Part shown: one piece after another, positions 1-64,000 of the stretch
Layout: each line of letters starts with the position of its first letter
Numbering within the stretch: position 1 is the first letter of the stretch
Assembly: GCA_004565275.1 (NCBI GenBank)
Contig: SDOX01000002.1
Coordinates: forward strand, 1,062,884-1,126,883
Source: Nannochloropsis salina CCMP1776
Lineage: Eukaryota > Sar > Eustigmatophyceae > Eustigmatales > Monodopsidaceae
Direction: 5' to 3'
DNA: 64,000 bases
Program-made: the position numbers and the translations under genes
Notes under the pieces: generated by a model
What the model was told of the DNA's origin: nothing
Databases searched by the model: none
The model's input: the letters and a program-made list of their open reading frames with translations, nothing else

Positions 1-1013
1 CCGCTCGTCTTCTTCTTCCGTCGCCCGCTCAGGAAACGTGGGCCGTTGAAGGAGAGGAATGTCCGGAGTGCACGGCCCACGGGCTGTGGTGCGAAGATGC
101 AAGGCGTGGGGGTTTACAGTGAGGGGCGTACCAGTGCGACGGGCCTGGTGGCACGCTCTGGGACAACACATCGTCCGGTGTAAACGCTACACAAGTTCAT
201 ACACGCCTGTATGGTATGCTTGAAGGACACGCACGTGATACGCCGTCGTAAGAAGGCATGTACACCCCACTTACCCATCCTTTTTTGGAGGACGAGCTTT
301 CTTGCATGACCATACTGCCTTGACGTGGCCGGGCCCCACCCAAACCCCATACAGCATGCGACGGCTGTGGAAAAGGGCGCATAAATGCAGTGCATGGTAG
401 CAAATGGGACGTTGCCAAGGTGAGGAGGCAGACAATGAAAGCTTGCGCCATCATTTTGCACCCCATGGAGCCTGAGGAAGTGGCTCCCGACGGTACGGGG
501 AGGTAAAATTGATGCGGCAGAGCCTGGTACCGTGTTGTGCGCAAATATGGACTCAAATTAGAAAAAGATCTCGTGACAAAAAGTCGTCCATTCTAACAAC
601 AAGGCGCAGCTCGGTTCGTCAAGGGCACAGGGTCATGGGCAGCTTGCCGCGTTTTTCGACCAGAACGCGTAGCGATATGTTCTTTTTCAGGAGGAAAATA
701 CGAGACAGTCCGTCGGGCTGCTCGCGTTGCGTACCAGGACAGGCATGATTTTTATTGCCGCCGTGGAGGGATGCCCACGTTTTGACATGGTGTCCCCACC
801 GCGGGTCGTGCCTGCATCCGGGGACACAACCTGCTCAGGGGCACAGCATGTTTTTGGTTTGTTGCCCGCCCGTAGGCATATGGTGGAGCCCCGATCTTGA
901 TCCCCGCCAAGTCAGCGAGGCTGGGGTGGCATGGTTGATTTTTGGAGGTGTTTGAAGTCACATCTAATCACGTGGAAACGAACACACTGTCACGGCATTC
1001 ACAGGTTAAAAGC
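1..1013. other. No supported gene; upstream region
   Basis: Only short overlapping frames on both strands occur here, none with a recognisable motif or a spliced continuation that I could find. The right end is the promoter and 5' UTR of the Mpv17-like gene that starts at 1014. The left end could be the edge of a gene lying outside the window. Confidence 0.5.
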
Positions 1014-2306
1014 ATGCGAGGACGAGGCCTGGACGTGGGAGTGTTGGCGGTGTTTTGTTTGTGCCTAGGGGCTGTGCGGGCATTTGTTGTCCCTGTGACG
1101 CCCGGACTTCACCATCTCAGTCGGAGCAGCAGCGTAAGACCCAGCACTAGTCTTCCTTTATCTTCCTGCGTTCAACCTGCCCGCACATCATGTGTATCCC
1201 GCCGATGGGTGAAGACGCAGGCCAAGGACGAGGAGATTGCAAACGCGAAAGAGCACCGTTCCTTTGCGCCTGTCACCTCTTTGGAGACCCTCTCTGAGCA
1301 TGACGCGGCCGACACACCCCGTTCGCTACAGGAGCGAGTGCGTTTATTCGCAGCCGCGAACGGAGTGGATTCTCGCCAGCTGAATTTTTTGCTGAACGTG
1401 GGCCTGATATCCGCTGTCGCGGCGCTCGTGTTGGCGAAGGTGGTCACCGTGGATCTAGACGTGTGGCGCGGCTGGACTCCCGCCGAAATCTTCACCCGCA
1501 TTCCCCTAGACAACTGGGACGGGTACATGAACGTGCTGAGCCTGCATCCTGTCTTCGTCAAGGCCGTGACCAGCGGCTCCGTCTACACCCTGGGGGACGG
1601 GGTCGCCCAGCTCTACGAGGGCAAGACGTTGGGGGAAATCGACCGCGGCCGCGTGGCTCGTTCCGGCATCGCGGGCTTCGTCGGGCACGGGCCCCTCTCC
1701 CACTGGTGGTACGGAGTGTCGGAGGATTTTTTCGGGTGGCTGGGCTGGGAAGGATGGTGGACGACCTTCCCGAAAATCACCGTGGACCAGCTCGTGTGGT
1801 CCCCGATCTGGAACGGGTGCTACATCTTCCTCCTGGGAGCCATGAAACGGGAGGCGCTGGGCGAGATCGTGCACACGGTCAAGTCTACCTCCTTCTCGCT
1901 CATCACCTCCGGTCTGAAGCTCTGGCCGTTGGCGCATGTGGTCACCTACGGCGTCATTCCCGTGGAGAACCGGTTGCTGTGGGTAGACCTGGTGGAGATC
2001 TTGTGGGTGACGATTTTGTCGCGGGAGGCGGCCAACGCGGACGCGGAGAAAGCGGAGGCGATAGGAGACGTGGCGGTAGAGGAAGCCTCCTCCAAGACGT
2101 TGGCCGTGGTGGACAGTGAGACGATGCAGGCGCCGAGTGCCCGGGCCGCGGGTGACGATATGGAGCCTGTGATTTTGATGCCGCACGCGTCGAACGTCTC
2201 TGACCTGGGAACTGAAGACGGCCAACTACGAGACCATGCAGAACACCACCCCGAGCAGGAGCAACAGAGGGCAGTGTCTGTGCACAGGGAGGATGAGTTC
2301 GTGTAA
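1014..2306 (+). CDS. Mpv17/PMP22-family membrane protein, plastid-type signal
   Basis: Single-exon gene of 430 aa. The first ATG in frame is at 1014; the open frame extends further upstream only without an ATG. Residues 1-22 form a hydrophobic signal ending VRAF, which fits the bipartite plastid (ASAFAP-like) signal of complex plastid algae, followed by a Ser/Arg-rich transit-like stretch. The Mpv17/PMP22 core lies about residues 175-345: a HPVFVKAVTSGSVYTLGDG segment, then GFVGHGPLSHWWYG, a central WSPIWNGCYIF helix, and LKLWPLAHVVTYGVIPVENR, the family's C-terminal signature region. The family consists of small four-helix channel-like proteins of peroxisomal, mitochondrial or plastid membranes. 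The last 90 residues are acidic and outside the domain. A second, shorter relative lies at 11369-12148 on the other strand. Location in a plastid membrane is inferred from the leader only. Confidence 0.85.
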   Translation: MRGRGLDVGVLAVFCLCLGAVRAFVVPVTPGLHHLSRSSSVRPSTSLPLSSCVQPARTSCVSRRWVKTQAKDEEIANAKEHRSFAPVTSLETLSEHDAADTPRSLQERVRLFAAANGVDSRQLNFLLNVGLISAVAALVLAKVVTVDLDVWRGWTPAEIFTRIPLDNWDGYMNVLSLHPVFVKAVTSGSVYTLGDGVAQLYEGKTLGEIDRGRVARSGIAGFVGHGPLSHWWYGVSEDFFGWLGWEGWWTTFPKITVDQLVWSPIWNGCYIFLLGAMKREALGEIVHTVKSTSFSLITSGLKLWPLAHVVTYGVIPVENRLLWVDLVEILWVTILSREAANADAEKAEAIGDVAVEEASSKTLAVVDSETMQAPSARAAGDDMEPVILMPHASNVSDLGTEDGQLRDHAEHHPEQEQQRAVSVHREDEFV

Positions 2307-2844
2307 GACGGGGGGGTTAGGGGGATTGCATCGGGATCTTCTCGTCCACTGTGTGTGGGGCGTAAGGATAGCCTGGTCGCGTTTTTGTATAGACGATGGT
2401 AATCTTCAGGGCGGCAAGAGCGTAGACATATGTAGATAGCATGAAACCTCCGGTAAGCCTCTTTCTTGAAAGAGCTGATACCGACAGGCGTAGGTCGTGA
2501 GAACGAGCCAGGGACCACTCTGTCCTCCTACCCTTGGTGGGTAGAAGGAGGCGGAGAGTGTAAGATTTTGTTGGTGTGGTATGTGAGGCCGTAACAAATT
2601 TTAAATTGCATAGGAAGCGACCCTCGGGGTCCAATTTCGCGCGTAATGGCTGTCTCGATTTAAAGTCGACCGGGAGGTTTGACACACTTAGCGTCGCGTG
2701 AGAGTTCATTAAAAAAAATTGAGGAAAAATTAACCGGCGACATTGAAATATCATCGAGAAGTATTCTTTGGTCGCTTTACCACCCATACTTTCTTGAAGC
2801 GGTGCTCTCCCCATCCAAACCGCCCTGCTCTCTTTTGACACGGC
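2307..2844. other. Convergent intergenic spacer (3' ends)
   Basis: Spacer between the 3' ends of the Mpv17-like gene and the aminotransferase gene. I see nothing coding. It should hold both 3' UTRs and polyadenylation sites. Confidence 0.6.
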
Positions 2845-4176
2845 TCAGCCGCTAGTTGTTTTTACACGGTCGTATGCCCATTCGATCCAAGGCAACAATC
2901 TTCGGATATCTTCCGTCTCGACGGTCGGTCCCCCCCATATCCGCAGCCCGGGAGGGGCTTCACGGTAGGAGGCGATGTCGTACGCGACGCCCTCCCTCTC
3001 CATCAACGCAGCCATCTCCTTCAGTCTGTGTCTTACCTGTGAGCCTCCTCCCCTTGCAGTGCTTCCTGCCTCCTCCAATCCCTCTATCCTCAAGCATATG
3101 CTCGTGGATGATCGGGTGCGAGGATTCGAGGCCAAGAAAGAGAGCCAGGGCTTCTTCGCCACGAATGCCTCTACCGCCTCGAGATTCGCCCGACTCCGGG
3201 CAATCAAAGCCGGCAGGCCGCCTTTTTCCTGCGCCCATTGCAGGGCATCCAAATAATCCTCCACGCAAAGCATGGAAGGCGTGTTGATCGTGGAGCCGGT
3301 CCACAGACCTTCGGGCACGGTGCCGGTGGAGGGATCGGGGGCAAGGCGGAGGAGCTTCGGGATCCCTCTTGCGGCCAGAAGCCCAGAACGGCCGTTTTCC
3401 TCCAGACGTGCCAGGGCCCGCGGAGATAGCACCAGTATTCCGTGCGCTCCTTCCCCCCCCAAAGCCTTCTGCCACGAGAAAGTGGTTACGTCCAATTTTT
3501 CCCAGGGCAACGGCATGCAAAAACACGCCGACGTGGCATCGCACAAAGTCAGGCCACGGCCCTTTCCTGCACCAGAAGGAGGGATCCAGGGGGCTCCATC
3601 GTCAGGAAGACAGACGCCACTGGTGGTACCGTTGTAAACAAAACAGACGTCGTTCTCCCCCGCGCTCACTTGGGACAAGTCCGGGAGCTCTCCGTAGGGC
3701 GCCGAGACCAGCTCCACCTCTTCCACTTTTAATTGAGTCGTCAAGTCGTCGTACCAACCTTGGCCGAATGCTTCCCAGACCAAGGCTTGGACGGGGACTC
3801 CCTTCGTGCCCACCAAAGACCACAGTGCGGCTTCGAAAGCCCCTGTGTCCCCCCCCCCAGGCAACAACGCCAGTCGAAAGTCTCCAGGGATACCCAAAAT
3901 GTCCCTCGTCAGCTCCAATGCGCGCTGTATACGTCCCATGCATTCACTAGAGCGGTGTGAACGACCCAGAGTATCGATGGGAAGTTTCGCGAGGTCGTAG
4001 CCCGGACGCTTTTTGGTAGGACCAGAGCTAAAATGAGGGCTGGATGGTTTCGGCATAGCAGGAGGACCCACAGGGACGTAAGCCTCAGCACAATACAAGA
4101 AGGCGATTAATAGTGCTGCTATGATGAACCAGTTTTTGATCCATGGCTCTGATAATGGTCGGTGCGAAAGTACCAT
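2845..4176 (-). CDS. serC: Phosphoserine aminotransferase (SerC-like), signal-bearing
   Basis: Single-exon gene, 443 aa. It should convert 3-phosphohydroxypyruvate plus glutamate to 3-phosphoserine, the second step of the phosphorylated serine pathway, with PLP. After an N-terminal hydrophobic segment (about residues 16-33, ending CAEAY) the mature part opens with FSSGPTKKRPGY, the SerC start. Other family features are the glycine stretch LLPGGGDTGAFE, FVYNGTTSGV, and the PLP-lysine segment TFSWQKALGGEGAHG with the following ILSPRALARL. This Lys context matches the SerC subtype of alpha-proteobacteria and Methanosarcina rather than the usual eukaryotic/E. coli SerC (family knowledge). The leader suggests plastid import. 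No intron is needed. It is convergent with the upstream gene. Confidence 0.85.
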   Translation of the reverse strand: MVLSHRPLSEPWIKNWFIIAALLIAFLYCAEAYVPVGPPAMPKPSSPHFSSGPTKKRPGYDLAKLPIDTLGRSHRSSECMGRIQRALELTRDILGIPGDFRLALLPGGGDTGAFEAALWSLVGTKGVPVQALVWEAFGQGWYDDLTTQLKVEEVELVSAPYGELPDLSQVSAGENDVCFVYNGTTSGVCLPDDGAPWIPPSGAGKGRGLTLCDATSACFCMPLPWEKLDVTTFSWQKALGGEGAHGILVLSPRALARLEENGRSGLLAARGIPKLLRLAPDPSTGTVPEGLWTGSTINTPSMLCVEDYLDALQWAQEKGGLPALIARSRANLEAVEAFVAKKPWLSFLASNPRTRSSTSICLRIEGLEEAGSTARGGGSQVRHRLKEMAALMEREGVAYDIASYREAPPGLRIWGGPTVETEDIRRLLPWIEWAYDRVKTTSG

Positions 4177-5524
4177 CGGCCGTTGTGTAAACCAAGCTCC
4201 TTAAGGTGCCCCTGTGTCTCAAGTGAACAGTAATCTCGAGCTGTTGGCGTGGCAGGAAGACGGAACTCTTCCATTTTCCTGATCTATAGATTTTTATTCT
4301 TGGCATTCAAATTCAGCAATAAAAATTATGAAACGCATGGGTTTTCGCAAAAAGGGGTGCTGACGCGCGAGTGTGCTGGTACGTTGTTTAACATATAACG
4401 TGACTAAGCACGTCACATGCACCAGTGCATTCAACAGACTGCAAAACTTTACCTAATATCTTATTTTTAAAAGTTTGTGGCTGGTGCGTACCCTTGTTAC
4501 TCGTTTCAGACTGCTGTGGGACAGGTGAAGCACTTGTGATTAAATTCCATTTCAAGTGCTCTTGCTGCGTCAGAGTGACACATGCTGGTATGACATATCA
4601 CAGTTTAATAAACAGGGTCAACAACCTCTTTTAAGGGCAAAGTAATTATGTTGCATTTTAAAGTATCAAAAAGTCCTACTAGTAATTAAATTGCGTCAAC
4701 AGGCCCATCTCGCTTACATGCTAATATCTGTCATGAAATCGACGTTTCATGTGTCGGATATGATGAATCATAAAGCGATCAACTCGTTGTCACACTTCAC
4801 TGGAAGACGTAATAGGTTGCAATTGATTTTTCTTAATTCTACTACTACAGAGTGAAGCTGGTAACGAAGCAACAGTAGGGCCGCCGGGTGGGGAGGTTAA
4901 ATCTGGGCATGGTAGAGACAAATGTACCTCGATGTTTTTCTTGTTTGTCGGCATGTGCATCGTGTCTCGTCTCAACGTCAAGCCTTATGATCGCTCATAT
5001 CATTGGTGAGGCACCTACGAGCCCGCAATACAATCTATCATTACGCACAAAGCGGTTACTTTACATGCCTATGTCAGCCTTGGATGGTAAGGTCTGATCT
5101 GTTTATGTTACATTTGCTCAGTTTTTTCCACTCATACCCACATTTAAATGTTGAGCTCATAGTTGCTTAATGTGCTATGATCCTTCATGGGACCCAAAAG
5201 CAAGAGACACAACATAATTCATTTTTGGAAAAAAGGAAGACAGTGATCGCGCAAAAATCATTCATTATTTTCTTTTTACGATACTACCTCCTAGTGCCAG
5301 TCCAATGTATGACTCAGACTATTTTTTATATATCGGCGCGTGGCGAAAGCTTTTCCGCTTGCCTACGAATTTGAGATGCTGCGTTTCGTGCATACATCTT
5401 TCTTTTCAAAAAGGTTTTTGTGTTTATTGCCTCCACGATAAAATTTCTGATACATCGGCTCCCATTGTCTCTCTTTCTCACGCGATTTCCCACACCTCCA
5501 ACGTAGCCAAGCGAACTTGAAAGC
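4177..5524. other. 1.35-kb gene-free, AT-rich spacer
   Basis: Lies between the start of the aminotransferase gene and the stop of the ATP/ADP translocase. It is clearly more AT-rich than the flanking genes, with many short A/T runs. No frame shows a motif. It should include the aminotransferase promoter and the translocase 3' UTR. Confidence 0.5.
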
Positions 5525-7544
5525 TCACTTGTTCTTCGATACTTCCTCGAACTGATTTCCGAGGCTGTTTGCCGCAAACAGCCAGGCAAAGATGACAATA
5601 TAGAAGAGACCCACCACCACCGGAGCCCCATCGATGATATTACCAAAGAAGAGCACAATGGCCTGCTGCAAGAGAGCCCCTCCGCTCTTTCCGATGCGGG
5701 CTGCCAATACGTCAATGGCCGCCTTGCCCTTGGTTTTCTCCTCTTGACCGAGAGGAATGTAGGCCATTTCCTTGGTCGGGTCAAAGAGGGCATATTTGAT
5801 CGATTTGGAGAGAATGTTTTGCACCAGACCCACCCACACAGCCGTCTGCAAGGCCTTGGGTGAAGAAGCCCCTGTACTGGATATTCCCCCGAAGACGATG
5901 TACCCAAAGAAGGGCGCCGCCAGGAGACCCAGCATGGCGGGCGTGGTCAGGGCCCCTACCTTCATGCCAAAGCGTTTCACGATCTGTGACCCGAAAAAAA
6001 TGACGATGAAGGTGGTAGCCCCCATCATGGTCGAGTAGTTACCCATGAATTGCTGGTACTTGCGCTTGTCCTTGTATAGGAGCTTCACTTGACTCTTCCA
6101 CATAACCTGTGGAACGGGCAGGGGACCAAGAGGGAAGGAAAGTGACGACACACACGGAAGTAGGCACCCGGGGAGGAGACAGGACCCTCATCCATCTCAC
6201 TCTGAACGCGCCATCCCCCCCCCCTCATCCCCGGCCGCCCTCCCCTCAAGCGTACCTCCGTAAAGTTGATCGCCAGACCGTACGACACCACCAGAATAGC
6301 CATGCATCCCAGGTATTTGTTCGTGAGCAGGAACTTGAAGCTCTCTGCCAAGCTCATCTTGGGCTTCTTCTTCCTCTTGCTCGCCACCGCAGTGGTGCTT
6401 GCGGAGGTTTCTCCCCCAACGGCCAAGGCCGCCGCGTCCTCCCGCTCCACCAGACCTGTGATTCCTCGGTACAAAGACATGATTGCCGCTCCACTTATCA
6501 TGATAAAGACGGTGATAAGCTGGATGCTTTTCAAGAAAGGATCCTTGCTAGCAGGGTCCGTCATATGGGCCGAGAGCACTACCGTTTGACCGGCGGCAAT
6601 CGGGGCGATGTTGGCGAGCTGCCCGAATAGCGGATAAAAGCGCTTGGCCTCGTGCACCTTGATGATCTCGTTCGCCAGCTGCCAAAACAGGACCGACACG
6701 CCCACGCTCCCAAAGAGCTCCGAGACGATGTAGAAGAGGGAATAGTCCCAGTTTTTGACCAGAGAGACGAGGAAGCCGAGGCCTCCCGCTTGTGCGTCGA
6801 TGTGAGGCATGAGATGGGCACGATTGGGGTAAATGAGGGTGCAGAAGGCAGCATAAAAGAGGAAAAAAGGGACCGAAGTGGCATAGAAGAGGGCCTTCTT
6901 CCCCAAGACGTTGGAGGCCTTGGCGTAAAGGATCATAAAGAGGGCGGAGGCCGGCAGTACGCCGTAGACCTTGAGGAAGGTGATGGCTTCAGCCCCACAA
7001 GTGGAGACAATCAAGGTATCCTTGGTATCGCGGACCACCGTGTAGACGTAGATGATGAAAAACATCATACCACTCATCATAAAGAATTTTTGGCATTCCT
7101 TGTTTTCGATGGGAAAGACTGCAGCGCGAATCTTACCGAACCGGGAATGCACCACGTCGCGTTTTCTGAGAGGGATTGGGGGGGGGGAGAGGAGCGAAAA
7201 GGAGATAAGCTTTGAAACACAAGCTTTTCTTGATGAGCGCTGCTCTGGTCATGAGGGAAAAAAACAGCCTTCAACCCATTATTCAAGTCCTACCGGCGAC
7301 GGGGTGGCTTTATGGCCTCAGCAATATCCTCTGCCAATACTGGAGCAGTGGCTTGGTGAAAGTCCTCTTCTGAAGAAGCAATATCAGCGCCATGGTCTCG
7401 GGGGTCTGCTTGTCTGCCCTTGATGAAGCGTTGAACGAGGGCAGTACCAGGTAGCTTGGGCAAAGCCCCATGTGATAAATTACAAAGTATAGCAAGGCTC
7501 AACAGTAGATAAAATCCCTTGCATCGCGATACGGCCGACATCAT
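5525..7544 (-). CDS. Plastid-type ATP/ADP translocase (TLC family), 3 exons
   Basis: Nucleotide transporter of the TLC (Chlamydia/plastid) family that exchanges ATP for ADP across the inner plastid envelope. Exons are 7544-7294, 7165-6256 and 6106-5525; introns of 128 and 149 nt have GT-AG ends and the joined frame gives 580 aa. Exon 1 carries a signal peptide (MMSAVSRCKG then a leucine-rich helix ending SHGA) and a transit-like stretch. The membrane part starts in exon 2 with KKFFMMSGMMFFII-like helix 1 and the family motif VRDTKDTLIV. Further segments are FLKVYGVLPASALF, FYIVSELFGSVGVSVLFWQLANEI and RFYPLFGQLANIAPIAAGQ, all typical of the family. Exon 3 begins VMWKSQVKLLYKDKRKYQQFMG and ends with charged NK residues. 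Exon 2 has no ATG of its own before the domain, so the exon 1 join is needed. About 11-12 helices are visible. Confidence 0.9.
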
Positions 7545-8036
7545 CGCCCTGTTTTGCGTTTGCAACGATTGCGGAGGGGTGGAATTAGAAGGATTCGCGA
7601 AGGTGGAAGGAAGCAGAGCAAGAAAGGCATCGTTGGTCAGAAAGCGGGCACGGAAAATTCTTCGTGTCCACTTATTCACATCGCACAGAAACATAGTGAA
7701 TGTCCACAATTTACATATTACCAACAATGCAGCGAACGTTTCTTCCCATATTACCCAAGGTTTCGCGCGGGTTGCACTTGACTTGGCCCGGTTGTTTGAA
7801 GGGCCCTCCTGGCCTCCGATGCTGACGCACTTCTAGCGATCCGATCTTCAAAAATCATTATTCACATCTCGTGGTTTTTAACATTTGCTTGTTCTGTTTT
7901 TGGGAGACTTTTGATGATATTGTGTCTATGTCTAATGTAAGAGCTGTGGTTACAGGCCAATCATACCGCTGGTGACAAAAGACAACAGGAAGAAACAAGA
8001 ATGGTCGATCTTCAGGGTTATGTTCCATCTTTTCCT
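7545..8036. other. Translocase promoter / TTL 3' region
   Basis: Spacer between two minus-strand genes. No coding support. It should hold the translocase promoter at its left and the 3' UTR of the TTL-like gene at its right. Confidence 0.5.
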
Positions 8037-9690
8037 TCATTTTTCACAAATGGCTGTATTAACAGAATTTCGACACGCTCGCATATGCATAGCCCATCGA
8101 AGGACATTTTGGTGGATTTCCTTATCACCGGGACTCGCCAAGTCTACGAACATATTTTCGTCAACGTCTTTAATTACAACCTCACTCCATCCACCTTGCT
8201 TCGATTCGTGGTCGTTTTTCGCCCCCGCCCCCGACAAGAAAGGCATCACACACAAGTCCAGAAGCTCTCGTATCATACTATCATACAGCCCATCCTCGTC
8301 GGCAGAATTCTGTGGGGAGCTTTGCAGGCCAGGCAGGCGGTTAATTTCCATGAGATACATGCTGTCAAACTCGTCGAGGCGCATCATGTCCTCTGGCGCA
8401 CGCGCCGGTTCGACTGGCAGAAAATCCAGGCCAAACAACTCAAAATGACCTGAGGACGCCTGTCAAATGGTGAGATATGCGGCACAATGAGTGAGTGAGT
8501 GAGCTTGTAAAGCTGTGCAAGACGGGGTACGGACAGGCACGTGCATGCGATTTATATTCTCCTTCAATTTTGCGTCCCTTTGGGGCTTCAAAGTGCCTGA
8601 AACGATTCAGTGGCGTACCTGTGCCCTCAAAAAAGGTGCTGCTGCCCGCACGACTGCTGCCCAATGAGCTTTCATGCATCCAAAGGTGCGAGGGGCCCGT
8701 GCCAGGTCGATGGGAAGCTGACCAGGGTACCCAGGACAGTGCTTGTTCAACGACAAATTCGTTAAATGGGCAGCCGCGTCAATCTCGTTAGCCGATCCGC
8801 ATTTTGTGGCATGATGGTACCTTTCTGAGGCCCTAAGGATAAAGCCATGCTGATATAGCCAAGGCTGGAAGCGTGCCCTGCGTGCTTCTCCGTCCACAGA
8901 CGTGTGTCCGGTCTCCTCCACCCCTGTCATCCGCAACAAAGCGTACACCCGATAGTGAAATTTATATTTTTTTTCCAGCAATAAAGGTCTGGTGATGTAG
9001 CGTTGGACGACGTACGAGTCTAGAGGTCGCAAGGCGATACACGCGGGGACATGAGTGCAGGCCGGGGGCAATACATGAACGTCTCCTCCGCCATTAGCGC
9101 CAGCGGCCTTAAGAATCCACCATTCCTCCGCGTCCTCGGTGTAATCTGTAAATGCGGTGTGATTTGAGTTTTGTACTGTCCGTAATTGTCTTCGGCGTGC
9201 ATTAAGCCAGGCCTGGGCATCCATGGCTCGAACTACTGCGGTCTCCAGAACGGGTATGTCCTGATTTTGGCTGGATACAAGCGCTAGAATGTGAGAGAAG
9301 TACGCCTTATTTTCCAGGATAATAGTGTTGGAAAGACGATTGAGAACACGGGCACAATCATGAAGGGGCTTATCCCGACGCGCGACATGAGTCTCCCAGA
9401 CGAAATCAAGGGGGACAGGAGGATCATCCCGATTACATGCATCTTGACATCTACCAGCAATCCTGCGATGTCGAAAACGAAACGCACGAAAACGCTTGAG
9501 TCATTTCTCGCTTTGGGGTTGATGGAATTCGTGATGTGCTCGGGTTATAAAGGAAACATGTCGCGATGCACCAACCTCCCTCCTTCGCGATGCTCACCAG
9601 TGCACTTCAGCCCTCTCCTGCAGCAAGGGAACAATCCGCGCTTGCGCCGCAGCGCCAGTGATGCGATATATCAAATGTGTTGGATGCAAT
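8037..9690 (-). CDS. Tubulin-tyrosine-ligase-like (TTLL) enzyme, start unresolved
   Basis: ATP-grasp ligase family that adds tyrosine, glutamate or glycine to tubulin tails. Firm exons are 9462-8619 and 8459-8037, joined at phase 0 across a 159-nt GT-AG intron. Visible TTL features in order: DFVWE near the start, WWILKAAGANGGGDV (nucleotide-binding Lys and glycines), YVVQRYITRPLLLEKKYKFHYRVYAL (core), TNLSLNK, then after the splice HFELFGLDF and YLMEINRLPGL, equivalent to the metal-binding D and E/N of the LLEVNxxP motif. A further 5' exon ending at 9598 (QARIVPLLQERAEVHW) joins in phase through a 135-nt intron (9463-9597) and is probable. I could not find an initiator ATG, so more exons lie upstream and 9690 is only an approximate edge. 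Substrate type (Tyr, Glu, Gly) cannot be told. Confidence 0.75.
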
Positions 9691-11368
9691 TGCTGGCATG
9701 ATGAGGAAGGGCGGATGCTGTTTTCTCTTGTTGACATAAAGGAAACCTTGCTGGATAAAAGGTAGGCACAAGCTGAAGGTGATCGTTATAGTTGTGAATG
9801 TTTGTGATGGAGAGTATTGATAAATGCAAGGAAAAATATTCAAGCAAAGCCTTCAACAACTTTGAACTGTCTATCACTACCAAGTACCGCCCATATCGCA
9901 ATCAAAGGCCTCCCAAACCTTCTAAACCCCTGTTGCTCGCCCATCTAGCCTGTCGGATCGCCAGCGAAAGTATGGTGAGAGGATACTCGCCGACTTGGGT
10001 CCGCAACGATACGGCGAGAGAGCTTGGTGCCGATTTCGGTCGAGGGAGCGTATGCCGCTTCCATGTCCACAACAATTCGTCGAGAGGGCTTGTGCCAGTT
10101 TTGGTACACAATGATCCGGCGTCCTGAAAGGTTTTAAGCGAAGATCCATCGGGGTGCCAAATCGCCGAGTTCTCGGTCCGTGGGCGAAATTTGGCTTTAA
10201 GGGCCGGAAAACAACGGAGGGCTAGTTCCAGGTAAGTGCACATCACGTTGCATATGTCCTCCAAGCCTCCACATGTATGGCTGAAATTATCTCCTCCATT
10301 TTGTCGGATTTAACTGTCATTCACGAAATATTAGATGGCTTGATGGACAACTGATGTTTGCTATTACGATCAGGCGAGACGCACACCCGTCAACGGTGAA
10401 AGGGCAAACGGCACATACGTGGGGATACAATCGCTCCAAAATAGTTAAGTGGACGAACGCATACATCAAGTGCTTAATTAAAAGGTGGATAATATCTCAT
10501 ATCGGAAGTCTCCCTCGTATCGGTGGTCCTCATTCATCATCCCGCTTGACAGGTGCTCCTACCTCCTCACGAATTTCTCAGGAGATCCACTATGGCGCCA
10601 GCTAGTGCTATTGCTGTATTAGATAGAACGACCCTTGGACAGAAGGCCGTCTTGTACCATGACCCTATCGACTCTGCCTGTTTGAAGGACAAGCACCAAA
10701 ATTGGCGCGGTGACGCGCACATTCCCGTGCCCCTCCTGCATGAGGTGACGGACACTCTTTCCACGTCAACAGACTTGCCCAAGGCTATGACTCAGCCGCC
10801 AATGATTGAATGGCCGTGTCTTCGCACTGCAAATAAAGGCAGACTGTAAAAACAATTTACTTGTGTGGGAAGGTCAAAGTGGAGAGCATGAGCGCCTTCA
10901 CTAGTGCGTACTATGTGCTACCTGGGAGATAGCGTGCTTCTCGAGCTTAGCCTCGAGCTTGACCAGAACTACAATGCCCGTCTGGTCCCCTATATTTTGT
11001 GATGTATCGCTCCCCATTCCCATCACTCACCACTCCCCGAGCCTTTCCGAGTTTCAAACATGTTCTCCAGGCACGGACACCCCAAACCGAAAGAAATATG
11101 CCTGAAGTAGACATGACGTCAAGGTCAATCGCCAAGATTTTTTCTTCTTTTTTTTTTGCTACCGTGACCCCGTCTTCGGATCACCGTCTGCCAACGCCTC
11201 AGCTAAGCTTACTCTGACAATTTGAATTAGTCAACCTTTGTACGTGTCACTCGGCGGCCCGCGCCGACCCTTGGTCGCTTGTTTCGGTTATATTCCAAGA
11301 CACGCACACGAACATCTCTACTTGTACACCCCTCCACGAAAAATTAAAATACATCCCTCACAGCAATC
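9691..11368. other. 1.7-kb region without a supported gene
   Basis: May contain the missing 5' exon(s) and promoter of the TTL-like gene and the 3' UTR of the Mpv17-like gene. Around 9960-10130 is a degenerate, protein-like internal repeat on the + strand (a VRND/VHNN/VHND pattern). No frame has a domain I recognise. Confidence 0.4.
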
Positions 11369-12148
11369 TTACGATTCCGATGGCCTTGTTTGTGACGTCG
11401 GCTCTCCATCCTTTTTATTGACCAGCAGGGACAAAAAGACACACCACCCCAGGAAGGCGACGTTCACGAACAAGACCCTGAGGTCGGGGGGCACAAAGGC
11501 ATAATTCGCGCAAGTAATGGGAATCCATACCCACCAGTTGGTTGTAATGCACGGCCAGAAATCCCGCTTGATTTGTGCCTTGGTTTCCTCCAAATCTTTC
11601 CCTTCTAACAAGTCCAAATAGGCGAAAATGGCCACTGTGAAGATCGGGGCTTGGATACCTTGATCGAGAGCAACCTTGAGCACGTTCGTCAGGCTGATGG
11701 GGTCGGAGGGCGGGGGAATCAGGTGGTCGAACCACTGGAAGTAGTAATGGTTCCAAATGGGTTGCAGTGTCGCTCCGAAAATGAGGAAGCGCAGCACGCG
11801 CTTCCAGTCGATTCCTAAGTCCTCCTCCTCGTCGTTTCCTTTTGCCCCGGTCTGCTTGGCCTTGTATGTCTCGATTGCTTGAGCCGAGAGATCACCTAAT
11901 GGTACAATCATAGCACTTGTTGCACATTTCGTAATCAAAGGGTGTGTGTGGATAAGCCCCATGTAGCCTTGAAAAAGGTCGTTCGCGTCCACAGCCGACA
12001 GCGCTCCCCGACTGCGACTTGATCGTCGAATCACAGGACGCAAACTCTGACGAGCAGGAGTGAAAAACGCCTGGCTGCCGCCAAAGAGTAGAAGAAGGAC
12101 GGCCGCCGTCCTCAACACGTGAGTGTCTCTTCTCGTGTGTGTGGTCAT
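11369..12148 (-). CDS. Mpv17/PMP22-family membrane protein, plastid-type signal
   Basis: Single-exon gene, 259 aa from the ATG at 12148; an in-frame upstream extension to 12247 would put 33 charged residues ahead of the signal and is less likely. Residues 10-30 are a leucine-rich signal ending GGSQAFFTPAR, a good ASAFAP-type site for complex plastids. The family core spans about residues 60-245: YMGLIHTHPLITKCATSAMIVPLGDLSAQ, the tryptophan/tyrosine stretch QPIWNHYYFQWFDHLIP, ALDQGIQAPIFT, and the C-terminal signature region FWPCITTNWWVWIPITCANYAFVPPDLRVLFVNV. The signature is closer to the canonical family than that of the gene at 1014-2306. It should sit in a plastid or other organelle membrane; no transport substrate is established for this family. 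Confidence 0.88.
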   Translation of the reverse strand: MTTHTRRDTHVLRTAAVLLLLFGGSQAFFTPARQSLRPVIRRSSRSRGALSAVDANDLFQGYMGLIHTHPLITKCATSAMIVPLGDLSAQAIETYKAKQTGAKGNDEEEDLGIDWKRVLRFLIFGATLQPIWNHYYFQWFDHLIPPPSDPISLTNVLKVALDQGIQAPIFTVAIFAYLDLLEGKDLEETKAQIKRDFWPCITTNWWVWIPITCANYAFVPPDLRVLFVNVAFLGWCVFLSLLVNKKDGEPTSQTRPSES

Positions 12149-13115
12149 TTTCTGTCGAAATGGATGTTTGGTTCGACCCAGCGTGAGACTGCATGACAAG
12201 AAAACATTTTTGTCGAAACATGAACGCTCGAAATCCCTCCTCAGCAATACTCGAATGTGATAATCGTAAAATATATATGATCACGCTAATGTTCCTGGGA
12301 TGGAAACGCGCACACGGGAACCAACAGGCCAGCCCACGGTATTTTTCAAGCCCACGTCGCATGCTCGCAGGTCATACGTGGTTGTGTTCCACGATAGATC
12401 CGATCTTCTCACTGACGACAGATCCGATCTTCTCACTAGCTCGAGACATACCACTTCCGCCGAGACATACCACTTCCGCCGTGCGACAAACACCCTAGGG
12501 ATTTGGGAATGGCTTGACCCTGGCGCTTTACTACAGGAGATGCCATTTTAAGAAAAAAAGTGAAATGCTGACTTAGGCGATGCTCATGATTCTCGTTCTT
12601 TTTCCTATCTATTTCTACTTTTCATCGTTACCACGAGGGCCGAGTACCCCTATCTCTTCCGGAACATGGCACGAAAAAGCTGCTTCGCACGTAAGAAGCG
12701 TGATGTATGCATATTTTAATCACTTTGTAAAAATTCGAACAGATACACGAGGGAAATTAGGCTTCAAAGTGGAAGGCATTGTCGTCATCCTCTCTTTCCT
12801 CTCTGTGGTATCATATAATCACTGCTAATGCGTACATGTCTACAAAGTTTGCTTCGATTCTCCTGAAAAAGTCTTGCACAATCTTCCTCTGACTATGTGC
12901 TTAATTTACAATTTTTCCGCCACAATATTTTTCCTAAGCCGTAAACGCCCCTTTTCCTTCCCTTTCTTCACACCTTCCTTCCTCTGGTGCGCATGCCACC
13001 TTCGCTCTCCATCAGCATCGTGATGTCACCTTTCAGGCACAAATTCTTTTCCTACTTTTTCCGGCGCCGGGGCCTTCCCTGTCCTCCCCCTTGTCCTTGC
13101 CCTTTGGAGCCCCGT
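12149..13115. other. Spacer with two short exact tandem repeats
   Basis: Promoter region of the Mpv17-like gene at the left and 3' region of the kinase-like gene at the right. It contains the tandem repeats at 12396-12479. No coding frame is supported. Confidence 0.5.
12396..12479. repeat. Two adjacent exact tandem duplications (18 and 19 bp units)
   Basis: An 18-bp unit (AGATCCGATCTTCTCACT) occurs at 12396-12413 and again at 12420-12437. Directly after it a 19-bp unit (CGAGACATACCACTTCCGC) is repeated head to tail at 12442-12460 and 12461-12479. All copies are exact, so the duplications look recent. They sit about 250 bp upstream of the Mpv17-like start codon. A 14-bp part of the first unit recurs at 30110-30123. 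Confidence 0.9.
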
Positions 13116-16100
13116 TCAGTCCAACTGGTGCGTCGCGGCGCCGAAGGATATGGTCCGGAGGGTGATGCGGAGGATTCCTCGGTCGGAAACGGCGTGAAGG
13201 TAGGCCCGGTGAAGGCACCGAATCCCTTGAACCCCTCCTCTCTGTCCACATCCGCGCTTGTCTCCTTTTTTCCTCCCTCCTCCGGCCCTTCTAAACCCAT
13301 CCCGGTGGAGTCGCCCCTCAGACTCGCCGTCGCCGCCGTTCCTCCACCCTCTCCCCATGACAAGACCCCCTCCCCCCCCTCCGTTCCCATCACCCCCCAG
13401 CTCCTGGAAGAAAATAGGCCACGTGTCCGCCAGCACCTGTCGGAGCTTCCCCACGTCTTCGTCCACCCCGGCCTCGACCAGGCGGCTCTGTGGACGCGGG
13501 GTCGACGACTGTTCCGTCTCGAGTTGGGGGACGGTCGACGCCGACGAGCGCCCGGGTTCCCGGTCCACAAAAGGGGCGTCTGCCATGCCCTCCCCCACTC
13601 GGCCCTGGGCAGGCGCCTTCCAGAGAGCTCGGGCCTCCAGGGCCGCTTCTGCCGCCGCCTCTGTCGCCAGATCGTCCAACCCGCTTTCGTGCGCGTACCA
13701 GGCACTCTCCTCAGCGGCCTTTTCGCCGTCTCCCCAGCCCTCCTCCTCCTTTTGTCCCGGGTCCCGCCCGTCCCCCCTCCCTGCCTCCCAAGCTCTGTCC
13801 CTCTCCATCTCTCTCTCGGACCGAAGCGCCACGCCCGCCGGCCCCCCCACCAAGCCCATGCCCGACCCGCGCGGAGGCAAGTGCCCGAACGCGTCCTGCC
13901 CTCCCTCCCTACCGCCCTCCTTCGGTCCCTGGGGCCCGTCTTCCCCCAAACGTGCCGTCGCGGAGGCCGTCCCTGCCGCTGCCAAACCCGCCGCCGCCAT
14001 CCACATCAATCCGTCCTGCCCCTCCACCTCCCCTCCCTTCCCCTCCTTCCTCGCCAACCCCTTCCCCTCCCCGTCCGTCCTCATCAACCTATCCTGCACG
14101 TCCTCTTCCTCCCTTACCTCCCCTTCCTCCCTCCTGACCTCCCACCCCACCTCCCGCCACGCCCTCCCGCCCTCCCTCTCGTACAAAACCGGGTCCTTCC
14201 GCCGACTTTTGCAGCTCGGGTCGGGCAACACGACCTCCCGCATGTACACGTCTTGCTCCGCCTCTGTCGCCTCCGTCGTAGCCGGGTCCAGGGCGGGGAG
14301 GGAATCTCCAGATATCATGGCCCCGCGCATCACTTCCAGCACGTGCTGGAGGTTGTTCCCCGCCACACCGAGGGACGGGCCGCGGGACTGCCCTCCTCCG
14401 CGCCGGAAATTATGGCGCGAAATCCCGCCCTCTCTCAAGTCCCAGGGGCTTCCTGCTTGTCGCCCGTCTTGTACCTCCTTCCCTTCGCCGTCCTTCCCTC
14501 CCCTCTCCGTTTCGTCCACCGCCTCCCCCTTGCCCCTCCACAACGAATTTCTCCTCTCCCTGCCTCCTCCATCCCCTATCGACGAGGCCCTCCGGCCCTT
14601 TTCCTCATCATACACCTCCATCCATGCTGCCCTTGGGCTAGCGAACGCCGCGTAGTCCCTCAAACACGCCCACGCCGCACGGACCACAGTCTCCTCCATT
14701 ACTCGCCCCGTCCGCCCTCCCTCCCTCCCTCCCTCCCTCCTCCCCCCCCTGGCCCCGACTGTACGTCTTCAGACGGGTTCAGGCCCAGCGACAGCAGCCA
14801 CAGACCCATATATCCCACTCCATCGTTGAATATCTCCCGGAGCTTGTCCTGCGTCCGGCCCCGCCCGACCCCCCCCTCTTCCTGAGTGCGCATGAAGGCT
14901 CGCTCGTACTCCCACCAGGACACCTGCATCGCCTCCTCCCAAATCTCCCTCTCCCCCTCTTTCCCTCCCCTGGCCATGCGGTGCGCCCAATTCGCCCACC
15001 AGCCGCCCACGTCCAGGCCCGCCGGTCCCCGCATGCTTCCCCCCCACTCCAGACCTGGACCTTCCCCGCCCCCCCTCCCTCCCCCTCTCCCTCCCCTCCC
15101 GTTCGGACCCATACGTTGGACATCCCCACGTCCCCCACTACCAGCGCCCCTCGGTCCTGCTCCAAGGTCCCGGCCAGACGGTCCACTGCCCACCAGACAC
15201 CTTCCCCTCCTCCCCCTCCTCCCTCCCTCTTCCACCCCGCCCGGAGGACTTTTCCGAGGTGCGAGTCCGTCATTCGCCCTTCCAGCCCCTGCAAAGTCTT
15301 GACCGCTGGATCCAAGAGGCGTTCGCGCCATTTCCCCCGGATCCCTTCGGCCGCCCACGGCTGCGGTCCTCCCGGCGTGAGACCCTCTCCGTGCATCAGG
15401 CTGAGTGCATGGAGCTTCCCCAACGTCCCGCCCACCAGCCTGGGCATGGTCGTTCTTGTCTCCTCTTCCGCAACCACCGCCGCGCTCCGAAACCCAGGCG
15501 TGCCTTCCAGCACCATTATCCCGTCCGCTTCCACCGCATCCACAAGCACCCTGGGGGCCAAGCCTGGCACGACCGCGTCCATGGCCACAAAGGCCGCTCT
15601 ATCCACCAGAAGGGCTGCCTGCGATGCCACCATACCTTCTGACACATCCTGCTCTCCCAATGCCCGGGCGCATTTCACGTACAAGAGGTCTCTTTCCTCC
15701 TCACGCCCCCGCGTCTCGTAGATCCCATACACCGGGACCACGCCCCCCGCGACCAGCAGGCGAATGCCCAGGGACTCCTCAGGAATGCCTCCCAGAGCCT
15801 CCGACAAGGGCCCACTCCGTCGCCACGCCAAGACGCGCTGCAACACGTGGGCATGGGCACCGTGAGCGCCAGGGGGGGGGGAAGGGAAAGGAAGGGCGGC
15901 GTCCTGCGCGAGGGAGGTGGGCGGGTATAAAGCGGCAGGGTCCAGGGAGGGAGCGGGGAAGAAAGACGAAGAAGACGCAAAGTCCTGTCCTCCCCTGATG
16001 GAAGGAAGGGGGCCCTCGTCCCCCCCTTGAGAGGTCTCCCAGGTGTCGTTCTCCCCCTCCCTCTCGCGCGCTCGTCTCTCCCCCTCGCTTCCATCGTCCG

Positions 16101-16416
16101 GCCGCTCCTCTCCTTCTGCAGCGTGCGCCCATCTTTCTGTTTGATGGCCTCGACGGAATTTGGGAAGATGCAAGAGCCCTCCTTTGGCAAAGGAGGCTGC
16201 CAACTCAGCACAACGACTGCTGCCTTCAAGCGGGCGGCGAAAAGAGGAACCGGGAATTTCGCCACTTGTCCTTCCAATAAAAGCCTCCACGAAAGAGTGG
16301 GGCAAAGCGAACAAAATACAAGCAACAATTAACATCACTAGGACGGAGTACAAAGCTTTAGATGCAGACAGGCTCGCTTTCGTGTGTCCTGATGACCCGA
16401 CGTTGGCGGCGGCCAT
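13116..16416 (-). CDS. Methylthioribose-kinase-like protein with long low-complexity tail
   Basis: Distant relative of MTR kinase (methionine salvage) within the APH kinase fold. The ATG at 16416 opens a hydrophobic leader (about residues 20-45, ending SFVEAF), suggesting plastid or secretory targeting. Kinase-fold segments: LLYVKCARALGEQD (family nucleotide-lobe Lys), IMVLEGTPGF, LGGTLGKLHALS, VVGDVGMSNVWV (the usual HGD is GD, Asn kept), then RGPAGLDVGGWWANWAHRM and LREIFNDGVGYMGLWLLSLGL, which resemble the MtnK C-terminal half. The DPE metal motif is not visible. The frame is kept only if the 7-base C run at 15039-15045 had one more base. A second frame change lies near the (CCCT)n tract at 14715-14741, where an intron or an indel is possible; the continuing frame (from 14699) has VMEETVVRAAWACLRDYAAF, then about 480 Gly/Glu/Arg-rich residues that may or may not be translated. 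Function as a kinase is doubtful. Confidence 0.55.
14715..14741. repeat. (CCCT)n microsatellite
   Basis: Perfect tetranucleotide repeat of about six to seven units inside the kinase-like gene, exactly where the reading frame changes. Length change here could explain the frame switch. Confidence 0.85.
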
Positions 16417-17493
16417 ACTGTCCTGCCCGCCCCCTTTGACCCGCACGACTTGGGAACGTCTCCTGTGAATGAAATGGCCATGCCGTGGTTAAGTTCACAA
16501 ACAAAGAAAATATCCCACCTTTAAAAATGTGCCACGGGGCGATGGGACGTGCCCTGCCAGCGTTGCGGGGGTAGGAGCGTGCTGTGGCCATATTGTCGCT
16601 GACTTGACTTTGACTTGTTCCGTCCGCTTTTTTTTCCCTCCCGCCGAGAAACCACTGCACGCGTTGCACGTTTTGTGTCAGCTTGCCTTTGAACTTTTCC
16701 ACCCATTGCCTTCCACCCTTTTCCAGCCCCAAAAAGAGTGGAGGAAAGAGAGGGGACGTCAACATTCCTGCGTTATATGTCGTCTCCGTTTTTCAGTCAC
16801 TCGTTTGTGGCCGTGCCGCCATTTTTTCTCCCGTGCTGAGAGGGAATGGATGGTGGAGAGGCCTTCTGATATTTTTTTCGAGTGAAATATCAAAAAGCGA
16901 CGTGATGTCTTCTCCCACCGTCAGCAAGTTCGCACTCCCCACGCATGCTCCTTTCATCATCCCTCTCACTTTATTTTGCTTGGTTGTCTGACGTGTGGGA
17001 AGTAATGTCAACGAAACGACGTCCCCAGCCGTGCGAACAAATAAAAAAGCAAGGCGTGAGATAGGCTCCTCCTCTTTCTTGGCGCGGTACTCTACCTCAT
17101 CCTGTAAGATCAACCTCCACAAAGAAAGTAGCATCCGCACCGTAAAATCGTTGGGCCAACAAAGCAGGACGCGCGAGGTCACCTCTTATAGAGTCGGATT
17201 TCCACCAGGTGTGGTCATCGCGTCACTTTTCAAGGTACGTGGTTCGATCATCATTGTGCCCCCTTTTGAACCTCCGACTTGTCCGGGTCCGTGTCTTGTG
17301 AATCGCGGCCGATTTGTCCCTGGGAAGACAATGACAACATTGCATTCACAATCTTCATGATTGTGACCGTCTTTGTATTCATTGTGCGTTTTGGATGCAA
17401 AGATTCTCAACCCTCCTGGCCTGTGACCGAATCCATCTCCACCCGTCTCACTGCTCCTGTATGCCCACCCGTTCCTTTCACAATCTCTGCAGC
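16417..17493. other. 1.08-kb bidirectional promoter region
   Basis: Between the starts of the minus-strand kinase-like gene and the plus-strand MFS gene. Short frames only. In-frame ATGs at 17395 and 17461 could extend the MFS protein upstream. Confidence 0.5.
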
Positions 17494-19332
17494 ATGACCA
17501 AGCCCAAAGTCCCGCGAATGGCCATGATTTTGGCCGCCTGCTTCCAGAACTTGGCCTGCGGCGGTCTCATCTTTGGATGGGCAGCCATCTCCAGCTCCCT
17601 TCTCATCGCCTCGAACGAGGAAGGCGGGCCCGCCTTGAGCCGCGACGCTGTCCACCGGCTCTTCGTCATGGCGACGTCCATCAATTTCACGGCCCCGCTC
17701 TTGCTGGGGGTTCTCCTGGATGCCTACGGTCCCCGCTTTTGTTCCGCGCTGAGCATATTTCTGGTCGGAGCCGGCTTTGTGCTCTTCTCCGCCTCCTCCC
17801 CCTCCCTCCCCACCCACCTCCCTGCCGTCATCCTCATCGCCTTTGGCGGACCCGGCGTCCAGTCCTCCATCATCCACCTCTCCAATTTGTATCCAGCAAG
17901 CAAGGCGACTGTCACGAGCGTCATCACCGGGTCTTTTAACCTCTCCTTCTTCATCTTCTTCATTTTCGACCGGCTCTGGGACCAATTCGGACTCACCTAC
18001 CAGGTAATTTTTGCCGGCTACACAACCGTCTGCCTCTTTGCCCTCATCCTCTCCCTCTTCCTTTGGCCGGACCGACCCTTCTCGTTCCAAGAACAAGCCC
18101 TCGAGGAAACTCTGCCCGACCAACTGGCCACGGCTCGGATCGGGCCCATTCGGGCGCCCTCTGTCTTCAAGAAAACATCCTTTGCCCCTACCGGACCCCC
18201 CCTGGCAGGCGGGCCTCGTTCCCTGCCCAGCGCCCAGGGAGGCAGCGACAGCAAGGACAAGAATGCGAAGGAGACAACGGGCCTGTTGGGGGGATCGGCG
18301 GCTTTGGGCCGGCCGACGAGCCAGGGGGGAAGCTGGGAAGAGGAGGACATCAAGGAGGCATCTTTCTGGGCACAACTTCGGTCTGCGCCCTTCCTCCGGG
18401 TGACCATTTTCATCGTGGTCGCCTCCTTTTGGGCAAATTTCTACATTGGCACCATCGACGTGCAGCTGGCAGACAACCACATGCTCACCCCTGCGAAACA
18501 AAATTTCATGGTCCGCCTGTTCACGGCCATCACCACGGCGGGCGTGCTGGGCATTCCAGTCGTGGGGAAACTGATGGACAGGTAAAGCGGGGGTAAGATA
18601 TGGGACATCGGGAGGTCTAAGGCGATGTCGCGCTCCTTTGGCTTTGCCCATGCGCACGGATGCCTCCCACGTGGTATCTGTCGGGCGTCCTGATGCGCAT
18701 GTGCTCGATTCTTTGCTAACCCCCCTTTCCCCCCATCTTCCTCTCTGGCATGCATCAGCTACGGCTTCGTCGCCACGGCCACTGTCACAGTGAGCATGGC
18801 GGTGGTCTATAGCTTGGGCATACTCTTTGAACAGACGCATGGGGGCACGCTGCCCCTCATCGTGGCCTTCGTCGCCTACGCACTTTTTCGGACATTCCTC
18901 TTCACCTATTTCTTTGCCTACCTGGCTGATGCGCTCGGGTTCCGGTTTTTTGGCGTCTTGGCTGGGGTCTCCTTTCTAATCGCAGGCTTTGCCGGCCTTT
19001 TGCAGTCACCATTGATGGAGTACGCCCAGGGAGACTGTCACTTGACGTCCACGGCCGTGCCTGGGTGCGATTCCGGGAAATGGCCGAGGCTGAACCTCTA
19101 CCAGCTCCTGTGCCTCACCTTGCTCTACTTGATCCCTGTTTTGGATCAGCAGGCAGCCAGCAAGGCACGAACCGCTAAGCAAGTTGGGGATAGAAGAGGA
19201 AGGGGTGGGGAAGGTGTCGTCCCCCGGTCGCCCTATCAGACGGCAAGCGGCTTGCGGCAGCAGCAGGCGACGTACATGGGGAGTTCGGATGCCAAAGGAG
19301 AGCGGCAAGGGAAGGGGGGGGGGTTGGTTTAG
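17494..19332 (+). CDS. SLC43-like major facilitator transporter, 2 exons
   Basis: MFS membrane transporter of the SLC43/FMP42-like group; animal SLC43 members move large neutral amino acids or nucleobases, so the substrate is open. Exons are 17494-18581 and 18759-19332 (177-nt GT-AG intron, phase 2), giving 553 aa. The ATG at 17494 lies just before the first helix (MAMILAACFQNLACGGLIFGW); ATGs at 17395 and 17461 would add 11-33 residues. The first half has six helices, with the MFS loop motif as LLDAYGPRFCSALS and a GGPGVQSSIIHLSNLY segment typical of this group. A soluble loop (about residues 190-285) with Pro/Gly runs separates it from the second half, where exon 1 ends in VVGKLMD and exon 2 continues with YGFVATATVTVS. 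Residues 485-553 are a polar tail. Divergent from the kinase-like gene. Confidence 0.85.
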
Positions 19333-19785
19333 CAGGTCAAAGTAGAGAAGGATCAGTGGTGCTCCAGCCGACATCACTTGTACGGTCTGGCCTTATGCCT
19401 GCTTTTTCGCTCGGGACCGGTCTTCATTTTCGTGCCCCTTTCCTGAACCATGGAGGGATGTAAAGCCGCCTGCATCTATGCAACGGCATCAAACTGGTTG
19501 CGGTAGTGTCTGAGACATGGCTAGGGTTGGGTGTGGAATGGGTAAATCAAGCGAAAGACACAAAAGCATTCGGTAATATTACAATAAGTGCAGGCTGCGC
19601 GGTGCTTATTCTTTTAGGCTCCTAGGGGCCTGAATGGAACCGAAGTACCACCGTGCTGCTATGCCTCCTTCACTTATTTCTGCTGCCTTACGATGTTTTT
19701 GTACTTTTCCTTCCTGTGCCTATCCATTAGTTGCTGATTGTTACGAGTCGCCCCGCAACATGTCATGACTCGATTCTTTGCTGTC
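19333..19785. other. Convergent spacer
   Basis: 3' region between the MFS gene and RIB43A. No coding support. Confidence 0.6.
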
Positions 19786-20901
19786 TTAGGAAAGAGAGGT
19801 TCCAAATTTGCCGAACAAGCCTTGCCCTGCGTCAATCTGACCAAACGCGTCCGCTTTGGAACGGGCTCTGTGCGCAGCTTGCTGTTTCCCCTGTTTATGG
19901 AGCGCAGCCTTCACATCAAGCTTCATAATTTCCCGAGCTTGACGTTCCTCTGCCTCTTGTTGTTCCAAAAGTTTGGCCCAGCATGCTTGTCTCCGATGCC
20001 ATTCTTGTGCGTCTTCCCTCTTCCGCTGTTTTTCCAGCGATTTATTATGAAGCAATGTCTTGTTTTCCTCCATGAGTTCCTGACGTTGCACGCCTGAAAA
20101 GCCTCTGAAACGATCGGAGATGATGCGTCCGGTTTCCCTGTTGACGCATTCGTTGACCTCGCAAAGCATAGGATCCGCCTGTATTCTCGCCAAGACAGCC
20201 ATTTCTTCGACTTTAGATCGCTCTTTCTCCTCTCTTTTGGCCCGATTGTGTCGCTGGATTTGAGTGGCGTTGTCCAGCTGTACCTGTCGGGTCAAGATAG
20301 CTTGAAGCGCAGCATCTTCTTTTGCCTGCTGCTCAGCGAGGGACAAAGCATGATGGAGTCGCTTATTCTCCTCTGAACATGCTTGTAGCTCAGCAGTTTT
20401 ACGCTCTTGTTGTAAAAGCCGGTGCTCCTGTACCCATCCTCGCATTTCTGAGTGCATTTGTTTCCTCCGGGCGGCATACCCCTCGTCCTCTCCATCTAAC
20501 TTTTGCAAAGCTCCTTTCGCGCATTCAGCAGGAGGTAAGTCTGAAAAATCTACACTCTTCTTGTTTTTGTTTTTATTTTTCTTTGCTTGAAGGTCCCATT
20601 CGTTTCGGACTGCGCGTGCAAGTGCGTGCCGGGTGGCTGCTTCCTCCGCCTCTTGAGCGGCCCGCACTCGTACAACTTTGGCCAAATTTTCTGCCTCACG
20701 GGCTGCAATGGCGTTTTCTATCTCTCGTAATTCTTTTTTCTTGTTGATTTGCTGCTGCAGGGCCGTCGCATCAACACTGATCGTTCGTTTGGCATTTTGT
20801 AGACGCTTTACTCTTTGCATGTCTCTTTCAGCCCTGTCGCTAAGCCGCCTCGCCTCTTTTTGGAGGTGCTGCTCTTGAAGAGCCTCCGAAGGATACATCA
20901 T
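19786..20901 (-). CDS. RIB43A: RIB43A-like flagellar microtubule ribbon protein
   Basis: Predicted 371 aa if the ATG at 20901 is used, close to the family length; the frame is open to an ATG at 21129, which would add 76 residues not seen in the family. Almost wholly coiled coil. Family hallmarks visible: an N-terminal segment NAKRTISVDATALQQQI, then a long helix KKKELREIENAIAAREAENLAK, a central DFSDLPPAECAKGALQKLDGEDEGY block, matching the conserved D-LP...LQ-F-GED region, and near the C-terminus RGFSGVQRQELMEENKTLL with a Gln/Glu-rich helix ending in a FGKFGTSLS tail. RIB43A lies inside protofilament ribbons of flagellar doublets and basal bodies. It is head to head with the SFI1-like gene, so both could be co-expressed. 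A 5' intron upstream of 20901 is possible. Confidence 0.8.
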   Translation of the reverse strand: MMYPSEALQEQHLQKEARRLSDRAERDMQRVKRLQNAKRTISVDATALQQQINKKKELREIENAIAAREAENLAKVVRVRAAQEAEEAATRHALARAVRNEWDLQAKKNKNKNKKSVDFSDLPPAECAKGALQKLDGEDEGYAARRKQMHSEMRGWVQEHRLLQQERKTAELQACSEENKRLHHALSLAEQQAKEDAALQAILTRQVQLDNATQIQRHNRAKREEKERSKVEEMAVLARIQADPMLCEVNECVNRETGRIISDRFRGFSGVQRQELMEENKTLLHNKSLEKQRKREDAQEWHRRQACWAKLLEQQEAEERQAREIMKLDVKAALHKQGKQQAAHRARSKADAFGQIDAGQGLFGKFGTSLS

Positions 20902-21260
20902 ACTAGCTGTCAAAAAATACAATAAGGCACATTTAAAATTCTCTGCGAGTGAGGTTTTGAGACGCAATAAAGTGGGTAAAGGCACTCTTTTCACTTGAAT
21001 AGAAGCATGCAGTAACGGTTCCCAACGGCTCGGCAGCCGTTCCTCTAGTTGCCAGAGGGCTGCGCAAGCTGAAAGTTTGCCTTTCCCAACGCGAAATACA
21101 ACGTTAACACAACCGTGTCTCTCAAACATCTACTTAGGTCAACAAAGACAATGGAGTCGTAGTATTATACGAAGGGCATCCATAAGTTCCCGTCTGACCG
21201 TGCTCAGTTTGACATAAGCAGAGAACTTCGCCCGAATAACGAAACACATCCTTCTCTGCG
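20902..21260. promoter_or_regulatory. Short shared promoter between RIB43A and SFI1-like genes
   Basis: The two ATGs are 359 bp apart, or 131 bp if RIB43A starts at 21129. A bidirectional promoter is inferred from the spacing; no factor site is identified. Confidence 0.5.
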
Positions 21261-24200
21261 ATGTCGCATGTCACCTCCCCTATACGAACCAGCTCTGAGT
21301 TACAGCACCTTCTCCGGCAACAATTAGAGGAATTGCAATGGGTAGTGTCAGCTACTACGGTGGACACCCTCTCAACATCGACTGCCCACTCAGCGTTGGC
21401 ACCATCAATGGAAAAGTTTCGCCTTGCCCATGATTATCAGGTCCTTGTTGCCGAGACCCCCACCTTGGAGGAGCCACCTCTCACCTCCCCATCTTCATCC
21501 ACTCTGCGTCTGTCCTATTCGCCCGAACTGTCACCTCCTTTTTCCCGCTCTTTTTCCTCGTCCTCCTCTGATGAGCATGACACGACGTATGCCCACCGCA
21601 CGACGTGGACGCCACGAGTCTCAAGTACTTATCTCGCGCCGATTGCCACACCTCTTCAAACTCATTTGTCCAAAGTGAAATGCCTCCTCTTAGAATCCGA
21701 TTTTCACCTCCAACAACAAGTCTTCATTGTGTGGAAGCAGAAGTGCTGGTACGTCATTAGCCTGCGACGGCGCCTTCGTGGTGCATTTTGTCGTATGAAA
21801 GCGGCGGGAAATCGGGCAGCATCATTGCATACAGCAGATGCGTACAACAAATATTGCCGTCAGCGTCACCTCATATCGATCCTCAAGCAAAGAGTCGTCA
21901 AATCTGCCTCTTGCGAGGCTTCCGTCGCACGAGGGATAAGGGCGCACCTTCACCGCCTTGCGCGGCGGGCTTTTGCTCAAATGGGACGACGGGTGAGCTG
22001 TCGAAGGCAAGGAGACATAGTCGTCGTGCAACATCAGGGTCGTCTTGTTCAAACCGCTTTTCATTCCTGGTGCTGCCTTCTTACTTGTGGGTACCATGTC
22101 CGTCGGCGCGAGCGCCGTTTCCTAACTAAGTGCCTAAAGGAATGGCAACATGTCAACCTCATCCAAGAGAGGTGTTTACAGGCGTTGACAATAAAAGTAA
22201 GGGCCCAGAAGGCCTTTTCGGCTTTGGTGTCCGAGCACCGACGGCTGCAAAATCGGGCTTCGTCGGCAATGCACCTGATGACCGTCCATCGAGTCCGCGC
22301 AAGCTTTAATCATTGGGGGGTGCATGGATGCCATCTTCGGCGAACACATCGGTCAAGAATTGCGCGGGGTGAAGCGCACTTCAGACGCACGCAGTGGAGA
22401 CGCGGTCAAGCGGCACTTTGTGCTCATTTTTGGCGACGGGAGGAGGCTGATCGAAGCCAACGAAGGGCGGAGTTTTTTGCAGCGAAGCAACTCTCCGCAA
22501 AGACGCTCGGAACGTGGCGAACATTCGCTCGAACACAAGCGACGGAGGTGGAGGCCCGCGTGCAAGAAGGGGCAACCAGAAACCTCCAGCGCAGGCGGGC
22601 GCGGGCATTTAGGCAGCTGCGGGAAAGGGCGCGTTGTCAGCGCCAAATAAAGGCTCTGATGACGGTTTTCACAATGAAGAAGGGGCAACGGCGGCTTTGC
22701 TACTGGCATGCCTGGGTGCAAGAATGTGGGGCACGGCGCCTTCGAGAATTACAGCATGAGAAAGATCGTGTCTCCGCTTTCCTTGACGGCTATTTCCATC
22801 GCTGGACAGCTTATTGCCGGCTGCAGATGGCCCGTCGTCGCGTCCTCCTCCTCCACACAAAGTCCCAGCTTGCTTCCGTGCTAAAAGTACTCCATCACAC
22901 CTTCACGATTCATACGATAGCCCGGTCCATTCAGCATGGCCGCGAGCAGGAGCTGCAAGATCGATGTTTGCAGTGGTGGCGTGGGGTAGCCAAGCACTCC
23001 ACTTGCCTACGACGTCTGCGCTCGGCACGAGCTCTTCGGCGGTGGCGGCTGGGAATGGCAAGACTGACGCTACAGCGAAGCCTAGAAAAAGACACAGGGA
23101 ATCGAGCTTGGCAGCGTACCGCTTGCCAGCGAATGTTTGGGAATTGGTTATTGTGGGTGGCTGCTCGCCGTACGTTTCACAGCCACTTGGGCCTCGTACT
23201 GGCACACTGGAGGAGAAAATCCGAGTGCCGTTGCCGTGCTATACTTCACGACTGGTCGACACATGCAAGAGCTCGCCGTCACCATCTTGGTTTGGAATCT
23301 GAAGCAGATGCAGGGCGTCAACGCAATCAGATGACGGCTTTTCTGTATGCGCTCCAACGGAATCAGCGGCGACGTAGAATAGAAATATTAAGCATGGGCC
23401 GAGCAAACGAGATTTTCCATAGACGAAAGCGTACCCAGGGGTTGAGGGGTTTGCTGTGGTTGCACCGGATCAGAGTCTCTCTTCCCCTCCTTCGGCAGCG
23501 AGCTATGAATGCCTGGTGGTTGCGCCGAGCGTGGAAAGTGTGGACCAGAAATTTCTTGCGATCCATTCAGCTCCGCCAAAGGCAGAGGAAAAATGAGATC
23601 TTATCCGCGGGGCAATGGGAGATTCGTCGACTCGTTTCAAGTCTGTACCGGCTCCAATGCTTTACAAAAATTTGCCGAAGTTTCCACACTTTGCGGCAGC
23701 GAACTGCATCCCGTAGGCTCGAGCAGGCTTGCCAGAGATGGCGGCGCAATGCACTCTTGGTGTCCAAACTCCGCAATTTCCAACGTCGGTGCCAAGAGCG
23801 TTTTGTCGGGCGACTTTTCTCGGTATGGAGAGGCTGGAGCAGTGAGCAACCTTTAAAGCGTGAAGCGGTTGTACAATGCATGGAAAATACACGCAAGGCC
23901 AGACATTTTCACGCATGGCGGGCCGTAATCCTACACAGGAAGGAGCTTACTTTGCGAGCAAAGGCCGTGAGCCATGTGGTTGGACATGGAATTTTGCGGC
24001 GTGCGTGGGAAGAGGGCTGGCGGAAAAGTTTCAATGAGGCGAGATTAGAGAAATGTGCGGAGCTCTTTGTTTTGCGGTCACGCGGACTTAAACCGTGGCG
24101 GCGATGGTCACAGAAAATGCAAGAAAGGCAGGAGAAGGCGAAACTGACAGAGGCATTGGAAGAGATGCGTCTCCTGCGACGCACTTTACGAACCTGGCAA

Positions 24201-24971
24201 GCCGCGAGACGATTCCTGTTGCGAGACCACAATGCGATGAATGCCATGAGCCTTTGGCGGCTCAGCGCGGGATGGCGACGGTGGAGAGCTCGCGCAGCGC
24301 GCTTGAAGAACAAAACTCTTGCTGAGAACCGCCAAATGGCCCGGCATATCGCTTATTGGTGCAGATTTCTGAGGCGGCGTAAACGGCACAATGCGTGGGT
24401 TGCACAGCTTCAAACCTGGAGTTTAGCGCGGCCCACATTTATAGAAGCTTTGGTCGGAAACTTTCCTTCCGCTGTCTTACACTTAGCATGGAAAAAATGG
24501 CTGGTGTGGTACGGCCTGCGCGTTCAAAGCCGGAAAATGCAGGGAGCAGGCGACATGCATGTGGCGAAAGGAAAGCCCCTTGCATTTATGCGACGATTGC
24601 AGTTCAGGGTTCGCACAAAGCAGCATGTTCGAGACCACACGCAGGTCAGAAATTACTTAGTGAGTCAGTTTGTGAAAGTTCGGGCTTTTCAACGGCTGCA
24701 GGAAAGGATTATCACCGCGCGTAAAGAGCGACGGGCCATCCGACGCAGAGAGTTGGGTATTCAGCTTGCCAGGGACAGACGACATTGCCTGGAACAGGTT
24801 TTGTGGCGGTGGAAGGCTTACACGGATACTATGCGTACCACTAGAGAGTGGCTGCATTCTGGAAAAGGATGTGATCGTGTGATACGCGATAGCGACAGAG
24901 GTGTAACAGAGTGGATAGAGCCGATAAAAATGGGTCAAAATAATGCCTTGGGTGAATCATGTGCGCTCTAA
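21261..24971 (+). CDS. SFI1: SFI1-like centrin-binding repeat protein
   Basis: Single-exon gene, 1236 aa. After a Ser/Pro/Thr-rich head (to about residue 130) the protein is a run of more than 25 imperfect repeats of about 23-34 residues, each with a tryptophan and basic and hydrophobic residues on a long helix, for example HFHAWRAVILHR, LKPWRRWSQKM, LRTWQAARRF, LFSVWRGWSS, HAWVQECGARRL. This is the pattern of SFI1 repeats, each of which binds one centrin, in spindle pole body half-bridges and centrosome/basal body fibres. No other domain is visible. It is divergent from RIB43A, in keeping with a basal-body role. The assignment rests on repeat pattern, which other centrin-binding proteins (for example POC5-like) share in part. 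Confidence 0.75.
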   Translation: MSHVTSPIRTSSELQHLLRQQLEELQWVVSATTVDTLSTSTAHSALAPSMEKFRLAHDYQVLVAETPTLEEPPLTSPSSSTLRLSYSPELSPPFSRSFSSSSSDEHDTTYAHRTTWTPRVSSTYLAPIATPLQTHLSKVKCLLLESDFHLQQQVFIVWKQKCWYVISLRRRLRGAFCRMKAAGNRAASLHTADAYNKYCRQRHLISILKQRVVKSASCEASVARGIRAHLHRLARRAFAQMGRRVSCRRQGDIVVVQHQGRLVQTAFHSWCCLLTCGYHVRRRERRFLTKCLKEWQHVNLIQERCLQALTIKVRAQKAFSALVSEHRRLQNRASSAMHLMTVHRVRASFNHWGVHGCHLRRTHRSRIARGEAHFRRTQWRRGQAALCAHFWRREEADRSQRRAEFFAAKQLSAKTLGTWRTFARTQATEVEARVQEGATRNLQRRRARAFRQLRERARCQRQIKALMTVFTMKKGQRRLCYWHAWVQECGARRLRELQHEKDRVSAFLDGYFHRWTAYCRLQMARRRVLLLHTKSQLASVLKVLHHTFTIHTIARSIQHGREQELQDRCLQWWRGVAKHSTCLRRLRSARALRRWRLGMARLTLQRSLEKDTGNRAWQRTACQRMFGNWLLWVAARRTFHSHLGLVLAHWRRKSECRCRAILHDWSTHARARRHHLGLESEADAGRQRNQMTAFLYALQRNQRRRRIEILSMGRANEIFHRRKRTQGLRGLLWLHRIRVSLPLLRQRAMNAWWLRRAWKVWTRNFLRSIQLRQRQRKNEILSAGQWEIRRLVSSLYRLQCFTKICRSFHTLRQRTASRRLEQACQRWRRNALLVSKLRNFQRRCQERFVGRLFSVWRGWSSEQPLKREAVVQCMENTRKARHFHAWRAVILHRKELTLRAKAVSHVVGHGILRRAWEEGWRKSFNEARLEKCAELFVLRSRGLKPWRRWSQKMQERQEKAKLTEALEEMRLLRRTLRTWQAARRFLLRDHNAMNAMSLWRLSAGWRRWRARAARLKNKTLAENRQMARHIAYWCRFLRRRKRHNAWVAQLQTWSLARPTFIEALVGNFPSAVLHLAWKKWLVWYGLRVQSRKMQGAGDMHVAKGKPLAFMRRLQFRVRTKQHVRDHTQVRNYLVSQFVKVRAFQRLQERIITARKERRAIRRRELGIQLARDRRHCLEQVLWRWKAYTDTMRTTREWLHSGKGCDRVIRDSDRGVTEWIEPIKMGQNNALGESCAL

Positions 24972-25167
24972 TTTGAACGAAGCTCGCAATTAAAAGGAAC
25001 AAACATGCATACGACGAAAGCAGTCGTCAGCACGCAAGAGAGCACGCCTTTACCTCGCTTTAAGGTCGGCATGGAAGGAATCCTTTACTTTGCTACGAGC
25101 AGGGGCCCCAATACCTCCGCCAGGCATGTTCCAGTTCTTTTCCCCTCCCTATTACTTGCTACCTGCA

Positions 25168-27958
25168 TTATCTAACCTTGCCTGACAAAATTCCTGGAGC
25201 TCGACACGCTCCTGCGGACGTCATGAGCATTGCGCCATTGAACACAGCCACACCCTCCTTATCAGTCTCCAGCCCTGCCGCCACCGCCTCCCATGCCTTG
25301 CGTTTCTTCAATTGCGTGGCACTCATGGCCGGGAAAGCCCCCAGGTCGTACGTGGCATTCCCAAGCGCCACGCGCTCACCCACACGTGCTTCCGCCGGCG
25401 CATCTACCAGCACGACCTTGCCCCCGTTCTCATGGGAGGAAGCAGCCAGGACCATGCCCTGCGACTCGAAGCCTGCTATCTTGGCGGCCTTCAAATTGCA
25501 CACGACTAAGATCTTCCGCCCCTCCATCTCCGAAAGCTGGTAATGCTCTCGGAGGCCGGAAGCGATTTGCCGGGGCCTCTCTTCCCCTACGTCGATTTCC
25601 TCGCAGAACAAGCGGTCCGCCGCCGCGTGGGTCCAGACTTTGACAATGTTACCTACCCGGATGTCCACTTTGCTGAAGTCATCGGGGTACTCCAAAACCT
25701 CTCCGTTCCCTCCTTCCTTCTTCTCGCCCCCTCCGGCATTACCTGGCGGCTTCCCCTGCTTCTCCTTCCTCCCATCGACTTTCGCCCCTGTTTTCTGGTC
25801 ATCCACCGCCTCCGCCCCCCCCGCGATGCCTTCCCTCATGAACAACACGTCGCCGACTTCCACCCTCGTCCCTGCCCGCAAATTCTGGAGGTCTGCCCGC
25901 AGGGTAGGAAGAGGCTGGGGGGGGGGTCCCTAGCTTTTGGAAGATGGCCGTCGCCGCGTACGGCATGACGGGCGCGAGGAAATGCGCCAGGACATAGACC
26001 GCCTCCAAGGTCAAGCGTACCACTTCCTGCCTCGCCGGCGCCTGCTCCTCTCCCTTCAATTTCCAGGGCTCCGCCTCTGTCAAGAATTTATTCGTGTCCC
26101 GCACGCCACCCATCGCCTCGTCCACCAACACCTTCAAGGCAAAAGCCCGCATTCCCTCCGCGACCCGGCCGCGCAGGCCCTCCAGCTCGATTGGGAGCGG
26201 GTACTGCCACCCATGCGTCCGCAAGGTGGGCAGCTCCGGAACCTTCCCGTCGCAGAACTTCTGGCATAGATTGACGGCCCGATGGACCAAATTTCCCAGC
26301 ACGTCGGCTAGTTCGCTGTTGTGCGCCTGGAGCATGGCTTCGGGGGAGAAATTCACGTCGCCCCCGAAGGGGTCTTTGCTCAAGTAGTACCTAAAGGTAT
26401 CAACGGGCACCCGGGCAATCATCTCGTGCGGGTCCACAACGTTTCCCAAAGACTTGCTGGGAACGGAAGGGGACCAGGAGGAAGAGGGGAGGGGATCGGA
26501 GGGAGGGAGGAGCGTGTGTTGGGCGGGATCTGAGAATCTGGGCATGGACTGTTACGAAGAAAGGCCATCTCTTTCCTTTCCCCCTCTCAGTGCCTTTCTC
26601 CTCGCCAACTTCCTCTTACCTCATCTTCCGCCCGTCCCGGTCATGGATAAAGCCGTGGGCGAAGACGGACGTGGGCAAGGGAAGGTTCGCCGACATCAAT
26701 ATCGTCGGCCAGATCACGCAATGGAACCATATGATGTCCTTCCCGATGACGTGCACGTCTGCGGGCCAGAAAGTCGACGCCGCTGGATCCAGCCATCGGA
26801 TGCCGGTCAAGTAGTTAGAGAGGGCGTCGAACCAGACGTACAGGACGTGGGCGGGGGCAAAATTCTCGGGCACGGGAATACCCCAGTCGAAGGTGGTGCG
26901 CGATATGGACAGGTCTGTCAATTCCTCCTCCAGCCGGGAGAGGATGGAGTTTCGACGGGTGTCGGGGAGGATGAAGGAAGGAGAGGCTTGGATGTGCTGG
27001 ATCAGGGCGTCTCGGTATTTGGACATGCGGAAGAAGTAACTGGTTTCTTCCATTTTTTTTAGGGGAAGACCACTGGCCGGGTCCTTGTAGTCAGCGAGCT
27101 TGGCTTCATTCTCCGTGACGAACGTTTCTTCCCGCACGTTGTACCAGCCCTCATACTTGCTGCCGGATGCCAGGGGGAAAGGAAAGGAGGGGAGCGAGCG
27201 ACACGTCAAGATGAGCAAATGGGGCCGCAGAGATGCCGCAGGGACGTCCACGGAGCCAGGACTACTTGTTTCACCGCCACAGGACAGGCATGGATTGAGA
27301 CAGACGAATGCTAACATACTCACCTTAGGTAGATGTCACCTGCCGCTGCGCAACGATTCCAGAGCTCCTGCGCCGAGACGTAATGCTCCGGCATTGTTGT
27401 CCGCACGAAGAAATCGTTCGAGATGCGTAGGGAACGGTTCAAGGCCTGAAACTTTCCCGCATACATGTCGCACAGTTCGATCGGCTTCATCCCCATTCCC
27501 TCGGCCGTGGTCGCCACCTTCTGTCCGTGCTCATCCGTGCCGGTCAAGAAGAAGACTTGCTTCCCAACCATGCGATAATAACGCGCGATGACATCGGACG
27601 TCACGGCCTCGTACGCGTGTCCGATGTGGGGGTTCCCATTCGTGTAGTTGATGGCAGTGGTGATGTAAAATCGTTCAGAAGCCGCAGGACCGCCGGGCAA
27701 AGTCACTCCAGGGTCCCCGACCAAAGGCGCTTTCGGGTCTTCTACGATGGCAGTGACCACAGGCTTCTCGCCTGTTTTCCCTCTCCCACGGCCCTTGCTG
27801 GAAACGTTGGGAAGACCGCTTGTGGCTTTGGAGGTGGTACTCGCAGAGGGAGCGGTCAGACCTAGGCTGGCAAGGTGCAAGTGGAGGGTGGAAGAGGCTT
27901 CGTCTGCGTCCAGGAACGCGAGGCCATCCGGATCTAATACGCTTGGTGGCCTATCCAT
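25168..27958 (-). CDS. Methionyl-tRNA synthetase with C-terminal tRNA-binding domain, 3 exons
   Basis: Charges tRNA-Met. Exons 27958-27324, 27159-26620 and 26456-25168; both introns (164 and 163 nt) are GT-AG. HIGH motif is GNPHIGHAYEA in exon 1; TGTDEHGQK follows; the KMSKS motif is created by the second splice (KM|SKSLGNVVDP). The anticodon-binding helical part (RYYLSKDPFGGDVNFS, KFLTEAEPWKLK) is followed by VLEYPDDFSKVDIRVGNIVKV, an EMAPII/Arc1-type tRNA-binding domain with CNLKAAKIAGFESQGMVLAAS. The summed coding length is one base over a multiple of three: the 10-base G run at 25917-25926 must be 9 for an 820-aa protein, with LGTPPQPLPTLRADLQ bridging it. This looks like a sequencing error rather than a pseudogene because everything else is intact. 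An N-terminal 90-residue extension (MDRPPSVLDPDG...) precedes the catalytic core; cytosolic or dual location is possible. Head to head with the gene at 28295. Confidence 0.92.
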
Positions 27959-28294
27959 AGACCTTCAATGCCATTTCGATCCAAGGATGGCGAATGTGGG
28001 TGGAATGTGTGTTAGAAACATGGTGGATGGGAAGGGCGTGTGAAAACAGGCTTGAGCGAGGGCTGGCGAGCCTTGAAGCCTCTATATCACCCTTTTCATC
28101 ACGCTCTCACCCGCACGGGAACAACCTATTCGTTTACACCTGACAGGACCGGTGTCATGTCTTCGTGAAGGGCCACAAGGTTGCGTTGGTTAGTTGTACG
28201 TTCCGGGTGTCCAGGATATTTTGGTCTTAGCGGAGCCACACGGTGCTTCTCGCCACATTCGGTCGCCTCGCGTCACGAGCTTCAACAACCCATT
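27959..28294. promoter_or_regulatory. 336-bp bidirectional promoter interval
   Basis: Separates the ATGs of the MetRS (minus) and thioredoxin-fold ferredoxin/TPR (plus) genes, so it should drive both. No specific site recognised. Confidence 0.45.
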
Positions 28295-29939
28295 ATGTCA
28301 CCAATGCGGTCGAGTACGAGATCATTCCCTTACCCCGCGCGTAAGGCCTCCTTCGTGGTTTCAGTCTTGTGGTTACTTTTGCACCTGTCTCTGGTTGCGC
28401 ACGGATTTTCGCCAGGGTATGTCATCCGCGGGCCACGTGCCTTGCCTGGGTTCCCGTCAGCCTCCTCCCCTCCCCCTCCTGGACGTGCATTAAGGCGCGT
28501 CCGGGGCAATATCTACGTCGAAGTCAGCTCCACCGTCTATCCTGGCACGTCTGGGACCAGGGGAGGGAGTTCGACGCCCCCTCTACCTGCTTCCAGCGGG
28601 GTACGTGGAGATCCGGTGACCGTACAGCAAGTTTTTATATGCACCAGCCGGTGGTGCATGCAGCGGGGGGCTGGCGCGACGATGGGAAGTTTCATTGGCT
28701 TGACGCCTTATGGAAGCAAGGTGCGGGTGCAGGGTGTGGATTGCCTCGGACGCTGCAACAGGGGTCCGAATCTGCGTCTGCTCCGATCGAATGGCACCTT
28801 TGAAGAGCTGAGTTATGTGGATTCCGTGGACAAGGCAAGGAAATGGGGGGGAAATGGGGGCTAGGGATGTGGGCGAAGAATGCATGTTCTCGGTTGCCAA
28901 TGAGTTGAACGGTCGAAGTGATTTGGGGGCATTGCGGCGGATGCTGGCGAAACGGCGTGTTTGCATGCCTCGACCCTGAAAGAAACCAACGACCGCCTCC
29001 CCTCCATTCAACAGGTATACGACGTATTCACCAGCCAGCTCGGCATCCGCATCAACCAGTCGTCCGCGGACTGCCTCAAGCTCAACTTCCAGGGGAACGC
29101 TCATCTGGACAAGAACGAGGTGGACCGCGCGATCGAATGCTATGACAAGGCCATCCCCCTCTCCCACCGCGGCCAAGAAGGCGTCCTGCGGGTCATGCGT
29201 TCCACGGCCTACCTCCAACGTGCCTACACGCACTTCATGCAGTTCCGGGAGCTTGTGGAACAGGCGGCGCAACCTCTTCCCGACCAGGCTTTCCTCGCTT
29301 TCCTCCAGGCCACCCACGCCTCCTCCCCCTTCCTCGTCCTCCCTGTGCTCGCCCACCTCTCCCGGGCCTACCAGGCTCGGGACCGGCTCTACCGCCTGAC
29401 CAAGTTCCAGTTTTCTCTCTTTGAGTTCGCCGTGCACAAGGCTTGCCACGACGCCCTCACCGCCACCCACATCCTCCCTCACTTTACCAAGTCCTGGATT
29501 CGGGCCGGTGCGTCCTGGCGGGAGGGAGGGAGGGGGGGAGGGAGGGAGGGGAGGGAGAGTGGTAGGCCATGGCATCCGGTGATAAGTAGGAGTAAGCTTA
29601 GCGGGCATGCAACCGACAAGTGTATCCCTCCCCTTTCCCTCCCTCTCTCCCTCCCTCCCTCCCTCCTTCCCTCCTTCCCGTCCTCCTTCCCTTCCTCCCT
29701 CCCCTTCTCCCTGCCTGCACCCAGGACACGGCCTGCGCTTCCTCCGCCGCTTCAAGGACGCGATAGCCTGCTACCGCGTGGTCATTCAGATCGATCCGGG
29801 GGCAGGCAAGGATTTGGAGCAGGAGATCGAGCTCCTCGAGAAGGTACAGCGGTACGTGTCCAAGGCTCGGGCTCAGGGGGTCTCGGAGGAGAGCTTGGTC
29901 ATCACCCTTGATACCCTGGGGGTCTTTGCCTGTTCGTGA
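28295..29939 (+). CDS. Thioredoxin-fold [2Fe-2S] ferredoxin fused to TPR-like region, plastid signal
   Basis: Three exons, 28295-28834, 29015-29507 and 29725-29939, sum to 415 aa. Residues 18-38 are a signal ending VAHGFSP, then a Pro/Arg-rich transit-like part. Residues 110-165 resemble thioredoxin-like ferredoxins (NuoE/TRX_Fd type): VFICTSRWC and VDCLGRCNRGP give Cys116, Cys121, Cys150 and Cys154 in C-x4-C ... C-x3-C spacing, enough to bind a [2Fe-2S] cluster. Exons 2 and 3 encode an all-helical region with TPR-like turns: ANCLKLNFQGNAHLDK-type helix pair at KLNFQGNAHLDKNEVDRAIECYDKAIPL, FQFSLFEFAVHKACH, and RFKDAIACYRVVIQIDP. The first intron starts GC rather than GT (AAG|GCAAGG), with acceptor ACAG. 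The role is unknown; electron transfer or cluster delivery in a plastid complex is a guess. The second intron is rich in (GGGA)n and (CCCT)n. Confidence 0.72.
28835..29014 (+). other. GC-AG intron
   Basis: 180-nt intron 1 of the ferredoxin/TPR gene. The only donor that keeps the frame and fits a consensus is AAG|GCAAGG; acceptor is CAACAG. GC-AG introns are a known minority class. Confidence 0.65.
29517..29700. repeat. (GGGA)n then (CCCT)n tracts in an intron
   Basis: A purine (GGGA)-type run at about 29517-29562 is followed after 75 bp by a pyrimidine (CCCT)-type run at about 29627-29700. They are complementary in composition and could pair as a hairpin in the pre-mRNA of intron 2 (29508-29724). 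Confidence 0.7.
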
Positions 29940-31447
29940 GACAAAGAGGGAGGCAGGGAAGGAAGGAGGGAGGGAGGGAGGGAGGGGTCCTCGTGAGGAA
30001 GGCGTGGTGCGGCTGGGAGGGCGGGAGGAAGGTTGGATGATCGCCGTGGCATCGGGGTTGGGACAAGGAGGAAGGCAGGACGTATGTAAGATATTGTAGG
30101 ATAGGGCGCGATCCGATCTTCTCGCCCTGGCGGTGACGTAGTAAGAGTGGGCGAGGGGAGGGGAGGGAGAGGGCATGCGGTGGTGACGTGCGGAGCGAGG
30201 GGCGTCGACAAAACGTGTATAGAATGGAAGGGAGGGAAGGAGGGAGGAAGGGAGGGGAAAGGAGAGCCTTGTGTGTGGATTGTGGGTGTGAAGGGGGAAA
30301 GAAATTGCGCGCTGCTTTGTCACACCAAGGGACACGCTGGCCACCTCGCGATCCCCGCACACGGCCACCCACCAAGGGCTTTCCTCTCGTCCTCCCTTCG
30401 CTTTTTATCTCCCCTTGCCCACGCGTCCCTCCTTGCCTACCCAGTCACTCCCTCTTCCGGCGCTTCTTTCCTCATCTAACTCTCTCTTCCCAGAGTCTTT
30501 TGCCTTTTCCTCCCCCCCTTTCCCCTCTGGATCCCCACGCATCCTACAATAGCCTCCCCATCGAAACCATCTTCCCTCCCCCCCTCCCCCCTCGCCCTCT
30601 TTAATCCCTCGCTCTGTCTCCTCCGGTGCCTCCCTGAATTTCCCACTTGGTTTGTCAGACACGTTACCTCCTCGCCCCGCTGCTTCCACCCCTCCCACCC
30701 GCCGCCTTCTCTTCCTCCGACCCCCTCCCTCTTCCTCCCCCTCTCCCTCATCCATCCTTTCTTCCTTTACACGGTCTTTCCTCCGCCTGACTTCCCTCGC
30801 CCTACCCCCAGCTCTCCCTGGTGGCTCTTGCTGTCTTCCCCCTTCAGACTTCCTCCCCTCCTTCCCTCCCTCCTTCCCGTTCCATCGTCCGCCAAGCCCC
30901 TTTCTCCCTCCTCCCTCCTCCCTCCTCCCTCCTCCCTCCTCCCTCCTCCGTCTCCCAGCACTGAAAATTTTGGCCGGGTGCTCCTCCTCGTCAATTTTAC
31001 GCCCGCTCCCTGCTGACCCCATCCCTTCAGCTCATCCCTGCCGATCCTCCTCCTCCTCCCCCTCCTCCTCGTCCGTCCTCCTCCTCGTCCTCCCCCTCCT
31101 CCTCGTCCGTCCTCCTCCTCCTCCTTCTTCTTCCTTTCTTTTTTCTTCCCTCCCATTCCTCTATTCCTCGTCCTTCCTTCCCACCCTGACCTTTACAAGT
31201 CCCTCCTCTCCCCCTCACAACTCCGCCCTTCCGCGCCCTCCACATCCCTCATCTCCTCCGAAGCAACCCCTTCCTCCCCCTTCCTGCCTCGCTTCCCGTA
31301 CCTCCCCTTCCCTTCCCATCCTCCCCTTCTCTCCCCCTCATCCCTCCCTTTGCACACGCCCTTCTCCCACCTCCGACGCGTCACCGTCCCCCTTTCCCTT
31401 CCCAACTGCCACCCCCCTCTACCCCCCCCAACCCGAAGATTGATGCC
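29940..31447. other. 1.5-kb gene-free region dominated by low-complexity sequence
   Basis: Between the convergent 3' ends of the ferredoxin/TPR and LSM14 genes. It contains GGGA-rich stretches on the left and the long pyrimidine tract from about 30380. Long open frames here are by-products of composition and show no domain. Confidence 0.6.
30380..31440. repeat. About 1-kb polypyrimidine tract (C/T on + strand)
   Basis: Nearly continuous C/T-rich sequence. It includes a perfect 7-bp tandem (CTCCCTC type, about six copies) at about 30904-30949 and an imperfect 30-35-bp unit of CTCCTCCTCGTCC type repeated at about 31046-31122. Such purine/pyrimidine strand bias can form triplex (H-DNA). It lies just past the 3' end of LSM14. 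Confidence 0.85.
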
Positions 31448-32587
31448 TCAACCCCTTCCCTTGATGCCCCGTGAACGATTCCCAATCCCTCGTCTCCCGG
31501 CTATGCTTTGACATGAACGGTTCCCAAAATGTTCAAAATTCAAATTCAAACCGATACCTTGGCCGGCGGCGGCCCGTTTCCTCCTCCCTGTGCCGACGCG
31601 TACCCCCCCCTCCCTCCCCCCCTCCCTCCCCCCCGGTCGCCATCCCCCCCCGGCCCCGCCCTCCCCCCGACCCCCTCCCCCGCCTCGGTAGGGACCACCC
31701 CTTCCTCCCCCGCGCCCTCCATACCGCCGGTGCTGTGGGTTGTGTAAGGTAGCGACGCCAAAGGTGTCCATATTGGTCTTACGCTCCTCCGCCATGGACG
31801 GGCGTCCCCCCGCCCCTGGCCCCGTGCTCAAATCGTCGAAAAACGAGGACTTGTCATACTTCTTCACCTCCGGGATCGTTCCCTCCCCCGCTGCCCCCCC
31901 CGTTCCCTCCGAGCTCACGGCCCCACCCTCCCCGCCGGTCTCCTCCTTCACGCTCAGCTTCGCCATCTCCTCCTCCTTGTTGAAGCCTTGCAACGCACTC
32001 TCGAAATCAAACTCCCCTTGGCCCTTTTCAGGTCCCCCCGACGCCCCACCCTCCGTCTTGCCCCGTCGACCCAGTAAATGCCCTCCAGTGCCCGGTAAGG
32101 CCCCTCCGCCCTCCCTTCCCCCCCGACCTCGCACGCCCCCACGGCCCCCCCCGTAGCTTCCTCGTCCCCCTCTCGAGACACCGCCCCGCCCTCCTGCCGC
32201 TGGGCGGGTTTGCTGATGCTGTTGTCGCTGCGGGGGAGCCGACTTTGTCAAGGGTTGCTGCTGCTGCGACTGTTGCTGTGTCGGCGCCGGAGTCGATGAC
32301 GGCACGTCATTGGCGGGACTTGGGGCAGGGGCCGGAGCGGAGGAGGCTTCATGCACGTGCAAATCTTTGATATCCGAGGCCTCGAACAGGATGTAATCGT
32401 ACACTTTATCGTCGGGGAGGTATTCTTGTCCTGCGCCCGTGCGGCCTTCAGTTCCGAAGCACTTCACGGACTGAAGCGTCACGCTGGATTTTTCTTGGTC
32501 AATTGCGTACAGGACACCTTCATACCGAATATCCTTGTTCGAAACAAGGCTGATAACGGAGCCAATAAGCTTGCCGGGCGTTCCCAT
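31448..32587 (-). CDS. LSM14: LSM14/Scd6 (RAP55) mRNP protein
   Basis: Single exon, 379 aa. Translational repressor and decapping activator of P-bodies, which binds DDX6/Dhh1 and eIF4E-type factors. Residues 1-80 form the divergent LSm fold (LIGSVISLVSNKDIRYEGVL, VYDYILFEASDIKDLHV). A Gln/Pro-rich linker and an RGG patch follow (about 133-165). The FDF motif is at 193 (FDFESALQGFNKEEE), the FFD box at about 245 (YDKSSFFDDLS) and the TFG box at about 272 (NMDTFGV), in canonical order. A second RGG region forms the C-terminus. The last 60 residues (from GGWRPGG) are compositionally odd and near G runs, so the exact C-terminus is uncertain. Confidence 0.92.
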   Translation of the reverse strand: MGTPGKLIGSVISLVSNKDIRYEGVLYAIDQEKSSVTLQSVKCFGTEGRTGAGQEYLPDDKVYDYILFEASDIKDLHVHEASSAPAPAPSPANDVPSSTPAPTQQQSQQQQPLTKSAPPQRQQHQQTRPAAGGRGGVSRGGRGSYGGGRGGVRGRGGREGGGALPGTGGHLLGRRGKTEGGASGGPEKGQGEFDFESALQGFNKEEEMAKLSVKEETGGEGGAVSSEGTGGAAGEGTIPEVKKYDKSSFFDDLSTGPGAGGRPSMAEERKTNMDTFGVATLHNPQHRRYGGRGGGRGGPYRGGGGGRGEGGAGGGWRPGGREGGREGGVRVGTGRRKRAAAGQGIGLNLNFEHFGNRSCQSIAGRRGIGNRSRGIKGRG

Positions 32588-33815
32588 AGTTGTCCAAACT
32601 TGGAACCACAGAAGGCGTCTTCACTGAGGGAAAAAGAAGAAAAGAGACGTCGAAAAGAAGTAGCCAATCGGGGGAGCCCCAAAAGTGGCAGGGGTTCTTG
32701 GCCTCTACGTGTTCGATGACGAGGCTGCACGTCTGGCTCCACTCAGGAGATGTGCCTGTGCGCAGGTACAACGGGGAGAATAGAGAAATGTAAGATATGA
32801 AGGTATCCTCCTCCGCTCTCTGAAGCGTGTCTTCTGCCTCGTTCTTCCACGTCTCAAGCCAAAGGAAACATCAGAAATGCCTGCCCAACGCCACCCCTCC
32901 TCCCCACCCATGGCACCACGCTCGCCACGGCGCGCGAGCAGCGTCCAACAAATAATGTCGCCGGGGCCACGCCCCGGGAAGCCGGCGCGGTGAAATGTGA
33001 CTGCCATGTGTACGGGTGGTTTGCCGACGGCATAGCAGGCCCCCAGCGCCCACAAAGAAGCGTAGGAATTTCAAAATTTTGATCCCCCCGGGCAAGCGAC
33101 ACGATGGCAACCGGGAAGTGGATTTTTTTGCAGTGTACTGGATGGCACCGATGCTTCCACCATTCGTTTGTGCGTGTTCGGTGGGGGATGGGGTTTTGTT
33201 GGATCCGCAGGATGTGTTTCGTGACTTACCCTCCACTGCCACGGCGAAGAAGCGAGGCGGACAGCTTACGTCGGAAAATGATGGGGGCCACCAGGAGGCA
33301 TCAAAGGGAAACAGTACACTGGTTTGGACGTGCTACATTCTCACCTGCATTTTCCCTTTTATGCCCACATATAGGCGTGTTTGGCGTGGTGGCGTGGTGA
33401 GCTAGGCAGCGTCGAGACGCCGTACGCCTCAGAAATCACGCGGGAAGGGAGAGAGGTGCTCCGACGCGCGTCGTGTTACGTCGAAACCTTGTGCTTCGCA
33501 CGGTCCGCGCGTCTCAGTTCGGTTTCCATCGAAAGAGCGGCATAGCCAGCAACAGTAAGACTGCACTTATTGCGTGATCGTTGCAGGGTAGGCATTCTTT
33601 GCGACCCGTTATTTGTCCCGGGCTCCACAAGATCCTGTTTTCCGCCATCGAAGGTCGTCAGCGGCTCAATAATTTTGCCCGCAAACGACCCCATTTAAGA
33701 GCACTCCTCTGTCGAAACCGGTTGACGCGGACACCCTCAGCCGTCGACACCGCACTGTAACCTTCACATAAGTGGGAGGGCTTCCGCAAACCTCAAGTCT
33801 CCTCCTCCACCCTAG
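32588..33815. other. 1.2-kb bidirectional promoter region
   Basis: Between the head-to-head LSM14 and ankyrin genes. Only short frames without motifs. Could hold untranslated first exons. Confidence 0.5.
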
Positions 33816-34887
33816 ATGGATGAGCACAGTGTCGGCGCGCTTTTCTCGGCCGCCAAGCAAGGACGCGTCGAAGAACTGGCCTCCCTGCTGGACGAACACC
33901 CAGAGCTGGTCCATGCACGGAGCGATCCAGCCCACCACCACACCCTTCTTATCCTCGCAGCGTGGCACGGCCGTACGTCGGTTGCGGCGTTATTGCTGGA
34001 CAGGGGGGCGGACCCAAACGCGGTCAATTTGGAAGGGCGGACGCCGCTCTGGTTTTCCTGCTGCGGGGGTCATGTGGAAACGGCCGCTTTGCTTCTCTCT
34101 CGTGGCGCCAAGCCTAGTGTGCGCAAGGAGGGGGGCTCTACGTCCCTCATGGCGGCCGCGTGGACAGGACACCTGCCCGTGGCCGGCCTCATCCTCGACC
34201 ACGCCGCCCGCGGTTCGGAAGGGGACGGCGCCCCCGTACCACAGTACGACGAAGTCCGGCGTTTATTGGACGAGCAGAATAAGGACGGATGCTCGGGTCT
34301 TTGGTTCGCGGCAGGCCATGGGCGGGCTTCGATGGTCCGTCTCTTGTTGAGTCGTGGGGCGGATTTCCTCCAGGCGGATTGCGACGGGTACACCGCCTTG
34401 CACGTGGCACGTCTCCGGGGCTACGACGACTGTGCCCAACTCTTGGAGGAGACGGAGCGGGCCTACTGGCTTTACCAAGCGCGTCGGCTGTTTGACGACA
34501 CGGCGACCCTCGCCAGCCTCCCCCGGGCAGGGACGCGTGCGTGCTTCCAGCGGCGCCGTCAACAATTGACACCGAATTATCTTCGGATTCGGGCAGAACT
34601 GGGGGAGAAATTCCCGTCACCGCGGGTGTTGAACCAGGAGGTGAAGGGCGAGCTCGGGTCGGAGCATAGGGAGGAAGCGCATGGATACAGGTGTCCTTCT
34701 CCCTTTTCTCCGGCAGAGCAACTCTCGGAAGCGGGGTTGGAAGGCGCAAGCTGCGACTGCAAGCACCTGGATGGTCGGAGGAGTAGCGCCCGTAAGAGGA
34801 TGCGTGAGGATCCTGACGCGGCTGCTTCCCGTGACAATGCCGTTTCCCCTCCCTGTCCGTCTTCCACCAATCCCTGCTTCCTTGCCG

Positions 34888-34918
<31 letters not shown>

Positions 34919-35285
34919 CTCCTCCGTATCAAGCGCGGGCGAGGAGGAACAGGAGGCGTTCGCACGTGGGGGAGGGATGGATCCGGGTCGGGCCGGCACT
35001 CGGACACGGGGGAGCAAGAGGAAACGGTCGAATTGCCATCCTTTCGCCTTGGCCCACTCCTCCACGTCTTCCTCTTCCTCGGACCCGTCCTGCATGGAGG
35101 CCGCAGGGGCGGCGACCCCCACAGCCACGAAATCCACCCCCACGTCCCTTGCCGAGGCGGCCGCAAAGGCGGCGGCAGCGGAGGAGCGTCAGGAAGTGCT
35201 GCAGTATGTGGTCCAGGACCTCAAGAGTGAGCTCTTTGTCGAGCTGGTGGGTTTCATTACCGCGGCGGCCCCGCAGCAACCATGA
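33816..35285 (+). CDS. Ankyrin-repeat protein with Ser-rich, NLS-like C-terminal half
   Basis: Single exon, 489 aa, ATG at 33816. Residues 5-215 are about five ankyrin repeats, for example LLILAAWHGRTSVAALLLDRGAD, TPLWFSCCGGHVETAALLLSRGA, SGLWFAAGHGRASMVRLLLSRGAD and TALHVARLRGYDDCAQLLEE. A bridging segment (YWLYQARRLFDD) follows. The remaining half is low complexity: a poly-Ser run (TCC/TCT codons about 34887-34925), basic clusters (ARKRMRED, GSKRKRSN) that could be nuclear signals, and an Ala-rich linker. It closes with EERQEVLQYVVQDLKSELFVELVGFI, a short amphipathic C-terminal helix seen in other stramenopile ankyrin proteins. No enzyme domain; likely a protein-binding scaffold. Confidence 0.85.
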
Positions 35286-36141
35286 CGCCGCTGGCTTGGT
35301 TGAGGGGGGCTTAGGGATGTTGAAAGTCTAGTTGAAGTGCACATGGATGATGGAAGGGGGGACGCGAATTCGGGCAGGCCGAGAGAATGGAAGGGGAGAT
35401 GTAAGGGGAGCGAAAGCAGCAATAGAAAGATTTTAGGCTCCACAGTGTCACATAAAGCCTTGATGGTATTTGAACATTTAGGAGGGATAAGGATGAGGAA
35501 ACTGACGACCAGGGGGCAGCCGTCGTGCCCCTCGCCATACACGTTCGATGCACTGCGCGGTATGGGGTCGAGGGTGGCGGCCGGGCCATGGGTTGTCGCA
35601 GGCGGAGTATCCAGCCCTGGCTCCCTCCTCCACGGAAAAGCACCAGCGTGTAGCTGCTCTTAGCGCACACCTGAAAAGAATATTGTCAGAAGGGACGGAC
35701 AGATCGGAGGAAAAGCGACGGAGCGAGGACACATGACCGCGTTTGCTCCACGAAATGGAGCAAGGTAGTAGGAAAGGGAGCTGCTCAGAGATAGGAGAGG
35801 CCTTGGCCTTATCAGTAGGACATGTATCGGTGCTACATTTGAAAGAGAAGAACAGCGCACCATGCGATCTCCGCTTTGCGCACGCGCCATTGCTTTGTCC
35901 ATGATTCGTTCGTCATCGATGCGTCTCCCCGTGGTGGCCCTTCTAAGGAAACGTGTTCCCGTTACGCGTCAGAAACCAAGCGAAGAAAGCAAACAATTTG
36001 CAGCAGGGTCGATACGATCCCAAGCCCTCTTCAAACTTCCTTTCTTTCAAGTCAAACCGACGGCTAGATGCCACCTAGTGGCCCCGTCTCACATCCCGTT
36101 CCACCCTCATCTTATGCACGCAGCCGTCCTCCACAACCTCT
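35286..36141. other. Convergent spacer
   Basis: 3' ends of the ankyrin and glutathione reductase genes. No supported coding region. Confidence 0.55.
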
Positions 36142-38087
<1,946 letters not shown>

Positions 38088-38986
38088 GCTAGTGAAAGCG
38101 GTCGAACAGAATTTGGAAAAATTGAAAGAAGTTGAAGCTATTTAGACCTCCTAGGTGGCTTTCCAGGTCCTGTGACAGAAGAGAAGAAAAAATAAAGCCA
38201 ATTTAGCACGTGAGATGTAGTATTCTGCACGCAAAAACCTCAAATATACGAATACTTGTAAGAATCTCGAGCAGGGCACGTATGTCCCGCCATGTAGACA
38301 GGTGATAGACGGCATAAAATTAGCTCAGGTGGTAGGGCGATGGAGTATCATACACCCAGTCCAAATAACGCCAGTAGTAATATACTCCTTCTTGGGCATT
38401 TGGGTTGCTGATCATTACAAAACACTGCTGACAAAAGGCCATAGCCAGCGACACGCTCGTATCTTGGCCCCTCTGCGAGTGAATATTGTGACTTTGTCCT
38501 GCCCAACCGAGCGTCGCATTAACAACGGAGTCACCAAGACATAACGGGCTACGAACGTCGCTGAGGGGAGGGAAGGACGCATCTGCGGGCAAGCCACATA
38601 TCTGTGAGATGTTGGTTGCCTCCTTCATCCCAGCTGTACAATGGACACAGCCATGGGCTGCTGATGTCAACAATGTCGTGGACAATGGTGCCGTGTGGGT
38701 GCGGAGGATCTTGTCAACTGGCTTTCCAACTTGCAGCACGGTGCAAGGAGGAACGCGGCGCCTCTGCCCTCTTAAACAAAAGTTCTTCAACATGCGTTTT
38801 CTTTTGGGAAGCCTCTTTGCAGTGCTCTTTGAAAGCGTCCATCTTATCGTCCATGCCTACTCGCATCCATGACATGATGGCTGAGTCTTCTTTGTTGTTT
38901 TTACCGGTTCATGAAGTCTCATTTTATGGCCGTCCTCAGCCTTGCCACAGCTTGAAGACCGGCTCTTCAGGAGAGGCACCGTCAAT
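38088..38986. other. 0.9-kb bidirectional promoter region
   Basis: Between the glutathione reductase and thiolase starts. Frames on both strands are short and motif-free. Confidence 0.5.
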
Positions 38987-40301
38987 ATGTCTGCCTCATC
39001 TTTTGCTGCCCGTAAGGGACTTTTCATTGTCGGTGCTAAACGCACGCCGTTCGGTAGGTGCATATCGTTTAGTGTGCCTAAACGTGTGTGCGTGCGATCC
39101 CATAAAGACGTTTTTCCTCCCTTTCCTTCACTCTGCCTCATCGTTAGGCGCTTTTGGAGGTAAACTTAAGAACTTTTCCGCCACCGAACTTGCCTATTTG
39201 GCCTCTAAAGCGGCTCTGTGCCAGGCCAAGCTTGATCCTAGCGCGGTCAATGTCGTATACGCAGGGAACGTTATTCAGTCTTCCAATGACGCATGTTACC
39301 TTGCCAGGCACATGGGCTTGAAAGCCGGCGTCCCCCAACATGTCCCTGCCTTGACGATCAACCGCTTGTGTGGCAGTGGCTTTGAAACGGTCATCATGGG
39401 TTGTGAAGCCATGGAGCTCGGCCAAGCCTCGGTGGCCCTGGCGGCAGGCACGGAGAACATGTCGGCCGCACCCTTTGTAGTCGACGGGAACAGTGTGCGC
39501 TGGGGGGTACCCTTGGGGAAAGGACCCGAAATGAAGGATTCCCTGTGGGCTGGTCTGACGGATTCGTTGGCCGGCACGCCCATGGGGATCACGGCGGAGA
39601 ACCTGGGTGCCAAGTACGGAATTACCCGGCAGGAATGCGACGAATTTGGCCTTCGCTCTCAGCACTTATGGGCCAAGGCCCAAGAAAGGGGCGCCCTCCA
39701 GGCGGAGATCGTGCCAGTGGAGGTAAAGACGAAGAAGGGCATCGACTTGGTTACCGTGGACGAGCACCCGCGGCCGCAGGTGGAGCTGACCAAGATGTCC
39801 AAACTCAACCCGGTGTTTAAAAAAGACGGGCTGGTGACAGCGGCCAACGCCAGTGGGATCGCCGACGGGGCCGGGGCCCTGGTCCTTGCCACGGAGGACA
39901 CCGTGCACGCCCACAAGCTGGAGCCTTTGGCCAGGGTGGTTGCCTGGTCGCGGGTAGGCTGCGATCCCAGCATCATGGGGATCGGACCTGTGGAGGCGAT
40001 CCGGGGGGCCCTCTCTGTCTCGGGCGTGGCCATGGCGGACCTGGATCGGATCGAGATCAACGAGGCCTTTGCCGCCCAGTTCCTCGCCTGCGCCAAGGAG
40101 TTGGGGCTGGACATGAGCAAGACGAACGTACACGGAGGGGCGATCGCCTTGGGCCACCCCTTGGCCGCCTCGGGCTCGAGGATTGTCGCCCACTTGGCGA
40201 ATGGGTTGAAGGGCCAGCAGGGGGGGAAGAAAGGCTATGTGATGGGAAGCGCCTGCATCGGGGGCGGCCAGGGCATCGCCATCTTGCTCCAAGCGGTGTG
40301 A
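38987..40301 (+). CDS. ACAA2: 3-ketoacyl-CoA thiolase (ACAA2-like), 2 exons
   Basis: Thiolytic cleavage of 3-ketoacyl-CoA in the last step of beta-oxidation. Exons 38987-39053 and 39148-40301 (94-nt GT-AG intron) give 406 aa. The protein follows animal ACAA2 closely along its length: LFIVGAKRTPFGAFGGKLK at the splice, then PALTINRLCGSGFETVI with the nucleophile Cys, GGTENMS-like AAGTENMSAAPF, SLWAGLTD, VFKKDGLVTAANASGIADGAGA, GCDPSIMGIGPVEAI, NEAFAAQFLA, NVHGGAIALGHPLAASGSRI with the catalytic His, and the C-terminal Cys in GSACIGGGQGIA. There is no PTS1 at the C-terminus (LLQAV) and no long presequence; ACAA2 uses an uncleaved N-terminus for mitochondria, which fits. The mitochondrial location is inferred. 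Confidence 0.93.
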
Positions 40302-40592
40302 GAGGCGAGCAGAGGGGGTTGTTAAAAGGGAGGAGGGGGAGGGCAGGCATGAAGGATGGTTATAGGAGGGGGAGGAATGGACAGGGAGGGTGGAGGCACA
40401 GGGGGCGATGGAGGCTACCCGGATACCAATTTTGCAAAGAAAGAAGAAACTGAGCGTCCCTGTAGATCAAGAATGAACCCCCGTTCACTGGAAAAGCTCT
40501 GGCTTTGGCATACTTTATTTTCATTAACTCTTTGCAAGGGGGCTGATTGTACCAGCAAAACGCGCCTCCCGTGTAACCCCCACACCCTCTGT

Positions 40593-41672
40593 TTAGATTT
40601 CAGCGGATGGTGGCTGCTTGGCCTTCTTCCCTCCTTTGATAGTTTTCTCCACTCCCCCTCCCCCCTTTCCCGTCCCCGGGATAACCTCCCCCCCTCCCGC
40701 CGCAGCTTCGGCCGCTAATTTCGCCGCTTTGGCCTCTCGAACCGTCACAATGTAAGGGACACGCTCCCGTTTATGTTTGGCCATTTCGAAGAGGTAAGGC
40801 TCTGGTTCGATCAATTCTGCGCCCTCCGAGCGCCAGTAGTCCCCGTCAATGCCCTCCATCGCTTGCTTTCTCTCGTCCGGAGCCATCGGGTCACTCCCCT
40901 CGGCGGCGGCCTTGTCTGCCTGCGCTTTTTGCGCGCGAAAACGTCGCTTCCGACCCAAAAACCGGACCCCGCGTGTATCCCCGTCGTCTTCCACCATCAG
41001 GCCTCGTTGTGTCATCCATTCGATAAAATCCAAGCGCCGGGGTTGGTAGGCTGGGAACCGATAGTGAAATGGCCACTCTTGGAAATGCGGGTAAGGGATG
41101 TTGGAGACGGGGGATAACTCCTCGATGGGCTTGTCTTCCAGACGTGTACCCGGTGGCATGGTTCCCGGGTGCCGTTGCTTTGGCACGTAGTCATTCCCCC
41201 AGAAATTCTTTTCCTCCTCAGGCTGGGAGTAAGGGGCATCGTAGGGAGGAAGGGCGCCCGGGCGAGGAGTGACACTGTTCCAGTGACGGCAGACTTGTGC
41301 GCTGGATGGAAGGATCGGAGTGGCAGGTACGAATCCCTGTAAGTGGTTGAGTTGATCAAGATGTGTGAGGTGTCAAGGAGCAAATGTTAGGCCGAAAGTA
41401 AGGGTACAGGTGAAGGTTTAGCAAGGATATAGAAACCGTAGAAGCGTCAGCACATGTACCTTCCGCACCGGAAAGACATGGACATAGAATAAGGAACAGA
41501 CACTACTCGAATAATTATGTGCTGCACCGACCATTTGTTTATTCGAGAAACGCTGCGAAAGGGAGAAAAAATAGACGCGGTCTGGCAACGCACGTACCCG
41601 TACGCGACAGTCCAGCAAGAAGCCTGACATGACGCCCACAAAGACGAGGCCGCTGAATCTTCTTGTCCTCAT
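40593..41672 (-). CDS. Unrecognised 272-aa protein with N-terminal membrane segment, 2 exons
   Basis: Exons 41672-41598 (25 residues) and 41336-40593, split by a 261-nt GT-AG intron at phase 0; the sum is 272 aa. Exon 1 is a basic start plus a hydrophobic helix (MRTRRFSGLVFVGVMSGFLL). Exon 2 begins GFVPATPILPSS and is rich in Pro, Trp and Tyr (HWNSV, FWGNDYVPKQRHPGTMPPG, PYPHFQEWPFHYRFPAYQPRRLDFIEWM), followed by a charged helical half (RKRRFRAQKAQADKAAAE, YLFEMAKHKRERVPYIVTVREAKAAKLA) and a Gly/Lys-rich tail. The aromatic Pro-rich core looks like a structural subunit of an organellar complex, but I do not recognise the family. The exon 1 join rests on phase and consensus only. Confidence 0.6.
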
Positions 41673-42313
41673 GACCACCTCTGTCGTGCAAGGGAGTATT
41701 GTGAGTAAGCGTGGAAGGGAACGGCATCATGACGTGGGGAATAGCGGCGTGGGTTTGACAAGCAAGCTGCCATGGACAGGGGTGGGAGTTGAGCTTGAAG
41801 AGGAGGGGGCCTCTGTGGTTGCAGCGCCCTGTCCCCACGACCTTCCCCAGTCGTGGCGTGCCTTTCGTCCACCATACACAAACATATCATAACGATGAAA
41901 AAAGGTACTCAGTCCAACCACTGGGGCTGCACGATTCCCCTCGCCATTTATGGATGGGTGTTTAATCAACAGCGGGGAGCCGGCAAAGCAAGCAGGATCG
42001 CCAAGACGGATGGTAAAATATATGCTCAGGAACTTACCGTGCAACAGAACACTCACATCACGAATGCCTTTTGGGGTACGGCAGGCTTGTGTAGGCCTTT
42101 CAATTCATGCGCTTGCTTCCTCGACAGCCTCTGCGACGGACAACAAGAAGCGTTTTTGTGGTTGCCACGACCTCCTATTTCCTAGCCTCAACATCAACAC
42201 AAAATTATTCCAAAACTCCTCCACTTGACTTCCCTTCTCGTTTTGCCGCAGCCGGTACAAACAACAAACAAAATCAGACGCACCTTACGTGTGGATCTCG
42301 TTTGCCATCTGCA
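41673..42313. other. Bidirectional promoter region
   Basis: Between the 272-aa protein gene and the six-hairpin gene. An in-frame ATG at 42107 would extend the latter by 69 residues with a signal-like stretch (SVFVVATTSYFLAS). Confidence 0.45.
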
Positions 42314-44128
42314 ATGCTGACCAACGCCGAAGCCCGTGCGATATTAAAAGAAAATGTTGGACACAGTAAGGTATGTCTTACGAGGAGGTTTTGCAGAACA
42401 TGTAGAAGCAACTAGCTTAGCTTACGGGCTACAAAAAAATCGACATTTATGAGCATTCAAGTACAAATTAAATCGTTCCGGTATAGCTCCTCCTTTGCAT
42501 ACATTGTTGGGCATCGGTTCGTCGCACTGGATCAACAACGTGCATCCCCCGACGCTCTTGACCCCTTTGGCCCTGTCATACTCACAGGCCATGATCAGTC
42601 TCCTCAAAGAGGTTTATGGCGACTGGGAAGATCCCTCTTTTAATTTCCCAAAGCCTATGCCAGCCACGGAGGCGGGTCCTTCCCTGGTCCCGTACGGGAA
42701 GGGATTATGCCAACGACGTTATTTGTGGACCGACGCGTGGGGAGTGCTTTGCTTCGTGGGCCTGGCCATGCGGTGCGATACCTCCCGAAACGGGGAAGAA
42801 TCCCGAAGAGAACGCTTGCTGGTGACGGCAGAGTCCTTGGTGGAGGCCGTGCACGCAACACTCGGCCAACCGCGGGGCCCGGCGAACACAATGCTACCCG
42901 GAAAAGGAAGACATGTGGGGTCGGAGCTGGCTGAGGAAAAGGAGGGCGGAGAGAGGGCTGAGATGGCACAGACGCCGAATGAATACGTAGGTTTGCGGAT
43001 CGGGAAAACGCGGGCGATGCCGGGGGGCAAGAGCGACGCTGGCATGGCTTTTGACGGCATGTATTTCCACTACTTGGATAAGGTGAGCGCGAAGAATACA
43101 GAGTGGGTGTCTCGCTATTGAAGATTACTTTGGGGGAGGATGAAGGTGCCACTCCTTTTTTATAATTTCTGGAAATCATCCTGGTTTCCCTTTCTTGGCT
43201 CTTGCAGTGGATCTTTGCCTTGCTCCGGCTTTCTCAAGCCTGCGAGGCTTTTCGCGGGTCGGGCCAGGGAGACAAGTACCTGTCGCAAGCAGAGACATTG
43301 ATCAAGACGATCCATCCGTATTTTGTGCGACGTACGCAAGGCTCGCGTCGTCCGCCTGGTGGGCCAAGCGCTCGGCCGGTGAGGGGGGGGGGAGGCGAGC
43401 GGGGGGCTCCCAGTGGAGTCTACTGGAAGGTAGGCACCGACATGTCGGTGATTTCCGGGTTGGAGGATATGGGCCCGTCGGAGGACGCGTTGAGTGGGTG
43501 GGTGGTTTACTCATTGGTCATGCAGGAGGGCGAACGCCGTGGAAAGCTGGGACGGGGGACTCGTATTGAGGATCCTCACACAAGAGGACAGCGCCTGGCA
43601 GAGGCTACCCATAAGGGAAGAGGGGGTCGCACGGAAATGGCGGAGGAAGCCGGTGGTAGTCAGGAACGCTCGCTGAGTCCCATAGTTGCCGAGCAGGCGG
43701 ATATGGAAGTGTTGGCAGCGGCGTACATGCAGGGTGGGAGGGGGTTGCGGGTGTCTAGTGATGGTTTAGGGTGGGGCCTGTTGTGTTGGAAAGCGCAAAT
43801 GCTGGGTGCATGGGCCGAGCCCATGAGGACACGTCTAGCGTTGTTGGCGCCAGAGGCCTTGGAGGTGTCGAGGGGGATGCTCCTGCCCTTCCGGTTGTAC
43901 GGGGCGCTGATGGGAGGGCGGTTGGTGGAAGGGAAGGACAACGTGAGAAGGGCGGCGGAGAAGGCGTTGGACGTGGTGGTCCCTGTGGAATTGCGGGAGT
44001 CGGGGGGCGAACACAGCTGTATCAACAAGGTGATGCTCGCGGCGGCCTTGGATCCCTTGGCCTTTGCAAGACTCGAAAGCGAAGGTCGATTGGCGTGGCC
44101 GGGACCCGGGGTAGAGGAGCGCGTGTAG
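42314..44128 (+). CDS. Six-hairpin-glycosidase-like protein, 3 exons
   Basis: Exons 42314-42365, 42487-43082 and 43208-44128; introns of 121 and 125 nt; 522 aa. The alternative ATG at 42107 gives 591 aa with a possible leader. It resembles a family of (alpha/alpha)6-barrel, six-hairpin-glycosidase-like proteins found in bacteria and fungi: a YLWTDAWGVLCFVGLAMR segment, GLRIGKTRAMPGG, DGMYFHYLDKWIFALLRLSQA spanning the second splice, YLSQAETLIKTIHPYFV, YWKVGTDMSVISGLEDMGPSEDALSGWVVYSL and a C-terminal GLLCWKAQMLGAWAEPMR. No glycoside substrate is known for this group, so activity is open. Poly-Gly insertions (for example RPVRGGGGERG) lie in loops. Assignment is by recalled motif pattern. Confidence 0.7.
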
Positions 44129-45003
44129 CTGAGTGGATTGAGTCCAGAGGAATTTTAAGATGAGGAAACTTTGTTGCGGTCCATCGCTAAAAAAGTGATT
44201 GAAGGAAGGGTTCACGTCGGCCAAAAACAGCGTGTGTAATAGAGCAGAGAATGACGATGCGTGAGTGCAAGTCATGATCCAAGGCTAGTAGAAAGGCCGA
44301 GGAGTGGCAACAATATTAAGAGACGAATGCAAAAGATGTACAAGCAAGCCCTTCGAAAATGATAAAATCGAATGGAAGACCTATCGGAGGTTTGACGATG
44401 CAAAGCGACGATTCTCAGTCGATTGTTTATAGTCTCGGATTTCATTCCTTCTCCACTTCTGGATCCGGGCGATCCCAATTTTAGATTGGAAACAAAATTA
44501 GTGGCATGCATTTCTACAATCGTGTTGATGCCGGTAATATGCATGCGTACGAGTGAGACCCCTCTCACCCACCATCTGCCTTGTCTTTTCACATGGATTT
44601 CTACACATGCTGATGCTCCTCTCTGACCACCAATTCATTTTCATAGCTGTCTATAATCTTTTGCCTGACACATTTTCACCCGTGGAGAATGAAGTGGGGG
44701 TAAAAGGAAGGAAAGCGACATTGCTTTTAGAGCTCGGTTTCACAGCGTCTGCTCCTCACTCTTTGCCTTCCTGATCCCCGTGAACACCCCTTTCATGTAT
44801 TTGCACGCCCTCTCCTGATCAGAATAAGATTCCTGGCATCTGACACTTTCTCTATCTGATCTTATTTCTCGTGACAGCATCCCAATTGTGTGCACCGCTC
44901 TTCAATTTTTCCTCCTCCCTTTTCGGCACCACCCATGATTACGAACATAAGGCATTTTCATTGCTCCAATCTCGTGCTCAGCTCTCTTCCTGCGGCATTT
45001 TGC
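44129..45003. other. Convergent spacer
   Basis: 3' ends of the six-hairpin and desaturase genes. The stretch is AT-rich; no coding support. Confidence 0.55.
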
Positions 45004-47014
45004 CTATTCCGCCACTTCCACCGCGGTGCTCTCCGCGTTCTCTGGCTTCGCCGCGGGCCGTGGGACACGGTATGCCAAGGTATCAATGTAGGCGTGCACA
45101 GAACTGAGAATAGAAGGGAACGTCTTAAAGTTCTTGTAATTGACCCCAAATTCCTTACAGGTCTGCTCGACGATGGGAACCAGAGGGAGGACCCGGTCAG
45201 AAGACAGACCAGGGAACAAGTGGTGCTCGATCTGGATGTGGATCCCCGCCGTAATGAGGGACCAAAAGGAGGAATCCACGCAAAAGTTTGCCGCAGTCTC
45301 CACCTGGCGGACCGCCCAGGAGGTATTGCGGGAGGCTGCTGCCACACAATCCTCGGAGAAATGGTTCACTTGGGAAAAGAGTCCGAAAAGCACGCCCGTG
45401 ACGGCGCAATAAATGACAAAGGAGGCGAAACGCACGGCAATGACCACGCCCTTATTCGGGTTGCTGTCCCAAAGCAACCAGATGGGGATGCCCAGCATCA
45501 CGGTCGGAAAGAGCAGCATGTGAAACACCAGTTTGGCCCAGAAAAAGAAGCGAAATTTAGCCAGTCGCACGGTGGCCGGGCGGGTCCCCGAGCCCGTCAA
45601 GAGCATATTCATCGGCTCGATCATCAGCAACCCGGCCGTGGTGAAGCTCCAGACGGCGTAGCAATATATCCTCGCCACCTGCAGACGGTGGAATATGTAC
45701 CACGGGTAGCGGGGGTGGTCGCGGAGGAAGAAGACGTAGTGATACAAGTCCGGGTCTTTCTCCGTGTTCGTGTCCGTGTGATGGTCCACGTTGTGGAGAA
45801 TCTCCCAGTACGACATGTTACTCAGCCCCAGCCCCGCCCAATTTCCAAAGAAGCGGTTGATCCAGTAGTGGTGCGAGATGGCGAAGTGGCCCCCGTCATG
45901 ACCCAGGCGGCCGGCAATCCACGTGGTGACGCCCATGGCCACCGCCGCGGCGTGCGAATACCAAGGATAGGCATCAAGGTACCCAAACCACCAGAGGGGA
46001 GGCTGGATCATGAGCAGGAAGACGTGCAGCAGGAGGGTGGACCACTTCATGGTGCGTTCCACCTTGTTCTCTTTCATGTACTTCCCGCATCGCTCTTTCA
46101 AGGCCGCCCAGAAAGGATCCGGCGTACCGTCCGGCAAGTAGAACCAGTTGCCCTGAGAAATGTCCGTGCATTTCTCTGCCAAAATGTCGGGGGATACCTT
46201 GACCTAGAGCAGGCCAGAGGGTGTTTTCGCAAGGAAAGGGAGACATGAGAACGTGATCAGAACACCAGGAATGGAAATGACACCACGACACGGATCAAGA
46301 GCCAAAAACCCTGAAGCTCATTTGCCGTGTTGAACCTCTTTCCTCCGTCAATACCTCTTTCATCTTGGCTAAGAGCTTTGCAGGCCGGTCCGTGAACGGA
46401 TGGAAAGCCTCGAAAAGCGCTGTGCAGTCCCGTCCTTGCGTGTTGAGAAGTACGGTGGGACCTCCTGCGAGGGCGTGGAGTAGGGGGAAATCGAGGGTCA
46501 AGCAAAGAGACGTGTAAACTGAAGTGGGAAATGCATCACGAGAAAAATGAGCTGAATCTTGGTAGGTCAGCAGCACAGAGGAAGCTCATCGAAACACGAT
46601 AGAGAGGTGAAGGTACGAAGAGAAATTCATAAGGCTCGTTTTGGGCGCGCGTTTTAAAAGCTCTTATCAGTCATCATAATACGATTATCAACGCTGCCAT
46701 AAAAGTGTTGGCAAGCCACACGATGAAGGCAGCGAGACATATCAACGTGCAACCTTTTTTCACCACGTGGTGCCTTTCCGTGCGTAGATCTGGAAGGACT
46801 AAAAAGCCTACAAATGCCCTCTTCTTACATGCAGCTTACCAGGATGTTTGTTGATGAAATCAGTAAGGTCATAAGCTCGCCCGTGGATGTACCATAGCTC
46901 GTTCTTCTTGATAGTATTGGGCGGTGGCATCTGACTCACGGCTTCCGCAAGGGGGTCCTTCACGGTAGGATCGCCTCCTGGGCTCATAATAGTTTCTTCA
47001 TCGCGTGGTGCCAT
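45004..47014 (-). CDS. Cytochrome b5-fusion front-end fatty acid desaturase, 3 exons
   Basis: ER membrane enzyme that adds a double bond between an existing one and the carboxyl end (delta-4/5/6/8 class; regiospecificity cannot be told). Exons 47014-46840, 46464-46355 and 46203-45004; introns 375 and 151 nt; 494 aa. The b5 domain is at residues 40-110: ELWYIHGRAYDLTDFINKHPG|GPTVLL, with the HPGG haem motif made by the first splice and LFEAFHPF following. Three His boxes are present: GHDGGH, HNVDHH and QIEHH (Q replacing the first His, as in front-end desaturases). The segment DTNTEKDPDLYHY follows box 2. Four hydrophobic spans are visible. An ATG at 47095 would add 27 residues. Such enzymes make EPA precursors in this kind of alga. 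Confidence 0.92.
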
Positions 47015-48514
47015 TACTGAGGAAGTAGGCCTCGCTGGATATGCGTGGATGGGTGTGATATAGGAAGTAGCAATGTGAGGAGGATAATGCTCCATAAGAC
47101 GTGAGTAGAGCCCATGGACAAAAATGGATCCCTCTCATCTGTCTGCGTCAGATGTTATGTCTACAACTCCAACTCTATGAATGATGGCGATCGTTTCATT
47201 TCTTCGGATACATACACGAAAATTGTACTGATCCCGAGCAAAGTCTCCTTTGTTCCTTCAGGGATTGGTTGTCTTCAAGGCACAAAAAATATTAGCACGC
47301 CAAGGCGAGCACAAAGCATGTAACCAACAAGGATCTGGGAAAAGCTGTTTTATTCACACCCTCTCGCCAAGAGCGACCTTCTGAGACGGGTACGAGAAGG
47401 AAGGCTGTTCTAGTTCCTAAAATGTAAAAGTAGGTAGGGCGACAGATTTTTTGAAATTTCAAATGTTCGCCGTTTCAGGTCCAGATAGACTCTTGAAATA
47501 GGTCGATTAAAAAGTCATTAGCTGTCATTTCCAGAACACATGTTGGAAGATCTAAATGACATAGAAGTAAAAATTCATCTTTATTTTCTCAGTCAGCTGT
47601 AACATCCAAGCAAAAAGCTGTTTGTGGGCGTTAAATGGTAACCGAATGACAGGTTTATACGATCAATCGTCATGCTTTATGGACGCTTTCCCGCTCTTTG
47701 ACTTTACGTATACGGCATGGCCGCGCTAAAAGCATCTAAAGGTCCATAATTGTCGTACTTTCACCCTCTTTGAACGTCTTGTCCTACGGTGAGTCCCGTT
47801 GGCCTGTAAAATATGTTACACTTGGTTATGATTTGACCAAAATCCGGAGCTCAACATTCTCAAGCAAGGCTCATTCCTTATCTTGTGAATAGAAGATAAA
47901 GATAAAGCAAAGTACAAGTTTGGTCACGAATCATAGTGCTAAATTGTTGCTTTTAAGGATTGCTTTGAGTCCTTTCATTCGAAAGATAAAGCTTTGCGTG
48001 TAGTAATCATTATTTTTAAAGACGGGTGCACATTTATCCGCATGAACTTATTGCTTTCCATACGAAAGTTATCCCAGCAGCAATGTCATCTGCTCGTTTG
48101 GCTAGTGAGTCGACGGCGCAACAGTCATTTTGATATGGTACTCGACAGTCCTACAGCACGTTAGTTGGCAGGTCGCCACGTCAGCGAATAAAGCATGCCT
48201 TACAATGAAAAGAGTTCGATCTGTAGGAGTCTCCAGGTGCTCATCACTGTGAAAGACATAAACAAAAGTCCTCTCATTAAAAAGGGAGAATCAATGCCCT
48301 GATTCCGTAAAGCATGTCTGATACGGTCGAAGAGGGACACAGCCATGTTGTTCGGTCGAAAATATTGCGCGAAGGCTCATCGGCTTCTCTGTCAAGTGAC
48401 CAAGCCCTCCGCTTTCCGTTTTTATTCCATCGATTATTTGTCTTCAAATTCTGAAAAGCTTACCAAAAAAACATATTCTATGCTTACCAATCACTAGTAG
48501 GAACTCGGGTTGTC
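47015..48514. other. 1.5-kb AT-rich gene-free region
   Basis: Between the head-to-head desaturase and DNAJC7-like genes. Markedly AT-rich; no frame over 70 codons with a motif. It should contain both promoters; nothing further is recognised. Confidence 0.55.
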
Positions 48515-50445
48515 ATGGGGGATGACGAGGCATCCACAGACAAAACAGCAGCTCAATGGTACGTCGATCACCTGCATACTGTTGGCGGTGCCCTTTCCTC
48601 CCTCCTCGGTGTACACCCTCTCCTGCGTCTGCCACCGGGTCCCTCTTTTTCACGACAAGCCTGCAAGTTTCATCATGAGGATGGTGTCGATGTGTCACAG
48701 GGAAATATGCATTTCTTGCAAAGTGGTCAGGAGGCATGTCCTGCTCTCAGCTACCTCCTCGCACACAATTCTGCGTCTACTCCTGACTCTCTTTCCCCGC
48801 TACCGATTTACAGGAAAGATGAAGGCAATGAACTCTATAAAAAGGGGGATTATCGTGCTGCCATCGATGCATACAGTCTTGCTATCGCAATGTCACCTGA
48901 CGAAGCGTCTTTTTACGGCAATCGGGCAGCGGCGCACATGATGATATTGGCATATGAAGCTGCTATTGACGACTGCAACAAAGCCTTGGCATTGAGCCCA
49001 AATATGATAAAAGCCTATTTTAGGAAAGGAAAGGCTCTGGCAACGCTAGGTGAGAACCGGAGGGTTTAATCGAAATGTAAAGAGGCGGACTTTGACCTAC
49101 CTTCTCTGCCGGTGCCTATGGCTACGTCTCCTCTTCATCCTTTTCCTGCCTGTCTCATGTTTCTCCAGGCAAATTCGACCAGGCCATGACCGCCTACCAT
49201 CAAGGGCTGCAACAGGACCCGAACAACGCGCACGGGCACGCTGAAAAAGCCGAGGTGGAGGCTGTCATGAAAGCGGGCGCCAAGGCCACCGAGCTCCTGC
49301 AAGAAGCCCGGGGACCTGGCAGCTCCACCCTCCAAAACGGCCAGAATGGTGGAGCGGTCCACAAGCGTCTCTTTGTTCGGGCGAACGCCTTGGTGGATCA
49401 ATGTTTGAGCCTGGCCTCTGCCTCCCCGCAGGTCCGTCTCCTCAAATTGGAGTGCCAAGTAGGTCTTGGCCAGTACGAGGAAGCCTTCGCGGGCAGTAAC
49501 CACCTCCTTCGCCTGTCGCCCTCCCTCGCCCCCTTGCTGTACCTGCGGGCGATGTGCCTCTACCATCTGGGCAATTTTGAGGCCGCCCTCAAACATCTGC
49601 AGCAGGCGGTGCGGTCCGATCCCGACAACCACGCCTACGTATCGCTCTTGAAAAAAGTCCGGGCCTTGGACGCGAAAAAGAAAGAGGGGGACACCTGCTT
49701 CACCCAAGGCCAGTACCAGCCGGCCATCGACGCCTGGACGGAGGCCTTGGCGGTGGACCCTAGCCAGAAGGCAGTGAATGCCAAAATGTTCAACAACCGG
49801 GCGACGGCCTACGCGAAGATGAGGAAGCACACGGAGGCGGTGGCGGACTGCAAACGGGCTTTGGCCCTGGACCCTCAGTATTTGAAAGCCCTGAAACGAA
49901 AGGCGGAGTCCTTGTATGCCCTGGGGGGGGAGGAGAATCTGGAGCAGTGCCTAAGAGACTACGAGGTTGCGGCACGTTTGGCCCCCGCGTCGGAGGAGCG
50001 GGAATACGCCCGGAAAATGCACCAGGTGAAAGTAGCCTTAAAGCGAGCAAAACGCAAGGACTTGTATAGGATCCTGGGCCTGAGCACGGACGCGACCGAG
50101 GACGAGATCCGCAAGGCTTACCGAAAATTGGCGTTGAAACACCATCCCGACCGGCACACGAACAGCAGCGAGGAGGCCAAGGCGGCGGCCGAGAAAGCGT
50201 TCAAGGACGTGGCGGAGGCCTACGAGGTGTTGAGCGACAAGGAGAAGAGGTCGCGGTACGACAGTGGGACGGACGTGGAGGATTTGGACAACCCACATGC
50301 CCAGGCCGGGACGCACGCCGGCGGCTTCGGGGGCTTTGGCGGCCGAGGAGGGATCGACCCTAACGTGCTCTTTCAAATGTTCATGCAGCAGCAGGCGATG
50401 GGGGGGGGGAGAGGGGGGGGGGGGCGGGGAGGCTTCCATTTCTAG
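48515..50445 (+). CDS. DNAJC7: DNAJC7-like TPR/J-domain co-chaperone, 3 exons
   Basis: Exons 48515-48558, 48814-49049 and 49169-50445 give 518 aa. The first intron (255 nt) is in frame and stop-free, so retention would insert 85 residues; splicing ([16 protein letters not shown]) restores the TPR 1 start seen in DNAJC7, so I prefer it. TPRs follow, for example [68 protein letters not shown] and [26 protein letters not shown]. The J domain (about residues 390-460) is [32 protein letters not shown] with the HPD motif, and ends [18 protein letters not shown] Gly/Phe/Arg-rich tail closes it. It links Hsp70 and Hsp90 in client handling in the cytosol. Confidence 0.92.
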
Positions 50446-50877
50446 GAGCGAGAAGGGGCCTCGGGGTTTCCGCCACTGGGAATGGAGGTGGGGGTGGGGA
50501 CTGTAGGAGCGACACGAGCATTGGAAAGAGACATTAAACGACTTCTCTGACCCAACGCTTCCGTGCGAGCAGCGAAGGCACTTTCACATTGTGCTGTTCA
50601 TTCTTGATTTCAACGCGTGACCACTCGCCTCCCGCTTAAACAATTTCAATCAGATTTCGCTTCTCTTCCCTTAAACTTCTCTTCCATGAGCCCAGCCATT
50701 GGTATTGGCTACGGTCAACTCCCACACATCCAAAACCCTGCATCTCGCCTTGATACTCCTATTCCCACCTGATGCTAACCCCTGACCGCTTTTGCCCCAA
50801 CACATATGTCGACCCCATCGCAGCAGCGATCTGCCTGCAAGCTGGCCCCGTGCCTCACATCCGAGAGGACTTCTTGC
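50446..50877. other. Convergent spacer
   Basis: 3' region between the DNAJC7-like and CSRNP-like genes. No coding support. Confidence 0.55.
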
Positions 50878-52521
50878 CTAGATGGAGGAGCTGCGCGGGC
50901 GTGGGCCCACCGGCACCGCCGTCAAATATTCAAAGCGATGGCCTCGGACAGAGGCTTCTTCGTACAAGAAATTTCCCACCGGGTTTCGACAATCGTGGTG
51001 GCTTTTCCCGCCCCCGCTTCCCCCTCCTTTCCCTCTTTTTCCGGCACAGCACCCGCAGACGTCCGCGTGGCAAGGAACGCCTGCTATGAAACATTCACAC
51101 GCATCCGGGCCTTCCTCACCGCTGCACAGCTTCTCCTTCTGCAGCGCTTCTTTGAGCATCTCCACCAGCCTGGCTTTATCGGTCCCAGGGGCGCTCAGGT
51201 GTCGGCGGTGGAGCTCCTCCTTCAGTTTCTTCAAAGACAGTTTCTCCGGTGCCTTGGCCGTGTGGTGACAGCTGCATCCAATCTGCTTCCGTGACGCCCG
51301 CAATTCGTCTAGTTCCCGACTCCGCGCTTCTTCCTGCTCTTCCCATGCCTGGTACCGGCTGAGATAGAGGGATGCCGCTAGGGTGGTCTTCCTGGGGGAA
51401 CCGCAGGGACTGCTGCTCAACGAGTCCGAGCTGACCTCTTTCTGGCCTTCGGGACCTTCCTCCCCCATGCTTTCCAAGGCCTGGAGCAGGGTAAGTTTTC
51501 GCCTGCGTTCCTCCATGGGCCCAAACAACGGGTTGCGCTCTCCCGGAGCCTTGTAGTCGTACTGCCGGCTTTCCAACCCTCCTTCTCCACACCCCACCGT
51601 TTTCCGCAACCGCTTCGGGAGCTCCTGCCACCGCCGCTCAAGTTCCTTTTGTCTTTGTCGCTCGTATTCGTCCACAGAGATTTGTGAGGGCGGTCGTCCG
51701 TCCTCAGCGCCAAGTCCAAGGGGCCAGGCCCCTCGTACAGGGACGCTGTAGGGGGATGGCATCCGAAGATACCGACGCACTACCACCTGGCCCCATTCCA
51801 CCCTTTTCTTGCCCGCGGCTTTGTGCGCGGCAGCAACCTTGGTTGAGGAAGAGGAGGAGGAGGCAGCGGCGCAGGGTAAGGGGCCGGCGATGGACCCATT
51901 CGCCGTCGCCGCCGCCGCGAGCGCCGCCGCCGATAGCATTCCCTTGCCAATGCGGTCGACAAGGCTACAGCTGTCGCTGCTCCTGTTCCGTCCGTGCTGT
52001 CCGATCCTGGGCAGGGGATGAAGGGGGCCGGTGTGGAGTAGCCTAGAAGTCGGGATCTCCGCGGGGCACGCGGGCAATGACGAGGCCAGCTCTTCTTCCT
52101 TGGTCTGGGAGCTGCTGCAGCCATGCCCAATGGCCACGCCTGCGCCCCCTCTTCCCAGCTTGGGTCCTTTCTTCCTGTTGTTTCGGTTCTTCTTTTTGCT
52201 TCCGCTTCCATGCCGGCCGCCCGTCCTGCTCGCCACGGTCCCTTGGATCCATTCGTCCTCCTCCTTCTCCTCCTCCTCCACACCCTCATCGCCCTCTCTG
52301 CGCGCTTCTCTGAAAACATGAGCCTTCCTAGTTTTCCTGTTTGTATCCCACGGCTCTCTCTGCACATCCTCCGTCTCATGCTCGCTCTCGGAGGAGAGAG
52401 AGTACGACGACGAGGGAGAAGACGGCGTTGAGGGCACAGACGAGGGCGAGGATGGGAAACGGTCTTCATCCGCTAACATGGCCTTACGCAGCGCGCAGTC
52501 TTCCGAGACGTCATTACCCAT
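50878..52521 (-). CDS. CSRNP/AXUD1-like nuclear protein
   Basis: 547 aa from the first in-frame ATG at 52521; the frame is open upstream to 52803 but without an ATG. The N-terminal half is Ser/Glu/Lys-rich. The middle has KRVEWGQVVVRRYLRMPSPYSVPVRG followed by ISVDEYERQRQ, the arrangement of the AXUD1 N-terminal domain (a V-F-V-Y/R strand then a Q/E-rich helix) and of similar stramenopile proteins. A Cys pattern near the end, CECFIAGVPCHADVCGCC, then CRNPVGNFLYEEASVRGHRFEYLT, matches the Cys-rich block of CSRNP with its C-x-NPxGR-x-F-...-VR-x-H segment. Between them is a SAP-like helix pair (SLKKLKEELHRRHLSAPGTDKARLVEMLKEAL). Animal CSRNPs are transcription regulators. A DNA-binding role is inferred. 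Confidence 0.65.
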   Translation of the reverse strand: MGNDVSEDCALRKAMLADEDRFPSSPSSVPSTPSSPSSSYSLSSESEHETEDVQREPWDTNRKTRKAHVFREARREGDEGVEEEEKEEDEWIQGTVASRTGGRHGSGSKKKNRNNRKKGPKLGRGGAGVAIGHGCSSSQTKEEELASSLPACPAEIPTSRLLHTGPLHPLPRIGQHGRNRSSDSCSLVDRIGKGMLSAAALAAAATANGSIAGPLPCAAASSSSSSTKVAAAHKAAGKKRVEWGQVVVRRYLRMPSPYSVPVRGAWPLGLGAEDGRPPSQISVDEYERQRQKELERRWQELPKRLRKTVGCGEGGLESRQYDYKAPGERNPLFGPMEERRRKLTLLQALESMGEEGPEGQKEVSSDSLSSSPCGSPRKTTLAASLYLSRYQAWEEQEEARSRELDELRASRKQIGCSCHHTAKAPEKLSLKKLKEELHRRHLSAPGTDKARLVEMLKEALQKEKLCSGEEGPDACECFIAGVPCHADVCGCCAGKRGKGGGSGGGKSHHDCRNPVGNFLYEEASVRGHRFEYLTAVPVGPRPRSSSI

Positions 52522-53230
52522 ATTCCTGCACCCGCCTATCTTCTTCTTCTTGTTTTGCTCGTCTGTGTTGCTGACTGTTGACGTGGGGATGGCAAAGGAG
52601 GAAGGGAGGCGATGGAGTATCCCATGCACCCACCGTGTGCGGCCCGACGCTGTTCGGATCAAGCGCACGTTCGCGTCTCGTTCCTCACGAAGCACGACGA
52701 TACCGCGCGCAGACGGCGTGGAGAGGTGGTCCGGAGGGCGGGACGGGAGCGGCGTGGTTGTAAATGAAGTTGCGGGGGGCGGCAGTTGTTGTACGTCTGT
52801 CACAGCCCAATCTTGGCCTCTTTATTTCCGTCCACAAAAATGAGCAAAACAACTCCTTTGCGAGCGAATGGCCTGTATAATGTGGTAACGTAAGATGTCG
52901 TGAAGGCCCCATTAAGCGGACAGCGAGAGGCATAGAGTATACAAAGTCAAAAATCGGCGGGCGGGCCGGGCGACTTCTTGTTCGGAAGTCTGAGCAGGAT
53001 GAAGATGAAAAATGCAGCCACACGCCCGTGCACGCGTCTTTGAATTATTAAACCGCGGGCCTTGAGACCAGACACCCACAGTAGGCACCTCTTTGCTGTC
53101 ACATGCCCTCTTTTTCACAGATTGTCCAAGAAGCGACGGCCTTCATGGCGTGGTTGCAGTCATTTTGACACCAGGGTATACACACGAAGAAAGCCCCTCC
53201 CAGCTTGTCCGGGAATCGCTCCTCACGCAA
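52522..53230. promoter_or_regulatory. Bidirectional promoter region
   Basis: Between the CSRNP-like and CDF genes, which diverge. A GTG-initiated upward extension of the CSRNP frame covers part of it; no other coding support. Confidence 0.4.
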
Positions 53231-55623
53231 ATGGTTGTATCCCAAGAAGTAACCAGACGCCGGCGTCGACCACATTGGGGTGGTTTTGTATTTGTGCTAG
53301 GAATGACAGCTTCAGTGGCCACGGCATGGCAACCTTTATCCATGACAAAATCACAAGGCCTGCACGCCATGTCATGCGGGCCCCTGTCCGCTTCATCCTT
53401 CACAGGTGCGTTTTGCCACTGCGAACACTGTATCGTTTTGTCTTGTCCTTGACACATTGCGCTGTTAGACGTTACAGAAAGTGTACGTTTGCGGGTGGAA
53501 ATTCAAGCATTTTTTCACTTTGTAAATCTCTTTTTTTTGTTTTGGCACCCCGTTATCCGGATGGCAACCTCAATTTGCAGGTGTACGACACCAAAGCGCC
53601 TTTCCATCGACAAGCACAGCCATCTTGCCGATGAGGAAGCAATATTCACGGTCTTGCGCCCTCAATATGCACATCGGGCCTCACGGCCATGGCCACGAAC
53701 CTCCTCACCAGCACCCCGACGGCCATCCCCCTTTGGCGCACATGACGGGCGTGAGAGGCTTTGTCCTGTACATCATCTCCGTCTTGAAACAAAAAAAACA
53801 GACGATCGCAGGCGTCTTGTTGGGCGCCGTGGCGGTGGTGGCGGTCAGGTCCTACCAAGGTGTCCGCCGGTTCTCGGGGGCAGACGTAGGCATGCTGGGG
53901 TTGATCGCAACCTTCGTGCTTGCCGTGGAAAGCACCAAGTCCTATCTGAACACACTCAGAGAAAACATCGCCCAGATCGCCGCCGCCTGGCGCGCGCACC
54001 GCTCCCTGCGCTTGCTGCACAGTGAACGGCCGCTGGCCACAGGTGGCCCCGCTGTCTCCCAATTGGCAGCCGGGGCGGCGGAAAGCGACCGGGTCACCTG
54101 GCTGGGGATATACGCAAACCTGGGCCTGTTCGCCATCAAGGCCACGGCGGGTGTGCTAGGTAGGTCGGCCGCCATGGTTGCGGACGCCGGCCACACCCTC
54201 TCCGACCTGGTCTCGGACATGGTCACCTTGTGGGCAGTCCGGATGAGCGCCCTGCCCCCCGACGACGACCATCCCTACGGCCACGGCCGCTTTGAAGCCG
54301 TCGGTTCCCTGGGTGTGTCCGCCTTGCTCCTGCTCACCGCCTGGCATATCGCTGCGCACGCCTATGATAAGCTTCAGTGCACCCTGGCCCTCCCCTCCCT
54401 CGGGCCTTTGCCCTTCTCAGCCTTCTCCCTCTCGGCACTCCGAAGCAGCGTGCCCTGGATGCAAGGATTGCTTGCACGCGGGGGACACATGGCTGCGAGC
54501 GTGGGAGCGTCCTGCGAGGCTGCGCCTTCGGCCCTGGCGGTGGTGGCGGCCACGGCCTCCATCGTGGTCAAAGAGCTTCTGTATCAGATCACAGCCAGCG
54601 TGGGCATCAAGCACAACAGTCAGGTGGTTCTTGCCAATGCCTGGCACCACCGATCGGACGCGATTTCCTCCGTCATGGCACTGGGTGGGATCGTGGCCGC
54701 TCGGGCGGGATTGGCAGCCTTGGACCCCATTGCCGGTGAGGCGGGTTGGGCATTTGAAGACGGGGTTCTGTAGGGCGGCGGGATTGTCTCTTTCTTGCAT
54801 GGCATACATATGGGCATATATATATCGGTGACAGGGCCATGATTTGTGCGTCACAACATTTTTTTTTGCATGCTTTAATGTGTTATCTTTGCTCTTCTTC
54901 TTCCCCTTGCGTTGCCTGGGACCTCCCGCCTCCTAACCCTGTCCCCGTCCGACTGCGCCCTTTCTTGCAGGCATTCTCGTCACCGCCATGATTGGGCTCA
55001 CGGGGATGCAGATCTTCCTGGACAGCATGAACCAACTCACCGACACTGTGGAGAGCGACGCCATTCCCGGCATTCGCCGGGTGGCGGCGTCAGTGGAGGG
55101 AGTCCGCGACACGTCGGACGTCCGGGCCCGTCGGATGGGCCCGCAGCTCCTTGTCGACCTGCGCATCCTGGTCGACAGCCAGATTTCCGCCTCGGCAGCG
55201 CAACAGGTTGCCGATCAAGTCCGCTGGCGGGTGCGGCGAGACTTTCCCAACGTGTCAGAGGTACTCGTCCACACGGTCACTGAGCCCTTGCCCTGTCCTT
55301 TAGCGATGGAGCTTCGTCAGCCCTCCGACATCGAAGCTGACGTCCGGGCTGTCTTGGGCCCAGGTTGGGCCCAACAGGAGCCTTTGGTGCTGGCGGTTAG
55401 GAAAGTGATGGTGCACTATGTGTCCATGGCGCCGACCGTGGACGTCTTGTTGCAGATCGATCCGGACTTGAGCGTGCGAGAGGCGGGGGAGGTCGCTCGA
55501 AGGGTGCAGAAATTGCTGGAAGGCATCAAAGACGTGACCAAGGCCGAGGTTCACTTGGATCTGACAAGCACTGGCTCCCCCGCGACTGCAGTGCTGCACT
55601 CTCCGTCTCCAACGGGGGGTTGA
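53231..55623 (+). CDS. Cation diffusion facilitator (CDF/ZnT) metal transporter, 3 exons
   Basis: Exons 53231-53405, 53581-54735 and 54971-55623 (introns 175 and 235 nt, GT-AG) give 660 aa. Residues 15-36 are a hydrophobic leader (FVFVLGMTASVATAW), so plastid or endomembrane delivery is possible. A His-rich stretch (HIGPHGHGHEPPHQHPDGH) precedes the membrane part. Transport-site motifs are present: DAGHTLSDLVSD in helix 2 and NAWHHRSDAIS in helix 5. Loops YGHGRFE and SVGIKHNS and the glycines GGIVAARAG are typical. Exon 3 starts with helix 6 (ILVTAMIGLTGMQIF) and continues with the cytosolic domain (SVEGVRDTSDVRARRMGPQLLVDLRILVD, FPNVSEVLVHTVTEP). The C-terminus has a second, partial repeat of that fold (VDVLLQIDPDLSVREAGEVARRV). 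H/D pattern suggests zinc. Confidence 0.9.
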
Positions 55624-55995
55624 AATTGCGGGACATTGTCCTTTTCACGACTGCAGTATATCTTCGAGCATTTACCAGGAAATTTCTTTCTGTAATACCT
55701 GATGTTTGTAAATTGGCTTTCTGGGACATAGAACCAGCTTTATCATTCAAATTGAAACGTAGAGAAATTATTGACTTTGTCCATGCCATTTGCGGGAGGC
55801 AAGGGGGCGAACATGGGAGAACCAAAATTGAAAGCGACATTGGCCTGGGCCCTTTCCCTTAAAAAGTTAATTTATTTCTTGTCTCTTACATTTACATCAT
55901 TTTGTGGTCTGTCTGCTATTCAAAGTTCCCTTCCCTTCTTTTCTTTGAAGCTAAACTGAAAACCTGCTCATTGCACCATCCTACTAGCAGGACAA
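55624..55995. other. Convergent spacer
   Basis: 3' ends of the CDF and ACB/START genes. No coding support. Confidence 0.55.
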
Positions 55996-58900
55996 CTACG
56001 TGCTCCTCCCTTCTCCCACTTCCTCTTCCCACGACCGTGGATCGTCCATGTATCGGTGAATAAGCTCTGTGAGCCTCCGAACATGTTGAAGGGAGGCTGC
56101 GCCCTTCAAGAGCTGTGCGTGGAGGGACAAGGTCAGTGCTGGGACCAAGACCACGTCACGATGCCGCTGCAGATGGTCGCGTGATTCACTTCCAACCTTT
56201 GGGACGTTCCTGATGGCTCCAATCGTCAAAACCAAGGGAGTCAGGAAGGATGCGCTCGGAGTGGGCGCGGGGAACACTTCAAAGTCGGCTTCGCATGTAG
56301 ACTCCCTGCTCGACGTAATCGCTGGAGATGTCAAAATGACGCATTCGCCTTGGGGAAACGCCCGCACACCCAACCAAGACAGGCTTAGCCCCAACCCCGC
56401 TCCTAAAAAAGTGAAACAGGCGTCAAGGGAAGAGGAGAGGATGCTCGGACACCACCGCATGATCAGCAGGCGTCGGTTGTAATGCACATCGCGGCCGCTG
56501 TTCAGCGCATTAGTCTTGAGAGAAAGCGCACGGGAGATCTCCACGACGGATTTCTGATCCACATCCCGGACTTTCAACAGGGCAAATGTCCCGTCCCGCA
56601 AGCGAAGCTCGCACGACACATTGGCGGTGGGAGCAGGCAGGAACCTTCCGAGCACTTGATGCCCGTTCAATTCAGGGACCTGGCGCAAAGCCAAGGCAAC
56701 CGCACGCATGGCAACGTGTAGGACCGTGATCCCCGGTCCCCCCGTATCTCGGTGTTGCGCGTCGATGTACCGTTTTAATCTCCGGATCTCTACGTGAAAA
56801 CGGACGTGCACCCGTTGTTTAATCCCGTCGTGGCCCCATTCGGTCAAACGGGGGGCGACGCGCCCATCCCCCCCTCCTAGCACGCGACCCGCCCCCAAGG
56901 CGTGTAGGCTCATCAGGTAACGAACTACCAGGACGACACCGGCCACGAAGCCAAGGCCTCGATAAGGCTTGATCCCTTCGGCCAAGCCTTCCCATGCACC
57001 CAAGCCCCACAGGGGGCCAAGCAGAGGGAGAAAGGTTGTACTGTTGACAAGGTGGTAGCAAACCACTGGGAGCAGCAAGAGAGCAATTTGCCATGTGGGA
57101 CTCATGCCTACCAGGCTCCATTCGCGGGAAGACTGCAACAAAGGGATCTGCGGGAATTTCCCGTCCACTTGCGTAGAGCCCCCAGACCGCGCGGGGGCGG
57201 GTCTTTCTGCCGTGTCCACCAAGGTTGTTGGTGTGGTGCCTCGGAAAATGATGGAAGGGGATCCATTCATACGCCTAGCTAGGCTGCTCGACACTCTTCC
57301 AGACTTGGGACTGGCGCAGGGGGTGATGTATCCACCGGTACTGTTGCCGTGTCGTTCCCCGACTCCAAAAGCCGAGTCTCGGTAGGGAGTAGGGGGTTGC
57401 CTGGTCGATGCAGGAGACGAGGGAACGCTCGGTGCCACGCCTCGTAGCTCTTCCTCATCTTCCTCCTCCTCTCCTTCTTTTCTCTCCGCGTGCATGCTAC
57501 TGGTGGGCGTGCCCGTGGGACCCAGTCCCTGGACGGACGACTCGCGACGCAATTTCGACGAAGCCACATGCCCCACGGCGTTCCCTCGATGGCGCGGGGG
57601 CCGTGCATGCGCTTGCCCAGACAAAGCAGTATTGGTGGAACGGGCAAGAGTGGCGGGTACTCTCGAGTGGACGATGGATTGCTGCTCAAGAGGGGTCATG
57701 GCATGGAAATGGAAAGGTTCCGGGGAGGGCGCAAGCGTGTATCGAGGTTTGTCGAGTCCCTGCAGAGGTGGGACGGGGGGCGCTGAATTGGCCCGTATCA
57801 ACGCCGGTCTTGCTGAGGCCGAAGCCGCCGCTTTCCCTCCTACCGGCACATAGGACTTGCCAACCGACGCGCTAGGTCCGTACGAGGAGGGTGGCCGACA
57901 CCCCCGCGCGGCGGCAGTGATCTTTTCCTCGGTGGCCGTGGGGAAAATGTGCATGCGATCCGGGATCAGGGTGGGGCTCCACCGGTTCCAAGTAAGGACA
58001 AGGGGTTCCAAGGCCGCATTGGAGATTTCGACACGGCCCAGGTCGGACCATCCGTCTTCCGCGCCCCCCGACCTGGCCCTCTCTCCGTCCCTGGCACGCC
58101 CGCTATTCCCTCCTTGCTTTCCCCCCCCTCCGCTCGCCCTCAGATATTCGTCCAAAAACTTACGAATGGAAGGGATGACAGAGGCCTGCTTATCTGTCAG
58201 TTCTTTTCGGACCGCCTTGGTCATGATCCCCTGGATGTCCAGCGTGAACAAGCAAAACATGCGCGTGGCCCTGCCCCCCTCGATGGCATCCAGTACCCAC
58301 TGCTCTTGTTGGTGCGCTCGGATGTAACCTTCCTCCTCGGGGTGGGAGGGGTCGTCCACCGCCACCACCACGATGCGCCCTTCCACGTCCTCCACGACCC
58401 GCCAATGCACCAACTGACACAAATCGCGCGTGGGCATGGGGAACATGGCCTTCAAACGCTGATACGTCACCCAGGTGTGTACGTTGTAGAGGACGTCGTG
58501 CGTGGAAAATTCCGCCGCGCTGCACCAAATGTTCACAATGTCCAACGTGGTCAACGCCTTCAAAACAGCCGCGGGCGGGTGTCGGATCACCCCCTCCGAG
58601 CATACCTGCAATACGCTCACATCCGTGGCATCCGTCTCATTCAAATAGGACCAATCCTTGGCATTTTCGCCCGCCCCGCCCTCGGCGTTCCGTTCATCAA
58701 ACACTTCCCACCCCTCCTCACCCACGGCAACCCCGTTCCCGTCCTCCCCTGGATCGCGACCACTTCCCTCCCCGTTACCCAGCGCAGCGCCCATGGACCT
58801 GCTCCGACGTCGGCCATCCACAAAGGGAAATAAGGCTTCCTTCTCAAGCGCGGCGCACACCGCATCCTCCACTTGGGCGGCAATGTGCGGCGCCAGGCTG

Positions 58901-61201
58901 CTTTGAACCTCCTTCATGGTCAAAGGCCGTTGGTGCGTGGCTTTTCGCGGGGGGGTCGTCACGTTCCGAAGGCCCTTGCCGCCCGCTCGACCCAGCGCCC
59001 GACCTGCGGAAGGGAAAGGAGCACTGCCCCGAGCCAATGCGAGGGACGCGCGCGTCTGGCTTTGAGTGCTGGTGCTGGACATGGCATCCAGTGCCAACAG
59101 GCGTCGGTTCAAATTATCCATCGCCGGTGCCACTTGCTGGTTGCTGTATATAGGGAGGTGGAAGGCATTGTCCAGGCGGGTCGCTCCCTTGGGAACCCCC
59201 CCACTTGCGCCCAACCCCCCTCCATGCACCCCCACATTGCCAGACTCCCGTCGAGAAAGCAGGGACGCCGCAAGGGTAGACGAAGGCTGCTGCTCGGCCA
59301 AAAATTTGCGCAAAGAGGCGATAATCAGAGGTTGTCCCTCCGAGACCATGTTCGAGACGGAATGCGGGAGGTTTCCTTTCAAATCCGTCTGCAATAAAAA
59401 GCTCACGTGGGATTCCCGGGGCAAAGGCAGGCAGGGGTCGTAGATCTCCGCCCCGTCCTCGCTTGAGGAGGGGCGAAGGGCGCCGGAGTCCGCCGATGTG
59501 ACGGGCCGGATCACCCATCCCGCCAACAAGCACTCAGCACGCACACATCCAGCTTCCTCAGGATGCCGATCCTCGTCCCCCACCGCCACCACCACGATCG
59601 TCCCGTCGTCCTCCAGGACCTGCCAGTGCACCACGTTGTACATGTCCCGGGCCGAGGTGGGCCAGACGGCTTGGTAGTGGTGGTAGTCCAACCAGGTGTG
59701 CGCGTTGTAGATTTTCATCCGGCGGCCAAAGCCAAAATGCGCGTCGTAGGCCTGGCGCAGACTCAGGTCCATGATGGTCAAGAGCACTGTGACCGGGTGC
59801 ACAGGGATGCGTCCCTCCCCTCGAAAGGAGGCGACGGGACCCGGCTGTCGAAGCACGCGCACGCCCGACCGAGTGCCCACCTCCTCCCAACCCTCTTCCT
59901 GACCCGCCCCCGTGTTCGCCAACAGGGCTCGCATGCCTTCTTGGACCTTCTCCCTCAATTCTGGAGGTATCAGAGACAGGTTTCCCACCGGGGCACTCGC
60001 ATCTGCCCCCGCCGCCCGCCTGCGGGCCGACACAAGCGACCGCCCACCGCCCTCCCCCCCCTCAATCCCTCCCGTCCCTCCACCGGTGCCGTCCCGGGCA
60101 ATTGACCCCTCAAGATTCAGCCCATGCTCGCTGGATGAATGCAGCGAACCACGCTGCTGCTGCTGCTGCTGCTGCCACAAGCGTGTTTCCACAGACGGTT
60201 TTCGGCGCAAAGACACACGCCGTGGCCCCGCCGCCGCCATCTTCAAGGCATGTACCCACTCCTCCATCTCCCCCTGACTGGCAGCAGCCAGATGGTAGGC
60301 TTGGTTGCTATCCGGGTGGGTAATGGCGAAGGGGAAAAGCGGGATGCTTCGCCCTGTTCCTTCCTGCTTGGCTGTGGGCTCTTGCCCGTCCTGGAAGGGT
60401 TGGACGCGACATCCGTCCAAAATGAGCGTGCTTCGGGCCGTAGGGTCGTCCGCTTGCAGGTAGTACTTGAGCACTTTGCCTTGCAAGACAAAAAATCGCG
60501 GCCTCCAGCCTTTGAAGATGTCGCGCTGTTTGTACAGGACCCCTGTCCTGACGAGGGTTTCCTGGGAGGAAGAGAGACCGTCGCTGGAGTACAAGGCGGC
60601 GTTGCCCCCACTTGAGTCCATAAGGGCGGCGCCACCCGTGGCCAGCTCTTCTTCGATCAGGTCCATTTGATCGATGTAGGCGACCATGGCCTGCTCCCGT
60701 GTCATTCCATGCTTCTTTTTCCAAGCCATCCATTTCAAACGTTCGTCCCCCTGACTGGCGTTCGAACTGGGAGGGGCCTTGCTCGCCCGGCAATCTCCGG
60801 CAGTGGCCTGCATCAAGATGCCATAGAGAGCCACGCTTCTGTTGCTGCTAAGTTGGCCTGTAGGGGTTGGTGTGGAGGGCCCAACGGAGACGAGAGCGTG
60901 GGAGGAGGAAAGCGCGCGAGGAGGGGAGCAAGGTATATGACATGACCGACACGAAAGGGAATGACCCCCCTGTCCTCCATGATCCCTCCCGCACATGCAT
61001 GCATGCAATGCACCCCACGGGATCCATTGCCGAGATAAGGGTTGATGGGAGACATGTGTTTCCCCCCCCCCCTCCACCCCACCTCACCAATCGCCCCCCT
61101 GCCCACGTACCACCCCGCTCCAACTCCTGGGCCCGCAGTACCGCCAATTGAAAGTTGCTCGAGACGGCGGACAGCCGAGCTGAGCGGTCTGAGTCAGTCA
61201 T
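55996..61201 (-). CDS. ACB-PH-START-START-acyltransferase-fold lipid protein
   Basis: Exons 61201-61111 and 60857-55996 (253-nt intron) give 1650 aa. The acyl-CoA-binding domain (about 10-95) is split by the intron: FQLAVLRAQELERG|GQLSSNRSVALYGILMQATAGDC and KWMAWKKKHGMTREQAM. PH domain, about 132-240 (GVLYKQRDIFKGWRPRFFVLQGKVLKYY ... MEEWVHALKMA). First START, about 330-552 (YNAHTWLDYHHYQAVWPTSARDM, VSFLLQTDLKGNLP). Second START, about 765-940 (NIWCSAAEF, VHTWVTYQRLKAMFPMPTRDLC, FCLFTLDIQGIMTKAVRKEL). Two membrane segments near 1287 and 1338, and a third inside the C-terminal domain. From about 1378 a domain of the 2-oxoacid dehydrogenase E2/CAT fold: VEIRRLKRYI, LHVAMRAVALALRQVPELNG, FALLKVRDVDQKSVVEISRAL, with LHAQLLKGAASLQHVRRL where E2 has DHRxxDGA. 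The catalytic His/Asp motif is thus lost. A (CTG)n/(CAG)n run at about 60151-60176 codes a poly-Gln. Likely a lipid-binding membrane-contact protein; substrate unknown. Confidence 0.85.
60151..60176. repeat. CTG/CAG microsatellite coding poly-Gln
   Basis: Eight or so CTG triplets (+ strand) lie within the ACB/START gene and read as a Gln run on the minus strand between the PH and first START domain. Confidence 0.85.
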
Positions 61202-62028
61202 GCTTCTCTGGCCCCCAGCTGTCTTGTCTGAAGCTACGGCAGCCGAGACCCCTCCACCCTGTCTGTTGCAAAACTCACGTTCCTGCCTCTTCAATAGGAG
61301 TCCCTCGAAAGGTGTGCCATTTCTCACGGCGCAGTCATGTGCTTCCTCTCCTATGTGTGGTGGTGTGGAGATAGTGACGAATGACTCGCACTCCTTCGAG
61401 CTATCGGGACTTGCCCTTGGTATTTCAGGGTTTGATGTCTTCGCCCATGTCGCTCAAGTCCGTTTCCCACGCCCAAAGCCTTTGGTGGTCAAATAAACGA
61501 AAAAGGAGACACTGCCAGGTTTGGGGCCAAGGCAATGGTGCAAAGGGTCATCTTGGCTGGCCCGAGGGAGGCATTCGTAGTGAACAAGGGACCAAGAAAG
61601 TCAAATTTATGCAGGTGATGGATGGGTTCCTGATGGCCGAATGCGGAGGAGGCGCAACTCGCCTCAGCAGAGCAGGTGACCGCAAACTTGTCACACATAC
61701 CCGCGTGCCCGACAATGTGTGATTGATATTTGGTTGTCGTCAGGCCATGCCGCTCTGTCTTACTGTTTTTTTTCTTATCTTTTATGTCTTCTGCTGGACT
61801 GGCTTGTGATTGCCTTCCACCACACATACGGAAACCATCGCCTTTCCCCGCAAACAAGGAGAAAATTACGTGGTACTATCCGTTGTACATGAGTGTGCTT
61901 TCTTCACGTATTATCAACCAGTCTTATTGATATATCTACAAATCCATGCTTGGTGCGTGCCAATCGATATATTCCCACCTCCCGCCTATGCATTGCTATC
62001 CCCTTATGTGTTACCTTGCCCCTACTCG
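61202..62028. other. Promoter of ACB/START gene; 3' region of TsaD gene
   Basis: 827 bp between two minus-strand genes. Right-hand third is AT-richer. No coding support. Confidence 0.55.
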
Positions 62029-63702
62029 TCACGTTGAGTTCTGCCAAGAAGCAAAGGGCCAACGGGCATGCACATCCCGCCCTTCCACGACATCCGAGTA
62101 ACCCAATCGGAGCTTTTCTATTGCCGCCCAAGCTACCATCACACCGTTGTCTGTGCACAACCGGGGGGGGGGCACTACTAGCTCCCAGTGCGGGAGGGGG
62201 GCTTCCACCTCCATGGTCCCACCACCTTTGTTCTCGCTGCTTGCCTCATCCCATATTCTTTCCTGTTCCTTTTCCAGCCTCCTGGCCAAGCTTCTTTTCT
62301 CACACAAAACCTGCAGGCGGGCCCGGATCGCCTGATTGGATGCCACCCCACCCACCACAGCCAAAGTGTGGACCCCGCGGCTCTCACTCTCCTTCATGGC
62401 CAGGGTCAACCGCTCCTCCAAATGCTGGATCGCCACGTGCTGGAACGAAGCGGCCAAATCTGCTTTTGTCTTGGGGTCGAAGTCCTCCTCCTCCCCCAGA
62501 TTTAGCGCCTCTTTCAGGCGTGTCACCGCCATCCGAAACGCGTTCTTTAACCCGGCGTAGGAAAAATTCAAATTCTTCTTCCCCCGCATCGGGACGGGCA
62601 GCACTACCGCCGTGGGATCTCCTTCTCGGGCGAGTCTTTCCATGGCCGGACCCCCCGCGGCGCCCGTTCCGATCTTCAAAAGGCGGGCTGCCTTGTCGTA
62701 GGCCTCGCCCAGGGCGTCATCCAGGGTCCCGCCCAAGGTGCGATAGCGACCCACCCCCCAACATTCCAGAAGCATGCAGTGGCCTCCCGACACAAGGAGG
62801 GCCAGAAAAGGGAAGCGGGCTTGTGGGGGGATGGGGGACGATGCACTGGTCCCGGTAGCCTCCTCCTTGGGTTCCCGTGAATCGAGAGGTTGCCCGAAGC
62901 GTGCCATCAGACAATGCGCTTCCAAGTGGTGTACAGCCACGAAAGGTTTGTGGAAGGTCGTCGCCAAGGCTTTGGCGGTCTCGGTGCCAACCCTCAGGCA
63001 AATTTCCAGGCCCGGTCCTACCGTTACCCCGACCGCACCGACCTCCGCCACGGAAGCCATCCCGGCCTTCTTTAGCGCCTCCTCGACCATGCTGTCGATG
63101 ACCGAGGCATGGGCATCCCGCGCCAAGCCTGGCACCACCCCGCCCCATTGCTCATGGATTTTGTATTGCGAAGCCAGTGCCTCCCCCAAAATGACCCCGT
63201 CGGAACGGACGACAGCCACGCCCGTGTCGTCGCAACTGGTTTCGATCCCAAGCACCGTGAATACAGGATCTTCCGGGCTGGTTGTGGGTAATCCCGAGGC
63301 GGCTTGGACAAAATTGTCCGCGGAGAAGGATGGGTATTGCCCCGTGTCGGTGCCTTTGGCCATCCCTACGAAGTCTCGGGAGGCTTTGGAGGCCCCGGAC
63401 CCAGCGGGGCGTCGACGTCGGCGGGTACTAGAGGTGACGGAAGCAGGGGCTTGGCTTGTCCCTGTAGACGTTTGTCCGTCAGGGTTACCAGCTGAATGAG
63501 TAGTGGGATCCATGCCCGCCTTGGCAGCCGTAGGAGTGGTAGGAAAGAAAGCTTTGCGGGTCAGTGACCATGATATCCTCTTGGTGCTTGCCTCCATCCA
63601 GCCAAGCCCAGGCCGTGCCAGCTGAAATGCTGAGATTCGCGATAACATGATGACATAGACGGCCTTCAGGGCTTTTTTCCATCTAACGGTCAGTACGAGC
63701 AT
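62029..63702 (-). CDS. TSAD: Organellar TsaD/OSGEPL1 (tRNA threonylcarbamoyltransferase)
   Basis: Single exon, 557 aa, ATG at 63702. Transfers the threonylcarbamoyl group to A37 of ANN-decoding tRNAs (t6A). A 130-residue N-terminal extension, basic and Ser/Thr-rich with a short hydrophobic start (VIMLSRISAFQLA), suggests mitochondrial or plastid import. The core begins FTVLGIETSCDDTGVAVV, the family start, then VPGLARDAHAS, VGVTVGPGLEICLRVG, the metal-binding HxExH as HHLEAH, LVSGGHCMLLE, GGTLDDALGEAYDKAARLL, GGPAMERLA, NLNFSYAGLKNA, AVVGGVASNQAIR, and PPRLCTDNGVMVAWAA with the conserved DN. The last 30 residues are a Trp-containing tail. Bacterial-type rather than Kae1-type, fitting an organellar enzyme. 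Confidence 0.93.
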   Translation of the reverse strand: MLVLTVRWKKALKAVYVIMLSRISAFQLARPGLGWMEASTKRISWSLTRKAFFPTTPTAAKAGMDPTTHSAGNPDGQTSTGTSQAPASVTSSTRRRRRPAGSGASKASRDFVGMAKGTDTGQYPSFSADNFVQAASGLPTTSPEDPVFTVLGIETSCDDTGVAVVRSDGVILGEALASQYKIHEQWGGVVPGLARDAHASVIDSMVEEALKKAGMASVAEVGAVGVTVGPGLEICLRVGTETAKALATTFHKPFVAVHHLEAHCLMARFGQPLDSREPKEEATGTSASSPIPPQARFPFLALLVSGGHCMLLECWGVGRYRTLGGTLDDALGEAYDKAARLLKIGTGAAGGPAMERLAREGDPTAVVLPVPMRGKKNLNFSYAGLKNAFRMAVTRLKEALNLGEEEDFDPKTKADLAASFQHVAIQHLEERLTLAMKESESRGVHTLAVVGGVASNQAIRARLQVLCEKRSLARRLEKEQERIWDEASSENKGGGTMEVEAPLPHWELVVPPPRLCTDNGVMVAWAAIEKLRLGYSDVVEGRDVHARWPFASWQNST

Positions 63703-64000
63703 CTACACCGAAGAATATATTGTGCTGCTAAAGACAGAGTGCGAAACCCGTACGTCTGGGCACGGTTATAGCACCACCTACCGAGCGGTTAACCTTCGTG
63801 ATCCGTGGTAAAACTGCCCCGATGGGAAATCAAGTCCTCCACGCAGACCCTTCAGGATCTATGTAAGTGTACAAATATTTATGAGAGGAAGTACAAATAA
63901 GTACCCGTAAGCCGGGTAAAATCATCGCAAGTCTGGAGGACGGCGAAGCCGTTGCTTCCTCTCAGTCAAGTGCAACGAGAAGGGGAAACGAGCTTTATCT
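63703..64000. promoter_or_regulatory. Upstream region of TsaD gene
   Basis: Promoter side of the TsaD gene at the window edge. I see no tRNA or gene in it. Confidence 0.4.

Follow-up and report, generated by a model that had tools for sequence, protein, structure and literature searches.

One locus on the minus strand of the 64,000-nucleotide stretch of Nannochloropsis salina DNA analysed here (the window) raises the question of what a single protein might do with an acyl-CoA-binding (ACB) domain, a PH domain, two START domains, membrane segments and an end resembling the catalytic (CAT) domain of E2 acyltransferases. The original prediction had listed these parts in this order, and Pfam, hydropathy and predicted structure recovered both the list and the order (Table 1).

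A single gene, with a predicted intron, for a multi-domain protein

On the minus strand, 61083-55996 forms an open frame of 1695 codons, a length with a chance of about 2e-24 under a model of independent codons and local base composition. A predicted product of 1650 aa, the length first proposed, results when 61201-61111 (donor GTACGT) is joined to 60857-55996 (acceptor CTACAG). The first intron had also been placed inside the ACB domain. With exon 1 included, the ACBP match grows from 46.2 to 56.6 bits and begins at profile position 3 instead of 19, so that the PF00887 alignment covers positions 3-75 of 76; an intron within the domain is supported by this higher and longer match. All domains share one frame in the window (after one splice) and in the homologous proteins P0001 and P0002, and the domain order is kept in homologues, which, judging from their divergence, appear to come from other species; each protein search scored the roughly 8000 candidates with the most words in common. 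The gene encodes one large multi-domain protein.

Table 1. Gene structure and protein features of the locus (window positions).
Feature	Position	Strand	Basis or remark
Exon 1	61111..61201	-	Start codon and first part of ACB domain; donor GTACGT; spliced model
Intron 1 (GT...AG)	60858..61110	-	Interrupts ACB domain; predicted from sequence
Exon 2	55996..60857	-	Remaining coding sequence including stop codon; inside 1695-codon open frame
ACB domain, aa 16-94 (spans intron)	60667..61156	-	PF00887 56.6 bits, cut-off 28.3
PH domain, aa 133-239	60232..60552	-	PF00169 51.2 bits, cut-off 25.1
START domain 1, aa 344-553	59290..59919	-	PF01852 51.1 bits, cut-off 22
START domain 2, ~aa 683-940	58129..58902	-	PF01852 22.9 bits, cut-off 22
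Hydrophobic segment 1, aa 1279-1307	57028..57114	-	Hydropathy ≥1.6; counterpart in P0001, P0002, P0003, P0011
Hydrophobic segment 2, aa 1331-1353	56890..56958	-	Hydropathy; YRG just before
Predicted E2/CAT-fold domain, aa 1369-1640	56029..56844	-	Profile and predicted structure
Degenerate DHRxxDG counterpart SLHAQLLKG, aa 1608-1616	56101..56127	-	Alignments with five own-genome E2 domains

Lipid-binding domains and membrane anchor

The nearest solved ACB chain is that of ACBD5 (3flv_A, E 1.4e-8), with 5h3g_A a close second (1.6e-8). ACBD5 and ACBD4 likewise join an ACB domain to a hydrophobic anchor, whereas ACBD5 presumably lacks PH, START and CAT domains. In bovine ACBP, CoA is contacted by Tyr28, Tyr31, Lys32, Lys54 and Tyr73. 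Alignments with two solved ACB domains show the Tyr28, Lys54 and Tyr73 places retained; the Tyr31-Lys32 place, Tyr-Lys in both solved domains, is Leu-Met in the window protein and also in P0001 and P0002. The suggested pick-up or sensing of acyl-CoA is thus favored by the family match but not by this contact place. Binding by the domain is plausible from its sequence, although not assured, because Leu-Met replaces Tyr-Lys.

Among solved chains, the PH domain best matched KIAA0053, followed by PLEKHA3 and pleckstrin 2, and the CERT PH domain was among its structure matches (E 0.0012). The top four PDB profile matches of the first START domain were all CERT (best E 4.1e-7). The second scored barely above the PF01852 cut-off, the match spanning aa 814-916 and profile positions 80-184 only; it can be aligned to the first across its length in four homologous proteins, and its top PDB profile matches were STARD13 (E 0.0028) and STARD10 (E 0.0045). 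CERT has the same succession of PH then START and is closest to the first START domain, and the window protein adds to this plan a front ACB domain, a second START domain, membrane segments and a C-terminal CAT domain. The ceramide contacts of CERT are reported to be R442, E446, Q467, Y482, N504 and Y553 (PMC11228987). This set is only partly present in the first START domain: R442 is retained, E446 is replaced by Asp, Q467 by His or Leu and N504 by Ala, Y482 pairs with a Tyr beside a gap, and Y553 lies beyond the aligned stretch. Differing ligand residues and the extra domains rule out a CERT orthologue.

Two hydrophobic segments had been predicted, and hydropathy (19-residue mean of at least 1.6) placed them at aa 1279-1307 and 1331-1353. 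The second also exceeds the threshold in P0001, P0002 and P0011 and falls below it (1.3) in P0003. A Pro, a Tyr and the YRG of the pair never vary among the four sequences aligned; one of the four shares 96% identity with the window protein. P0001 and P0002 carry an extra stretch above the threshold within the CAT region, so the topology may exceed a simple hairpin. CERT carries an FFAT motif between PH and START; here a simple pattern found no FFAT-like motif in any of four sequences, atypical and phospho-FFAT motifs being outside its reach; this absence fits a protein having its own anchor.

A membrane anchor, as in the LAM/GRAMD1 family, was found in the window protein, by hydropathy only. 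LAM/Ysp2 is described as combining a GRAM domain with two START-like domains and with an anchor in the ER (PMC4463742). By that account, Ysp2/Lam4 and human GRAMD1 resemble the window protein in uniting, within one chain, an anchor, a domain of the PH superfamily and START-type domains, of which Ysp2 has two. They differ in that PH and PF01852 START domains here take the place of GRAM and START-like domains, and in that ACB and CAT domains are extra. GRAM and VASt gave no Pfam match at E≤1, a search in which HMMER filters drop most weak matches. Membership of the LAM family is ruled out by the different domain families. By analogy with that family (PMC4463742), PH, two START domains and an anchor make action at a membrane contact site a reasonable inference.

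A predicted E2-like fold with a degenerate catalytic motif

The C-terminal piece matched 2-oxoacid_dh at 27.2 bits (cut-off 23, profile 45-132 of 232), a longer piece at 26.1 and the whole chain at 22.2, slightly below cut-off; P0002 (17.2) and P0003 (12.1) were sub-threshold. NCBIfam returned matches far below cut-off only, to E2 models, and a phmmer query of the PDB with no more than the window piece gave three matches at E≤1, all to E2 (best 0.029), a weak result. A first AlphaFold model (434 aa, 4 sequences) had pLDDT 40 and was not used for fold claims. In the second set (290 aa, 10 sequences), the best model, which was used, reached pLDDT 55.2 and pTM 0.52, and the other four scored 38 to 43. 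The alignment behind it contained no E2, and E2 was matched at the fold level; the 50 Foldseek superpositions listed are loose (query TM-scores of 0.38-0.45, rmsd 7-14 A). The original prediction had staked itself on an E2/CAT structural match for approximately aa 1378-1640; such a match was found, with modest model confidence. Collectively, profiles and models support an E2/CAT-like fold, which the domain would share with the E2 acyltransferase catalytic domain. Here, unlike in E2, the fold shares a chain with lipid-binding domains and a membrane anchor.

The catalytic motif of E2 is DHRxxDG. Its catalytic His and Asp are absent from the corresponding SLHAQLLKG, the His is missing in nine of nine family sequences covering the segment, and the motif Asp is absent from the same nine, P0003 having Asn at its position if read without a gap. 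Transfer of acyl groups by this last domain, as first suggested, is therefore disfavored: with the His lost throughout, it probably does not proceed by the known E2 mechanism. No Pfam match at E≤1 to lipoyl or E3-binding domains was found in the window chain; an E2 of the same genome (L014) shows both. The lost motif and the lack of a lipoyl match rule out a true E2 component. In the E2p trimer, the active site is described as having Ser566 and His620' (PMC9681731). Mammalian E3BP, described as a catalytically inactive E2 variant (PMC7494870), offers a precedent for such a CAT domain.

Conservation is uneven along the chain. Identities to P0002 and P0003, respectively, are 70 and 60% for the first START domain, 79 and 61% for the second, and 68 and 51% for the CAT domain, nearly the level of the START domains. 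The linker ahead of the CAT domain stands at 54 and 26%, and the transmembrane region is the least conserved part (36 and 21%). Conserved better than the preceding linker, the CAT domain seems constrained despite loss of the motif. Searches for its relatives gave 16 pattern matches in prokaryote genome contigs and 22 in viral contigs, none of which was confirmed; at the sensitivity reached, nothing thus points to a bacterial or viral donor.

Proposed function and alternatives

Our preferred reading, to which we give even chances, is a START lipid-transfer protein anchored in a membrane, its plan combining those of CERT and the yeast LAM proteins, with an ACB domain at the head and a pseudo-acyltransferase at the tail. 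The hydrophobic pair would form a hairpin that anchors the protein in a single membrane (perhaps the ER) and keeps both ends cytosolic. The PH domain would read a phosphoinositide on the facing membrane, and the two START domains, tethered by long linkers, would ferry lipid between both membranes. By binding or sensing acyl-CoA, the N-terminal ACB domain could couple transfer to acyl-CoA supply. The C-terminal pseudo-acyltransferase may be kept as an assembly module, possibly trimer-forming, or as one that binds CoA or a partner. In pyruvate dehydrogenase, the E2 core fold builds a multi-subunit scaffold. That a dead E2 core here gathers three anchored ACB-PH-START-START chains into an acyl-CoA-responsive lipid-transfer assembly is a tentative extension, and rather unlikely as it stands.

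Equally doubtful is a role as lipid sensor, in which ligands of START and ACB would change the protein's shape or its choice of partners, the PH domain and hydrophobic pair keeping it at one membrane. The same genome encodes an EDR2-type protein (G000:C15) that also has PH and START in one chain and ends in EDR2_C; neither ACB nor CAT nor a further START was matched in the 923-aa piece scanned. EDR2 is described as regulating defence and cell death (PMC4082322), a precedent favoring the sensor, and the linkers, long, less conserved and containing acidic as well as Ser/Pro-rich stretches, would suit regulation. Against this, one PH-type and two START-type domains plus an anchor match the plan of transfer proteins, Ysp2 among them (PMC4463742).

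An active acyltransferase, using an alternative CAT active site (such as the NGH/SCELR invariants) to pass acyl groups from ACB-held acyl-CoA to START-held lipid, appears improbable. The CAT domain is conserved, and His and Cys-Glu are among the residues that are invariant and specific to the family in three sequences; the gapless Asn of P0003 has a parallel in Azotobacter E2p, described as having Asn at the Asp position (PMC9681731). The catalytic His is nevertheless missing throughout, the TIS-N serine of E2 is aligned to Ala in the family's GAGLGL (where the alignment is uncertain), and no lipoyl domain was matched. Two genes fused in frame by chance, assembly error or read-through, the CAT part being separate, would agree with the weak Pfam score of that part but is scarcely credible, since in P0001, P0002 and P0003, too, whichever domains are present, START and CAT among them, share one open frame; P0003 has 41% identity across the stretch that aligns.

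In open-licence PubMed Central, acyl-CoA-binding, START domain and Nannochloropsis occur together in no paper, and no title among the matches listed (4 of 4, 20 of 27, 15 of 215, 8 of 39 and 6 of 6) names the domain combination. The membrane-anchored transfer protein proposed here would contain a pseudo-E2 outside 2-oxoacid dehydrogenase complexes, a use of which we know no description. Little is known about the movement of acyl groups and lipids between the membranes of algae, and this conserved multi-domain protein is a concrete target.

Gene structure and domain order

An open frame of 1695 codons (61083-55996, minus strand of the window) would arise by chance with a probability of about 2e-24 at the local base composition. 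Joining exon 1 to this frame through a predicted GT-AG splice gives a predicted product of 1650 aa, the length also reached in the original prediction, and improves the ACBP profile match from 46.2 to 56.6 bits, moving its start from profile position 19 to 3. Five domain matches from four Pfam families lie on this spliced product, ending in a fold like the catalytic domain (CAT) of E2 acyltransferases. The weak matches are START2 (22.9, cut-off 22) and 2-oxoacid_dh (cut-off 23), the latter reaching 27.2 and 26.1 on C-terminal pieces alone, 24.7 when the genome was scanned and, for the whole chain, a sub-cut-off 22.2.

Features of the gene, its product and related or neighboring loci
Feature	Location	Strand	Remarks
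Exon 1	window 61201-61111	minus	spliced model
Intron	window 61110-60858	minus	GT-AG, predicted
Acyl-CoA-binding (ACB)	aa 16-94		window protein
PH	aa 133-239		window protein
START1	aa 344-553		window protein
START2	about aa 683-940		window protein
Hydrophobic segment 1	aa 1279-1307		window protein
Hydrophobic segment 2	aa 1331-1353		window protein
CAT-like domain	aa 1369-1640		window protein
PH + START region	L022:4769-7180 (G000:C47)		PH 38.6 bits; START 28.4 bits, different frame downstream
EDR2-type protein	L006:1-2769 (G000:C15)		PH-START-EDR2_C; EDR2_C 209 bits
START frame	L005:1336-3438 (G000:C35)	minus	701 aa; START 63 bits, close to end
E2-type protein L014	G000:C42:449106-449807	minus	lipoyl + E3-binding domains
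Cation-efflux match	window 53526-54773	plus	
Two ZT_dimer stretches	window 54937-55623	plus	
TsaD family	window 62029-63702	minus	tRNA threonylcarbamoyltransferase

Protein database searches recovered 11 distinct homologues (P0001-P0011). P0001 and P0002, with 96% and 56% identity to the window protein, hold ACB (truncated near the intron position), PH, two START domains, hydrophobic segments and CAT region in a single frame; 2-oxoacid_dh scores 24.1 in P0001 and falls below cut-off in P0002 (17.2) and P0003 (12.1). P0003 (41% identity over half of the query) starts within the PH domain (17.0 bits, below cut-off) and retains the rest of the series; its CAT region contains an additional stretch resembling an unspliced intron. 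P0011 (855 aa) matches START twice, carries the pair of hydrophobic segments and runs out of open frame early in the CAT region; P0004-P0010 are shorter and cover parts of the C-terminal region. Thus, the ACB-to-CAT order is complete in three proteins, including that of the window, and partial in P0003 and P0011. Each part is a known family, and no title among the matches listed from open-licence papers named the ACB-PH-two START-anchor-CAT combination.

A protein query of the window's own genome, with eight candidates scored, revealed no second copy of the gene; other matches were confined to two START regions (36% and 32% identity). Nearest to START1 is the START of locus L022 (36%), which has a single hydrophobic segment behind it. 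We infer that PH, START and hydrophobic segment form one PH-START-TM gene there, a simpler layout from which the window protein may have grown. The genome also encodes an EDR2-type protein, distinct from the window protein, and a frame (L005) whose START follows a long charged stretch, helical-looking by eye.

The Cation-efflux match is followed by a frame with two ZT_dimer stretches instead of the usual one, and these frames probably form one gene. Upstream of the multi-domain gene, the TsaD-family protein matches TIGR03723 (306.6 bits, cut-off 296.1) behind about 150 residues of open frame, which could leave room for an organelle presequence.

Putative ligand-binding domains

The best solved relatives of START1 are START domains of the ceramide transfer protein CERT (E 4.1e-7); those of the PH domain include KIAA0053, PLEKHA3 and CERT, and that of the ACB is ACBD5. 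Ceramide contacts of CERT include Arg442, Glu446, Gln467 and Asn504 (PMC11228987). Because these are partly kept in START1 (Arg442 is retained, while Asp replaces Glu446, His or Leu replaces Gln467 and Ala replaces Asn504), its cargo is, judging by these residues, probably not ceramide. The ACBs of the window protein, P0001 and P0002 carry Leu-Met, versus Tyr-Lys in two solved ACBs compared.

A retained CAT-like domain

Alignments with own-genome E2 domains identify SLHAQLLKG in the window protein as the counterpart of the E2 catalytic region with its DHRxxDG motif. This motif is absent from all nine family sequences covering the segment (window protein, P0001-P0005, P0007, P0008 and P0010, counted without P0006, P0009 and P0011, which end ahead of it). 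Both MAFFT and hhalign place a gap opposite the E2 Asp-His; read gap-free, Ala, Val or Ile stands in place of the His, and Lys, Gln, Asn (P0003), Gly or Arg in place of the Asp. In E2p, PMC9681731 gives Ser566 and His620' as the catalytic residues of the trimer's interdomain site; the place of a stabilizing Asp is taken by Asn614 in Azotobacter. One position before the catalytic-His place, the window protein (aa 1610) and P0001 have His, and the other seven Met, Gln, Leu or Thr. Identity across the domain (68% with P0002, 51% with P0003) approaches that of the START domains. Together, motif loss and conservation form the pattern of a domain kept but probably non-catalytic.

The own genome encodes five E2-type proteins, with DHRxxDG in three, DHRHIYG in L016 and DRRVLDE in L014. 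The best NCBIfam match of L014 is mitochondrial PDH E2 (420.2, cut-off 445), and by sequence it looks like an inactive E2, presumably resembling E3BP.

Topology and proposed role

The hydrophobic segments may form a hairpin; if both flanks are cytosolic, the CAT domain and the lipid domains would share one side of the membrane. Their spacing is 5 residues in P0011 versus 23 in the window protein (hydropathy threshold 1.6). Since the TM region is poorly conserved (36% with P0002, 21% with P0003) and P0001 and P0002 carry an additional hydrophobic stretch within the CAT region, the actual topology may be more complex than a hairpin. Dimerization is known for lipid-transfer proteins (PMC12377715) and E2 domains form trimers (PMC9681731), making assembly a leading candidate role for the CAT-like domain. 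The domains, their single frame, the conservation, the fold and the motif loss are results of the sequence analysis, whereas topology, location, transfer and assembly are inferred. The evidence best fits a lipid-transfer protein anchored in a membrane, which would act at a membrane contact and whose CAT-like domain may serve assembly.
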